Shown: piece after piece, positions 1 to 49,261 of the stretch | How positions within the stretch are numbered: the stretch's first letter is position 1 | Layout: each line of letters starts with the position of its first letter | Assembly (NCBI GenBank): GCA_903862655.1 | Contig: CAIOZA010000121.1 | Coordinates: 1-49,261 of the forward strand | DNA length: 49,261 bases | DNA from: an uncultured Ignavibacteria bacterium | Lineage (GTDB): Bacteria; Bacteroidota; Ignavibacteria; Kapaibacteriales; UBA2268 | Reading direction: 5' to 3' | The notes under the pieces: model-generated | Seen by the model: the letters and a program-made list of their open reading frames with translations, nothing else | What the model was told of the DNA's origin: nothing | The model's database searches: none | Position numbers and translations under genes: made by a program

Positions 1-31
1 ATATTAGAAATAAAAAATTTCGGAGATTAAA

Positions 32-3000
32 ATGTCCTTAAGAGTTTGTATGTTTTGTGTTTCATTTTTCTTATTCGCATCAGTTATGGGATTGGATGCA
101 CTGCCTAATCCGGATTTTGCCAAAAGTTCAAAATCATCTACATATAATTCAAAAGTCGCTTATACGATTAATATTCCCGGAACATCGCTTGGTAACGGTA
201 ATTTTACTCCAGCAAAAATAATCAATATTCAGAGAGTGAAGCGAGAAGATTATTTGCCCAACTCAGTTCATTTAAAAACAAAAGCTAGAGTTGCGATAGA
301 TAATAAGTCAAATCTGCTCTACTCATCGACTCTTATGTCTGATTTATCGCCATTGGGCATTAAGTCGGCACGACTACCATTCGTGTTTACAGAGGGGAAT
401 ATCCCCCTTGCCGCAGATCCATACGGTACTGATAGAATAATTGAAATTAATTATACCGAACAGGTTGATCCTTATGATGTCTGCGAACAGCTGATGAAGA
501 ATCCCGAAGTAGAGTATGCAGTTCCTGTTTTTGTATATCATACCGATGTCACTCCAAATGATCCGCAAATCGGTTCTCAATGGTGGGTTTCAAATTTGGA
601 ACTTCCTCAAGCCTGGGACGTGACCAAAGGCAGTAAAGATGTAATAATTGCTATTGTTGATTCAGGTACAGACTGGCTTCACGAAGATTTAAAAGATAAT
701 ATTTATACAAATCCAAAGGAAATAGCTGGCAATGGTATTGATGACGATAAAAACGGAAAGATTGATGATGTTCATGGCTGGGACTTGGTCGGTAATATCA
801 ATGCAACTCAAATCTCTGCTCAGGCATGGAAAGAAGATAATGATCCCAAAAATACAGGCATAAGTGACGACAATAAACATGGCACTCACGTTGCCGGTTG
901 TGCTTCTGCTTCCACTAATAACGGAATTGGTGTTGCAGGTACGGGATTCAATTGCTCAATACTTCCAGTTAAATGTGCAACAGATCAAACAGGAATAAGG
1001 GGCATTTATCGTGGTTATGAGGGTATTGCTTATGCCTCATTGATGAATGCTGACATAATTAATTGCAGTTGGGGTGGACCCGGATATACTCCTGTCGGAC
1101 AGGATATTATCAATTCTGCTATAGCTAAAGGGGCTGTTGTTGTTGTCGCCGCCGGTAATAGTAATCAGAATATAGATAACGGCGAACAGTATCCTGCTTG
1201 TTATGACAATGTTGTTTGCGTTGGAGCCTCTACTTCCTCCAATAAAGTAGCATCCTTTTCTAATACCGGATTGGCGGTAACTGTCTATACACCCGGAGCA
1301 TCAATTCTTGCGACTCTGCCTAATAATATGTATGGGAGCCTCGATGGTACATCTATGGCAAGTCCAATCACAGCAGGTTTGGCAGGACTGATTAAATCAA
1401 TCCATAAAGACTGGACTCCAAGACAAATATATCATCAGCTACGTTCAACTTGTGACAATGTTTTGACAACTGATCCGAACAGCAGACCTCTTTATTACGG
1501 CAGATCAAATGCGAATAAAGCAGTAACATATAATAACTTTGGCGGTCAAGGGATCCCCGGAGTTGAGGTATCGAAGGTTATTATGACATCCGGTGATGCT
1601 TTGACAGATTATGATCCCAAAGTCATACGGCTCGAATTAACGAATTATCTGGCGACTGTTTCCAATATGACAATGAAAATTGCACCTCAGGGAAACTTAC
1701 TAAGCGTCTCTACCCAAACGATTTCAGTTGGGAATATAGCCGGAGGAACGACGAAAAATATTGATATCACAGTTCAGATGTTACCGGCAAATCCTTGGTA
1801 CCAGGGAACAGCAAATCTGTTTGTTACATTCGAAAGCACAGGTTATACAAATTATCAGCTTGTCAAAATACCTGTCAAAATTAATACTAATAATAAATAT
1901 TCATCGCTGGGAACTTTTCAGGAGAATGATGTTCCCGACTGGAGCGGAGCTTACGTTCCAAATGAAAAGACACTCTGGGCAGTTGGGCTGGGTGGTATGT
2001 TCGGCAATGCCGGCGGATATTACAGAATCTTCAATGGACAGACTTCAGCGAATGCCGTTTCGAATGAATATCTTTACTGCATCTGGGCGAAAGATGAAAC
2101 CACTGCATTGGCAGGGTCAAGCAGTCAGGCAAATACATCAGCTTCAATTTTTAAAACAATTAATGGCGGTTCAACTTGGACCAGTAGCTCAGTTACAAGC
2201 ATATCAACATTTGTGAACGCTGTTAATATGTTTGACGCTAACTTTGGTGTTTTCCTGGGGGATCCCAAAGGGACTGTGTGGGGAGTTGGCAAAACATCGG
2301 ATGCAGGTAAAACCTGGTCGGCTGTTACGGGAGTTCCTGCAGCACAAGCAAGTGAATCCGGATATGTGGGCTCAAATTACTTTCTGGGTAACAATGCATG
2401 GTTCGGCACTACGAAAGGGCGCGTCTATCGGTCATTTGATAAAGGACTGTCCTGGGCTGTCTCAACGATAACAGGTGCCGGACAAATATCCAAGATTGCG
2501 TTTATGGACAAGAATAATGGACTTGCAGTTTACAATGAAACTGGTAAGAGTAATTCGGTTATCGCCTCTACAACCAATGGCGGTCAAACCTGGACATCAA
2601 ATAAATATAATCTCACAAATTACCAGCTCACTCCTATTTATTTTTATACATCCACAGATGCCGGAAAGATTTTTATGCTTTGTTCCGGTGGACAGGTGTT
2701 CAGCACAAAAACCAATGGAGCTACATGGGAAGGAGTTTTATCGGCTTATCATGGTAATGCAACTATCGGAGCTTGTGGGCAGCTATCTACAAGCAAGCTG
2801 AGAATGTGGGATATAGGCGAATCGATAGGACATCTCGATTTTAGCTATATTCCTGCTATTATCAATAATTCAGTTATTATGACAACTGCAAACGCTATGA
2901 ACTTTGATTCAGTCGATATTGGAAGCTGGAAAGTTCTTACTTCTACCTTCAGAAATACAGGCAATGTAGTAGCCCACATAACGCCAGTAGTAGAAGCAAA

Positions 3001-3454
3001 TTCGGGAATAGGAAGTGATGGATTCAAACTTTATGCTTTCAGTGCAGATTCAATTCAGCCAGGAGCAGATCTTAACGTAAAAATCAGATATAGTCCAACA
3101 ATCGAAGGTGCTAATAGTGCAGTTCTTAAGGTTGCAACAGGAACAGCCACAGAATTTCAGGTTCAGCTAAGCGGCTTCGCTGTGAAGCCAGTAAGCGTTG
3201 GAGACAATCCTATTATAAATTATGTATTTTTCATACAACCCAATCCTGCAACGGATTTCATAGAAATATCCGTAGGGGCGAACGGTCCTTCGCCCTTACA
3301 AAACGATGTTAGGATATATAATGTATTCGGACAAACTGTATTGTCTGTAGGGGCAATTCATGAATTGCCCCTACGTGTAGACATTTCCGGTTTGGCTCTG
3401 GGAATGTATTTTGTGAGGATTGGGGATATAATTAGTAAATTTGTAAAGCTGTAG
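32..3454 (+). CDS. T9SS-secreted subtilisin-like (S8) serine protease
   Basis: An 1140-residue extracellular protease with an N-terminal signal peptide (hydrophobic residues about 5-20) and a T9SS type A sorting domain (about 1066-1140). The S8 triad is complete: D210 in IVDSGTD, H283 in HGTHVAG and S441 in DGTSMASP, with oxyanion N376 in AAGN. After the catalytic domain come a beta-sandwich region (about 510-620), a BNR/sialidase-like propeller with repeated GG.TW motifs (about 630-930) and a HYDIN/ASPM-like beta domain (about 940-1050). Family knowledge predicts export by Sec and T9SS and hydrolysis of extracellular protein; the substrate is not visible. A GGAG-type RBS precedes the ATG. 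The sorting-domain DNA contains two palindromes (3272-3299 and 3347-3374) that are translated in frame. Confidence 0.93.
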   Translation: MSLRVCMFCVSFFLFASVMGLDALPNPDFAKSSKSSTYNSKVAYTINIPGTSLGNGNFTPAKIINIQRVKREDYLPNSVHLKTKARVAIDNKSNLLYSSTLMSDLSPLGIKSARLPFVFTEGNIPLAADPYGTDRIIEINYTEQVDPYDVCEQLMKNPEVEYAVPVFVYHTDVTPNDPQIGSQWWVSNLELPQAWDVTKGSKDVIIAIVDSGTDWLHEDLKDNIYTNPKEIAGNGIDDDKNGKIDDVHGWDLVGNINATQISAQAWKEDNDPKNTGISDDNKHGTHVAGCASASTNNGIGVAGTGFNCSILPVKCATDQTGIRGIYRGYEGIAYASLMNADIINCSWGGPGYTPVGQDIINSAIAKGAVVVVAAGNSNQNIDNGEQYPACYDNVVCVGASTSSNKVASFSNTGLAVTVYTPGASILATLPNNMYGSLDGTSMASPITAGLAGLIKSIHKDWTPRQIYHQLRSTCDNVLTTDPNSRPLYYGRSNANKAVTYNNFGGQGIPGVEVSKVIMTSGDALTDYDPKVIRLELTNYLATVSNMTMKIAPQGNLLSVSTQTISVGNIAGGTTKNIDITVQMLPANPWYQGTANLFVTFESTGYTNYQLVKIPVKINTNNKYSSLGTFQENDVPDWSGAYVPNEKTLWAVGLGGMFGNAGGYYRIFNGQTSANAVSNEYLYCIWAKDETTALAGSSSQANTSASIFKTINGGSTWTSSSVTSISTFVNAVNMFDANFGVFLGDPKGTVWGVGKTSDAGKTWSAVTGVPAAQASESGYVGSNYFLGNNAWFGTTKGRVYRSFDKGLSWAVSTITGAGQISKIAFMDKNNGLAVYNETGKSNSVIASTTNGGQTWTSNKYNLTNYQLTPIYFYTSTDAGKIFMLCSGGQVFSTKTNGATWEGVLSAYHGNATIGACGQLSTSKLRMWDIGESIGHLDFSYIPAIINNSVIMTTANAMNFDSVDIGSWKVLTSTFRNTGNVVAHITPVVEANSGIGSDGFKLYAFSADSIQPGADLNVKIRYSPTIEGANSAVLKVATGTATEFQVQLSGFAVKPVSVGDNPIINYVFFIQPNPATDFIEISVGANGPSPLQNDVRIYNVFGQTVLSVGAIHELPLRVDISGLALGMYFVRIGDIISKFVKL
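3272..3299 (+). repeat. 28-bp palindrome inside sorting-domain coding sequence (site A)
   Basis: Arms GTAGGGGCGAA and TTCGCCCTTAC flank a 6-base centre. It is translated in frame as VGANGPSPL, between the strand ending FIEIS and the strand DVRIYN of the T9SS domain. The same site holds a related element in the genes at 4123, 33780 and 45644. Confidence 0.85.
3347..3374 (+). repeat. Perfect 28-bp palindrome inside sorting-domain coding sequence (site B)
   Basis: The half-site GTAGGGGCAATTCA is followed directly by its exact reverse complement. It is translated in frame as VGAIHELPLR, between GQTVLS and VDISGL. Other genes carry different palindromes at the same site. Confidence 0.9.
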
Positions 3455-3503
3455 ATTTTAATAAAATAGATGAAGTATAAATAACCACTGGAAGGAATTT
3501 TGT

Positions 3504-3981
3504 ATGAAGATTATTATTTTCGGTTTCTTAATCGCATTTGCTTTTATTTCATGCTATTCAATAGAAGTCGAATCAACTGAAATTGGTGGGAATTGGAACG
3601 ACACTCAAACTTGGATTAGTGGAACTATACCAACTCAAAATGATGATGTAATTATCAGAGGAAATGTTAAGATTAACACAAGTATAAGTTGTAAATCAAT
3701 AAATATAGCCAATGTTGGTAATCTTGAATTTATGAAGCAGGAAAAGAAGACTATATCGAGCGTTTCAGAAAATATTTATATTTTTGGACTGCTAATAATC
3801 AGCGAGAATTGTGAAGTTAATGTAAAAAATAGAATTTTTCGAGATGAAAATAACAAACCAAATCTTATGAATTTTGGGGTGATCGTTGTCGGGACGTAGC
3901 AGCGAAAATGTTACAGACTAACCACCAGGCATGTATTTTGTGAGGATTGGGGATAAGGTTGGGAAGTTTGTAAAGTTATAA
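3504..3981 (+). pseudogene. Broken T9SS-secreted protein: G8-like N-terminus plus frameshifted sorting-tail remnant
   Basis: The readable part (3504-3899, 131 residues) starts with a strong RBS (GGAAGGA) and a lipoprotein-like signal ending ISC. It continues with a W.D..TW..G..P...DDV.I pattern typical of the start of secreted beta-helix/G8-like proteins, then stops at TAG 3897. From 3925 to 3981, in another frame, the DNA encodes PGMYFVRIGDKVGKFVKL and a stop, which is the exact end of a T9SS sorting domain as seen in neighbouring genes. I read this as an internal deletion or recombination that joined a secreted N-terminus out of frame to a sorting tail. A short functional lipoprotein ending at 3899 is the alternative. 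A 98-bp repeat follows immediately. Confidence 0.75.
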
Positions 3982-3984
3982 TGC

Positions 3985-4082
3985 GGAAACTCCCTTAATA
4001 CCACTTGGAACAAGGGGGAGACAAAACAATAAATTGCAACGCCTGTATTAGCGCCCTTTTCCCAAGGGGGTTGGGGGTTTCT
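3985..4082 (+). repeat. ~98-bp repeat with inverted ends (family R98), copy 1
   Basis: It begins GGAAACTCCC and ends GGGGGTTTCT (inverted ends) and contains two hairpins, around TTGGAACAAGGGGG and CCCTTTTCCCAAGGGGG, separated by an ATTGCAACGCCTGTATT core. It starts four bases after the sorting-tail stop codon. Near-identical copies lie at 36286-36382 and 46830-46927, and partial ones at 33715-33774 and 47058-47090. Confidence 0.85.
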
Positions 4083-4122
4083 CAAGGTTAGAATTCCATT
4101 TGAAAAAGACATATAGGAAATT

Positions 4123-5355
4123 ATGAGAAAATCACTTTTACTTATTTGTTTAATATTAGGTTTATCAAATATTGCATCCGCAAAGTGGGAGCCATGTAAT
4201 AATGGCTTGAACGGGAAAAGAATAAACACAATGACGGTGTATAACGATACCTTATATATCGGTTCTGCCGGACAAGGGGTATTTATTTCGGTTGACAATG
4301 GCAATTCATGGCAAGCAAGAAATAATGGTATGGATACTCTAATGGTCAGGTCAATAGTAGTTAATGAGAGTTTAATCTTCGCATCAACTAACTACTTTGG
4401 CATTTTTATGTCAACCGACAGAGGACTTAGCTGGGTAAAGAAAAATAATGGATTATTGGATTCGACAATTTCTACAGTGATTATCAAAGACAAGGAACTG
4501 ATTTGTGCCACAAGTTATTATGGTGTTTTCACCTCGTCGGATAATGGAGATAATTGGGTTCAGAAGACAAAAGGTCTTGCTAATGAAGGTATGATGTATG
4601 TAAATCCATTGGTCTTAATCAATGATACAATATTCACAGGAGTGCAGTCCAGATATTCAGATCCTATTCAAGGAGGATTGTTTCTGTCAAATGATAATTG
4701 CGAAACATGGATTGACAGGACTGGAAATAATCTCAGTGATTTCATGAATATCAAGCGTATTATTATCAAAGATAATATCTGGTATATTGGAACCCTATTT
4801 GGTGGAGTTTACACAACAACAGATAAGGGATCAACTTGGACTCTGCCCGACACGACAGGATTGAATATTCCACTTGGCAATCCAAGAGTTTCAGCAATGG
4901 GAATGAAAGATGATTTTCTTATTATTGGCTCAGGTTACAATGGATTATTTGCAAAATTCGAAAATAAATGGGTAAATAAAAGTTATGGGACAAAATTCAG
5001 GAATCCCGGCAGCATTACATTCTACAAAGAATTTGTGTATGTAACTTCCGATAGTGGAGTACACAGATCAGTTTATAATCAATTACTCGATGTTAAAGAA
5101 TTTGCATCTAATTTTGATAGTGTTTCTATCTCCCCCAATCCTACTTCCGATTTCATAGAAATATCCGTAGGGGCGATCGGCCGTTCGCCCTTACAAAGTG
5201 CTATAAAAATATATAATATCTTCGGGCAAAACTGCGACCCCACCCCAGCCCTCCCCGCAAGCAGGGAGGGAGCTAGAATCGATGTTTCCGGTTTGGTTCC
5301 GGGGATGTATTTTGTGAGGATTGGAGATAGAGTCGGGAAGTTTGTGAAGATATAA
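4123..5355 (+). CDS. T9SS-secreted BNR/sialidase-like beta-propeller protein
   Basis: A 410-residue protein with a clean signal peptide (residues 1-20, ending IASA). The body is a propeller of repeated 'D.G..W' motifs (NGNSW, DRGLSW, NGDNW, KGSTW), the BNR/photosystem-II-stability-factor type of repeat, followed by a T9SS type A sorting domain (about 336-410). No catalytic residues can be assigned; a surface or adhesive role is only inferred. The start follows AGGAAATT. The sorting domain contains the site-A palindrome (5167-5194), while site B holds a different G/C-rich hairpin (5236-5272) encoding PTPALPASREG. The protein at 45644 is a close architectural relative. Confidence 0.9.
   Translation: MRKSLLLICLILGLSNIASAKWEPCNNGLNGKRINTMTVYNDTLYIGSAGQGVFISVDNGNSWQARNNGMDTLMVRSIVVNESLIFASTNYFGIFMSTDRGLSWVKKNNGLLDSTISTVIIKDKELICATSYYGVFTSSDNGDNWVQKTKGLANEGMMYVNPLVLINDTIFTGVQSRYSDPIQGGLFLSNDNCETWIDRTGNNLSDFMNIKRIIIKDNIWYIGTLFGGVYTTTDKGSTWTLPDTTGLNIPLGNPRVSAMGMKDDFLIIGSGYNGLFAKFENKWVNKSYGTKFRNPGSITFYKEFVYVTSDSGVHRSVYNQLLDVKEFASNFDSVSISPNPTSDFIEISVGAIGRSPLQSAIKIYNIFGQNCDPTPALPASREGARIDVSGLVPGMYFVRIGDRVGKFVKI
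5167..5194 (+). repeat. 28-bp palindrome in sorting-domain coding sequence (site A)
   Basis: GTAGGGGCGATCGG faces CCGTTCGCCCTTAC (imperfect inverted repeat). It is translated as VGAIGRSPL between FIEIS and the IKIYN strand, the same position as 3272-3299. Confidence 0.85.
5236..5272 (+). repeat. G/C-rich hairpin element in sorting-domain coding sequence (site B, second type)
   Basis: The core is CCCTCCCCGCAAGCAGGGAG, a stem of CCCTCCC-type arms around GCAAGC. It is translated as PTPALPASREG before the IDVSGL strand. The same element is at site B of the gene at 36385 (positions 36468-36504), so two unrelated repeat families use one insertion position. Confidence 0.8.
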
Positions 5356-5390
5356 ATCTGCTTGTTGAATAGATACTTGTTTGCACGGGA

Positions 5391-5428
5391 ATAAAAAAAA
5401 AGTCCTTCACCTCTTGGATGAAGGACTT
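5391..5428 (-). terminator. Rho-independent terminator of the cyclophilin/uppP group
   Basis: Arms AAGTCCTTCA and TGAAGGACTT form a hairpin. Read on the minus strand it is followed by a run of nine T residues, about 25 bases past the stop of the cyclophilin gene ending at 5452. Confidence 0.88.
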
Positions 5429-5451
5429 CTCATTTATGCAATCAGTTGGAT

Positions 5452-6078
5452 TTATTTGCTGATTTTTACTATTTTCATTTCTACTTTCTCAACTGGTGCA
5501 TCGCCATTTCTTGGTACACTGCAGACTGCATCAATTACTTCAAGTCCTTTAACAACTTTACCATAAGCTGTGTACTGGCCATCCAAGTGTGGAGAAGCTG
5601 CATGCATTAGGAAGAATTGGGAAGTTGCACTGTTTGGATCGTTTGTACGTGCAGCAGAGATAACTCCTCTTTCATGCTTCATGCTATTGAATTCAGCTGG
5701 AACTTTGGTCTGTGACGGATCGCCCATACCCCATGTACCCTTAGGTTTATCCTTTGAGTTGGGATCGCCACCCTGGATCATAAATCCTGGAATAACTCTG
5801 TGGAATGCACATCCATCATAGAATTTAGCAGCTACTAAACTGTCGAAATTGTGAACATGTTTCGGTGCAATATTGGGAAAAAGTTCTATTTCGATTTCGC
5901 CCAAAGATTTACCATTCTGTGTAATCGTGATCAAAAAATGCGGGTTATCTGTTTTAACCTCAACGGCTTTAACTGTTTCCATATTAGTTTTGTTTCCTTC
6001 CTTTGTTGGTGTGCAATTTGTTGTGATAATGATAGCGCCTAACAATAAAATTGATAGACTTAAGAATGCTTTTTTCAT
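5452..6078 (-). CDS. Cyclophilin-type peptidyl-prolyl isomerase, lipoprotein
   Basis: A 208-residue protein catalysing cis-trans isomerisation of X-Pro bonds in the cell envelope. The N-terminus is a lipoprotein signal with cysteine in TTNCTP. The cyclophilin core shows FHRVIPGFMIQGGDP (catalytic Arg in HRV), then SQFFLMHA, LDGQYTAYGKV and the final VEKVEM strand. The length fits a single-domain bacterial cyclophilin plus signal and linker. It is the last of three minus-strand genes (uppP, a second cyclophilin, this one), with a 44-base gap upstream and a terminator just downstream. Two envelope cyclophilins side by side may be a tandem duplication, although their sequences are well diverged. 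Confidence 0.95.
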   Translation of the reverse strand: MKKAFLSLSILLLGAIIITTNCTPTKEGNKTNMETVKAVEVKTDNPHFLITITQNGKSLGEIEIELFPNIAPKHVHNFDSLVAAKFYDGCAFHRVIPGFMIQGGDPNSKDKPKGTWGMGDPSQTKVPAEFNSMKHERGVISAARTNDPNSATSQFFLMHAASPHLDGQYTAYGKVVKGLEVIDAVCSVPRNGDAPVEKVEMKIVKISK

Positions 6079-6122
6079 AGTTTTTACTCCTGAATGATTA
6101 GAAAAATAATAGTAACTGATAA

Positions 6123-6848
6123 TTATGAATTATATTTTTTAATTACGATAGAATATATTTTTATTGGCTCTTCGGGGATACCATCGTTGGCTTCAAATGG
6201 CCCCGGGACAATTTTAACTAGATTTATCTTCTCTACCACACTCATTCCGTCAGTGACTTTTCCAAATATTGACCAGCGTTTATCAAGTTCTATTGCTTCA
6301 TCAAGACAGATGAAGAACTGGCTTGTGTTCTTGTTCTGAGCACGGTTAGCCATAGCAAGTGTTCCCTTGAAGTAACCATTCTTGTAGGATGGTTTGTCTG
6401 GGAAAAGCTCATCTTCAAATGGCTTACCGTAGTAACTCTGGCCGCCTTTGCCCCATTCGGCTTTCTTCAATTTGGAGATCGTGTTCCTGTCCCCTGTCTG
6501 AATCAGGAAGTTTTTTGCCACCCGGTGAATCAGGATGCCATTATAATATCCCTTTTTAGTTAACCCAATGAAGTTCTTCACAGTCTTCGGAGCATCATTT
6601 CCGAAAAGTCCGACAGTAATTTTGCCAAGTGAAGTAGTTATTATTGCAATATCGGTAATATCTGCAGAATCCTGTTGAATCGATAGCTTAATCTTTGGTT
6701 TCCTGTTTGCAGTTCCAGCTGACGTTGAATCTTCGGTTAAATCAATCTTATGATTGGATGCTGGTTTTGCTGTCTGTTTCTTTTGACATGATATCATTAG
6801 AAATGCAGACAGAAGGAAAAAAAATAATATTTTAGAATAATATTTCAA
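6123..6848 (-). CDS. Cyclophilin-type peptidyl-prolyl isomerase, lipoprotein (second copy)
   Basis: A 241-residue envelope isomerase. A lipoprotein signal (LMISC, residues about 17-21) is followed by a polar linker and a cyclophilin domain with IHRVAKNFLIQTGD, NKNTSQFFICLD and KRWSIFGKV. The substrate-binding motif differs from its neighbour (KNF for PGF) and there is a longer insertion after TGDR. The start is TTG, three bases after the uppP stop, so translation is probably coupled to uppP. No in-frame ATG precedes the signal peptide. Likely roles are folding or maturation of exported proteins. Confidence 0.93.
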   Translation of the reverse strand: MKYYSKILFFFLLSAFLMISCQKKQTAKPASNHKIDLTEDSTSAGTANRKPKIKLSIQQDSADITDIAIITTSLGKITVGLFGNDAPKTVKNFIGLTKKGYYNGILIHRVAKNFLIQTGDRNTISKLKKAEWGKGGQSYYGKPFEDELFPDKPSYKNGYFKGTLAMANRAQNKNTSQFFICLDEAIELDKRWSIFGKVTDGMSVVEKINLVKIVPGPFEANDGIPEEPIKIYSIVIKKYNS

Positions 6849-6851
6849 TTA

Positions 6852-7697
6852 TTACACGATTCCTCTGTAAATCATGAATATGAGAGCTAATCCGATCACA
6901 ATGCGATAGATAATGAAGACCAGGTTCGTTCTGGTTTTTAGGTAATTTATCATAAATGCTATTGCATAATATCCACTCACGGCTGCGAAAGCAGTAGCAA
7001 TAATCAAAGCGAGCGAATCAGCACCCGACAAATGTTTGTAGCTTTTTGCAAGTTGGTACAACCCACTGACCAATACTGCAGGAATGCTGAGAAGAAATGA
7101 GTATCTGGCTGCAGTTTCACGATTTAATCCCACGAATAATCCAGCTGTGATTGTTGTCCCTGAGCGCGATGAACCTGGAATTAATGCAAGACACTGAACT
7201 AATCCGATGATTATACTATCCTTGATTGTCATTGCGTCAGTATTTTTCTTTAAAGAAGAGACTTTTTCTGCTATATATAAAACTACAGCAAGAAGAATCA
7301 AACTTCCGGCAATGATTGGTAATTCCTTTGTAAGCGATCCTTCGATAATTTTCTTTAACGCAAATCCTATCGTAAAAATCGGAATTGAGCCGATTGCTAT
7401 CAAATACCCCAGCCTTGAGTCGGCAGACTGAGCTGCAAAAGGCTTTCTTGATGAATTAAAATTCTCTTTGAAAAATGCGATAGGAACAGTTTTCAATTCC
7501 TTTGAAAAATAAAAAAGAACAGCGGCTAATGTACCAAGCTGAATAACAGCCATGAAAGCTGTCCATTGTTCGGGATGTGTATTGTCAATTAATCCCATCA
7601 GTTTACCTGCAATGGTCAAATGTGCTGTGCTGCTAATTGGAATAAACTCTGTCAGACCTTGAATTATCCCGAGAATTATTGCTTGAAAAATATTCAT
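6852..7697 (-). CDS. uppP: Undecaprenyl-diphosphatase (BacA/UppP)
   Basis: A 281-residue multi-span inner-membrane enzyme that dephosphorylates undecaprenyl pyrophosphate and so recycles the lipid carrier for peptidoglycan and surface polysaccharide. Both family signatures are visible: QGLTEFIPISSTAH near the N-terminus (catalytic Glu/His region) and LIPGSSRSGTTI in the second half (Ser/Arg pocket), followed by the RFSFLLSIPA-like segment (here RYSFLLSIPA). The length is standard. It leads a minus-strand group with two cyclophilin lipoproteins, and its stop lies three bases before the next start. Confidence 0.97.
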   Translation of the reverse strand: MNIFQAIILGIIQGLTEFIPISSTAHLTIAGKLMGLIDNTHPEQWTAFMAVIQLGTLAAVLFYFSKELKTVPIAFFKENFNSSRKPFAAQSADSRLGYLIAIGSIPIFTIGFALKKIIEGSLTKELPIIAGSLILLAVVLYIAEKVSSLKKNTDAMTIKDSIIIGLVQCLALIPGSSRSGTTITAGLFVGLNRETAARYSFLLSIPAVLVSGLYQLAKSYKHLSGADSLALIIATAFAAVSGYYAIAFMINYLKTRTNLVFIIYRIVIGLALIFMIYRGIV

Positions 7698-7941
7698 TTT
7701 AAGAAATTATCTTTTGTTTATGCAATATTTATTATTAATTTCGAATCGGTGTTTTATATTAAATTTGTTTATACAAATTAATACAATTAGCAAATCTAAG
7801 AAAAAATTTCAATAATCGTATATTAACGTGCTCGATTAAAAGTAATTTCAGAAAATTTTAACATTTGTAAAATCTGCTTTTTTAAAAATAAGAAAAGAAA
7901 TACTACACAAACAATTAATAATCCATTGGAGGAAATGCACT

Positions 7942-10614
7942 ATGAAACAATATTTTCTACGTCTTTTTCTTTTAGCTAGCTCATTTATATTCCTTTTGCC
8001 GCAACCAAACTTGAATGCCCAGATTACTTCTGCCGGTAAGGATTTTTGGTTTGGCTTTATGTCTAATATTATTACTGACAACAGGACATATCAGCTAAAA
8101 GTGTTCATTAGCTCTGAAATAGGTGCTACAGGAACTATTTCGATTCCAGGGAAAGCCTGGTCGCAGAATTTTGTTATTCCAGCTAATTCGAGTACTGTCA
8201 TAGACGTTCCGACTAATGTTGGACATGTTACAAGTTCTGAAGTAATCGAAGCGCAAGCAATTCATGTTGTTGCCGATAATGATGTAAACGTTTTTGAGTT
8301 AAACTACTCACCTCAAACTTCTGATGGAGGTTTAATTCTGCCTGTTAAAGCTCTTGGAAAGCAGTACTTTGTACTAAGTTATGTGCCTATCCAAAGTTCA
8401 GAATTTATGGTAGTTGCTGCCTATGACGGAACTACAGTCAGAATTACTCCTGTGGCGGCAACAGCTGGCGGTAAACCTGCTAATATTCCATTTGACATAA
8501 ATTTGAACAAAGGAGATGTTTACCAAGTTCAATCCGCCACCGACTTAACAGGTTCATCCGTTGTATCGATCGGCTCACAATTCCCCGTTGCTGTATTTGG
8601 TGGTGCTGCCTGTGCTAATGTTCCGAATGATAAGATGGCATGTAATCATCTTTTCGAACAAATGTTCCCCAATAATACTCTTAGAAGAAGTTTTGTTACA
8701 ATTCCTTATAAAACAAGATTAAATGGAGATACCTATAGAATTCTGGCTATCAAGGATGGAACTAATGTAACATTTGATGGTGGTGGTACAGTTAATCTTA
8801 ATAAAGGTCAGTTTGTAGAAAAAATTATTACAAATCCAACATATATAAATTCTGATCTGCCAATAGCTGTTGCTCAGTACAGTAACGGAACATTATATGA
8901 TGGCGTAATAGATGCTGATCCATTCTTCATTATGCTTAGCCCAGTAGAGCAGACAAGGGATGATATATCTTTTGAGGTTTTTAATTTTGCAACGATTAAT
9001 GGTAATTATGTGAATATTGCTGTCGGCACAAGCTGCACGGGTGATGTACAGCTTGACGGTGCTCCTGTTGCTGGTTGGGTTCCGGTCGCAGGCAATCCCG
9101 CATATTCTGTTGTACAGCTGACTGTTCCTCAGGGAGCCCACAGACTTGTTTCCTCAAAGGATTGTGGATTTAATGCTTATGTTTATGGTTACGGAGCAGC
9201 TGATTCCTATGGTTATGCTGCAGGAGTAAGGCTGGACACACTGTCTATTGCTCTAACAGCTTTCACAGATTGTGCCGGTAAAGAAACCGAGTTTTTTGTT
9301 CAGTCCACACCGTATTCAATCAAAAAATATGACTGGAATTTTGGTGACGGAGGGTTATCCAGTCAGGCAAAACCAAAGCATATTTATTCAGCAGGTGGCA
9401 CTTACACAGTCAAACTTATTGTGACTTATGTTACAGATGATGCTGATACAGTAATTACAACATTCACAATCGGTGAGCCTAAAGTCAACCTCGGTGCTGA
9501 CGTTAAGACCTGCTTCAACGTGCCTATTCAAATCGGCGCAAACGGTACAGACGGCACTCCGCCTTATAAGTACCAATGGATTCCATCGACCGGATTGAGT
9601 GCTGCCAATACTCCTTTTGTAACGGCTAACCCAACTAATACAACTGATTATGTGCTTATGGTAACAGATCAGAAAACCTGTGTTGCCTTGGACACAATCA
9701 GAGTTACTATTCTACCATTACCAAAACCAGTGGTCAATCCTGCCGGTCCTATCGAAATCTGCGACTGCGACTCAGTTACACTCGATGCCGGCAATCTCGG
9801 TTATGTCAGATATACATGGTCAACCGGTGCGACTACACAAAAAATAACAGTAAGACTGACTAATGATTATACCGTTACAGTAACCGATACAAACGGATGC
9901 GTAAATGCTTCACCACCTGTAAAGGTTCATGTAAAGTATCCATATGCTAACATCAACATGGGAGCACCGGCATACTCGGTTTATCCCGGCGGATATATAG
10001 ATATTCCTTTTTATATAAGTAAATCAGAATATCTTAATGAATGTAATTCAAGAAATTGGATTGCCGAGATATCCTTTAATAAATTCATAATCGTTCCTGA
10101 GAGCGTCACTCCAAAGGGAGTATTCGACAATGACTTTAGGCGAATAAGTATTAGTGGCATACGAGGTTTATCAGACACACTTTTAACTCTTCATTTCATG
10201 GGTACTTTGGGTGATGTTACAACCAGTCCTATTACAATCGACAGCTTCAAGTGGACTGACTGCAATACTGCGGATACATTAACGAATTCGAAGGTTGATC
10301 TTACAGGCTTATGCAATGAAGGAGGAACCACCAGACTTTTCAAATCTCCAAAAACAGCATTCCAGCTAATAGTTTCTCCTAATCCAATACAGGACAGAGC
10401 AACCATAATTTCAAAAATCAATGAAGAAATTGCCGTTAAGATCACTATTAATGATTTGAACGGAAGGCTAAGCTCAGTAGTATTTGAGGGGTTGCAAAAG
10501 GAAGGAGAGAAGCTATTTATCAAAGATTTCAGCCAATATCCAAACGGGACTTATGTGATAACAATGATTACTCCGCTAGGAGTTGAAACTCAAATAGTGG
10601 AGGTACAGAAATGA
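7942..10614 (+). CDS. T9SS-secreted IgGFc-binding/PKD/cohesin-like surface protein
   Basis: An 890-residue exported protein (signal about 1-26, RBS GGAGG). It begins SAGKDFWFGFM, typical of the domain annotated 'IgGFc-binding' in FCB bacteria, covering roughly residues 27-430. Next is a PKD domain (YDWNFGDGG...GTYTVKLIV, about 460-505), two Ig-like repeats (WSTGATTQKITV), a cohesin-like beta domain (about 675-790) and a T9SS sorting domain from about 805 (VSPNPIQDRATI). Its sorting tail is divergent and lacks the palindromes seen elsewhere. The stop overlaps the start of the following OmpA-family gene (ATGA), so the two are probably made together. Binding to a host IgG is not implied by the domain name. 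Confidence 0.9.
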   Translation: MKQYFLRLFLLASSFIFLLPQPNLNAQITSAGKDFWFGFMSNIITDNRTYQLKVFISSEIGATGTISIPGKAWSQNFVIPANSSTVIDVPTNVGHVTSSEVIEAQAIHVVADNDVNVFELNYSPQTSDGGLILPVKALGKQYFVLSYVPIQSSEFMVVAAYDGTTVRITPVAATAGGKPANIPFDINLNKGDVYQVQSATDLTGSSVVSIGSQFPVAVFGGAACANVPNDKMACNHLFEQMFPNNTLRRSFVTIPYKTRLNGDTYRILAIKDGTNVTFDGGGTVNLNKGQFVEKIITNPTYINSDLPIAVAQYSNGTLYDGVIDADPFFIMLSPVEQTRDDISFEVFNFATINGNYVNIAVGTSCTGDVQLDGAPVAGWVPVAGNPAYSVVQLTVPQGAHRLVSSKDCGFNAYVYGYGAADSYGYAAGVRLDTLSIALTAFTDCAGKETEFFVQSTPYSIKKYDWNFGDGGLSSQAKPKHIYSAGGTYTVKLIVTYVTDDADTVITTFTIGEPKVNLGADVKTCFNVPIQIGANGTDGTPPYKYQWIPSTGLSAANTPFVTANPTNTTDYVLMVTDQKTCVALDTIRVTILPLPKPVVNPAGPIEICDCDSVTLDAGNLGYVRYTWSTGATTQKITVRLTNDYTVTVTDTNGCVNASPPVKVHVKYPYANINMGAPAYSVYPGGYIDIPFYISKSEYLNECNSRNWIAEISFNKFIIVPESVTPKGVFDNDFRRISISGIRGLSDTLLTLHFMGTLGDVTTSPITIDSFKWTDCNTADTLTNSKVDLTGLCNEGGTTRLFKSPKTAFQLIVSPNPIQDRATIISKINEEIAVKITINDLNGRLSSVVFEGLQKEGEKLFIKDFSQYPNGTYVITMITPLGVETQIVEVQK

Positions 10615-12638
10615 GAAAGCTCACAATCCTCCTCGCACTAATGATTATATCTGTAAATGCATATTCACAGAGCAATCTCAGCATTTTCGAACACACTGCC
10701 TACGGAGCCTATGTTGACTATAATTTCAACAGCCATATTGCTGATTTTAAGAAAATAAATGGAATTCCGGACTGTTGCGTTCAGTACAAAGATGGCACAG
10801 GAAAGGGAATTGCATTCGGATTCCTATACTCAATTCCACTATCCCGTTTGCTTAATTTCGAAGTTAGATTAGGTTATTTCAATAGAAACGGATTGGTAAA
10901 ATCTGTTGAAGACACAGTGATTAATTTAAATGGCGATGCTGCTCGTGGAAAATTTGAGCATAGTATTGATTTTGGTCTTGGGTCGATTTCTATAGAACCC
11001 AGATTGAATCTAAAGATATATTATGGTTTGATGCTTACCGGTGGCTTTCATGCAGGTTTTATGATAGCTAAAACAGCAGATGCCGTTGAAAAGATACTCG
11101 AGCCATCTGTCGGCACTTACGAGAATGGTTTGAGAGAACGCTTAAAGTCCAGTGGAGATATTCCCGGTGCTAAATCACTCGAAATGTCAGCACTTATAGG
11201 GCTTAGCTACAACATTCCTCTCGACGGAGCTGGAAAGTACTTCCTTGCACCCGAAGTAAACTACCATTTTGGATTAACTCAGGTGACCGATAACCTTGAA
11301 CCTGTAATATCCGGTGGAACTTCCGACTGGCATGTCAACACTCTCAATTTTGGTCTTGCTTTCAGATATGTTCCCGGTGGCAATCTTATTGCCGGAACTA
11401 AACCAGACGGGACTAAAGAAGATGGCGTTGTTACTCAGCCCAAGGCAAATCTCCTTGAGGGCAGGATAAAAGCTTACGGCATCGATGCCGATAGTGTTGA
11501 ACGCGAAGTTTTACGCTTCAAAGTGGAAGAATTCTTATCAACTAATATTAAACCAATGTTGACTTACATCTTCTTCGATGAAGGTCAATCTACATTGGCA
11601 CCCAAATATGCCAGATTGTCAAAAGATGATGCGGCTAAGTTTACCGAGAAATCCACCATGGATCTCGGAATTTTGGAGACTTACTATCATGTGCTGAATA
11701 TTATCGGCAGACGTATGATAGACAATCCAACAGCTAAGATTACAATCGAAGGATGCAACAACAACAAAGGCGTTGAAGCTGGCAATGAAGGTCTTTCCGT
11801 CAGCCGTGCCCGTACGGTCTTCAATTACCTTAGAGATACCTGGGGAATTGATACTGCTAGAATGATTGTCGCCCATAGGAATCTGCCTCAGGATCCTTCG
11901 AACAACAATGAAGCTGACGGACAGCAGGAGAACAGACGCGTTGAAATCACTGCAAATAAGTTCGAAATCATCGCTCCGGTTATTGTAGATGATACCTTAC
12001 GTTCAGTTAATCCCCCTGTTGTAAGATTCTACCCCGAAGTGACGGCAGAAGCCGGAGTGAAGGACTGGAATCTCAACGCTCTTCAGAACAACACACTTAT
12101 CAATCGCTTCGACGGTAAAGGTGATCCTCCGAAGTATGTAGAATGGAAATTCGATCATGATCAGGGAACAATTCCAAAGCAGGATGCAGATCTGGTTTAT
12201 AATCTCGGTGTTACCGATATAAATGGACAGAAGAAAGAAACAGCAGATCAAATAATGCCTATCGAGCTCATCACTGTTCAGCAGAAGAAACGCGACAGAG
12301 TTGCTGATAAGTATATAGATCGTTATAGTCTTATTCTTTTTGGATTCGATTATGCTAAGCTGAGCTTCTACAACAAGAAACTGACCGATTTCATAAAGAG
12401 CAGAATAGCTCCTGATTCGAAGATATTTATTACTGGTCGTACCGATAGACTTGGTGACGATGCTTATAACCTGAAACTCTCGAAAGAAAGAGCTGCCGCC
12501 GTTGGAACTCAGTTCAACAAGGATCAGATAAAAGTTGCAGGTTACGGCGAAGTCGATCCGATTTATGACAACGATCTCCCTGAAGGCAGATTCTTCAGCC
12601 GTAAGGTCGATGTTGTAGTGGAAACACCGGTAAAATAG
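10611..12638 (+). CDS. Outer-membrane protein with two OmpA-like peptidoglycan-binding domains
   Basis: A 675-residue protein with a signal peptide (about 1-19, ending NAYS), an N-terminal region resembling an outer-membrane beta-barrel (about 25-255) and two OmpA C-terminal-like domains. The first is at about 315-450 (FFDEGQSTL ... LSVSRARTVFNYL ... NRRVEI). The second, at about 571-675, has the canonical GRTDRLGDDAYNLKLSKERA pattern. Between them is a beta-rich linker. Family knowledge places it in the outer membrane and non-covalently bound to peptidoglycan. It overlaps the upstream T9SS gene by four bases and ends at a strong terminator, so it is the second gene of a two-gene unit. Paired OmpA domains are less common than a single one. 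Confidence 0.9.
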   Translation: MRKLTILLALMIISVNAYSQSNLSIFEHTAYGAYVDYNFNSHIADFKKINGIPDCCVQYKDGTGKGIAFGFLYSIPLSRLLNFEVRLGYFNRNGLVKSVEDTVINLNGDAARGKFEHSIDFGLGSISIEPRLNLKIYYGLMLTGGFHAGFMIAKTADAVEKILEPSVGTYENGLRERLKSSGDIPGAKSLEMSALIGLSYNIPLDGAGKYFLAPEVNYHFGLTQVTDNLEPVISGGTSDWHVNTLNFGLAFRYVPGGNLIAGTKPDGTKEDGVVTQPKANLLEGRIKAYGIDADSVEREVLRFKVEEFLSTNIKPMLTYIFFDEGQSTLAPKYARLSKDDAAKFTEKSTMDLGILETYYHVLNIIGRRMIDNPTAKITIEGCNNNKGVEAGNEGLSVSRARTVFNYLRDTWGIDTARMIVAHRNLPQDPSNNNEADGQQENRRVEITANKFEIIAPVIVDDTLRSVNPPVVRFYPEVTAEAGVKDWNLNALQNNTLINRFDGKGDPPKYVEWKFDHDQGTIPKQDADLVYNLGVTDINGQKKETADQIMPIELITVQQKKRDRVADKYIDRYSLILFGFDYAKLSFYNKKLTDFIKSRIAPDSKIFITGRTDRLGDDAYNLKLSKERAAAVGTQFNKDQIKVAGYGEVDPIYDNDLPEGRFFSRKVDVVVETPVK

Positions 12639-12660
12639 ATTTTCATTATTAGTGAATATT

Positions 12661-12693
12661 AAGGGTGGATCGTGATGATCCACCCTTTTTTTT
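12661..12693 (+). terminator. Rho-independent terminator after the OmpA-family gene
   Basis: GGGTGGATC and GATCCACCC form a 9-bp stem with a GTGAT loop followed by a T8 run, 22 bases past the stop codon. Confidence 0.95.
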
Positions 12694-12703
12694 ATCACTT
12701 AGT

Positions 12704-12852
12704 GATTCAATATTGGTAGAAATAGAATCCAGAAACATCATTTATCATGTAGCGATTAAATGTTAAAAAACGAAAAATTGAATATCTAATCTTTAGGAGA
12801 TAATTTGTCATTTTGGACTAAATTTCCTACCAATATTCAATCCCTTTAGGGA
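12704..12852. repeat. Inverted-repeat element, possible MITE-like remnant
   Basis: GATTCAATATTGGTAGAAAT at 12704 is matched in inverted orientation by ATTTCCTACCAATATTCAAT at 12822, enclosing about 100 bp without an ORF. The right end adds the palindrome TCCCTTTAGGGA. It lies between convergent genes and encodes nothing visible. Confidence 0.55.
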
Positions 12853-12934
12853 TAAATTCTACAGAGAAAACAGATTATGAAAAAAAATTCCGCTTATGAT
12901 TAGCAAACAATTGATTCCCTAGTTTTATTCAATT

Positions 12935-15796
12935 TTACTTACCGAACATCCTCAGATTATAAGTGAATGTTAACATTATGTATCTTTGGAGAGCAGTGTT
13001 ATATTGATACTCTGTGTAATAATCTGTGACATTTGTCTGTGTGCTTTTGCCCTGATTCAATAAATCATAGACGGAAAGCTTCAGTTCGCCATTATCATCA
13101 CCCAAGAGCTTTTTCCCTATATGAAAATTCAGCATCGTATAATTCGCATTGGCGGCTGTATAACCGGTATAGAACTGGTTTCTGCCTTCTGCCTGTATGA
13201 ATACCCCTTCCCAGAAAATCCATTTAAGATTGAATGTTGTCAGATAGTTGTTGTAGGAATAATTGTTGGATTTATCGAGTGAGTTGCGGGTTTGGTTCAC
13301 ATTTGCACGGAAAGATAAATTGAAATCAATATTCTCGCTTATGTTGCTTGTCAGCATTCCAAGTACATTTATGTTATATAAGTCAGAGATGTTGTCAGCA
13401 TTGTTAACCAAGCTGGGTGTACGTGAATACATACCACCACCGCCGATTGTCATCTTCGATCCGATGAATGGGATAGGAAATCCAAAATTCATCATGCCGT
13501 TTATGTTCCAGAAACCGTCAAGATTAACCGGTTGAGCTATCTGACCTCCTGCGGGAACAATTATGTTATTGCCGATAACCGTATCCTTAGCCACAATTAA
13601 AGTTGAATTACCAATATAGTTCATTCTGTTGTTAATTCCGGCATAGAAGAAGAATACATTATTGAAGTCTGAACTAAACGTGTTATACCTAATCATTCCA
13701 AAATTTGACGTGCTCTGCTGGAGATTCGGATTACCCGTAGAAATCTGCAGAGGGTTTGTATTGTCAATAACATTCTGAAGCTGAGTTACTGATGGAGCAC
13801 TTGTGCTGGTTCTGTAGTTAAGCATAAGGCTGGATCTCTGGTCGAACTTATAGTTAATCCTCATTGAGGGCAACCAATTTTTGTATTTATAATTAATATC
13901 ATTTTGAGTTTGAGGAAATAGCTGATTGCTTTTCAACTGTGACATTTGATAATCAATCGCCGCTGTCAGCTGGAGTTTATCGGCTTTGTATCTGTAGGCA
14001 ATTCCGGGACTCTGATATAGATAATCATTGTCGAACTGATTTGATAGTACGGAATCAAGCACTGAATAGTTATTTGTAAGCGAATCAAGGAAAAATGTTC
14101 TTTTGTCTGCCTGATTGTTATTAAAAGTCATATTATATTTTAGCAATAGCTGACCATCCTTATGTATTGGTTCGGTGTAATTAGCCGTAACATTATAATT
14201 ATAACCTTTTGTCGGGGCAATACTTTGCTGATCGAGTATATTAATAGTTGAATCTGAACCGCGGTAATAAATGTTATTGCTTAATAATGTTGAAGCTCCG
14301 CTCTTGTCATTCAATCCGGTATTCACATCAATTGAAATTGTTCTACCTACCACGCCAAATCTATATTTGAAAAGGAACTCATTGGAGAAATTATATCCTG
14401 TGTAACCCGATGTATTGATGTTATCAGAAGCATTGAGAAGAGTCTTATTCATCCCATTCTGGTTAAAATTCTGATTATAAGAATTACTGTTGGGGTTAGT
14501 AGCCTGAACAGTCATTACAGGTCTTAACATGATTGATGTATTAGTGTCAATTTGATAATTGAATTTAAAATTAAACTTATGATTAATGTTTTTCTGGAAT
14601 GAGTTGGTATTTTGGATATAAGATTGGGCTGTATCCATGTTTAAATTATACAGACGATCAGTAATTTGATTATTCTTGGTAGTAGTGTAGTTATAGAAAT
14701 AAGATCCAGTAACATCCATACCTTCCGACCATGTGTCGGAATAGTTACCGCCAAGAGCATGAGTAGTGCTGATGCCATCAGTCTGACCAACGAAGAAATT
14801 CTGCCCGCCACCGAATCCGCCACCGCCACCACCACCTCCGCCGGGTCCGCGACCGCCGCCCATTCCGCCAAGAGCATTGAGACCACCTCTTCCGACAAAT
14901 GAACGAAACATCTGAGATTGTGGCGAGGAAGTTCCAACCATATCGAGTATGTCCATTACAGCAAAATTCTGTTGGTTGACATTGTTTGATAATCCAAGGA
15001 TTGAAATTCTCTGGGCACCTTTGAATATATTTAAATTAAGGGATGCGTTGTACTTATCCTGATAACCATATCCGGCACCAAATTTACCGAATTGGCCGTT
15101 TCTTTTTAATGCTTTAGTAATGATGTTCATTGTCTTAGAGGTTTGCCCGTCATCAAACCCCGAAAACTCGGATTGATCGCTCATTTTATCATAGATCTGT
15201 ACTTTATCTATTACTTCTGAAGGCAAATTTCTTAACGCTGCAGTAGGATCATCCCCAAAGAATGGCTTCCCATCTACCATTACCTTTTTTACTTCTTCAC
15301 CCTGTGCTTTGACAGTACCGGACTGGTCAACTTCTACACCGGGCATCTTCTTTACCAGATCTTCTGCTGTTGCGTCTTTAGTGGTTTTAAAACTGCTGGC
15401 ATTGAATATTGTAGTGTCTTCTTTCTGCTCACCAATCGGAGCTTTGGCATTGACAACAACTTCATCTGTCTTGATATCATCAGGTTTAATATCTATATTG
15501 CCTAAGTTTAGTACTGTTTCCTTTGAGAAAATTCTGATAGGTTTGTTATATGGTTTAAATCCAATATAAGAAATTTTAAGAGTATATGGACCAGGTTTTA
15601 CACTTTCCATTTCAAAATTGCCTGATTTGTCAGTTATAGAATGATACTTCGAAACGCTGTCGCGGTCTAGTAATTGAACGCTGGCACTGATTAGTGGTTT
15701 TTTCGTATCAACATCCTGAGCTGTACCTTTTACTGTTAAACCCTGTGAAAAAGCTATGGCTGAACAAATAAAGAATAAGAGAATTGTCTTGTACAT
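12935..15796 (-). CDS. TonB-dependent-receptor-like outer-membrane beta-barrel protein
   Basis: A 953-residue outer-membrane protein. It has a signal peptide (1-17), a carboxypeptidase-regulatory-like domain (about 20-105: DVDTKKPLISASV ... ISYIGFKPY) and a plug-like segment (about 125-215: DATAEDLVKKMPGVEVDQSG, VMVDGKPFFGDDP). A remarkable glycine tract follows near residues 305-330 (GGMGGGRGPGGG, continuing with nine Gly), then a long barrel ending with an aromatic-rich strand (TFTYNLRMFGK). This is the Bacteroidota 'outer membrane beta-barrel family protein' architecture; the substrate is unknown. It stands alone, divergent from the subtilase at 16048 across a 251-bp AT-rich gap. Confidence 0.88.
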   Translation of the reverse strand: MYKTILLFFICSAIAFSQGLTVKGTAQDVDTKKPLISASVQLLDRDSVSKYHSITDKSGNFEMESVKPGPYTLKISYIGFKPYNKPIRIFSKETVLNLGNIDIKPDDIKTDEVVVNAKAPIGEQKEDTTIFNASSFKTTKDATAEDLVKKMPGVEVDQSGTVKAQGEEVKKVMVDGKPFFGDDPTAALRNLPSEVIDKVQIYDKMSDQSEFSGFDDGQTSKTMNIITKALKRNGQFGKFGAGYGYQDKYNASLNLNIFKGAQRISILGLSNNVNQQNFAVMDILDMVGTSSPQSQMFRSFVGRGGLNALGGMGGGRGPGGGGGGGGGFGGGQNFFVGQTDGISTTHALGGNYSDTWSEGMDVTGSYFYNYTTTKNNQITDRLYNLNMDTAQSYIQNTNSFQKNINHKFNFKFNYQIDTNTSIMLRPVMTVQATNPNSNSYNQNFNQNGMNKTLLNASDNINTSGYTGYNFSNEFLFKYRFGVVGRTISIDVNTGLNDKSGASTLLSNNIYYRGSDSTINILDQQSIAPTKGYNYNVTANYTEPIHKDGQLLLKYNMTFNNNQADKRTFFLDSLTNNYSVLDSVLSNQFDNDYLYQSPGIAYRYKADKLQLTAAIDYQMSQLKSNQLFPQTQNDINYKYKNWLPSMRINYKFDQRSSLMLNYRTSTSAPSVTQLQNVIDNTNPLQISTGNPNLQQSTSNFGMIRYNTFSSDFNNVFFFYAGINNRMNYIGNSTLIVAKDTVIGNNIIVPAGGQIAQPVNLDGFWNINGMMNFGFPIPFIGSKMTIGGGGMYSRTPSLVNNADNISDLYNINVLGMLTSNISENIDFNLSFRANVNQTRNSLDKSNNYSYNNYLTTFNLKWIFWEGVFIQAEGRNQFYTGYTAANANYTMLNFHIGKKLLGDDNGELKLSVYDLLNQGKSTQTNVTDYYTEYQYNTALQRYIMLTFTYNLRMFGK

Positions 15797-16047
15797 ATTT
15801 TATATCTTAAAATTATTAAAATTGAAAATACATAGACTATAAAATCCACTAGAAAGTTTAATATTTAGTAAAGAATCATTCAAACAATAGGATGTTGATG
15901 AAAACATTACTTTTTAGCCTTATGTTATAGTTAGTTAGCATGTAAAAATAGTTTGAAAATAATACAATTTGTATTGTATTTCATTAAATAGTTTATTAAG
16001 TTTGGTCAACTTTTTAACCTATTTATTTTTAAAGGGAGTAATTAATT
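15797..16047. promoter_or_regulatory. Divergent promoter region between receptor and subtilase genes
   Basis: An AT-rich gap holding no ORF. TAAGTTTG at 15997-16004 resembles the Bacteroidota -7 box (TAnnTTTG) about 45 bases before the subtilase start, with a TTTG 25 bases upstream. That spacing is longer than the usual consensus, so the assignment is weak. Confidence 0.3.
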
Positions 16048-17268
16048 ATGTTTAAGTCTACTCTGATCAGATTATTGCCGCTTTTGGCAGTGTTTTTCAT
16101 CATTTCCTGTAATAAGGACAATGGTACAAATCCGGTTACTAATTCGCAAATATTGGAGCAGGGCTTCAATAATCAGTATATTGTCGTTTTCGCAGATTCT
16201 AAAATCAACGAAATTTCCGGTAGCGCAGGCATAGCCGCTAAGGTACAAAGTGTCCTTGCCGACCATCAGATTCCAACATCAGATTTACTTTTTGTTTATG
16301 ATGCTGCAATTCATGGCTTTGCCGTAAAAGTTAGTCATGACAAAGCTTTAGATCTCGCAAAAGACCCAAGAGTTTCTTATGTCGAAGCCGACAAGGAAAT
16401 TAGATTAGAGGAACCCATCGTAACATATTATAATTACAAGGACTATCAAATCCAGGCTCAGGGTCAAAATTGGGGTGTTAATTCTGTCGGAGCTAATATT
16501 AATACCGATTGCTCCGGTTCCAGCTACCATACAGCATGGATAATTGATACCGGTATCGATCCTAACTGGGCAACCTCCAGAGTACCTGAATTAAACATTC
16601 AAACTTCATTATGCAGAAATTATACAACTAAAACTTTAAGTGCCTGGGCAGATGGTAACGGACATGGAACTCACGTTTCAGGCATAATCGGCGCTAAAAA
16701 TAACTCTATTGGAGTTGTTGGCGTTGCTCCCGGAGCCAAATTAGTCGCAGTAAGAGTTTTAAATTCAAATGGCTCTGGCACTTATGCTCAGGTTATTGCT
16801 GGCATTAACTATGTTGCCACTGCCGCTGCCACCGGTGATGTTGCGAATATGAGTCTTGGCGGCGGAGCATCTACAACTTTGGATAATGCCGTAATTGCTG
16901 CTTCTACTTACGGTGGTAAGGTAATCACATTTTGCTTAGCCGCCGGAAACAACGGAGCTGATGCAAGTAATTACTCACCTGCACGTGCAAATGGTGATTA
17001 TATTAAGACTATTGCAGCTTTTAGCAGCAGCGGACAATTCGCATCCTGGTCAAATTATGGACAACCTCCAGTCGATCTGGCAGCCCCAGGGGTTGGCATC
17101 TTGTCCTTGGTGCTTTATAAGAGCAGAACTAATACAGCTACTTGGGATGGTACTTCAATGGCAACTCCATTTGCAACCGGAATTTTTGTTGCAAATCAAG
17201 GCACAATTAACACTAGCGGAACAGTTTCTCGTTCCGGCACTGATACTTATGACAAGGTACATTTTTAA
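16048..17268 (+). CDS. Subtilisin-like (S8) serine protease, lipoprotein with I9 propeptide
   Basis: A 406-residue protein. A lipoprotein signal (FFIISC at about 17-22) is followed by an inhibitor-I9 propeptide (YIVVFADSKI ... YVEADKEI, about 45-125), then a proteinase-K-like catalytic domain with D167 (IIDTGID), H206 (HGTHVSG), oxyanion N301 (AAGNNG) and S370 (DGTSMATP). The propeptide acts as chaperone and inhibitor until cleaved. With a lipobox and no T9SS tail it should be membrane-anchored, unlike the subtilase at 32. A strong AAGGGAG RBS precedes ATG, and a bidirectional terminator follows. Confidence 0.95.
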   Translation: MFKSTLIRLLPLLAVFFIISCNKDNGTNPVTNSQILEQGFNNQYIVVFADSKINEISGSAGIAAKVQSVLADHQIPTSDLLFVYDAAIHGFAVKVSHDKALDLAKDPRVSYVEADKEIRLEEPIVTYYNYKDYQIQAQGQNWGVNSVGANINTDCSGSSYHTAWIIDTGIDPNWATSRVPELNIQTSLCRNYTTKTLSAWADGNGHGTHVSGIIGAKNNSIGVVGVAPGAKLVAVRVLNSNGSGTYAQVIAGINYVATAAATGDVANMSLGGGASTTLDNAVIAASTYGGKVITFCLAAGNNGADASNYSPARANGDYIKTIAAFSSSGQFASWSNYGQPPVDLAAPGVGILSLVLYKSRTNTATWDGTSMATPFATGIFVANQGTINTSGTVSRSGTDTYDKVHF

Positions 17269-17288
17269 GCAATTTTAATTACAATTTG

Positions 17289-17324
17289 AAAAAAGCTGCT
17301 TGAATTTTCAGGCAGCTTTTTTTT
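17289..17324. terminator. Bidirectional terminator between subtilase and lysS
   Basis: AAAGCTGC and GCAGCTTT stems are flanked by an A-run on the left and a T-run on the right, so the hairpin works on both strands for the two convergent genes. Confidence 0.88.
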
Positions 17325-17347
17325 GTTTTAAATTTATTTCTTACTCT

Positions 17348-18856
17348 TTACTTGGTTTCTGGTTTCATCTGAGGGAAGAATAGAACGTCGCGTATTGATT
17401 TTCTTCCTGTTAGAAGCATTACAAGTCTGTCGATTCCAACACCTAATCCTGATGTAGGAGGCATACCGATTTCGAGAGCATTGAGGAAGTCTTCATCCAG
17501 AATCATAGCTTCGTCGTCGCCTGCTGCACGTTCGCGAGCCTGGTCTTCGAGTCTTTCTCTCTGATCGCGTGGATCATTCAGTTCTGAGAACGCATTAGCC
17601 ACTTCGAATCCGCTGACGAAGAGTTCGAATCTTTCGACAAGACCTTCTTTGGTGCGGTGCTTCTTGGCTAAAGGCGACATTTCCAAAGGATAATCCATAT
17701 TGAATGTAGGTTGAATCAAGTTTGGCTGAACCTTCACGCTGAAGATTTCATCGAGTACTTTCATAAAGCTGGATTTTGGATCGATTGGAACATCAATTTC
17801 TTTGCAAAGGCTGATTAGTTCATCTTTTGTTTTGCCCTGAAGATCATGTCCTGTGTATTCTTTTAGCAATTCATACATGCTGGCTCTGCGGAATGGCTTT
17901 TTGAAGCTTATCATCTGCCCGTCATACTCTACTTCGTCAGTGCCATTAACAGCGATGCAAAGCTTGGAGATTAGATCTTCGAGCATATTCATCATCCATT
18001 CGTAATCTTTGTAAGCCACGTAGATTTCCATCGATGTGAATTCGGGATTATGCATCTTGTCCATACCTTCGTTGCGAAAATTCTTGCTGATCTCGTAAAC
18101 ACCTTCAAATCCACCGACGATTAGTCTTTTCAGATACAATTCATCGGCGATACGGAGATAAAGATCAATATCGAGGGCATTGTGATGAGTAACAAACGGT
18201 CTGGCAGTAGCACCACCGTAAATGGGCTGCAGAACGGGAGTTTCTACTTCTATCCATCCTTGCTCATCGAAGTAGTTACGCATCGTGGCGATTATCTTTG
18301 AGCGTTTCTTGAAAGTATCCTTAACCTCGGGATTGACAATCAAATCTATATAGCGTTTGCGGTATCTCAATTCAACATCAGCAAAAGCATCATGAACAAT
18401 TTTATTACCCTGCTCATCAACTTCTTCTTTGGCTACAGGCAGAGGTTTCAGAGATTTGCAGAGTATTACAATTTCTTTGGAATGAACTGAAACTTCGCCC
18501 ATTCTGGTACGGAAGACAAATCCTTTTACGCCAATGATGTCGCCGATATCGAGCAATTTTGTCTTTTCGTAGAAATCAGGTAATTCATCCTGTTTCAGGT
18601 AGATCTGGATTTTTCCGGAATCATCCTGAATATGACAAAAACTCGCTTTGCCCATTCTGCGGATGCTCATTATACGACCTGCAACCGAAACTGAAGAGAG
18701 CACTTCCGGATTGGCATCGTCGAAATTGGTGAGTATATCTATACTGGAATGAGTCTTATCGTAAGAATATGGATATACATTGACGCCGGCTTCTTCAAGA
18801 AGGTTTAATTCTTCGAGGCGTCGCAATTCCTGGTCTGTTTTAATAATATCTGACAT
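17348..18856 (-). CDS. lysS: Lysyl-tRNA synthetase, class II
   Basis: About 502 residues; charges tRNA-Lys with lysine in the cytoplasm. It has an N-terminal OB-fold anticodon-binding domain ([23 protein letters not shown]) and a class II core with motif 2 ([20 protein letters not shown]) and motif 3 ([15 protein letters not shown]). I chose the ATG at 18856 ([10 protein letters not shown]) over an upstream TTG at 18883 that would add nine residues, because the family starts near this point. The length is normal for LysS. The gene is transcribed towards the terminator at 17289-17324. Confidence 0.97.
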
Positions 18857-19048
18857 AACTCTTTGGGGATAAAATTGATACAAAGTTCAAAATTACAAAA
18901 TATTTTGGGTTTTTTTACGAAATGCAAATAATTTGTTGTAAAATTCATTTAAAATGTAATATTTTTGTAAATTGAAATAAAAATTGAAGTAATCAGTTAT
19001 AACTAAAGCGATATAATTGAATTAATTATTCACAAATAAAGGTAATCT

Positions 19049-19666
19049 TTGAAGAAAGTTATTAGCTCTAACTCAGCCGCTGGTTTAAGAGGCAGGGTTC
19101 CTGATTCTGCTTTACAAGCAGGAAAGAACAAAATCAACGAACAGATATCCACAAAAGAAGTCCGCGTTATTGATTCACTTGGCGTTATGCTTGGTATTAT
19201 GCCAACCTCTCAGGCATTAGCTATGGCAGAAGAAAAAGAAATGGATTTGATAGAAATTTCTCCCAATGCCACTCCCCCTGTAGTTAAAATTATGGATAAC
19301 GGTAAATATCAATATGAACTGCAGAAAAAAGAGAAGCACGCCAGAAAGCAGCAACAACAGCAACAAATGAAGGAAATACGCTTCAAGTGGAGAACTGCAA
19401 CGCATGATTTTAATTTCAAGATGAGGCATGCCCGTGACTTCATTGCAGAAGGCAATAAGGTTAAGGCGACTGTTATGTTCCGTGGACGTGAAATCACTCA
19501 TCAAGAAGTAGGACATGAGCTTTTAGTTAAATTTGTAGCCGCTTTAGAAGATATTGCTAAAGTTGATCAGCAGATTCATTCAGAGGGTAAGATGCTTTCA
19601 GTTGTAATGGCTCCCGATAAATTAAAGAAAACAAAATCCGATAAAGATCCCAAAGAAGCGGAATAA
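19049..19666 (+). CDS. infC: Translation initiation factor IF-3
   Basis: A 205-residue factor that binds the 30S subunit, checks start-codon pairing and prevents premature 50S joining. It has the N-terminal domain (INEQISTKEVRVIDS...GIMPTSQALAMA, VVKIMDNGKYQYE), a lysine/glutamine-rich linker (HARKQQQQQQMKEIRF) and the C-terminal domain (MFRGREITHQE ... EGKMLSVVMAP). The start is TTG after AAAGG; rare starts are known for infC and relate to autoregulation. About 28 residues precede the usual INEQI start. A terminator follows directly, so it is not co-transcribed with rpmI-rplT, which are absent from this window. Confidence 0.97.
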   Translation: MKKVISSNSAAGLRGRVPDSALQAGKNKINEQISTKEVRVIDSLGVMLGIMPTSQALAMAEEKEMDLIEISPNATPPVVKIMDNGKYQYELQKKEKHARKQQQQQQMKEIRFKWRTATHDFNFKMRHARDFIAEGNKVKATVMFRGREITHQEVGHELLVKFVAALEDIAKVDQQIHSEGKMLSVVMAPDKLKKTKSDKDPKEAE

Positions 19667-19690
19667 TCTATATTTTAATATTTAATGACC

Positions 19691-19718
19691 AAGGGTTGCA
19701 ACAACGCAACCCTTTTTT
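19691..19718 (+). terminator. Rho-independent terminator of infC
   Basis: AAGGGTTGC and GCAACCCTT form a stem with a short AACAAC loop and a following T-run, 25 bases after the infC stop. Confidence 0.93.
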
Positions 19719-19949
19719 ATTATTATATCTTCTGTGCTAAAAAGTAGCAAATAATTATTACTTTTTGCTTTTCTTCTCAGATCCTTTGAGCTACACCAGC
19801 CAATGAGAAATTAATATTGATAGCCATTAGACAGCTGGAATAGTTCATCAAATTATACATAGGTCCCAAACCAATGAGAATAGAATTCTTGTTGCTCGCT
19901 CCCAATGGAAGAAGTGCATTAGGGAGGGTAATCCGAGCATATAGCAGGC

Positions 19950-20240
19950 TTGAGATTCAATTAAGGATTAGACTTTGCTGCAGCCACATTGATGCGGACG
20001 TTACCGGAGAGCAAAAGTTCATCTATTGTCTCTGGGGCGACATGGTCAACACTGCCTCGAGAATGGGTAACAAAGGAGTTATTCGGCAAGATACATTGCA
20101 CTGAACGATTTTAAGATGTCTTTCGTCAAAGGGATTATGGACATATGTCGGCTTTCCAAGAGCGCGGCGAAATCGAGATCAAGGGCAAAGGCATTATTAA
20201 AACATATATTTTAAATGAGAAATTGGAAATTAGGAGTTAG
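19950..20240 (+). pseudogene. Decayed C-terminus of a class III adenylate/guanylate cyclase
   Basis: In one frame the DNA reads VTGEQKFIYCLWGDMVNTASRM (about 20000-20070), matching the next gene's GVIGEKKFIYDIWGDAVNTASRM. In another frame (20154-20240) it reads FQERGEIEIKGKGIIKTYIL and a stop, matching that gene's end (EERGDIEIKGKGMMKTYFL). A stop codon, a frameshift and lost sequence separate the parts, and no N-terminal half is recognisable. The Asp that pairs with adenine in the intact copy is replaced by Cys (YCLWGD). It ends two bases before the intact cyclase start, so it is a decayed tandem relative. The interval 19719-19950 has no recognisable gene. Confidence 0.8.
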
Positions 20241-20242
20241 AA

Positions 20243-23011
20243 ATGAAAAGATTTTTTATACCGGCTTTATTTTTTATACTATCGATTCTTTTGATTGGAG
20301 AGAATACAGGTTCAAAAAAGAGAACTGCGATGAAGGGTATCGAGCTTCTGAAAACACCTTTAGAATTAATAGATAGCTTGAAGGCAGAGTTGGCTGAAGC
20401 TATAGATGATACCACTAAAGTAAATATTATTAATGAGGTATCAATTCGAAATTCGGAATTTGATTTGGATTCGAGCGATTTATACGCAAAAGTTGCATTC
20501 GAACTCTCAAAAACTTTGAAATGGGATAAAGGGATTGCACAAGGATATCTCAATTTAGGCTTCAATAAATTCCTTAGATATGAAATTGATTCAGCAAAAA
20601 TTTATTATGAAAAAGCAATACTATTAGCTCAAAATATTAAAAATGTTGAAATTTTAGGGAAATCACAAATTGGCGTTGCTAGTACTTTTTCAAAAAAGGG
20701 AAATTATGACTCAGCCAAACAATGGTTGAGCATATCAAGAAATACATATTTAAAAGCTAAGGATGATTATGGAATTAGTGATGTAGATTATAATTATGGA
20801 CGAGTTTTAGCAAGAGAGAATAAATATGATTCTGCCGGGATATACTTTGAAAAGAAAATTAAATATCTGGAAGGTAAAAATGATTTGCTAGAATTATGTA
20901 GTACTATTTCAAATATTGGAATATTATTTCAGAGTTTATCAAACCAAACCAAAGCATTAGAGTACTTTGAAAGAGCATTAAATATCTCAAAAAAAATTGG
21001 AGATTCATATCAAATTTTCTCATCATTACTTAGTATAGGTAATACTTATTGTTACCAATCAAATTATAATAAAGGATTGGAGTATTTTGAAGAATGCCAG
21101 ATATACGCTGAAGAAAAGGGTGAAAAATTAAATTTAGCATTAATCTATACAGCTATTGCGCAAGTACATCAAAAACTATCAAATTATTCAAAATCGCTAG
21201 AATATCTCGAAAAGTCAATCAAAATTTCAATCGAAATAGGGAATAAGCATAAGTTACTTAACGCTTATGTAAGCATGGGAGTTTTGAATTGGAGATTAAG
21301 AAATTATCAAAATGCTTTGGAATATTTTGAAAAATCAATGGCTTTAGCTGAAGAAAATGGAGATAAGCAATTGATTCTATATATTTATAATAATATGGCT
21401 GGTGTTTATGGTAATAGTAATAATGACCTAAAGGCATTAGAATATTCCAATAAAGCACTTAAAATAGCGGAGGAGCTTAATGATAATAGTAGCATCTCGG
21501 GTATTCTTGGTAGCATGGGAACGATTTATCAGCATCTTGGAAATTACCCAAAATCTTTAGAAAATTACAATAAGGCTTTAGAATTAGCAGAAAAACTGGG
21601 AAAAAAGGAAGGAAAATATCTGATTCAAGGGAACATAGGAATATTGTATCTAATTATGGCACAAGATAGTACTATTGAAGATCCAAAAATTGTTAAAGAA
21701 CACATTACTAAATCAATTGAATATCAGAAAATGGCTGTAAATGGGTTTGAAAAAAGTGGTGGGAACGATCATGTTAGGAGCTTTTTGTCAAGGATCTCAA
21801 CCGCTTATGAATTGCTTGGAGATTATTTTAATGCCTTTGAATATTTCAAAAAATATGTCACTGCGAAAGATTCAATTAACTCAAGTGATATTTTCAAAAA
21901 AATTGCCGAGCTCGAAGCCAAGAAAGACCTTGAAATAAAAGAAAAAGAGAATGAACTTCTGAAGCAAACAGCTGTACTTAAGGAAAGTGAACTTGCCCGC
22001 AGAAATCAGGAGCTTTCGAATCTTAGCAATAAACAAGAAATACAAAAGCTTGAACTGGACAAACGAAATCTTGATATATCAAGCAAGAATAATGAACTTA
22101 CTTTACTTTCAAAAGATAAAGAATTACAGACGGTTACAATCAAACAAAAAGAAGCAGAGCAGGCAAAATCAGAGAAAGAAATTGATCTATTAAACAAAGA
22201 TAAACAGTATCAGGGAGTAGTCAGGAATTCTCTCTTCGGTGGAGTAGGTTTGCTATCATCGCTTGCATTAGTCCTTTTTTTATTCTTCTGGCGGAAAAAA
22301 CGAGACAACAAAAAGCTGGCAGAAAAAAATATTCAGATTACAGAACAGAAAGAAATTATCGAGCAAGAACAGGAGAAATCCGATAAACTATTATTGAATG
22401 TTCTGCCGGCAACAATAGCAATACGTCTAAAAAATGGAGAAACAGCTATAGCAGATCACTTCGATGAAGCAAGTGTTGTATTTATTGATATTGTAGATTT
22501 TACTAAAAGTTCAGTTGGGGTAGATCCCAAGCAAGTAGTCGAAGTTCTCAATGAATTATATACAAAACTTGATACAATTGGGCAAAAACACGGACTAGAA
22601 AAGATCAAGACCATAGGCGATTGCTATATGGCAGCGGCAGGAGTACCGCAACCAAACCAAGACCATGCAAAGATGGCAGCCAAGTTTGCTATAGAATCGA
22701 TGAAGACGATACAGGATTATGACACAGGCGGAGGAAAACTGATAAACTTCAGATGTGGCATAGATTGCGGACCAATAGTAGCAGGAGTTATCGGCGAAAA
22801 AAAATTCATCTATGATATTTGGGGAGATGCAGTAAACACAGCATCGAGAATGGAAGAATACGGACAGCAGGGAAAGATACAGGTCACGGAAAGATTTAAG
22901 GAGAAATTGAAAATTGATAATGGAGAATTGAAAATTGAATTTGAAGAGCGCGGAGATATCGAGATCAAAGGCAAAGGCATGATGAAAACTTATTTTTTGG
23001 AGAAAGTTTAA
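20243..23011 (+). CDS. Class III adenylate cyclase with TPR sensor domain and one transmembrane helix
   Basis: A 922-residue signalling protein. An N-terminal hydrophobic segment (4-20) precedes about nine tetratricopeptide repeats (about 70-545; e.g. ALEYFEKSMALAEENGDKQ), then a long coiled coil (about 550-660), a transmembrane helix (about 668-690, LLSSLALVLFLFF), another coiled coil and a cyclase domain (about 715-922). Metal-binding D749 (FIDIVDFT) and D793 (IGDCYMAA), the K in EKIKTIGD, D858 in YDIWGD, N865 and R869 (VNTASRM) are present. The Lys/Asp pair indicates ATP rather than GTP as substrate. Family knowledge predicts TPRs outside the cytoplasm and cAMP made inside. A cyclase remnant lies just upstream and an MBL hydrolase downstream. 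Confidence 0.93.
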   Translation: MKRFFIPALFFILSILLIGENTGSKKRTAMKGIELLKTPLELIDSLKAELAEAIDDTTKVNIINEVSIRNSEFDLDSSDLYAKVAFELSKTLKWDKGIAQGYLNLGFNKFLRYEIDSAKIYYEKAILLAQNIKNVEILGKSQIGVASTFSKKGNYDSAKQWLSISRNTYLKAKDDYGISDVDYNYGRVLARENKYDSAGIYFEKKIKYLEGKNDLLELCSTISNIGILFQSLSNQTKALEYFERALNISKKIGDSYQIFSSLLSIGNTYCYQSNYNKGLEYFEECQIYAEEKGEKLNLALIYTAIAQVHQKLSNYSKSLEYLEKSIKISIEIGNKHKLLNAYVSMGVLNWRLRNYQNALEYFEKSMALAEENGDKQLILYIYNNMAGVYGNSNNDLKALEYSNKALKIAEELNDNSSISGILGSMGTIYQHLGNYPKSLENYNKALELAEKLGKKEGKYLIQGNIGILYLIMAQDSTIEDPKIVKEHITKSIEYQKMAVNGFEKSGGNDHVRSFLSRISTAYELLGDYFNAFEYFKKYVTAKDSINSSDIFKKIAELEAKKDLEIKEKENELLKQTAVLKESELARRNQELSNLSNKQEIQKLELDKRNLDISSKNNELTLLSKDKELQTVTIKQKEAEQAKSEKEIDLLNKDKQYQGVVRNSLFGGVGLLSSLALVLFLFFWRKKRDNKKLAEKNIQITEQKEIIEQEQEKSDKLLLNVLPATIAIRLKNGETAIADHFDEASVVFIDIVDFTKSSVGVDPKQVVEVLNELYTKLDTIGQKHGLEKIKTIGDCYMAAAGVPQPNQDHAKMAAKFAIESMKTIQDYDTGGGKLINFRCGIDCGPIVAGVIGEKKFIYDIWGDAVNTASRMEEYGQQGKIQVTERFKEKLKIDNGELKIEFEERGDIEIKGKGMMKTYFLEKV

Positions 23012-23196
23012 AAAATATTAATATTCCTTACTAAAGTTTACTAAATATTCATTTTTTTGAAAAATAAATATTTTGTTGTTGTAATTTGCAGTCTTGAAAA
23101 GTTAGTCCTGTATTCCAGGTTTCCTTATAAATAATATTCCACTAAATATTTGGTATTGTTCTTGCTATACTATTTCTGAATAACGGAGTAAAATAA

Positions 23197-24036
23197 ATGA
23201 AAATAAAAGAACTAAAGAAACCACTGAAGCTGAAGAACAACGGAGCATTAGAAATATTTTTTCTTGGCACCGGTACTGCATTTAGTAAACTCTACAATAA
23301 TAATATTATTATTATAAAGGGCAATATATCTATTCTTGTTGATTTCGGTATCACCGGACCAAGAGCTCTTGGTGAGATTGCCGGTCTTACTTATAAAGAT
23401 ATTAATACATTACTCCCTACTCACAGTCATGCCGACCACATTGGTGGAATTGAGAATCTGGCTTTATACCACAGATATGTTCAAAATGGTACAAATTCGA
23501 GATTAAAAGTTATTATCAACGAAGAATATCAGAAAGTTCTTTGGGAGCGTTCACTCCGTGGTGGTATGGAATGGAATGAGTCCAATTATAAAGGGACTAA
23601 GCTTACTTTCGAAGACTATTTCGAAGCTGTCAGGCCGGATATCAAGACCAAAAATGGTGAAAAAAATTATTCGATAGACTACAACGGAATAAAGCTTGAA
23701 TTTGTTCCAACTAACCATATTCCTGATAATGCAAAAACAGTCAAACAAGCCTTTATTTCATTCGGTCTGTTTATTGATGACAGGATTCTGTTCACAGGCG
23801 ATACCAAATTTGATCCTGAAATAATTAACAAATTTTCAAAAAAGGCTGAAGTCATTTTTCATGATTGTTCATTTACTGACAATCCTGTCCATACACCATT
23901 GAGCAAACTCAGAACGTTACCTGATGAGCTCAAGAAGCGTATCTATCTGATGCACTACGAAGATAACTGGAAAGATATCGATGTAAAGGATTTTGCTGGT
24001 TTGGCTCAAGCTGGTGTTAGATATATATTCGATTAA
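23197..24036 (+). CDS. Metallo-beta-lactamase-fold hydrolase (RNase Z / class II PDE-like)
   Basis: A 279-residue cytoplasmic enzyme with a complete two-metal site: H76, H78, D80, H81 (THSHADH), H174 (PTNHIPD), D202 (FTGDTKF) and H253 (LMHYED). The opening FLGTGTAF strand is typical of the RNase Z/phosphodiesterase branch of the fold. No signal peptide. It follows the adenylate cyclase on the same strand (185-base gap) and converges on a Popeye-like gene with one base between the stop codons. Because MBL-fold class II phosphodiesterases hydrolyse cyclic nucleotides, a cAMP-degrading role is attractive but is inference from context. A tRNA- or sulfur-metabolism MBL activity remains possible. 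Confidence 0.88.
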   Translation: MKIKELKKPLKLKNNGALEIFFLGTGTAFSKLYNNNIIIIKGNISILVDFGITGPRALGEIAGLTYKDINTLLPTHSHADHIGGIENLALYHRYVQNGTNSRLKVIINEEYQKVLWERSLRGGMEWNESNYKGTKLTFEDYFEAVRPDIKTKNGEKNYSIDYNGIKLEFVPTNHIPDNAKTVKQAFISFGLFIDDRILFTGDTKFDPEIINKFSKKAEVIFHDCSFTDNPVHTPLSKLRTLPDELKKRIYLMHYEDNWKDIDVKDFAGLAQAGVRYIFD

Positions 24037-24037
24037 T

Positions 24038-24694
24038 TTAGTTTTTGTTTCTGATATTAATCTTGTTGATCAGATCTCCCGAGAAGATATCCTTTAGCGA
24101 TTCATTCAGTTCGTGATTGTCGGCGATGAGTTTGGTAAGCTTATCCTTGCTCCAGGCAAACAATTTCATTTTTGATGCTGCTTTTACTGTTGCAGTAGCA
24201 GGTGTACCGGTCAAAAAACTCATTTCACCCAGGAACTGCCACTTCGTTACAAATGCCACAACTTTCTCGTTCACAACAATCTCTGCAGTACCGTCCAAAA
24301 TCAAAAAAACAGAATTAGTCAGCTCATTTTCTTTGATAATCAAATCGTCATCAACAAAATCACGCCACTCCCCAGCACGCATTAATGTTGAAAAGCTAAA
24401 CTTATCGAGCTTGGGGAAAAGATTATCCTTAATCTGTTTTATTTCATCAGTAAGGTGTTTTCCGAAATGATCTTTGATGAGTAAGTATATTTGAAAACTA
24501 TTGGTTAAAATAAGGACAAAACACCAGATAATCATTGACCAGAGCGGATTGTTCTGGGAAAAGAAATCATAGACTAATTCCGCTGTAGCGGCTAGAATGA
24601 AAGTAACACGCATCCACAAGATCTTGCGAAAGCTTGATCCAATCACAAACAGTCCGTTGCTGATATGTATGAAGATATCTATTATTGAAAACAT
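24038..24694 (-). CDS. Popeye-domain-like membrane protein with cyclic-nucleotide-binding fold
   Basis: A 218-residue protein with three predicted membrane helices (about 5-22, 26-45, 51-72) followed by a cNMP-binding-like beta-roll (about 95-205). The C-terminal half follows the Popeye (POPDC) layout: QFLGEMSFLTG, then TVKAASKMKLFAWSKDKL (compare the Popeye 'W.R.KL' element) and GDLINKI near the end. The canonical phosphate-cassette Arg is absent: after GE the loop reads GTPATATV where CRP-type domains have PR.A. Eukaryotic Popeye proteins bind cAMP without that Arg, so binding is plausible here. It is convergent with the MBL gene and lies 72 bases after the BtuG-like gene on the same strand. 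Confidence 0.8.
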   Translation of the reverse strand: MFSIIDIFIHISNGLFVIGSSFRKILWMRVTFILAATAELVYDFFSQNNPLWSMIIWCFVLILTNSFQIYLLIKDHFGKHLTDEIKQIKDNLFPKLDKFSFSTLMRAGEWRDFVDDDLIIKENELTNSVFLILDGTAEIVVNEKVVAFVTKWQFLGEMSFLTGTPATATVKAASKMKLFAWSKDKLTKLIADNHELNESLKDIFSGDLINKINIRNKN

Positions 24695-24766
24695 TGGAAT
24701 TTGAGATGGAATTGATTATAAAGAACAAAAATAATCAACTCTTGTCTGATTTGCAAGTGCTACTGT

Positions 24767-26005
24767 TCAATAAAATACTATTCTGCCGGGGTTGAGCCCT
24801 ACGAAGAAACTTCGGTACGGAAAGACTGGATCAGCTAAGTTGTAAATCAATATTTCCCCATCAATCTGATGATTGCGGGAATTGCCAACCCATAGGGAGT
24901 TTCCGTTTTGAGAATAAGCAAGTGAATACCATATATCTGTAAGCTTTGGATTAGTGATAATTGTTTTTGGACTTTCATTTTTTTGTAAATCGATTAAATC
25001 TACACCATTTCTGCTAAGGAAGAAAAGACTATCACCTGTTCCCGATAAACAGATGCTTCTGACCTGGCATCGCCAACGGTTAAGCTCTGTAAGTGTTAGC
25101 AAATCATATTCAATAATGCCGCCTAATGAATCAAGTTTGGAAGGGAGATTATAGTAAGCAACATACAATCTGCTTTTAACCGGATTGATAAGCACTTCAA
25201 TAGGATTGATCCCGGTCGGTATATTCCTGTGTTCATTGCCTGAGTATGCATCAATAACTGATAATGTGCTAGCTTTGGGAACAGACTGAAGATAATCGCC
25301 ATATCCTGAATTAACCACATAGAAGTTACTCCCGAAAGCCTGAATGCCCTCTGGTGCAGGTCCTGTGATTATATGCTCGCGAATGATCGTCAATGTAGAA
25401 GGATTGAACAGTGTTAGTGAATGATCATAGAGATCAGTAACGGCTGCGAGACTATCGGATAGAATCGCAACTTTTCGCGGAGCACGTCTGCCATCGAGAA
25501 TCAAATGTCCTAACGATTTACCGGTTTTTGTGTCAATTGCTTCTATAGTTCGGGCAGTCGTAACAACGATGTAAGCAGTCTGATTCCAGATGACAATGTC
25601 ATTGGCAAGATCTCCGAGCCGAAGCCCGGGGTTAGCATATTCATAGAAATTTGTAATTAAAGAATCATTATCGAAAGAATATCTGGAAAGTAGAGAATTA
25701 TCCATGCCCCAGATACCTTCAGAAAGGATAAATGCACCATTTTTACCAGCAGTTGAATAGACTTGCAATGGTTCAGTCGGTTGTTTAATGCATGAAACCA
25801 GAAGTGTACATAATATGATTACTATACATACAGCTTTTGTCAATCTGAGGGAGCGAAGCGACCGTGAGAATCCAGTATTAATACGGACTAGGTTCGCTTC
25901 GCAAGGCCTTCGGCACCTCACTATATTCGGAATGACCACTAAATCAGACTTTTCACCTAGTCCAATGCTCAGGTATGACAATATTAATACAAAATTCATC
26001 ATCAT
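24767..26005 (-). CDS. BtuG-like YVTN/YncE beta-propeller lipoprotein (candidate B12-binding)
   Basis: A beta-propeller of YVTN/DUF5074-type blades (IPTGINPIEVLINPVKSRLYV; GNSLWVGNSRN). The nominal ATG at 26005 overlaps the upstream gene by four bases, but the first 54 codons (25843-26005) run mostly through a dispersed repeat. The sensible N-terminus is the TTG at 25843 (LTKAVCIVIILC...LLVSC), a standard lipoprotein signal with the lipid Cys 18 residues in. In Bacteroides, BtuG is a surface YncE-like propeller lipoprotein that captures cobalamin for BtuB. Here the gene follows a BtuB-like receptor downstream of a cobalamin riboswitch, so the same role is likely. Specificity cannot be read from sequence. 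Confidence 0.78.
   Translation of the reverse strand: MMMNFVLILSYLSIGLGEKSDLVVIPNIVRCRRPCEANLVRINTGFSRSLRSLRLTKAVCIVIILCTLLVSCIKQPTEPLQVYSTAGKNGAFILSEGIWGMDNSLLSRYSFDNDSLITNFYEYANPGLRLGDLANDIVIWNQTAYIVVTTARTIEAIDTKTGKSLGHLILDGRRAPRKVAILSDSLAAVTDLYDHSLTLFNPSTLTIIREHIITGPAPEGIQAFGSNFYVVNSGYGDYLQSVPKASTLSVIDAYSGNEHRNIPTGINPIEVLINPVKSRLYVAYYNLPSKLDSLGGIIEYDLLTLTELNRWRCQVRSICLSGTGDSLFFLSRNGVDLIDLQKNESPKTIITNPKLTDIWYSLAYSQNGNSLWVGNSRNHQIDGEILIYNLADPVFPYRSFFVGLNPGRIVFY
25841..25980 (+). repeat. Dispersed ~140-bp repeat, copy 1 (at the start of the BtuG-like gene)
   Basis: It contains TGAGGGAGCGAAGCGACCGT, GAGAATCCAGTATT, a GCGGACTAG-like stretch, CGGAATGA and CTAAATCAGACTTTTCAC in the same order as the copy at 40387-40520. 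Internal GCTTCGC/GCGAAGC and GGCCTTCGGC parts can fold. The left edge abuts the TTG codon at 25843. Confidence 0.8.
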
Positions 26006-26889
26006 ATTATTATCTTTTTTATTATGATTTCATTTCCTTTGAAAATTCTCAGAATGTAAACACCATGAAGCATCTGTAATGTTGAGATCTGCATATCACC
26101 ATCAGATGAGCATTTACAAATTAATTCACCCACAACAGTGAATAGTTCCGCATATATAACATTGGTTGACTGCACTATGATGAAGCCATCTCTGCATACA
26201 GCGACTAGACTTAGATTAACATCGTTAATATCTGTGGTTTCAATGTGTTTCTTCAGATTCAGTCCGACAACTGCGTCGAGGTCAAATCCGGTGATAATAG
26301 GATCGTAAAAAGGAAGTTTGGGATTATTAAGCAGTAATCGGCATGTATCCCTAATCCTTATATATCTTACTTTGGTCAATCCAACATTTGCCAAATCGAA
26401 TTTATCTCCACCGCTGACCGCCGGATTGAATGGATCTTCGTTCCCATGAGTCGGTGTTACCCCTGCGCACCCCTTCAGCGTAAGCGAATCAAATGGAAAA
26501 GCAATCCATAAAATTCCATCCTCAGAGACCAATATTTGAGCAGGTTCGACAAATATTCTGCTTGTAACTGGATTGAAGAAAGCGTTCTCGAATATTGTGA
26601 AGTCTGGTCCGGGACCATCGACTATGTCCATGCCTTTAAATCCGACAATTATTTCACCACCCAATCCTAGTGAGCAAATCTGATATGGATCTGCTGACTG
26701 AAAGTCCTCTCTGGCAGAAGTATCCGGTACACCAAAGATATTTTGAGGAAAATACTCTGTGGATTGACCGGAGTTTTGACCATCACCCCAGTGATAACTG
26801 ATAACTGTATCTACAGTTCCATGCTGATACTGACTCTTCAGAGAAATTGATGATATAATAAAAAATATATATAACAGTGTTAATTTCAT
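26002..26889 (-). CDS. T9SS cell-surface protein of the BtuB neighbourhood
   Basis: A 295-residue protein with a signal peptide (1-18, ending SLKS). The conserved core reads GLGGEIIVGFKG, DGPGPDFTIFENAF and RYIRIRDTC, a 'cell surface protein' family often found beside BtuB-type receptors in Bacteroidota. The last ~70 residues look like a T9SS sorting domain (ELFTVVGELI ... LHGVYILRIFKGNE). It overlaps the receptor gene upstream by four bases (ATGA) and the BtuG-like ORF downstream, so translation is probably coupled throughout. A helper role in B12 capture is inferred from position; the biochemical function is unknown. Confidence 0.8.
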   Translation of the reverse strand: MKLTLLYIFFIISSISLKSQYQHGTVDTVISYHWGDGQNSGQSTEYFPQNIFGVPDTSAREDFQSADPYQICSLGLGGEIIVGFKGMDIVDGPGPDFTIFENAFFNPVTSRIFVEPAQILVSEDGILWIAFPFDSLTLKGCAGVTPTHGNEDPFNPAVSGGDKFDLANVGLTKVRYIRIRDTCRLLLNNPKLPFYDPIITGFDLDAVVGLNLKKHIETTDINDVNLSLVAVCRDGFIIVQSTNVIYAELFTVVGELICKCSSDGDMQISTLQMLHGVYILRIFKGNEIIIKKIII

Positions 26890-28838
26890 AAGTTTACACC
26901 TAAAGTCGCTCTCAACTGTCTGCCTGGCATTGGATAATTCATTATTACGCTGAAACGTTCATCGAAAAGATTAACGGCGTCCAGTCTTAAAGTACATGCA
27001 ATACTGGATATTTGAAATTTTCTTGATAGGGTAACATTCGTTATCCAGTAAGAATGTATCATCGAATTATAGGCTTCATCGGGCAAAGCAAATGTAAATC
27101 CGGTATAAGAAGTATTTATTCTCAGAATAAAATCAAAAAGCTTTATAACAGCAGTCATACTCAGCATCTCTTTGGGAACATATGGCAGTTGCTTGCCATA
27201 TGTTGGTGATCCTGACTGATTGTCGCTCGCAAGCTGAATAGTGTAGTTATATCTTAAACTAAGGAAATCATTGAATAGATTAATTCCCGATCCAAACTCT
27301 ATACCACGACTAAGAACTTCAGCCATATTCCTCGCACTCATCAGAACTGGCGAAGTAGGAACTGACACAATCATATCCTTTGTAGAAATTGAGTATCCGG
27401 AAAGACTGAATCTAATTTTATCATACGGAATGTACTCAGCAGTAAGATTATATGATATGCTCTTCTCCGGTCGAAGATTCGCTGTGCCGTAGTTCAGATA
27501 ATACATTTCGTTGAAGCTTGGTGCACGGAAATTTCCAGAAACCTGTGCTTTCAGTTGTAAAGGAATATCATGCAAACCAATCATAAGGTTCAGCATAGGT
27601 GAATAGTTTGGTTGAAGACCAGAATAAGCATCCATCCTGATTACTCCCAGACATCTTACGTCGAAAAGACTACTATTCAACAAATCGATACCCAACCTGC
27701 CCGCCAGTCCAAGATTGCTGCGCTTAACGAAGCGTCCGATATCCGGCTGGAGCATATCTCCCAACATATCTGTATATCCGGCTTCAAGATTCATTCCCCA
27801 ATGCCAGTTAGTATTTTCATTGATATATCCAGTATTAAACTGAAAAGATCTATTATCATAATTCATTGTAGTATCACCTTTGAGAGCATACACAGATGCA
27901 GGATCGTTGTATTGTTCTTTACTTAACGCTGTTAATATCCCAAATGAAAAAGTAGAATTCTCACTTTCTGACCAATTAGATTTAAGAATCACATTCAGAG
28001 AATTGTTGGACAATCTGGCTCTGCTGTCAGCAATGTAGCCTTGCACAACGGCTCCCGGTAAGCCTCGATCGGATTTTCCATAAATTGCAATAGCTTTAAA
28101 CTCCAAATCACTGCTTTCTGTATTGAATCTCAGGATTAGATTGTCATTATTCATGTCCCCGTTAGAGCGTGTATAGTTCTTAGAACTTCCATACTGATTA
28201 ACATCAAAACTGTAATTCCCACTTCCGTTAATATGCTCATAATCCAAAGCTAATGAGGAATTTGAGAAGTGTATGGCTTCTGATGCACTAAAAGTAAACT
28301 CATCGAATGAGCCATAGGAAACCCTGCCTTTGGTGGTCTGATGCGGATCGTAGTCAATATTGAAATTCACAGCTCCGCCAATTGAATTACCACCAAACAA
28401 GCCCGATGCACCACCGCGAATAATGTCAACAGATTGGACAATCCCCGTAGGGAGTAAACTAAAATCAAAAGTATTGTTCTGAGCTGAGTTAATCTTCATT
28501 CCTTCAATCATTATAAGAGTTTGCTGGCTGCTTGTTCCTCTCATCGAAATCGTTTTAAGTCCACCAAGACCGCCATAATCCTTGATGAAAAGACCTGTTT
28601 CAACCGAAAGAACTTCAGTTATTTGTCTGGGATTAATCAATTCAATATCTGCCTTTGAGATTCGGCTATAAGCAGAGCCTGTCATATCTCTTTCAATCAG
28701 GACTTTATCTGCCATAACTTTAATCTCTGGAGATGAATAAACAGAAGTATCTCTCTTTATGTCATCGGCATTCGCCGATGTCATGCAAAGAGAAATCATG
28801 GTCATAAGGATAAATATATATAGATTTATTTTTAGCAA
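26886..28838 (-). CDS. btuB: TonB-dependent outer-membrane receptor, BtuB-like (cobalamin)
   Basis: About 650 residues. A signal peptide (NLYIFILMTMISLCMTSANA) is followed by the plug domain (RISKADIELINPRQITEVLS, SMRGTSSQQTLIMIEGMKIN, VDIIRGGASGLFGGNSIGG) and a 22-strand-type barrel ending LRATLGVNL. I place the start at TTG 28838, just before the signal peptide. The longer reading from TTG 28925 adds 29 residues crossing the palindrome at 28857-28876. The B12 assignment rests on the upstream cobalamin riboswitch and the propeller lipoprotein downstream; the barrel alone does not show substrate. Uptake would be TonB-energised, with the following genes as surface partners. Confidence 0.88.
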   Translation of the reverse strand: MLKINLYIFILMTMISLCMTSANADDIKRDTSVYSSPEIKVMADKVLIERDMTGSAYSRISKADIELINPRQITEVLSVETGLFIKDYGGLGGLKTISMRGTSSQQTLIMIEGMKINSAQNNTFDFSLLPTGIVQSVDIIRGGASGLFGGNSIGGAVNFNIDYDPHQTTKGRVSYGSFDEFTFSASEAIHFSNSSLALDYEHINGSGNYSFDVNQYGSSKNYTRSNGDMNNDNLILRFNTESSDLEFKAIAIYGKSDRGLPGAVVQGYIADSRARLSNNSLNVILKSNWSESENSTFSFGILTALSKEQYNDPASVYALKGDTTMNYDNRSFQFNTGYINENTNWHWGMNLEAGYTDMLGDMLQPDIGRFVKRSNLGLAGRLGIDLLNSSLFDVRCLGVIRMDAYSGLQPNYSPMLNLMIGLHDIPLQLKAQVSGNFRAPSFNEMYYLNYGTANLRPEKSISYNLTAEYIPYDKIRFSLSGYSISTKDMIVSVPTSPVLMSARNMAEVLSRGIEFGSGINLFNDFLSLRYNYTIQLASDNQSGSPTYGKQLPYVPKEMLSMTAVIKLFDFILRINTSYTGFTFALPDEAYNSMIHSYWITNVTLSRKFQISSIACTLRLDAVNLFDERFSVIMNYPMPGRQLRATLGVNL

Positions 28839-28856
28839 AATTTTTCTTTCTTGTTG

Positions 28857-28876
28857 GGACACGGTGTGCCGTGTCC
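28857..28876. repeat. Short palindrome before the btuB-like gene
   Basis: GGACACGG and CCGTGTCC surround a TGTG centre. It lies in the 5' region of the receptor gene and could form a leader hairpin. Confidence 0.65.
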
Positions 28877-28925
28877 TTTCTGAATACCATACTGATTCGA
28901 TCTCTTTAAAATAATGTTGAATCAA

Positions 28926-29060
28926 TAGCCACGAGCTTTAGCTTGTGGAAAATTTTCTAATTATTTTCATTGACTTTAGTCGAAATTACTCTTTTTGTGG
29001 GGATAAATCCCCAACTAAAATCATTTTTTTCTTTACACCACGAGCTAAAGCTCGTGGCTA
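28926..29060. repeat. 135-bp element with terminal inverted repeats that are themselves hairpins
   Basis: The left end TAGCCACGAGCTTTAGCTTG is mirrored at the right end (CGAGCTAAAGCTCGTGGCTA). Each end can fold on itself (CCACGAGC/GCTTGTGG; CCACGAGC/GCTCGTGG). The interior holds further short palindromes (GACTTTAGTC, GGGGATAAATCCCC) and no ORF. Confidence 0.7.
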
Positions 29061-29097
29061 TTCATTGATTTACAAAGATGAATCAACACTATTACAA

Positions 29098-29345
29098 AAT
29101 ACATAGATCCGCTACGCCAGGCCTACGGCACCTCACTCCGTTCGGAATGGCACAACCTAAACATTATTTCACTTCATTATTCGGTGTTCAGTGTTCGATA
29201 TTGAAATTTGGATTCTCACAGTCGCTGCGCTCCTTCAGAATGTCAGCCACTTTGTCATTCTGAACGAAGTGTTAAATCCATGTATTTTTATCATGTTCAT
29301 ACAAATACATGTAGATTCCTGCATGCGCAGGAATGACACACTAAA
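29098..29345. repeat. Mosaic of dispersed repeat fragments between two B12-locus genes
   Basis: It holds CGCCAGGCCTACGGCACCTC, ACTCCGTTCGGAATG, CAGTCGCTGCGCTCCTTC, TTCTGAACGAAGTG and TTCCTGCATGCGCAGGAATG, pieces that recur near 25850-25935, 30840-30870, 40387-40500 and 47020. No coding potential is credible here. Confidence 0.65.
29166..29202 (+). repeat. 37-bp direct repeat, copy 1
   Basis: It begins ATTTCACTTCATTATTCGGT and ends GTTCGATATT. It is identical to 30792-30828, and the two copies flank the T9SS propeller gene. Confidence 0.88.
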
Positions 29346-29351
29346 TATACT

Positions 29352-30701
29352 CTATTTAATCACAAAAGGCAGCGTCATATTCTTCTTCCCATTCGATATT
29401 TTTACGAAATACGCTCCCGCACTCAATCCAAGATCTTTCAGTGATATATTCTTTGCCTCTGCCGATACTAGTAATTCAGTTATTTTCAATCCCATTGAAT
29501 TGTAGAGAATTGCATTCTGCATATTATAATTCATTGGTGATTCGATGTTTATAGTCGTTTCTGCCGGATTCGGGTAAACATAATATCTCTCCTGTGCCGG
29601 GTTTTCGGTAACATCCATAGGTAAAGAGTAAATAGTTACATTTGAATCCAAAGTATATGCCGCATCAAGATAGGGAGTAGCGATAAAGAACATTCCACCA
29701 ATTGCCATAAAGCCCTCTGGTTTTGCTTTCGAATCAAATTTACCCATCAGCTTTTTGCCCTGATGAATATACACATTGCCGTCATAAGCTGAAGTAAGCA
29801 GCATTCCATTCATAACGCCAGCTGTCTGATAAACCGATTCCCTTGGACCATCATAGGTTCCTAGCGTTAAAGAAAGCGAATCCATTGAGTAATCAGTAAG
29901 ATTTATCTTTTTAACCCGATTGGAAGAGTTACATGTGATATATACTGAATTTTCCGATTCACTATAATCTATGTGAGATGGCGTACCATCAATATCCATC
30001 TCTTTGATTATCGTATGTTTAGCTGCAGATACATCTATAACCTGGAACTTGCCGCCGCTTTTGCCGAAAGTACCTTCGCTGATGATTAATAACTGGCCAT
30101 TTCCTTCAGGTATAGTCTGCTGAACAGAGATTCCGGCTGGAATCGTATCCGTATAAACTTTCTTAATCTTATCATAAACAAGAACATAACCCGGATCTGT
30201 ATAAGATGGTCTTACGCTGATATAGAGAAAATCACCCGATGATGAAACAGCAGAAGCTGTTACATCAACGATCTTTTCAATATAAACGGAATCAAGATGA
30301 ATAAAGCTAACTGCTGAAATGCTTTTTTCATTTGTAATATAGAGTTTTTGCACTTTTTCATCCCAAAAATTTCTGACAGGTAATACTGACAATTTAAACT
30401 CAAGGTCAGTTATCTTGTAAGTACTAACATGAACAGATTGAATTTCTGAAGAAATAAATTTTGTTAATCGCTTTAATCCTACCGCCCACAGTGATGGTGA
30501 TACATCTCCTGTATCTTTAATTCCGTTATAATTTAAATCTCTGCCCGCACAATATACAACTGGACCAATATTTGTGTTATATACAGCGACAGGCTGAACA
30601 CCGACCTCATACCTTCCTTCGAATAAATAACCATATTGAGCACTAGCTAGAACTGAAAGCAATAAGAATAGTACCAAAGATAGTAAAGTTAAGCGTTTCA
30701 T
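29352..30701 (-). CDS. T9SS-secreted beta-propeller protein, first gene after the cobalamin riboswitch
   Basis: A 449-residue protein with a signal peptide (1-21, ending ASAQ), a beta-propeller of DUF5074/YncE-like blades (QVIDVSAAKHTIIKEMDIDG; SVYITCNSSNRVKKINLTDY) and a T9SS sorting domain from about 372 (YVYPNPAETTINIES ... GAYFVKISNG). The tail has no inserted palindromes. It is the first gene downstream of a cobalamin riboswitch on the same strand and precedes the BtuB-like receptor. It may be a T9SS-delivered counterpart of BtuG, giving the locus two propellers with different anchoring. That role is inference; a structural role is possible. Confidence 0.82.
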   Translation of the reverse strand: MKRLTLLSLVLFLLLSVLASAQYGYLFEGRYEVGVQPVAVYNTNIGPVVYCAGRDLNYNGIKDTGDVSPSLWAVGLKRLTKFISSEIQSVHVSTYKITDLEFKLSVLPVRNFWDEKVQKLYITNEKSISAVSFIHLDSVYIEKIVDVTASAVSSSGDFLYISVRPSYTDPGYVLVYDKIKKVYTDTIPAGISVQQTIPEGNGQLLIISEGTFGKSGGKFQVIDVSAAKHTIIKEMDIDGTPSHIDYSESENSVYITCNSSNRVKKINLTDYSMDSLSLTLGTYDGPRESVYQTAGVMNGMLLTSAYDGNVYIHQGKKLMGKFDSKAKPEGFMAIGGMFFIATPYLDAAYTLDSNVTIYSLPMDVTENPAQERYYVYPNPAETTINIESPMNYNMQNAILYNSMGLKITELLVSAEAKNISLKDLGLSAGAYFVKISNGKKNMTLPFVIK

Positions 30702-30791
30702 AGTTCCCCCATGAATTTTGATGGCTTCAATTCAGTAATTTTATTATTGTATCAAAGTAATAACAAATAATAATATAACTGACTTTTCTGT

Positions 30792-30828
30792 ATTTCACTT
30801 CATTATTCGGTGTTCAGTGTTCGATATT
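30792..30828 (+). repeat. 37-bp direct repeat, copy 2
   Basis: Identical to 29166-29202 and followed by a similar GGATTC...GGAATGACA tail. It lies in the ~380-bp leader between the riboswitch and the first B12-locus gene. Confidence 0.88.
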
Positions 30829-31079
30829 CGATATTATTCTGGATTCCTCTCTACGTTCGGAATGACAAGTGAATAATATTTGACTTATTCAAATAACAAA
30901 ATGACAGCATTAAACCACCATGTAGAAAAAATATTAATTATAAAAAGGCTGAAAAATGGGGAAAGTCGGACTACCGTATAAGATACAGATACGGAGATAG
31001 TGAGACATTTCCTCATTGCATTCGTTTGCGCGAATGTACATAAGTGCTTGCTTATATAGCAAACACAGTCCAATGAGCA

Positions 31080-31238
31080 TTGCGGGCAGGTCTTCTGACT
31101 TCGGGGTCATCCTTACTGTTCGCCTTCCCATCCTATGTTGAGGACAGTGGCTTGGTGGACAGCTTGTAACCCGTTACAGCGGCGCAACCGTGCAGGTTTT
31201 CCACCTGCTTCCCTATTAAGCTCCGAAGAGCACCGTCA
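31080..31238 (-). ncRNA. Cobalamin (adenosylcobalamin-type) riboswitch
   Basis: Read on the minus strand it contains, in order, the conserved blocks GGTGCTC, AGGGAAGCAGGTGGAAAACC, a GCGCCGCTGTAACGG stretch, the B12-box region GCCACTG and GGGAAGG, and GAAGTCAGAAGACCTGCC. This is the known cobalamin riboswitch layout. It heads the minus-strand group 30701-24767. B12 binding normally represses such uptake genes. About 380 bases separate it from the first start codon, including a small hairpin (CATTCG/CGAATG at 31019-31036) and a repeat, so the expression platform is not obvious. Confidence 0.95.
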
Positions 31239-31338
31239 ATGATGCGATACTAAACTACGAAATATTTGGTTAAAATAAAATTGGCTTCAGAATGTTTTAT
31301 CTTTTAATTCTTTTATTTATTTTTCTATTCGGTGTTTA

Positions 31339-32184
31339 ATGAGATTTATACTTCTTACTATAGCAATTTTATCTTTTTTCTTATCTGATGGTATGGCTAA
31401 GGATCCCAAAAGGCATGTCGCAATCAATGTAATGAGCGAATATACTGAGGTTAAGCCCGGTGGAAACCTAAGGATTGCAATCGAATTTAAGATAGAAAAG
31501 GGCTGGAATATTTATTGGGTCAATCCCGGCGATGCAGGTATGGCAACTTCAATAGAATGGATACTGCCCGATATTATAGACAGTAAGCGAGTCTATACTC
31601 AATATCCTATTCCAAAACGAATGGTCTCCGGTGAAATAGGTGATTACATCTATGAGGATAGAGCCGTTATAGTTACAACTATTCCTATTCCCGCAAATGC
31701 ACCGATCGGAACTGAACTGAATCTGAAAGGTAGGATCAGCTATCTTCAATGTAAGGACATCTGCATTCCGGGAAATGCCAATATTGATATTAAGGTCAAT
31801 GTTGGAAGTGTGAGCAAGTTAATTAGCAAAAATAGTAAGGCAATTCAATCAGCCCTGAAGAATATGCCGTGTTTATCAGAAGGTTGGAAAATATCTTACA
31901 ATTTTGTTGATAGCAATTTTGTATTATCCATCTCTCGGCCAGACGGAACACTTCCGAAATTCAATAAGCTTGAGTTTATGCCCATAACCGAAGGACAGAT
32001 ATGCAACTGGGGTAAACAAACACTTGCTGTTGTCGGGAATGAGTACCAGTTAAGTATTCCACTTGATAAAATGAGATCCGGCAGGCCTGACAGCCTTTTC
32101 GGTATCATCGTTGCCGATAAGCCATGGGACAAGAAAGGTACTAGAGCTTTGATTTTTGGATATGCAACTGTTTACACGGAATAG
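31339..32184 (+). CDS. Stand-alone DsbD N-terminal (alpha) domain-like periplasmic protein
   Basis: A 281-residue protein with a signal peptide (1-20). The sequence follows the DsbD/ScsB alpha domain: GWNIYWVNPGDAGM, a QYPIPKRM stretch, YEDRAVIVTTIPIPANA and YLQCKDICIPG, whose two Cys correspond to the redox pair of DsbD-alpha. The membrane (CcdA-like) and thioredoxin parts of DsbD are missing and no such gene is adjacent. It may act as a periplasmic thiol-exchange partner for a separately encoded membrane reductase. It is divergent from the riboswitch-led locus. No Shine-Dalgarno is visible before the ATG. Confidence 0.85.
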   Translation: MRFILLTIAILSFFLSDGMAKDPKRHVAINVMSEYTEVKPGGNLRIAIEFKIEKGWNIYWVNPGDAGMATSIEWILPDIIDSKRVYTQYPIPKRMVSGEIGDYIYEDRAVIVTTIPIPANAPIGTELNLKGRISYLQCKDICIPGNANIDIKVNVGSVSKLISKNSKAIQSALKNMPCLSEGWKISYNFVDSNFVLSISRPDGTLPKFNKLEFMPITEGQICNWGKQTLAVVGNEYQLSIPLDKMRSGRPDSLFGIIVADKPWDKKGTRALIFGYATVYTE

Positions 32185-32235
32185 AGTAATTTCTGAATCA
32201 CGGATTGCATGAATTTTATTAAAATTTTAAAAACT

Positions 32236-32260
32236 TGTGGGACAAGCATCCCTGCTTGTC
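32236..32260. repeat. Short intergenic palindrome
   Basis: GACAAGCA and TGCTTGTC surround TCCC in the 228-bp gap between convergent genes. It may act as a weak transcription barrier or be a dispersed repeat. The rest of the gap shows nothing recognisable. Confidence 0.55.
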
Positions 32261-32412
32261 AACTATTATGATTATTAAATATCATAAACACTGAGTTCCT
32301 TGCTTCGTTCAATTCATTTCTCAGACCTACAGCATCTGCATTAGTAGGAATCCGATATAAAAAAAAATGACGAAATATTGTTCGACAGCATATCAAGGAT
32401 ACAAAATAGTAT

Positions 32413-33561
32413 TTACTTTTTTACCATTGTTAAATAAAAATATGAATTAGGCAGCAATTCATATTTTAACAAAGTCATTGTTTGCTCATAATGTTCTTTG
32501 GGATTGTTGGAGCGGGTATATATGGACTCATAACTAAATTGAGTTAAGTATTTAGATATCTCCTGATTGGTTATGTAAACTATCAGCGTGTCCGAATTTT
32601 CTGTAAAAGGAACTCCTTTGCAGGATATTTTCCATTTATCAAATGAATAAGAGCTGTTAACGACACTTTCGTTGCTTGTAAAAATTGAACTGAAATCCAA
32701 AACATGATTTGCTTTATCAATTGTTATACTTAGATGATCAATTCCTTGATACAAGTTTTTTATCAGGAAAATTGTACTATTAGAATTGTAATTTTCGGGC
32801 ACATAGAACAAACTATAATTAAATGACCTGCCTGTAGAACCCTGAGCTATGGTATCAATTTTACTATAGCCTGATTGAGGCCAGGCATAATTGACATAAT
32901 ATTCAGAATGTTGAATTGTGAGATTAACATTTCCAAATCCAATTATCGGTTTATCATAGCCCTGATAATATTCTTTAGTCAGATCAATATTCTTCTGGTA
33001 AACATATAAGTTGTTTTTAACTTTAAAAATCCCCGATAATCCAGAATCATCCATTTTGGTTTTAATTTTGATCAGAGTATCTGTTCTACTCGTTAGCATA
33101 CATTTATTGTTATCAAACCAGAATTCTGCATCTTTAAGATAATCTAAACCGAATCCCAAGACAGAAAGTTCAAATTCCGTTGTGCTGATGAATTTTGAGG
33201 TTGTAGAGTCAATCCTAAATATTTTAAAGGTCTTGTTTGATAGAATCAATGAATCAGGGAAAGTAAAAAGAATGGTGCCATTTTTTGCTCTTGAAGGAAT
33301 AATCGTTTTAATTAGCTTATAATCTTTTTCATCGATTACTTGATAGGGAAATACTTCTATTAAATCTATAGCCAATCTAAATGAATCTAAAGATAATTCT
33401 GTTTTTTTTACCTTTATTTCAACACTATCGCCAGGTGTGGTTATCTCCTGGCTAATACTAATTACAAGATCATTTACTTCTTTAGTCTCAGTTGAATTCT
33501 CCTTGCAGGAATAAAACAATATTCCTGTCAAAATAAGCAGAATTGGTAGTAAATTTTTCAA
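32413..33561 (-). CDS. Lipoprotein of unknown function
   Basis: A 382-residue protein I do not recognise. The N-terminus is a lipoprotein signal (ILTGILFYSC, Cys at 19) followed by a polar stretch. An early Ig-like segment (DLVISISQEITTPGDSVEIK) suggests a bacterial surface beta domain, and the remainder is rich in predicted beta strands and aromatic residues with no catalytic motif. There is no T9SS tail, so it is probably anchored by its lipid. It stands alone, with repeat-containing gaps on both sides. Composition is like neighbouring surface genes. Confidence is high that it is a gene, low on role. Confidence 0.75.
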   Translation of the reverse strand: MKNLLPILLILTGILFYSCKENSTETKEVNDLVISISQEITTPGDSVEIKVKKTELSLDSFRLAIDLIEVFPYQVIDEKDYKLIKTIIPSRAKNGTILFTFPDSLILSNKTFKIFRIDSTTSKFISTTEFELSVLGFGLDYLKDAEFWFDNNKCMLTSRTDTLIKIKTKMDDSGLSGIFKVKNNLYVYQKNIDLTKEYYQGYDKPIIGFGNVNLTIQHSEYYVNYAWPQSGYSKIDTIAQGSTGRSFNYSLFYVPENYNSNSTIFLIKNLYQGIDHLSITIDKANHVLDFSSIFTSNESVVNSSYSFDKWKISCKGVPFTENSDTLIVYITNQEISKYLTQFSYESIYTRSNNPKEHYEQTMTLLKYELLPNSYFYLTMVKK

Positions 33562-33714
33562 TTGTTTATTCTTCTTGTTTATATTACACTAAGACACATC
33601 TAAGGATAATAAAGTTACAAAATATTATAACAATTTATCAATTTATTTCAAAAAAAAAACAAGATAAAATCTATTTCCAGAGTACTGATAATTTTTCAAT
33701 TGTATGTCTCAAAA

Positions 33715-33774
33715 TAAAGACGTTGCAATTTTTTATTTTGTCTCCCCCTTGTTCCAAGGTGGATAAAGGGGTTT
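33715..33774 (-). repeat. R98 repeat, partial copy at the stop of the lectin-domain gene
   Basis: Read on the minus strand it begins a few bases after the stop (TAAACCCC), continues TTGGAACAAGGGGGAGACAA and ends in the ATTGCAACG core. The right half of the family consensus is missing. Confidence 0.75.
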
Positions 33775-33779
33775 AAGCA

Positions 33780-36245
33780 TTATAATTTCACAAACTTCCC
33801 GACACTATCCCCAAACCTGACGAAATACATCCCTGATGGGAGGGAGGAGACAACTAATCGTAGGGGTTCAAGATTTTGAACCCCTACAGACAATACAGTT
33901 TGTCCAAATATATTTAAGATCTTCACATCACTTAGTAAGAGCGAACGGCCGTTCGCCCCTACGAATATTTCTATGAAATCAGTTGCAGGATTGGGAGAAA
34001 TAGAGAAATCAGACTGATTATATTCTACGGCATCCTCTTCAACTGGAGAATAAGAGAAAGTTAGATCCGAGCAAATTTCCCAATCAAGTATATCATTATT
34101 CTCATAGGATGTGCCAGTCGATGAAGTAAATCCTACAAAAGCTGATGTTCCGTTATTTAGTGAGAGAAGTTTCGATATATCGATTGAATCGATTTCCAGA
34201 ATAGGCTTTTCGAATTTTCCGGTTGAATCGAGGAAAACAATTAATTTACTTGGATTAATGCTATACTTTATCTGTACATGATATATCGTGCTGTCGGCTC
34301 TTATCTGAATAATATCATTAGTTGTTTTGAGATTAGCCTTGGAATTATGATTACATGTGTTTGCCTTAATTCCATTCGAAAAGACAGCTACATGATTGCC
34401 ATCTAAATCGAAATAGGGCTTATCTTCGTTCTTATAAGTATCGAATTCAATTGCCAGGCTGTTGGAAATGCCTTCATATCCAAGTCCTCCGCCTGAATTG
34501 CCGTATGATAGTGGATAGGCATTTTGTATAACGAAGGCAATACCATCGGCACCGGGCAAAGAACCATCATCGAAATCATTATATGGAGATGACATCCTGA
34601 ATTTAAATTTTGCTGTGAAACCATTGCTCACATTTATAAGGTTCTTTGACCAAACAGCTCCAGACTGATTAGCTTTTGCCGGAGTCAACCTGAGTACAGA
34701 ATAAACTTTCTCAGCAGATTTTACAAAATTCAAACTGCTAATAACTGAAAAATTTGGAAGAGTAAATGATGTATAATCACATCTCTTTGAATATTTTGCA
34801 AGGAAAATGTCGTAAAATCCATTTGACTTGATAATTTTTTTGTTTAATTCAATCGCTAGACGAAAATTGCCTGTTACAATGATATCCTGATTTTTGTCTT
34901 CTGTTATTTTGGTAGGAACTATATATGATCCTGAATCCTGATAACTAATTGAGTTGCTACCCTTAGCCGTTCCATTGCTATCAAACAAAACAAGAAATCC
35001 CTGAATAATATTTTTATGTGAATTATTAAGAATCTCATTTCCAAAGTTCAATCTCGAAGAGTAAGTCCAGCCACATGCTAATAAATTATTATTGTCTTTT
35101 AAGTAAAACGAAGTTAAACAATCATCACCGTTACCACCAAACGTCTTAACCCATTGTACATCACCATCAGAATCGCATTTAGCAATATAAATATCAGATT
35201 GTGTAGTGTCCATTATTTTTTTTAATTGAAATCCGGGAGCAAAATTTCCATCCTTAAAAAAATATCCGGTAATATAGAAGTTGCTGTAACTATCAAAAGC
35301 AATATCAGTAAGAGTTATTAAATCATTAAAAATATAGTCTGACTGACCTGCAAATATTTTAACCCATTTCAATAGGCCATCAATAGTATAATTGGCAACA
35401 AAGATATTTCTTGAATTGGGAGTATTAACACTTTTATCTACAAATTTTCCATCACCGAAATCAGTTGGGTCAAACATATAACCCGCAATAGTTAATGTAT
35501 TATTTGGACTCCATCTGATTATGCAGTCAGCACCCCAAATATCAGTAATATCTTTTTGTATTAATCTTTTAGCCCACTGGCAATATCCATTGGAATTATA
35601 TTTCGCGAAGAACGGCATTTGTCCATTGTTATTGTTTAATTTGACTCCGTTTCCAAAATCAATATTATTGCAATAACCACTGATGTAGATGTTGTTGTCG
35701 CTGTCCAGACATATATCCATTCCCTGTGAACCCTTTATAGAGCCTATTGTATCGCCGCTTATACAGTGAGCCCAGAGGCAATTGCCATCAGGGGAATATT
35801 TTACAAAAAATATATTGTTGAAATTATCACCACTAACCACAATTCCATTACCAAAACTAATTCTTTTGGCTACACCTCTGGTCTGACCTACAAAAAGGAT
35901 ATTACCTTCATAATCTAAGAGTGAATTTGTAATCTCAATTTCTTTGTAATAACCTCTGATTGGTCTGATCCATTGGCATACACCATTGGGATTCAACTTT
36001 GAAATTATTAAAGTATTCTGTGTACTATCTTTATTATTAAAGACTAGAATATTGCCAAAATCAACAGAATCGGATTCATAAGATCCGGCGAAATAAATAT
36101 TCCCTACATTATCACAAGTAACAGAATTATTAAGATCAAACGAATCACCCCCAAAAGTCTTAAGCCACTCAAGGCTCTTGATTTCACCTGCATCGACCTG
36201 AAGAATGGAAATTAATATGCAAATACCAACTAGAGCTGATCTCAT
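33780..36245 (-). CDS. T9SS-secreted SBBP-propeller/legume-type lectin protein
   Basis: An 821-residue protein with a signal peptide (1-19). Repeated SBBP-like propeller blades cover about 25-480 (WLKTFGGDSFD, DSDNNIYISGYCN, KTFGGNGDDC). Next is a legume-type (L-type) lectin domain (about 505-730) with GADGIAFVIQNA, the GGGLGYEGI loop, NSLAIEFDTY and the DLDGNHVAV metal/sugar loop. A T9SS sorting domain (about 746-821) ends it. It is likely a surface glycan-binding protein; the ligand is unknown. The sorting domain carries palindromes at site A (33935-33962) and site B (33860-33887), and a partial R98 repeat follows the stop. It lies directly downstream of another T9SS gene (36385) on the same strand, with an R98 copy between them. 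Confidence 0.92.
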   Translation of the reverse strand: MRSALVGICILISILQVDAGEIKSLEWLKTFGGDSFDLNNSVTCDNVGNIYFAGSYESDSVDFGNILVFNNKDSTQNTLIISKLNPNGVCQWIRPIRGYYKEIEITNSLLDYEGNILFVGQTRGVAKRISFGNGIVVSGDNFNNIFFVKYSPDGNCLWAHCISGDTIGSIKGSQGMDICLDSDNNIYISGYCNNIDFGNGVKLNNNNGQMPFFAKYNSNGYCQWAKRLIQKDITDIWGADCIIRWSPNNTLTIAGYMFDPTDFGDGKFVDKSVNTPNSRNIFVANYTIDGLLKWVKIFAGQSDYIFNDLITLTDIAFDSYSNFYITGYFFKDGNFAPGFQLKKIMDTTQSDIYIAKCDSDGDVQWVKTFGGNGDDCLTSFYLKDNNNLLACGWTYSSRLNFGNEILNNSHKNIIQGFLVLFDSNGTAKGSNSISYQDSGSYIVPTKITEDKNQDIIVTGNFRLAIELNKKIIKSNGFYDIFLAKYSKRCDYTSFTLPNFSVISSLNFVKSAEKVYSVLRLTPAKANQSGAVWSKNLINVSNGFTAKFKFRMSSPYNDFDDGSLPGADGIAFVIQNAYPLSYGNSGGGLGYEGISNSLAIEFDTYKNEDKPYFDLDGNHVAVFSNGIKANTCNHNSKANLKTTNDIIQIRADSTIYHVQIKYSINPSKLIVFLDSTGKFEKPILEIDSIDISKLLSLNNGTSAFVGFTSSTGTSYENNDILDWEICSDLTFSYSPVEEDAVEYNQSDFSISPNPATDFIEIFVGANGRSLLLSDVKILNIFGQTVLSVGVQNLEPLRLVVSSLPSGMYFVRFGDSVGKFVKL
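33860..33887 (-). repeat. 28-bp palindrome in sorting-domain coding sequence (site B)
   Basis: GTAGGGGTTCAAGA faces TTTTGAACCCCTAC, with one mismatch. It is translated as VGVQNLEPLR. The element at 46718-46745 is almost the same, while the one at 3347-3374 differs in its inner arm. Confidence 0.87.
33935..33962 (-). repeat. 28-bp palindrome in sorting-domain coding sequence (site A)
   Basis: On the coding strand GTAGGGGCGAACGG faces CCGTTCGCTCTTAC, nearly perfect. It is translated as VGANGRSLL between IEIF and DVKILN. Confidence 0.87.
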
Positions 36246-36285
36246 ATTGACCTCTATGTGTTATGTTTAAATGTACTTCTTTTTA

Positions 36286-36382
36286 GAAACCCCCAACCCC
36301 CTTTGAAAAAGGTGGCTAATACATACATTGCAATTAATGTTTTTGTTTCCCCCTTGATCCAAGGGGGATTAAGGGGGTTTCT
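36286..36382 (-). repeat. R98 repeat, full copy after the giant T9SS gene
   Basis: Both inverted ends are present (GAAACCCCC and GGGGGTTTC), with the hairpins CCCCCTTGATCCAAGGGGG and CCCCCTTTGAAAAAGG. On the minus strand it starts two bases after the stop of the gene at 36385. Confidence 0.88.
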
Positions 36383-36384
36383 TC

Positions 36385-39300
36385 TTATAACTTTACAAAC
36401 TTCCCAACACTATCCCCAATTCTCACAAAATACATCCCCGATGGAAGGGATGAAACATCGATTCTTACTCCCTCCCTGCTTGCGGGGAGGGTTGGGGAGG
36501 GGTTAACATCCTGCCCATAAACATTGAATATATCTACCCTAACACTTTCGGAAAGCTCCCAGCTTTGCGAAAGTTGAATCGTCAGCTCATCAATCACAGG
36601 ATTCTCCATAATTTGGAATGAAGGATTGATTAACAGCGTTAATCGTGATATATTCGGCTGGCAAATACCGATTATTTTTAGAGAGCCGTCATGCTTTTCA
36701 TTGCTAATGTTAGCCTTTGACCAACTAAAATTAGATATCTTCAATGGAACTGAACTATTATCTGGAAGAAATATCTTGCCGCAAAATTCATATATCTTTG
36801 TGTCTATCGCATAAAGTTGGATGTTGTCCGCACTTATGTTCAGCACTCTTTCGCCTGCGATGATTGTGCTATTGAGGTTATTCGGAAGCATAGCTGTGGC
36901 ATTGAACCTGATTTCTGCAGTGAAGCTTAGAGGTTCGCTTATGGAAATATTTGCTTCTCTCCTTGCCATCAGCGGAATACAGAAGCCGGGATCTCCAATT
37001 TTAGCAGTTGTATCGGGTAGCCAAACCAATGTCATAGTCGATGTCGTGCCCTTCATCGCAATTTCTTTCGTGAAAGCACACGGTAAGTCAGACTCAACAA
37101 TCAGTTGGTCTGCATAATCCATGTAATCATTCGGTCGGAAACTGACTGAAATTGTTAAACTGCTGTCGGGACTTAACAGCTTAGGCAAGTCAGGAAAAGT
37201 AGATACAAAGAACTCCTTAACGGCATTCTTTGCATATATTTTTGTGATATTTATTGCTGTGTTCGATTTATTTGTGTAGATCATGTCTTTCTTTATGTCT
37301 GCTCCGGCGGCAAGTGTACCATAATCCAGATCGACCAATCCCGCAGTATTGATTTTATATTCTGTCAATGTGTGTTCTGCGTTGTTTTGACAGCCGTTTG
37401 CGTCGGTCACAGTGAGTTTATAAGTTCCGCCCTTCGTAACTCTGATCTCTTTCGTCATTTCTCCGCTTTCCCACTGATATGACTCAAAATCGTTATCTGC
37501 ACTAAGCTTAACGGTACTTCCCGAACAGAAAACCGAATCTCCGATTATGTTGAACGATGGTTTGTTGTTCTTCTCGACAGATATTTCAGCGGCTCCGGTA
37601 CATCCGTTTGAATCCGTAACAATAACAGTATATTTGATTGGTGCTTCGACAGTAATAGACTTTGTGACATCTCCTGTTGACCACTGGTAATCACTATAAT
37701 CGCCGTCAACAGACAGAGTTGTCATTTCACCCTGGCAAATCTTTGTTCGTCCGCTGATTGTAGGGGTAGGATTGGGATTAACTTTGATGAAGATAGAGGC
37801 TGTGTCGTAGCATCCGGCTTGATTCATCACTTCGACCTGATAATTGCCTGTTTTGCCGACAGTGATGGTCTGCAATGTTTCGCCAGTCGTCCAACTGTAA
37901 GTAACATTTGTATCTGGCTGAACGGTGTTCAGCCTTAACTTAAGATTGTCAATGCCCCAGGATTCATTTTGAAAATTCGAGGAAATATCGCGAAGTAATG
38001 CGTTCAATCCCAGCTGAAGAGTAGGGCAATTGTGTGCAAATCTGTAATTAAGCCTGTAAACAGTGGCACTAAAGCTCACCTGTTCATTGTTTATCATTAG
38101 TTTATCAATTGCGCCGGAATCCTTGGGATTATCTCCTCCCGGGTATCTATCAGGATAAGCCTGCCGTGCGCCATCCATTCTCGAAAAAGATGTTGTGCTG
38201 GAATACGATGTATTGCAGTTCAGATCCAGCACTCTGAACAGATCGGGACCGTTGGCAGTATTGACATTCCCGTCCCACGTTGCGACAACATACATATCGA
38301 ATGACACATCGACAGAATCGTGCAACGGCAGATTACCAAGGGTCAGCTTAATCATTTGATTGCCGAAGAGACCCAAATAGCGACGAGTCGGAAATTCGTT
38401 CGAATCGGGTTTTATTGGATTCTGCCATTCGGGATCAGTGATCTTTGTTGACCATTCAGGAAATGACCTTCTTATTTCAAAATTCTCGCTGTAATAATCT
38501 CCTCCCCACTGATACTTATATCCAATCCCGGCTTTTGCCTGAAGCACAACACTGTCACCCTCACAGAATGAAGTTGCACCAAGAGCAGAAAGAGTAACTT
38601 TGGGTTTATCGGATTGGATGATAGTTCGTGCTGCTGTATCACAGCAACCGAACTCGTTTGTGATGACCACAGAATAATTTCCACCTTTGGATACGCTTAT
38701 TTCATCTGTCGTTTCGCCGGTTGACCATTTCAGAGTATATTTTGTTGTATCGTCAGATTTGGCTTGAAGCATGACAGGATTCCCCCCGCAAATGATTGAA
38801 TCGCCCTTAAAAGCTACATCAACTTTAGGCTTGGGATTGACCATAACATATACGCTATCGGTAGCAACCTCAGCATTCGAAGTTACAGTAAGTTTATAGT
38901 ATCCGCTCATTGAAGGATCTGCATTGGGTATTACGGGATTACTTAAATCAGAAGTAAAGCCGTTAGGACCTGACCAGGAATAAACTGCAACAGGAGAATT
39001 ATTTATTAGATTGGAGAATAAGTATAATGTTTCACCACTACAGATATTACCTGCAACAACTTTAATGCTCATTTTGAAAGGAATATTTACATAATTCGGC
39101 AAGCCAGCTGCAGTTTGGGCATTTGTGACAATTGAAAGTGGAACCGCATTATAGTTAAAGTCACATTTTTGTCCAATTAGATTTGGTCTATTTATAGAAC
39201 TAAGTGATCTTCTTGCATAAAAGGACAAATATATTTTTTCATCAGGACCTAACTGAATAGCTCCAGCGTACAGACCACTTCCCGAACTATCTCTAAAGAC

Positions 39301-40266
39301 AGTGTAAGCATGGTTCAAGATCGAATCAGCATTTGAATAATTTAAGTCAAATTGATAAACGACAGGATCATTTGGTGGAAAAGTACCAGATACAAAAAGT
39401 TTTTTATTATCTGGTGAAAATTCAATTCCATAAGGTCCTGTCAATATTGAAATATCTTGTATCGAAATACAATTTGAAATTATACCAGATTCATTATCAA
39501 AATCAAATATTTCTATATTACCATTATAATGGATTGCTAATGCAATTTTTTTGCCATCAGGCGAGAATTTCATATATCCTAATCCATTCAAATCATAATT
39601 CTCTTTTATCGTTCGATTTCGATTATGCTTAGATCCAATACTTTGAAATATCGGATCGGTTAGCTTACCTGATGAATCAAGTTTCAGGGTGATAAATCTG
39701 TCGGAATCAAATTCATGAGCTATGATCCATATTTCCTTATTATTTTTATGAATAAAAGATGTTTGTTTCTCAGTGGATGATTTATAAATCAATATATTTT
39801 TGGTTGAAATATCTCCTAGACCCTTGTCTAATCTCATATCTACAATTGAATATCTAAACCCATTATTATCAATTGAATCAAGATTTAGTACATCAACACC
39901 AGTATAATCAACAGTAAAAATATAATATATTGAAGGATCATGAGGTGATTTTAATATCATTGCTGATTGTGTTGATGTAACACTTCCCATCAATTCAATC
40001 CCATCAGGCATAAGTTTGTGTTTGTTATTCCATACATTTCTGCCATCAGTATAAAATAACAAAGAACCTTTTGCATCTGAAATTGAAGCACATCCCTCAT
40101 TTTGCAGAATCGAACTTGCATGTAATGCAATTGGTTGGTTATAGGGTGTATTGAAAGTTATAGCTGCATGATTACCAAAAAACCAGTTATAATTTTCTTT
40201 CTGCCCGAACGCCAAACTGCTGACTGCAATGGCGATAACGAATAAAATTGTAATTCTCTGCTTCAT
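36385..40266 (-). CDS. Giant T9SS-secreted protein: propeller, Ig-like repeats, cohesin-like domain
   Basis: A 1293-residue protein with a signal peptide (1-21). The N-terminal ~400 residues form a propeller of the type opening NWFFGNHAAITF, common in T9SS/gliding-type proteins. Then come Ig/PKD-like repeats (about 405-1000) with WSTGETTDEISV, SWTTGETLQTITV, WSTGDVTKSITV and WESGEMTKEIRV. A ~225-residue jelly-roll-like segment (about 585-810) interrupts the second Ig repeat. After a CHU_C/Abnormal-spindle-like region and a cohesin-like domain, a T9SS sorting domain ends the protein. Only site B of the tail holds an inserted element (36468-36504). It is likely a surface or adhesion protein with no enzyme motif. 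Confidence 0.9.
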   Translation of the reverse strand: MKQRITILFVIAIAVSSLAFGQKENYNWFFGNHAAITFNTPYNQPIALHASSILQNEGCASISDAKGSLLFYTDGRNVWNNKHKLMPDGIELMGSVTSTQSAMILKSPHDPSIYYIFTVDYTGVDVLNLDSIDNNGFRYSIVDMRLDKGLGDISTKNILIYKSSTEKQTSFIHKNNKEIWIIAHEFDSDRFITLKLDSSGKLTDPIFQSIGSKHNRNRTIKENYDLNGLGYMKFSPDGKKIALAIHYNGNIEIFDFDNESGIISNCISIQDISILTGPYGIEFSPDNKKLFVSGTFPPNDPVVYQFDLNYSNADSILNHAYTVFRDSSGSGLYAGAIQLGPDEKIYLSFYARRSLSSINRPNLIGQKCDFNYNAVPLSIVTNAQTAAGLPNYVNIPFKMSIKVVAGNICSGETLYLFSNLINNSPVAVYSWSGPNGFTSDLSNPVIPNADPSMSGYYKLTVTSNAEVATDSVYVMVNPKPKVDVAFKGDSIICGGNPVMLQAKSDDTTKYTLKWSTGETTDEISVSKGGNYSVVITNEFGCCDTAARTIIQSDKPKVTLSALGATSFCEGDSVVLQAKAGIGYKYQWGGDYYSENFEIRRSFPEWSTKITDPEWQNPIKPDSNEFPTRRYLGLFGNQMIKLTLGNLPLHDSVDVSFDMYVVATWDGNVNTANGPDLFRVLDLNCNTSYSSTTSFSRMDGARQAYPDRYPGGDNPKDSGAIDKLMINNEQVSFSATVYRLNYRFAHNCPTLQLGLNALLRDISSNFQNESWGIDNLKLRLNTVQPDTNVTYSWTTGETLQTITVGKTGNYQVEVMNQAGCYDTASIFIKVNPNPTPTISGRTKICQGEMTTLSVDGDYSDYQWSTGDVTKSITVEAPIKYTVIVTDSNGCTGAAEISVEKNNKPSFNIIGDSVFCSGSTVKLSADNDFESYQWESGEMTKEIRVTKGGTYKLTVTDANGCQNNAEHTLTEYKINTAGLVDLDYGTLAAGADIKKDMIYTNKSNTAINITKIYAKNAVKEFFVSTFPDLPKLLSPDSSLTISVSFRPNDYMDYADQLIVESDLPCAFTKEIAMKGTTSTMTLVWLPDTTAKIGDPGFCIPLMARREANISISEPLSFTAEIRFNATAMLPNNLNSTIIAGERVLNISADNIQLYAIDTKIYEFCGKIFLPDNSSVPLKISNFSWSKANISNEKHDGSLKIIGICQPNISRLTLLINPSFQIMENPVIDELTIQLSQSWELSESVRVDIFNVYGQDVNPSPTLPASREGVRIDVSSLPSGMYFVRIGDSVGKFVKL
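36468..36504 (-). repeat. G/C-rich hairpin element in sorting-domain coding sequence (site B, second type)
   Basis: The coding strand has CCCTCCCCGCAAGCAGGGAG as core, read as PSPTLPASREG before the VRIDVSSL strand. It is the same element as 5236-5272. Confidence 0.82.
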
Positions 40267-40386
40267 AATCTATTCTCAGAAATAATGAGTATTCAACTTT
40301 TCAGATGACCAACACCTTTGAGGTGTAGGACATCTTATTTTTAGTTGTCATTCCTGTGCATGTGGCTGTGTGAAAACTACGATCAT

Positions 40387-40520
40387 GTCATTCTGAGGGA
40401 GCGAAGCGACCGTGAGAGCCGTAGGCCTGCGAAGCACATCCAGTATTCATGCGGACTAGATTCCTCACTTCGTTCGGAATGATCTCTAAATCAGACTTTT
40501 CACACAGTCTCGCATACAGG
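40387..40520 (+). repeat. Dispersed ~140-bp repeat, copy 2 (intergenic)
   Basis: It shares TGAGGGAGCGAAGCGACCGT, CCAGTATT, GCGGACTAG, CGGAATGA and CTAAATCAGACTTTTCAC in order with 25841-25980, with a different middle (GTAGGCCTGCGAAGC). It lies upstream of both flanking divergent genes. Confidence 0.8.
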
Positions 40521-40840
40521 AATCTTTTCTTATTTTATATGTTCACAAATTTACAAACTTTATACCCAATCCTCAAATATAAGTATCTTATGGAATAACA
40601 GATAAAGATTACTATGCTTATACATCACTTATTCATCGAATTAGTCTCAGCAAATCAATTCAACGTTCATAAATTTAGATATTTTTCAATATTGTTACCA
40701 TATTCAATAACTAAACACATTTCAAGCTAAAAAGTTACACGTGGAAACAAAAATAAATCAAATACTGCCAACAAATCGAATATTCTCGATCATATTTCTT
40801 AAATTTGTAATCTATGAAAATATAATATTAGGAATACAAA
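40521..40840. other. AT-rich intergenic stretch upstream of serS
   Basis: About 320 bases without an ORF, hairpin or recognised repeat. An AGGA sits before the serS ATG. Presumably it carries promoters for serS and, on the other strand, for the giant T9SS gene; none can be placed with confidence. Confidence 0.5.
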
Positions 40841-42103
40841 ATGCTCGATCTTAAATTTATCCGCGAAAACCCTGATGCAGTCAGGATTAACATAATTAAT
40901 AAGAATGAATCTGCAGATATCAACGCAGTTCTTGCTGTTGACGAGAAACGCCGTAATATCATCCAGGAAGTAGAACAGCTCAAGAATCAGCGCAATACCG
41001 TTTCTGCCGAAATTGCTGTTCTGAAGAAGAACAAAGAGGATGCAACTGAGAAGATCGAAGCTATGAAGCTCGTTTCCGACCGCATAAAAGAGCTGGACGA
41101 CGAACTCCGCGAGGCTGACGAGTCCCTTCGGGATCAGGTGTCACGCATACCGAACATGGTTCATTCATCAGTTCAAGTCGGCAAAACCGCAGAAGACAAT
41201 GTAGAAGTCCGCCGTTGGGGCACAAACAAGATGGAGCAGACGAATAACCATATAGAAATTTCAAAAGCATTGGGAATTATTGATTTCGAACGCGGAACGA
41301 AGGTTTCTGGTTCGGGCTTTGCTTACTATGTTGGACAGGGAGCAGCTCTCGAGAGAGCATTAATCAATTTCATGCTCGAAAAGCAGACAACCGAGAACGG
41401 ATATACAGAACTTATGACACCACTGATTGTCAATCCCGGTGCGATGTTCGGCACAGGACAATTGCCGAAGATGGTTGACGATATGTACTTCGCCGAGAAG
41501 GATAATCTCTACCTGATCCCTACAGCTGAAGTGCCAATCACAAATTTCTATGCGGGTGAGATGCTGAAAGTGGAAGAGCTGCCGATAAAATTCTGCGGAT
41601 ATACACCGTGCTTCCGTCGCGAAGCAGGCAGTTACGGCAAGGAGACAAGAGGATTCCTGCGCGTTCATCAGTTCAATAAAGTAGAGCTCGTAAAATTTGC
41701 TTTGCCGGAAACATCATACGATGAACTTGAATCACTCACCGGCAACGCTGAATCTATCCTGAAAGCATTGGAGATACCATATAGAGTAATCAAGCTATGT
41801 TCTGGCGATACAAGCTTTTCGAGTGCAATGACTTATGACATCGAAGTCTGGTCACCGGGTGAGCAGAAATGGCTGGAAGCATCGAGTTGTTCGAACTTTG
41901 AGGATTTCCAGGCTAGAAGAGCAAATATCAGATTCAAACGTACACCGACAGATAAGCCCGAGTTTGTTCATACACTGAATGGATCGGGTATGGCAACATC
42001 CAGACTGATAGTGGCATTGATCGAGAATTATTATCAGGAAGACGGCAGAATCAAGGTACCGGAAGTGCTGAGACCATACACGAAGTTTGATTATATAGGA
42101 TAG
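40841..42103 (+). CDS. serS: Seryl-tRNA synthetase
   Basis: A 420-residue class II synthetase charging tRNA-Ser and tRNA-Sec with serine. The N-terminal MLDLKFIRENPD start and the long antiparallel coiled-coil arm (about 25-105, rich in Lys/Glu) are typical. The catalytic core shows TAEVPITNFY, motif 2 (CFRREAGSYGKETRGFLRVH) and motif 3 (NGSGMATSRLIVALIENY). The start follows AGGAATACAAA, and the length matches the family. It uses more G/C-ending codons than the surface genes around it, as expected for a highly expressed gene. Confidence 0.98.
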   Translation: MLDLKFIRENPDAVRINIINKNESADINAVLAVDEKRRNIIQEVEQLKNQRNTVSAEIAVLKKNKEDATEKIEAMKLVSDRIKELDDELREADESLRDQVSRIPNMVHSSVQVGKTAEDNVEVRRWGTNKMEQTNNHIEISKALGIIDFERGTKVSGSGFAYYVGQGAALERALINFMLEKQTTENGYTELMTPLIVNPGAMFGTGQLPKMVDDMYFAEKDNLYLIPTAEVPITNFYAGEMLKVEELPIKFCGYTPCFRREAGSYGKETRGFLRVHQFNKVELVKFALPETSYDELESLTGNAESILKALEIPYRVIKLCSGDTSFSSAMTYDIEVWSPGEQKWLEASSCSNFEDFQARRANIRFKRTPTDKPEFVHTLNGSGMATSRLIVALIENYYQEDGRIKVPEVLRPYTKFDYIG

Positions 42104-42128
42104 AAATAAACTTGATAACTAAAAAATC

Positions 42129-42422
42129 TTACAATATTACTTTACCTGTTACATAGTTATGAACTAACTTTTGTATGAGTTCCTGATAATTCATTCCAAA
42201 TTGTTTACTTTTATCTTGAATAATGTCAAAATCTTCTTTTGCAAGCCGTATATTGATAGTCTTTTCATTTTCTTTAATATTAGAGAAAAATGATCTTAGA
42301 CTGTTTCTACGTTCTTCAATATTACCATTGCTCTCCCATTCTCCATTCTCTATGGATTCTAACATATCAACTTCTTCGTTCTGAAGTTTAGAATCTCTCC
42401 AGTCAATATTCTTATTTTCCAT
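42129..42422 (-). CDS. BrnA/CopG-like ribbon-helix-helix antitoxin
   Basis: A 97-residue protein with an acidic N-terminal half and a C-terminal segment INIRLAKEDFDIIQDKSKQF...YQELIQKLVHNYV, typical of CopG/BrnA-type antitoxins (one beta strand and two helices for DNA binding and dimerisation). It starts three bases after the stop of the BrnT-like toxin frame on the same strand, giving the toxin-first order usual for BrnTA. Such antitoxins neutralise the toxin and repress the operon. If the toxin is inactive, this may be an orphan antitoxin. Confidence 0.82.
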   Translation of the reverse strand: MENKNIDWRDSKLQNEEVDMLESIENGEWESNGNIEERRNSLRSFFSNIKENEKTINIRLAKEDFDIIQDKSKQFGMNYQELIQKLVHNYVTGKVIL

Positions 42423-42425
42423 ATT

Positions 42426-42700
42426 TTATTCTCCCAAATAAATTTTTGTAAATTTACGACTTGGATAAATTGTTTTCAAAAATATCTCCTCATCGGTTTC
42501 GGTGTATGGTACTAAATAAATATAATTATCAATTTCGATGACGAAAATCCTTTGATTAGAGTATTTTAAATTGTTTGGATGATAAATATCATCAATAATG
42601 TCACCATTTCTGATTTTCTCAGCTATAACGTCAAAAGTAATATTCCTACTTTTATTAAGAATACTATTTTTATCTTCACTCCAATTCAGCTTTTTTTCAT
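42426..42700 (-). CDS. BrnT-like toxin gene, out of frame at an A7 run near its start
   Basis: From about 42695 to 42426 one frame reads KKLNWSEDKNSILNKSRNIT...RIFVIEIDNYIYLVPY...KTIYPSRKFTKIYLGE, the small BrnT-type ribonuclease pattern (W...K...N in front, then R.I...I and the S.R...YL end). The natural ATG (42698-42700, TGATG overlap with the comM stop) is followed by seven A residues and then TGA in its own frame. Adding one A would give an uninterrupted 91-residue toxin. Options are a one-base deletion, slippage at the A-run that makes some full-length toxin, or a sequencing error. No ATG, GTG or TTG start exists in the toxin frame. The antitoxin follows three bases after its stop. Confidence 0.65.
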
Positions 42701-44244
42701 CAGCTGTTCCAATATTGCCTGTCTAAACTACGATACTGAATGGCTTCGCTTATGTGTTCGGCTTTGATATTTTCATTACAGCTAAGATCGGCAATTGTTC
42801 TGGCTACTTTCTGGATTCTGTCATAACCACGGGCAGAGAAATTAAGCTTTGTCATAGCCATTTTTAATATCTCCTGTGAGGCTGTGTCGAGTGTACAGAA
42901 CTTGCGGATATCCTTGCTGCCCATGTCGGCATTCTTGAATATCCCGGGCGATTTAGAGAATCGCTCCGCCTGCAATTTTCTTGCTTTTAGTACTCGTTCT
43001 CTTACTATCTCGGATGGTTCTCCAGTTCGCTGTGACGAAAGATCCTGATATTTCACGGACGGTACTTCGACATGCAGATCAATTCTGTCGAGCAGTGGTC
43101 CGGATATTTTCGATAAATACCTCTGAATCAACGCAGGTGTACAAGTGCATGGCTTCGATGGATTGCCGTAATTGCCGCATGGGCAGGGGTTCATCGAGCA
43201 GACAAGCATGAAATTTGCAGGATATTCGATTGTCATTTTTGTGCGGGAGATACAGATGCGCTTATCTTCGAGTGGTTGCCGCAATACTTCGAGCACATTA
43301 CGAGCGAATTCAGGTAACTCATCGAGAAACAACACACCATGATGAGCCAGTGAAATCTCACCAGGTCTTATCATGTTCATTCCTCCGCCAACAAGTGCCG
43401 CATCCGAGATTGTATGATGAGGCGAGCGGAAAGGACGAATCGTAACAAGTGCTTCGTTTGATGGCAGAAGTCCCGACACAGAGTGTATCTTCGTTGTTTC
43501 GAGTGATTCTTCTAGTGAAAGTGGTGGCAAGATTCCCGGGATACGCTTGGCGAGCATCGTCTTGCCCGATCCCGGAGGACCAATCATCAGCATATTGTGC
43601 CCGCCGGCTGCCGATACTTCCAGGGCACGCTTAACGTTCTCCTGACCTTTTACATCAGCTAGATTGAGATGATAATTCTTCATATTCTGGTCGAAGAGAG
43701 CTTCTACATCAACAGTCTTGGGTTCAATTGTTTCTTGTCCGTTCAAATACTGAAACACCTGGAATAAAGAATTGACCGGAATTACTTTGAGAGTCCTAAC
43801 CAAAGCAGCTTCATCGGCATTAGCCTCTGGAAGAATGATTTTAGATATTCCATTTTTTATCGATTCGAGAGCAATCGAAAGTACTCCATGAATAGGTCTC
43901 AGCTTACCTTCGAGGGAAAGTTCTCCAAGAACGACAGTATCAGCAAGTGCACCTTCAGGAATCATCTCAAGTGCCGATAATATTCCCAGAGCAATCGGCA
44001 GATCGAAAGCTGAACCTTCCTTGCGGACATCTGCCGGAGCAAGGTTAACAGTTATACGCTTTGATGGGAATTCCAGGTTAGAGTTCTTGATTGCAGCCGG
44101 GACTCTCTCGCGAGACTCTTTGATTGCAGAATCGGGAAGACCAACGATATTGAAGGATGGAACGGCATTATCGAGATGTGTTTCGATTTCTACGATAAAG
44201 GCATTAATACCGAAGACTGAAGCTGACTTAATCTGCGAATACAT
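42700..44244 (-). CDS. comM: YifB/ComM family AAA+ ATPase (Mg-chelatase-like)
   Basis: A 514-residue cytoplasmic AAA+ protein. The N-terminal ChlI-like domain (SFNIVGLPDSAIKESRERV, LAPADVRKEGSAFDLPIALG) precedes the ATPase with Walker A (GPPGSGKT, K228), Walker B (GVLFLDELPEF) and a Cys-containing segment (MNPCPCGNYGNPSKPCTC). The C-terminal SARGYDRIQKVARTIADL helices complete the family. ComM is known as a hexameric helicase promoting branch migration during natural transformation. Its last codons overlap the start of the BrnT-like toxin (TGATG). No other competence gene is visible here. Confidence 0.96.
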   Translation of the reverse strand: MYSQIKSASVFGINAFIVEIETHLDNAVPSFNIVGLPDSAIKESRERVPAAIKNSNLEFPSKRITVNLAPADVRKEGSAFDLPIALGILSALEMIPEGALADTVVLGELSLEGKLRPIHGVLSIALESIKNGISKIILPEANADEAALVRTLKVIPVNSLFQVFQYLNGQETIEPKTVDVEALFDQNMKNYHLNLADVKGQENVKRALEVSAAGGHNMLMIGPPGSGKTMLAKRIPGILPPLSLEESLETTKIHSVSGLLPSNEALVTIRPFRSPHHTISDAALVGGGMNMIRPGEISLAHHGVLFLDELPEFARNVLEVLRQPLEDKRICISRTKMTIEYPANFMLVCSMNPCPCGNYGNPSKPCTCTPALIQRYLSKISGPLLDRIDLHVEVPSVKYQDLSSQRTGEPSEIVRERVLKARKLQAERFSKSPGIFKNADMGSKDIRKFCTLDTASQEILKMAMTKLNFSARGYDRIQKVARTIADLSCNENIKAEHISEAIQYRSLDRQYWNS

Positions 44245-44406
44245 TGATTTGCTCTTTTTGGTAATCGTACAAACTTAAAGTAAATGAATTATTGCAAATA
44301 TTCAAACAAATTTTTAATATTTCATTAATGATTGTAAAATTTTAGAATTTTTAGTTATATTAATCGTTTGTAAACATAGCAATAAATAAATAATTAACCT
44401 ATTGAT

Positions 44407-45207
44407 GTGAAAACACTTCGAGAAATAGCAATACGCCGATTAGCCGGTGACAAAAGCCTCATGGTGGCTGGTCACAGAGGATCCGCAGGAACGGCTCCTG
44501 AGAACACCTTGTCATCATTCCGTCATGCTGTCGAGGCTGGCGTTGATCTAATTGAAACCGATGTGCAGATTACATCGGATGGTTTCGTTGTGGTTTTCCA
44601 TGACAAAAATATCAGCAGGACTACCAACGGAATCGGTCAGGTTAAGCAGACAGACCTATCCCACTTCAAAGATCTGGACGCAGGTAGCTGGTTCTCCGAA
44701 CAATTCCGTGGAGAGCCTGTGCCATTGCTCAGCGACGTAATACATCTTATCAAAGGTAAATGCTTTCTCAATATCGAGGTTAAGAATATCGAAGGTGATT
44801 CTTTGGATGACAATATCCACAGAATTATTGATGTGATAATGAACGAAGGATACAAGGACTATACGCTTTTCTCATCATTTTACTACGGAACTCTTGCTCA
44901 GCTGAAGAAGGAATACCCATATCTTCCGACTGCAGCGATCCGTCTGCCAAAGGACAAGCGTCTGCCATCGCAGATTGCTTCCGAAATCGGCTGCGAAGGC
45001 TTTGTGTGCTGCGTTGAAGAAATGACCGATGAAGTAGCCGACGATATTGTTAAAAGTAATATCTTAACCGGTGTTTACTCAATCGACGATGAACCGACAC
45101 TCCAAGAAATGGCTAAAAAGCCAATAACCGCAGTAGTTACTAACTTCCCCGCATTAATTATCGAAACTATGCACAAACTCAATATCCCTAAAGCAAAGTA
45201 TATCTGA
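44407..45207 (+). CDS. Glycerophosphodiester phosphodiesterase
   Basis: A 266-residue enzyme hydrolysing glycerophosphodiesters to glycerol-3-phosphate and an alcohol. The GDPD TIM-barrel signature is complete: GHRGSAGTAPENTLSSF (H23, R24 and the Glu of PENT), DLIETDVQ, VVFHDKNISRTTNG (H65) and LNIEVKN. There is no signal peptide, so it is probably cytoplasmic (UgpQ-like). The start is GTG. The nfu-type gene follows after 11 bases, suggesting one transcript, without an obvious functional link. Confidence 0.95.
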   Translation: MKTLREIAIRRLAGDKSLMVAGHRGSAGTAPENTLSSFRHAVEAGVDLIETDVQITSDGFVVVFHDKNISRTTNGIGQVKQTDLSHFKDLDAGSWFSEQFRGEPVPLLSDVIHLIKGKCFLNIEVKNIEGDSLDDNIHRIIDVIMNEGYKDYTLFSSFYYGTLAQLKKEYPYLPTAAIRLPKDKRLPSQIASEIGCEGFVCCVEEMTDEVADDIVKSNILTGVYSIDDEPTLQEMAKKPITAVVTNFPALIIETMHKLNIPKAKYI

Positions 45208-45218
45208 CAGGATCAACT

Positions 45219-45455
45219 ATGACAAACGAAGAACTACAGCAGAAAGTAGAGCAGGTAATAAACGATGACATTCGTCCCTTCATTCAGGCTGACGGCGGCA
45301 AGATCCGGCTTAAAAGCATTGTGGACGGCAAGGTCTTAGTCGAGCTTTCAGGAGCTTGTGCCGGATGTCCTGCCGTAGCAATGACGCTGAAGGGTGGAGT
45401 TGAACGCATACTCAAAAAGCAGATCCCGGAAATAGAGTCAGTTAATTTATATTGA
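45219..45455 (+). CDS. NifU C-terminal domain (Nfu-type) Fe-S cluster scaffold
   Basis: A 78-residue protein consisting of just the NifU C-terminal domain: VEQVINDDIRPFIQADGG, then GACAGCPAVAMTLKGGVE with the CxxC pair C47/C50, and IPEIESV at the end. In this family the two Cys of a dimer hold a [4Fe-4S] cluster that is passed to target proteins. The size matches stand-alone Nfu proteins of FCB bacteria. It sits 11 bases after the GDPD gene. Confidence 0.95.
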   Translation: MTNEELQQKVEQVINDDIRPFIQADGGKIRLKSIVDGKVLVELSGACAGCPAVAMTLKGGVERILKKQIPEIESVNLY

Positions 45456-45532
45456 AATAATTACGAATTTCAAATTACGAATTAGGAAAAAACATCATTT
45501 TCATTGATAATTTTAGTTTTTGGGGTTTGTTT

Positions 45533-45559
45533 GTAGCGTTAGAACCAAAGCAACGCTAC
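45533..45559. repeat. Intergenic hairpin before the 45644 gene
   Basis: GTAGCGTT and AACGCTAC form an 8-bp stem with an 11-base loop. No T-run follows, so it is more likely a dispersed palindrome than a terminator. Confidence 0.55.
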
Positions 45560-45643
45560 AGACTATTTTCAAAATCCGTGAGACGTTTTGCGTTTTGATG
45601 TGTCTTAGTATATACGGGTGTGTCAATTTTTGGAAAAGTTATT

Positions 45644-46825
45644 ATGAAAAAGATAATACTTTTGATTTTGCTTCTTTTTAGTTATAGTTCTTATTCATAT
45701 TGGTGGGAACAATGCAATCTAGATCTAAAGGGAGACAAATTATATTGCATAAATGCTTTCGAGAGCAGAGTATTTGTTGGTTCAGATAGTGGAAGGGTAT
45801 ATCTTTCAGATAATAACGGCGATAACTGGAATGTTATTAACACAGGATTTCCCTTCGTCGAAATAACATCAATTGCAATTGCAAAAAATAAAATTTTTGC
45901 TGCTACAGATAGTATCGGGATATTAATTTCTTCAGATAATGGCGATAGCTGGAATAAATCTAGTCTTGAGGATTATGATATTAGAGTATTGAAAAGTAGA
46001 GATAGTACAATTTATGCAGGATCTCAAAGTGGAAAAATTTTAATTTCAAATGATCTGGGAGTTAATTGGAGAAAATCAGAATTAACCGATAAACCAATTA
46101 CATGCATGGCTTTATCGGCTAATAATATTTGTGTCGGCACTCTCGGAAGAGGTGTCTTCTTATCATCAGATAATGGTGAAAATTGGATAATACGAAATAA
46201 TGATAATTGGTATTTACTCTATATTTTCTCTATCGCCATACTCAATAATAATATTTACAAGGGTGGGGTTCCAGGATTTAGTGTTTCAACAGATTTGGGC
46301 TTATCGTGGGAAAGTAAAAAGATTCCAGGAACTGAAGTAAGTTCTGTTAACTCGATATTAATAATTGATAACAATCTAATTGCAGGAACATCACATCCCA
46401 TGGAAAATCTTGGTGTTATTCAATCATCTGATAATGGCGATACATGGCATTATATTGGTTTGGATACGTTGGAAATTAATGACCTTGCTTTCAATAGCGA
46501 ATATATTTTTGCTATTGATAATAAGGGAAAAATCTTCAGACGAAAATTAAATGAGATTATCAAAACTGATATAATAGAAGCTAATTTAAAATTCGAAAAT
46601 CTAATTTCTCCTAATCCCGCCTCCGATTTCATAGAAATCACTTGTAGGGGCGAGGTTACCTCGCCCTTACAAAGCGATGTGAGGATATATAATGTCTATG
46701 GGCAGAATGTAATGTCTGTAGGGGTTCAAAATCTTGAACCCCTACGTATAGATGTTTCCGGTTTGGCTCGCGGGATGTATTTTGTGAGTATTGGGGATAT
46801 AGTTGGGAAGTTTATAAAAATATAA
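45644..46825 (+). CDS. T9SS-secreted BNR-type beta-propeller protein
   Basis: A 393-residue protein; I start at ATG 45644 (MKKIILLILLLFSYSSYS, a clean signal peptide with GGAAAAG upstream) rather than GTG 45620. The body has repeated NNGDNW, NGDSW, LGVNW, NGENW, LGLSW and NGDTW motifs, a BNR/sialidase-like propeller closely resembling the protein at 4123. It ends in a T9SS sorting domain (SPNPASDFIEI ... GMYFVSIGD). Palindromes occupy both tail sites (46644-46670 and 46718-46745), and a full R98 repeat begins four bases after the stop. No enzyme motif; the role is unknown. Confidence 0.9.
   Translation: MKKIILLILLLFSYSSYSYWWEQCNLDLKGDKLYCINAFESRVFVGSDSGRVYLSDNNGDNWNVINTGFPFVEITSIAIAKNKIFAATDSIGILISSDNGDSWNKSSLEDYDIRVLKSRDSTIYAGSQSGKILISNDLGVNWRKSELTDKPITCMALSANNICVGTLGRGVFLSSDNGENWIIRNNDNWYLLYIFSIAILNNNIYKGGVPGFSVSTDLGLSWESKKIPGTEVSSVNSILIIDNNLIAGTSHPMENLGVIQSSDNGDTWHYIGLDTLEINDLAFNSEYIFAIDNKGKIFRRKLNEIIKTDIIEANLKFENLISPNPASDFIEITCRGEVTSPLQSDVRIYNVYGQNVMSVGVQNLEPLRIDVSGLARGMYFVSIGDIVGKFIKI
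46644..46670 (+). repeat. 27-bp palindrome in sorting-domain coding sequence (site A, different frame)
   Basis: GTAGGGGCGAGGTT is followed by ACCTCGCCCTTAC. It is one base shorter than its 28-bp relatives, and one extra base precedes it, so the left arm is read as CRGEVT in place of VGANG while the right arm keeps the SPLQ frame. Confidence 0.87.
46718..46745 (+). repeat. 28-bp palindrome in sorting-domain coding sequence (site B)
   Basis: GTAGGGGTTCAAAA faces TCTTGAACCCCTAC. It is read as VGVQNLEPLR, like 33860-33887. Confidence 0.87.
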
Positions 46826-46829
46826 ATGA

Positions 46830-46927
46830 GAAACCCCATTAATCCCCCTTGGAACAATCGGGAGACAAATCAATAAATTGCAACGCCTGTATTTACCCCC
46901 TTTTTCAAAGTGGGTTTTGGGGTTTCT
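46830..46927 (+). repeat. R98 repeat, full copy after the 45644 gene
   Basis: It runs from GAAACCCC to GGGGTTTCT with the same hairpins and the CAATAAATTGCAACGCCTGT core as 3985-4082. It starts four bases past the stop codon. Confidence 0.88.
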
Positions 46928-47015
46928 AAGCATTAATGAATAATTTGAACTGTATTTGATCATTCCTTTAATCACACTAATCTCACAAATCCAGGTTCAG
47001 ACAAATACAAAAAGA

Positions 47016-47090
47016 TACCTGCATGCGCAGGTATGACATAGCCAATAGTTGTAATGCGGAAACCTCCTTAATCTTGGAACAAGGGGGGCT
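47016..47090 (+). repeat. Repeat fragments: GCATGC palindrome and partial R98 copy
   Basis: ATACCTGCATGCGCAGGTAT (palindrome related to 29310-29335) is followed by TAATGCGGAAACCTCCTTAA and TTGGAACAAGGGGG, the left part of R98 including the ATGCGGAAAC found at 3981. No sorting-domain tail precedes it, so it may be an orphan remnant. Confidence 0.7.
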
Positions 47091-47135
47091 GATTCGTTCT
47101 CTTTAAAGTATTATAGATTGACTTACAAAGAATAA

Positions 47136-47170
47136 ACAACCTCTCCTCACATTAATGCGAAGAGGTTGTT
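47136..47170 (-). terminator. Hairpin downstream of the small lysine-rich gene
   Basis: AACAACCTCT and AGAGGTTGTT form a 10-bp stem about 50 bases after the small ORF's stop on the minus strand, followed by a T-rich but interrupted tail (TTTATTCTTT). Confidence 0.6.
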
Positions 47171-47217
47171 ATATATAGTCTGACTTAAATTAATTGGAAA
47201 ATCTGAAGATTAATTAA

Positions 47218-47319
47218 TTATTTATTCTTCTTTTTTTCCTGTTTTTCTTTTCTTTTTTCAATTAGTGTTTTGGTTGGCTTCTTTTTGGATTCTTTCTTTA
47301 CGTCTTGATCTTTACCCAT
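47218..47319 (-). CDS. Very small lysine-rich basic protein
   Basis: A 33-residue ORF beginning MGKDQDVKKESKKKPTKTL and ending in a run of Lys/Glu (about half the residues are Lys). A good ribosome site (AAAGGGTGATAAC) lies just before ATG and a hairpin follows. Small proteins of this MGK...KKKP.KTL type occur in related bacteria as far as I recall. Their function is unknown; the charge suggests nucleic-acid or ribosome contact. It lies in an otherwise gene-free 714-bp gap. Confidence 0.6.
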   Translation of the reverse strand: MGKDQDVKKESKKKPTKTLIEKRKEKQEKKKNK

Positions 47320-47539
47320 GTTATCACCCTTTATGAAAATAAAAATATATATTTATTAGAGATGGATGAATGGCTTAAACCATCTATCTTTGATTAACTT
47401 CAGTTCATCAAAAAGTTCCAGATAATTAACGATTCGCATCTTTTTAAATTTTAACCTGTCAAAATTATAAATTTCTACTGAAAAATGGAAACGGAATTTG
47501 CTAAATTAGAAATTTAAATATAAGACAGAATAGATAATT

Positions 47540-49135
47540 ATGAAAAAGCCAAAAATCCTTCTAATTCTGATTATTCTTTTATCTTGTGCAAACGCACAGA
47601 CACCTTCCATCAAGTGGTGGTTCGATACGAAAGATGCATCTTTCGGTCAATCAGCTGCAGGAGATATTGATGGTGACGGTAAGCTGGAGATAGTTTTTGG
47701 CTGCTACCGTAACGATAGTTGTGTTTATGCTCTTAATGCTGAAGACGGCAGTCTGTTGTGGAAGTACAACACAGGCGGATGCAACGATGTTGCTCCTATA
47801 ATATATGATGTAGATGGAGACTCAAAGCCCGATATTGTTGTCCCTGCTTCGTGCAATCCAACTACTTTCTGTCTGGATGGACAAACCGGAACAGTGAAAT
47901 GGCAAACTCCGACAAGAGGAAGCGATTCGCCCCCAACTATTGCAGATATTGACAATGATGGTAAAACTGAAATACTTCATGGTGAATTCGGTGGCTATGT
48001 AATCTGCATCAATGCCGAAAATGGATCGAAAAAGTGGGAAATCGCTGTGGATACCAATTCATGGATTCAGACTGCTCCAACGATAGTTGATCTTGATGGT
48101 GACGGAAAGCTTGATTATGTTGTCGGCACCTGGAATTTCGATAATCAGGATAAAATCTATGCTTATCATGGTGATGATCTTTCTCTTTTGTGGAGTTATA
48201 CAATTAATGCCTATATGTATCATGGCACTGCTGTAGCCGATCTAGACAAAGACGGAAGACCGGAATTATTGGTAGGTGCTTACAATGATACTCTTTATTG
48301 CCTAAATGGTGAGAATGGAACTCTAAATTGGAAATATTTCGGATCAGGGGGATATATCGGAGCACCTGCAACAATAGGAGATATTGACAATGATGGTAGC
48401 TGCGATGTCGTGTTTGTAAGCGGATACAGAGTGATAGCACTTTCAGGCAATGGCATAAAAAAATGGGATTATTCGATTTCCGGTTATAGTGGAGCTTTCA
48501 GAGGTGTAGTTTTATCAGATATTAATAATGATCCTTATCCTGATGTAATTTTCGGCAATGATAGTGGTAAAGTTATAGCATTAAATGGTTATAGTGGAAA
48601 AGAGCTTTGGACAGTAGATTTAGCTCAACATTATGGCAAAAAAGCGTTTGCTTTAGATCATGCTCCTCTAATAGCTGATTTTGATGGGAATGATTCTCTT
48701 GAAGTGTTTATCGTTGGAGGTCATGGAGAATATCCTGCTATTGAAAATGGTTTTGGCCGAGCTTATATGGTGAGTGTTGGTAAAGGTAATGGACCAGACT
48801 GGCTGATGTTCCAACGGGATATCCGGCGGCAGTCATCACTTTGCGAATTTTCAACTGGCATTGAGGACACTCAGATAACTCCTATTAAGGAAACAGTAAA
48901 AGTATTTCCCAATCCGGTAACAAATTCTACTTCAATCCAATTCATTAATCCCAAAAATGAGAATTATACTCTTATGATTTATAATGAGGTTGGATCGCTA
49001 ATCCAGAAGATTGACAATATCACAGGAAATGACTTAAATATAAATAACTGTGATTTCGAGTCAGGAGTTTACTTTTTCCAATTGCAAAGCATCAGTGGAG
49101 TTGAAGGAGATGGTGAATTTGTGCTAATGAAATAA
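47540..49135 (+). CDS. T9SS-secreted FG-GAP/PQQ-like beta-propeller protein
   Basis: A 531-residue protein with a signal peptide (1-20, ending ANAQ). Eight propeller blades combine PQQ-like strands (LNAEDGSLLWKYNT, LNGENGTLNWKY) with FG-GAP/VCBS calcium loops (DIDGDGKLEIVFG, DVDGDSKPDIVV, DLDGDGKLDYVVG, DIDNDGSCDVVFV). A T9SS sorting domain starts near 455 (VFPNPVTNSTSIQF ... GVYFFQLQS). The DxDxDG loops bind Ca2+ in the family. The sorting tail has neither palindromes nor an R98 repeat and its DNA differs from the cassette-type tails. Role unknown; the architecture fits a surface adhesin or structural protein. Confidence 0.92.
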   Translation: MKKPKILLILIILLSCANAQTPSIKWWFDTKDASFGQSAAGDIDGDGKLEIVFGCYRNDSCVYALNAEDGSLLWKYNTGGCNDVAPIIYDVDGDSKPDIVVPASCNPTTFCLDGQTGTVKWQTPTRGSDSPPTIADIDNDGKTEILHGEFGGYVICINAENGSKKWEIAVDTNSWIQTAPTIVDLDGDGKLDYVVGTWNFDNQDKIYAYHGDDLSLLWSYTINAYMYHGTAVADLDKDGRPELLVGAYNDTLYCLNGENGTLNWKYFGSGGYIGAPATIGDIDNDGSCDVVFVSGYRVIALSGNGIKKWDYSISGYSGAFRGVVLSDINNDPYPDVIFGNDSGKVIALNGYSGKELWTVDLAQHYGKKAFALDHAPLIADFDGNDSLEVFIVGGHGEYPAIENGFGRAYMVSVGKGNGPDWLMFQRDIRRQSSLCEFSTGIEDTQITPIKETVKVFPNPVTNSTSIQFINPKNENYTLMIYNEVGSLIQKIDNITGNDLNINNCDFESGVYFFQLQSISGVEGDGEFVLMK

Positions 49136-49261
49136 TATCCCAAATAAAAATATAAAACTAATAATTATCCATACGATTTATCATATAATTTCTTAAATTG
49201 ATTTAATAAATAGATAATTATGCTATTTATTTTATAATTATAATACTAAATTTATATTAGA

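Follow-up and report, generated by a model that had tools for sequence, protein, structure and literature searches.

Diverse in-frame palindromes at two matching sites of T9SS type A sorting domains in an uncultured Ignavibacteria bacterium

The window analyzed here, a stretch of 49,261 nucleotides of DNA from an uncultured Ignavibacteria bacterium, contains five genes in which palindromic or hairpin-forming elements lie within the DNA that encodes a type IX secretion system (T9SS) sorting domain. Profile searches place this domain at the C-terminus of all five proteins, with TIGR04183 and PF18962 both above their curated cut-offs, and so confirm the first-pass annotation of these genes. The elements occupy two positions that are the same in all five genes: site A lies between the FIEI and V.IYN strands, and site B between GQ and IDVSGL. 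The reading frame stays open through the elements in each of the five open reading frames, and the palindromes are thus in frame. The features are as follows.

3239..3451, + strand: T9SS type A sorting domain of gene 32-3454 (subtilase S8); TIGR04183 25.4 bits (cut-off 23), PF18962 37.1 bits (cut-off 27)
3272..3299, + strand: site A palindrome of gene 32-3454, family A1 (GTAGGGGCGAACGGTCCTTCGCCCTTAC); peptide VGANGPSPL
3347..3374, + strand: site B palindrome of gene 32-3454, family B1 (GTAGGGGCAATTCATGAATTGCCCCTAC); 14 perfect pairs; peptide VGAIHELPL
5134..5352, + strand: T9SS type A sorting domain of gene 4123-5355; profile match
5167..5194, + strand: site A palindrome of gene 4123-5355, A1 variant; hairpin score 7
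5249..5270, + strand: site B hairpin of gene 4123-5355, family B5 (CCCTCCCCGCAAGCAGGGAGGG); score 7; peptide about PALPASREG
33783..33995, - strand: T9SS type A sorting domain of gene 33780-36245; profile match
33935..33962, - strand: site A palindrome of gene 33780-36245, A1 variant; hairpin score 7
33860..33887, - strand: site B palindrome of gene 33780-36245, family B2 (GTAGGGGTTCAAAATCTTGAACCCCTAC); peptide VGVQNLEPL
36388..36603, - strand: T9SS type A sorting domain of gene 36385-40266; profile match
36544..36574, - strand: site A palindrome of gene 36385-40266, family A7 (ACTTTCGCAAAGCTGGGAGCTTTCCGAAAGT, an ACTTTCG..CGAAAGT hairpin); 13 pairs, 1 mismatch
36470..36491, - strand: site B hairpin of gene 36385-40266, family B5; score 7
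46610..46822, + strand: T9SS type A sorting domain of gene 45620-46825; profile match
46644..46670, + strand: site A palindrome of gene 45620-46825, family A4 (GTAGGGGCGAGGTTACCTCGCCCTTAC, 27 nt); hairpin
46718..46745, + strand: site B palindrome of gene 45620-46825, family B2; hairpin

Both sites are filled in all five genes. The first-pass annotation was right that site B is filled in every one of them, but it had counted only four filled A sites, having overlooked the A7 palindrome at 36544-36574(-). Hairpins were scored as the number of pairs minus twice the number of mismatches, with a loop of up to 8 nucleotides and at most one mismatch. By this measure two other sorting domains of the window, at 29373-29579(-) and 48902-49093, have no such element, their best hairpins scoring 6 and 5.

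Other features of the window touch on the same genes. The protein of 33780-36245 has matches to an SBBP-type propeller and a legume-lectin-like domain fused to its sorting domain. At 3904-3978 the 3' end of a sorting domain stands alone, with no open domain preceding it; the genome has comparable 3' fragments at other places, for example on contigs C140, C142, C6 and C107, as if domain ends had decayed or been copied separately. Intergenic C/G-run repeats of the cccaagggggttgggggttt type lie near sorting-domain genes (in the window at 4030-4090 and 36349-36377) and are possible donors or terminators.

An AlphaFold2 model of the first sorting domain of the window (mean pLDDT 87, pTM 0.76, 24 sequences) has predicted strands at residues 20-26, 37-40, 46-50 and 58-61, and inter-strand loops at residues 27-36 and 51-57. 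Residues 25-33 come from the site A element and residues 50-58 from the one at site B, so each element spans a predicted loop together with a residue or two of strand, and sites A and B would accordingly correspond to inter-strand loops in the modeled fold. Foldseek places the model closest to the T9SS substrate complex 8glk (chain D), at an E-value of 7.3e-3, and returned no match at E <=0.001. The domain thus resembles known T9SS type A sorting domains (TIGR04183/PF18962; solved relatives 7pzj, 8qb1 and 8glk) in its above-cut-off profile matches and, with weak Foldseek E-values, in its nearest fold, and it differs from them in that two of its loops carry DNA repeats. The genome contains one SprA_N match (153.6 bits) as a marker of the type IX translocon.

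We extended the analysis to the host genome of the window (G000; 4.07 Mb in 148 contigs), aligning its sorting domains at the DNA level and counting hairpins at the two sites against other coding DNA. A search with PF18962, in which the best 150 of 304 candidates were scored, was combined with a search using a profile of the local subfamily, which gave at least 123 matches with the best 150 of 183 candidates scored. There were 65 full-length and strong (>=62.8 bits) matches to the profile, of which 62 were aligned and three left out. Segments of filled length numbered 54 at site A (>=12 residues) and 55 at site B (>=14 residues) in these 62 domains. A hairpin score of at least 8 was reached by 37 of the 54 site A segments and 23 of the 55 site B segments, compared with 5 of 590 windows of 48 nt drawn at random from upstream coding DNA and none of 62 domain tails. 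Synonymous-codon shuffles of the same sites reached this score in 1.3% (site A) and 0.9% (site B) of cases. With the threshold lowered to 7, the level of those window elements that fall below 8 (the site A hairpins of genes 4123 and 33780 and the B5 hairpins), the counts are 43/54 and 39/55 against 26/590 upstream windows and 0/62 tails. Likewise, an unselective census of hairpins with at least 12 pairs and a GC content of at least 0.4 found 0.52 per kb within domains and 0.05 per kb elsewhere, in a 635 kb sample that had been chosen around domains and palindromes, is marked as sorting domain over 6% of its length, and includes among the hairpins from elsewhere several that actually lie inside domains absent from the list. 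Site A is 13 residues long in most of the filled domains, and the eight domains with short site A loops (7-8 residues) all score below 8. These empty-loop lengths do not fit a model in which 28 nt are inserted into an empty loop to give 13 residues, and the exact empty site can therefore not be reconstructed.

Palindromes of the types searched genome-wide are almost absent outside sorting domains. The matches of both profile searches together cover 40.5 kb, or 1.0% of the genome. A GTAG-type pattern returned 38 rows representing 32 distinct places (2 rows for the reversed-pattern control), and 30 of the 32 places lie inside sorting-domain profile matches; at least 19 of the 32 fall within the PF18962 matches listed. 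One of the two exceptions, on contig C119, overlaps a partial sorting-domain match that is a relic by its translation; the other, at C122:32551, is outside any match and in no open reading frame of 300 nt or more. The CCCTCYCC hairpin pattern of families B4 and B5, with two mismatches allowed, gave 31 rows and 25 places against none for the reversed control, with 23 of the 25 places inside profile matches and exceptions at C12:52825 and C67:1829. Copies outside the domains are so few that this genome shows no evident donor pool for new families. Site counts, census and genome-wide places thus agree that these palindromes are far from equally frequent in unrelated genes and positions.

The elements at each site are diverse. 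Among the 62 domains, labels assigned by peptide pattern form seven groups at site A (A1 in 27 domains, A2 in 5, A3 in 7, A4 in 1, A5 in 7, A6 in 2 and A7 in 3) and seven at site B (B1 in 9, B2 in 5, B3 in 7, B4 in 8, B5 in 13, B6 in 5 and B7 in 3, with two singles), and 10 of the 62 domains have no label at either site; the labeling is approximate, C46:34449 for instance being labeled B4 with a peptide that resembles B7. Families A2 and B3 share a GGGCGGGTT..AACCCGCCC core, which therefore occurs at both sites, and the number of distinct element types is accordingly about a dozen. The A2 element is found at site A in both orientations (C15:68164). A GTAG tag stands beside the short palindrome in A1, A2, A3, A4, B1 and B2, some copies having changed tags, and is lacking in A5, A6, A7, B4, B5, B6 and B7. 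The occupation of matching loops of one secretion-tag domain by different, unrelated palindromes, which the first-pass annotation had proposed from five genes, is thus seen genome-wide. Among the GTAG-less elements, double hairpins (GTC..GAC followed by CCCC..GGGG) are present at site B in B6 and B7 domains of this genome and at L147 and L152 of a genome of another genus (G009); judged by eye, the stems differ between the genera and the layout is kept.

The palindromes look much younger than the domains that surround them. Among pairs of A1 copies with identical residues, the fraction of identical codons is 0.91 for the core, while the domain tail has 0.59 and the 5' flank 0.68, and the difference between core and tail has a bootstrap range of 0.27-0.38. 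Families A2, A3, A5, B1, B3, B4, B5 and B6 point in the same direction with fewer copies and with flank codons included. Recognition of families by peptide may under-represent old, decayed copies and so favor young ones in this comparison. Mere hitchhiking would have given the palindromes a divergence like that of their neighbors; being less diverged, they look younger than their host domains. Likeness among A1 copies could in principle reflect constraint, and two observations argue that it reflects youth instead. Among 32 changed pairs, counted in 26 of the 27 A1 domains, none shows a compensatory double change, two single changes make a pair and 19 pairs are broken. In the A1 core, 19 nonsynonymous and 12 synonymous changes give a ratio of 0.70 relative to expectation; the corresponding ratio for the tail is 0.15. 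A1, the largest family and the best sampled, shows no strong maintenance of either hairpin or peptide. The proposal that the hairpins act in mRNA folding consequently finds no support in this family, and decayed hairpin copies persist among the 62 aligned domains. The suggestion that the loops may tolerate insertion fits both the predicted structure and this relaxed pattern of substitution. In family B1, two copies (C31:33086 and C86:9044) appear by eye to have kept their pairing through paired changes in the arms, so that pairing may at times be restored, and some B1 copies have derived arm changes in common, as simple descent would give.

The elements are largely, and not wholly, decoupled from the bodies of the domains that carry them. 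There are 24 combinations of A and B families among 49 domains, with an association p of 0.0125. On a tree of domain bodies that kept 49 of the 62 domains (10 unlabeled and 3 incomplete ones being left out), the A label changes 19 times compared with a mean of 22.0 in shuffles and the B label 27 times compared with 32.2; shuffles were as low as observed in 5 of 300 (A) and 2 of 300 (B) cases, so both labels keep some signal. These counts are soft since the body tree is poorly resolved, with 1 of 46 inner branches starred. Similar flanks adjoin different families: GAAATATCC forms the left flank in 13 of 27 A1, 3 of 5 A2 and 3 of 7 A3 elements, CAAAGCGAT the right flank in 9 of 27 A1, 3 of 7 A3 and the one A4 element, and GTATTGTCT stands before 6 of 9 B1 and 2 of 5 B2 elements. 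At the same time the domain DNA as a whole is related beyond codon usage, with identical-codon fractions of 0.57-0.67 where 0.42-0.46 would be expected; the 60 nt upstream of the domains have a mean ungapped identity of only 0.35, and in some pairs the common DNA extends past the stop codon. Codon youth, the combinations and tree, and the like flanks lend indirect support to the recombination between copies that had been suggested on first inspection. Orthologues filled in one strain and empty in another did not come to light, and no transposition or conversion event was seen directly. One pair of domains at locus L019 (C24:69901-70119 and 76942-77160) is 97% identical over its last 72 bases and has different elements at both A and B, which suggests mosaic conversion within the domain.

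Comparison with relatives indicates that the same sites are filled differently in other genera. The nearest named matches of the G000 sorting domains are in MAGs of Ignavibacteria and Kapabacteria. Shared 31-mers (1369 for the 1399-base locus L174 and 2210 for the 2240-base locus L175) identify genome G009, from another genus of the same family, with the MAG 'uncultured Ignavibacteria bacterium Loclat_bin-16206'. In a sample of 34 of its loci, 9 of them without a parse, a hand count finds a score of at least 8 at site A in 14 and at site B in 14 of the 25 distinct parsed domains; upstream windows reach it in 7 of 400. Sites A and B are filled there largely with other elements than in G000. Some element types also switch sites between genomes: the AIHELPL palindrome (B1) is at site B in G000 and at site A in G009, and the VQN[LF]EPL palindrome at site B in G000 and at site A in G098. 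Genome G098 is a weak comparison, with 22 of 30 loci parsed, two scoring at least 8 and only L247 having elements, at both sites. Two further named MAGs carry hairpins at the sites: CoA_1_bin.73 (L176) has one at site A with 9 pairs and a single mismatch, for a score of 7, and in N1_Bin_METABAT__253_1 (L179) the scores are 11 (site A) and 8 (site B). Titles assign 14 of the 44 named loci to Ignavibacteria, Ignavibacteriae, Kapabacteria or Kapaibacterium and nearly all of the other 30 to Bacteroidota; in those 30, a score of 8 is found only at L184, in an A/T-rich hairpin near site B, and scores of 7 are scattered over various places in several loci. The largely different hairpins at these sites in another genus, and the switching of sites by some element types, mark the elements as insertions and not ancestral domain sequence.

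A strict site A pattern (GAAAT..GTAGGGG) occurs in 5 of 123 genomes of the order (G000, G009, G098, G071 and G087); its places in the first three lie within sorting domains, and no sorting domain was recognized around those in G071 and G087. GTAG palindromes are numerous in G003 and G016, and none of the open reading frames around the palindromes examined there shows a sorting domain. The GTAG elements begin at the same codon in the domains of three genera, with preceding bases that vary by genus (AAC, AAT and TCC).

Transposases of the REP type are a potential link to these elements. G000 has 14 matches to Y1_Tnp, 13 of them over the cut-off. One Y1_Tnp (REP-type) transposase gene, at L018 1459-1959(-) on contig C6, itself contains an in-frame palindrome of the A2/B3 type (peptide IRAGLESAPT), with a second copy just upstream of the gene; directly before the in-frame copy is what we take to be an HUH-like motif. 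This putative transposase is the only one of eight inspected Y1_Tnp loci with such a palindrome in or beside it. Repeats of the CCCTACGGG type occur near the Y1 transposase loci L011 and L012. In G025, from another family of the order, two paralogous Y1-like transposases (L121, about 1500 and 2148) carry in-frame GTAG palindromes at a corresponding place after the HUH-like motif, with peptides VGATRRVAPT.. and VGATHASPL. In the domain elements of G000, GTAG is often preceded by TCT or TCC. According to the available passages of PMC8266576, the TnpA_REP enzymes of E. coli and S. maltophilia cut at a CT next to GTAG hairpins. The likeness to that TnpA_REP/RAYT system, as those passages present it, is that G000 has Y1_Tnp genes, one of them with an in-frame palindrome whose type recurs in sorting domains; the difference is that any role of the G000 transposases in moving the sorting-domain elements is putative.

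We think it probable that REP-like palindromes entered two permissive loops and then spread and swapped among paralogous tags by short-tract exchange. REP-like elements, GTAG-tagged ones together with other hairpin types, would enter two surface loops in frame in one subfamily of T9SS type A sorting domains. From one paralogous domain to another the palindromes would then spread and displace each other, largely on their own rather than together with the domain body; the likeliest means is gene conversion or short-tract recombination at the palindromes, perhaps with the assistance of a REP transposase (TnpA_REP/RAYT). The loops would tolerate the elements, allowing in-frame, stop-free copies to survive; the effect of the elements on secretion, or its absence, is inferred. 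A further, more tentative idea, which we regard as possible and somewhat doubtful, is that the loops are standing docking sites for hairpin DNA whose residents are repeatedly swapped for unrelated palindromes, in frame at the same codon, by a hairpin-directed process, either single-strand transposition by TnpA_REP or hairpin-initiated gene conversion, the secretion tag of this bacterial family being both habitat and vehicle of a community of selfish palindromes.

The chief alternative to short-tract exchange is that a transposase inserts the elements directly. In its site-directed form, a TnpA_REP-type enzyme would insert hairpins at both sites as attachment sites without recombination between domains. 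The Y1_Tnp matches, the palindromes within and upstream of the transposase gene on C6, the common start codon of the GTAG elements in three genera, and the frequency of TCT or TCC before GTAG alongside the cleavage at CT in the available passages of PMC8266576 all speak for such an enzyme, but the same sites are used by elements without GTAG, the bases before GTAG vary by genus, and by eye the two sites share no evident target motif; we consider this reading improbable. We consider it about equally unlikely that a few tolerated insertions were multiplied by duplication of the sorting domains alone, the palindromes hitchhiking and never moving by themselves. That would account for domain DNA that is related beyond protein conservation next to upstream DNA that is not, for DNA shared past the stop codon in some pairs, and for the derived arm changes common to some B1 copies; pure cassette hitchhiking is nevertheless disfavored by palindromes far more alike than the adjoining domain codons, by different families in like flanks, by the many A/B combinations, and by the largely other families at the same sites in G009.

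A very improbable explanation is selection on the nucleic acid: the mRNA or DNA hairpin would serve in stability, translation pausing or the control of recombination, and the palindromes would be retained for that role. This reading can point to hairpins far more frequent than in synonymous shuffles, to certain site B elements from two genera that resemble, by eye, stem variants of one two-hairpin design, and to the two B1 copies whose paired changes preserve pairing; against this, none of the changed A1 pairs is compensated, 19 are broken (a count made for A1 only), and decayed copies persist. The idea that the segments are conserved or convergent protein loops whose codons are palindromic by accident has in its favor the 13-residue site A of most filled domains. 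We reject it as having next to no probability, given the elements of the other genus, the short-loop members of G000 without such hairpins and the outside loci without them (a score of 8 in only 1 of 30, L184), along with the unrelated peptides at the same site and the occurrence of one and the same palindrome at site A of one genus and site B of another. The relatives G009 and G098 and the named loci thus do not show these segments as ancient conserved sequence.

Known repeats of two kinds come close to this case. In the available passages of Di Nocera 2013 (PMC3733652), GTAG REPs are short palindromes of 20-40 bp with GTAG at the 5' end, in many families, mostly intergenic and sometimes within open reading frames; the latter are in varied genes and at different sites, and REPs in recB of two Xanthomonas are at about the same site while those in other genes are not. 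The elements described here are like these in their 5' GTAG, their short palindrome, their occurrence within open reading frames and the presence of Y1 transposase genes in the genome, and differ from what those passages describe in that nearly all exact copies lie in two homologous loops of one domain family, alongside GTAG-less elements; with 30 of 32 exact places inside sorting-domain matches, the copies are not dispersed and mainly intergenic. RPEs, according to the passages available from PMC10969869 and PMC3733652, are palindromes of about 150 bp that are translated in frame within open reading frames of unrelated genes. In-frame translation is shared, and the size of about 20-40 nt, the dozen or so types and the restriction to the same two loops of one paralogous domain family rule out membership of the Rickettsia-type RPEs as those passages describe them. 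In the titles, starts of abstracts and passages of the open-licence PMC literature we found no prior description of palindromes in T9SS sorting domains, which is not proof of absence, and among the matches listed for the text of GTAGGGGC nothing looked related by title or abstract start. In-frame palindromes themselves are known; the turnover of palindromes at two homologous sites of a tag family appears to be new.

This family of sorting domains amounts to a natural many-copy experiment in which short mobile DNA becomes protein, with about fifty domains in one genome, about a dozen element types, two loops and other genera with sets of their own. It suggests that loop peptides of many kinds are compatible with the secretion tag, a property that would help in engineering T9SS export. 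The movement or conversion of REPs can here be dated against the flanking codons. If hairpin-directed exchange is indeed at work, it would constitute a new route for repeats into coding DNA.
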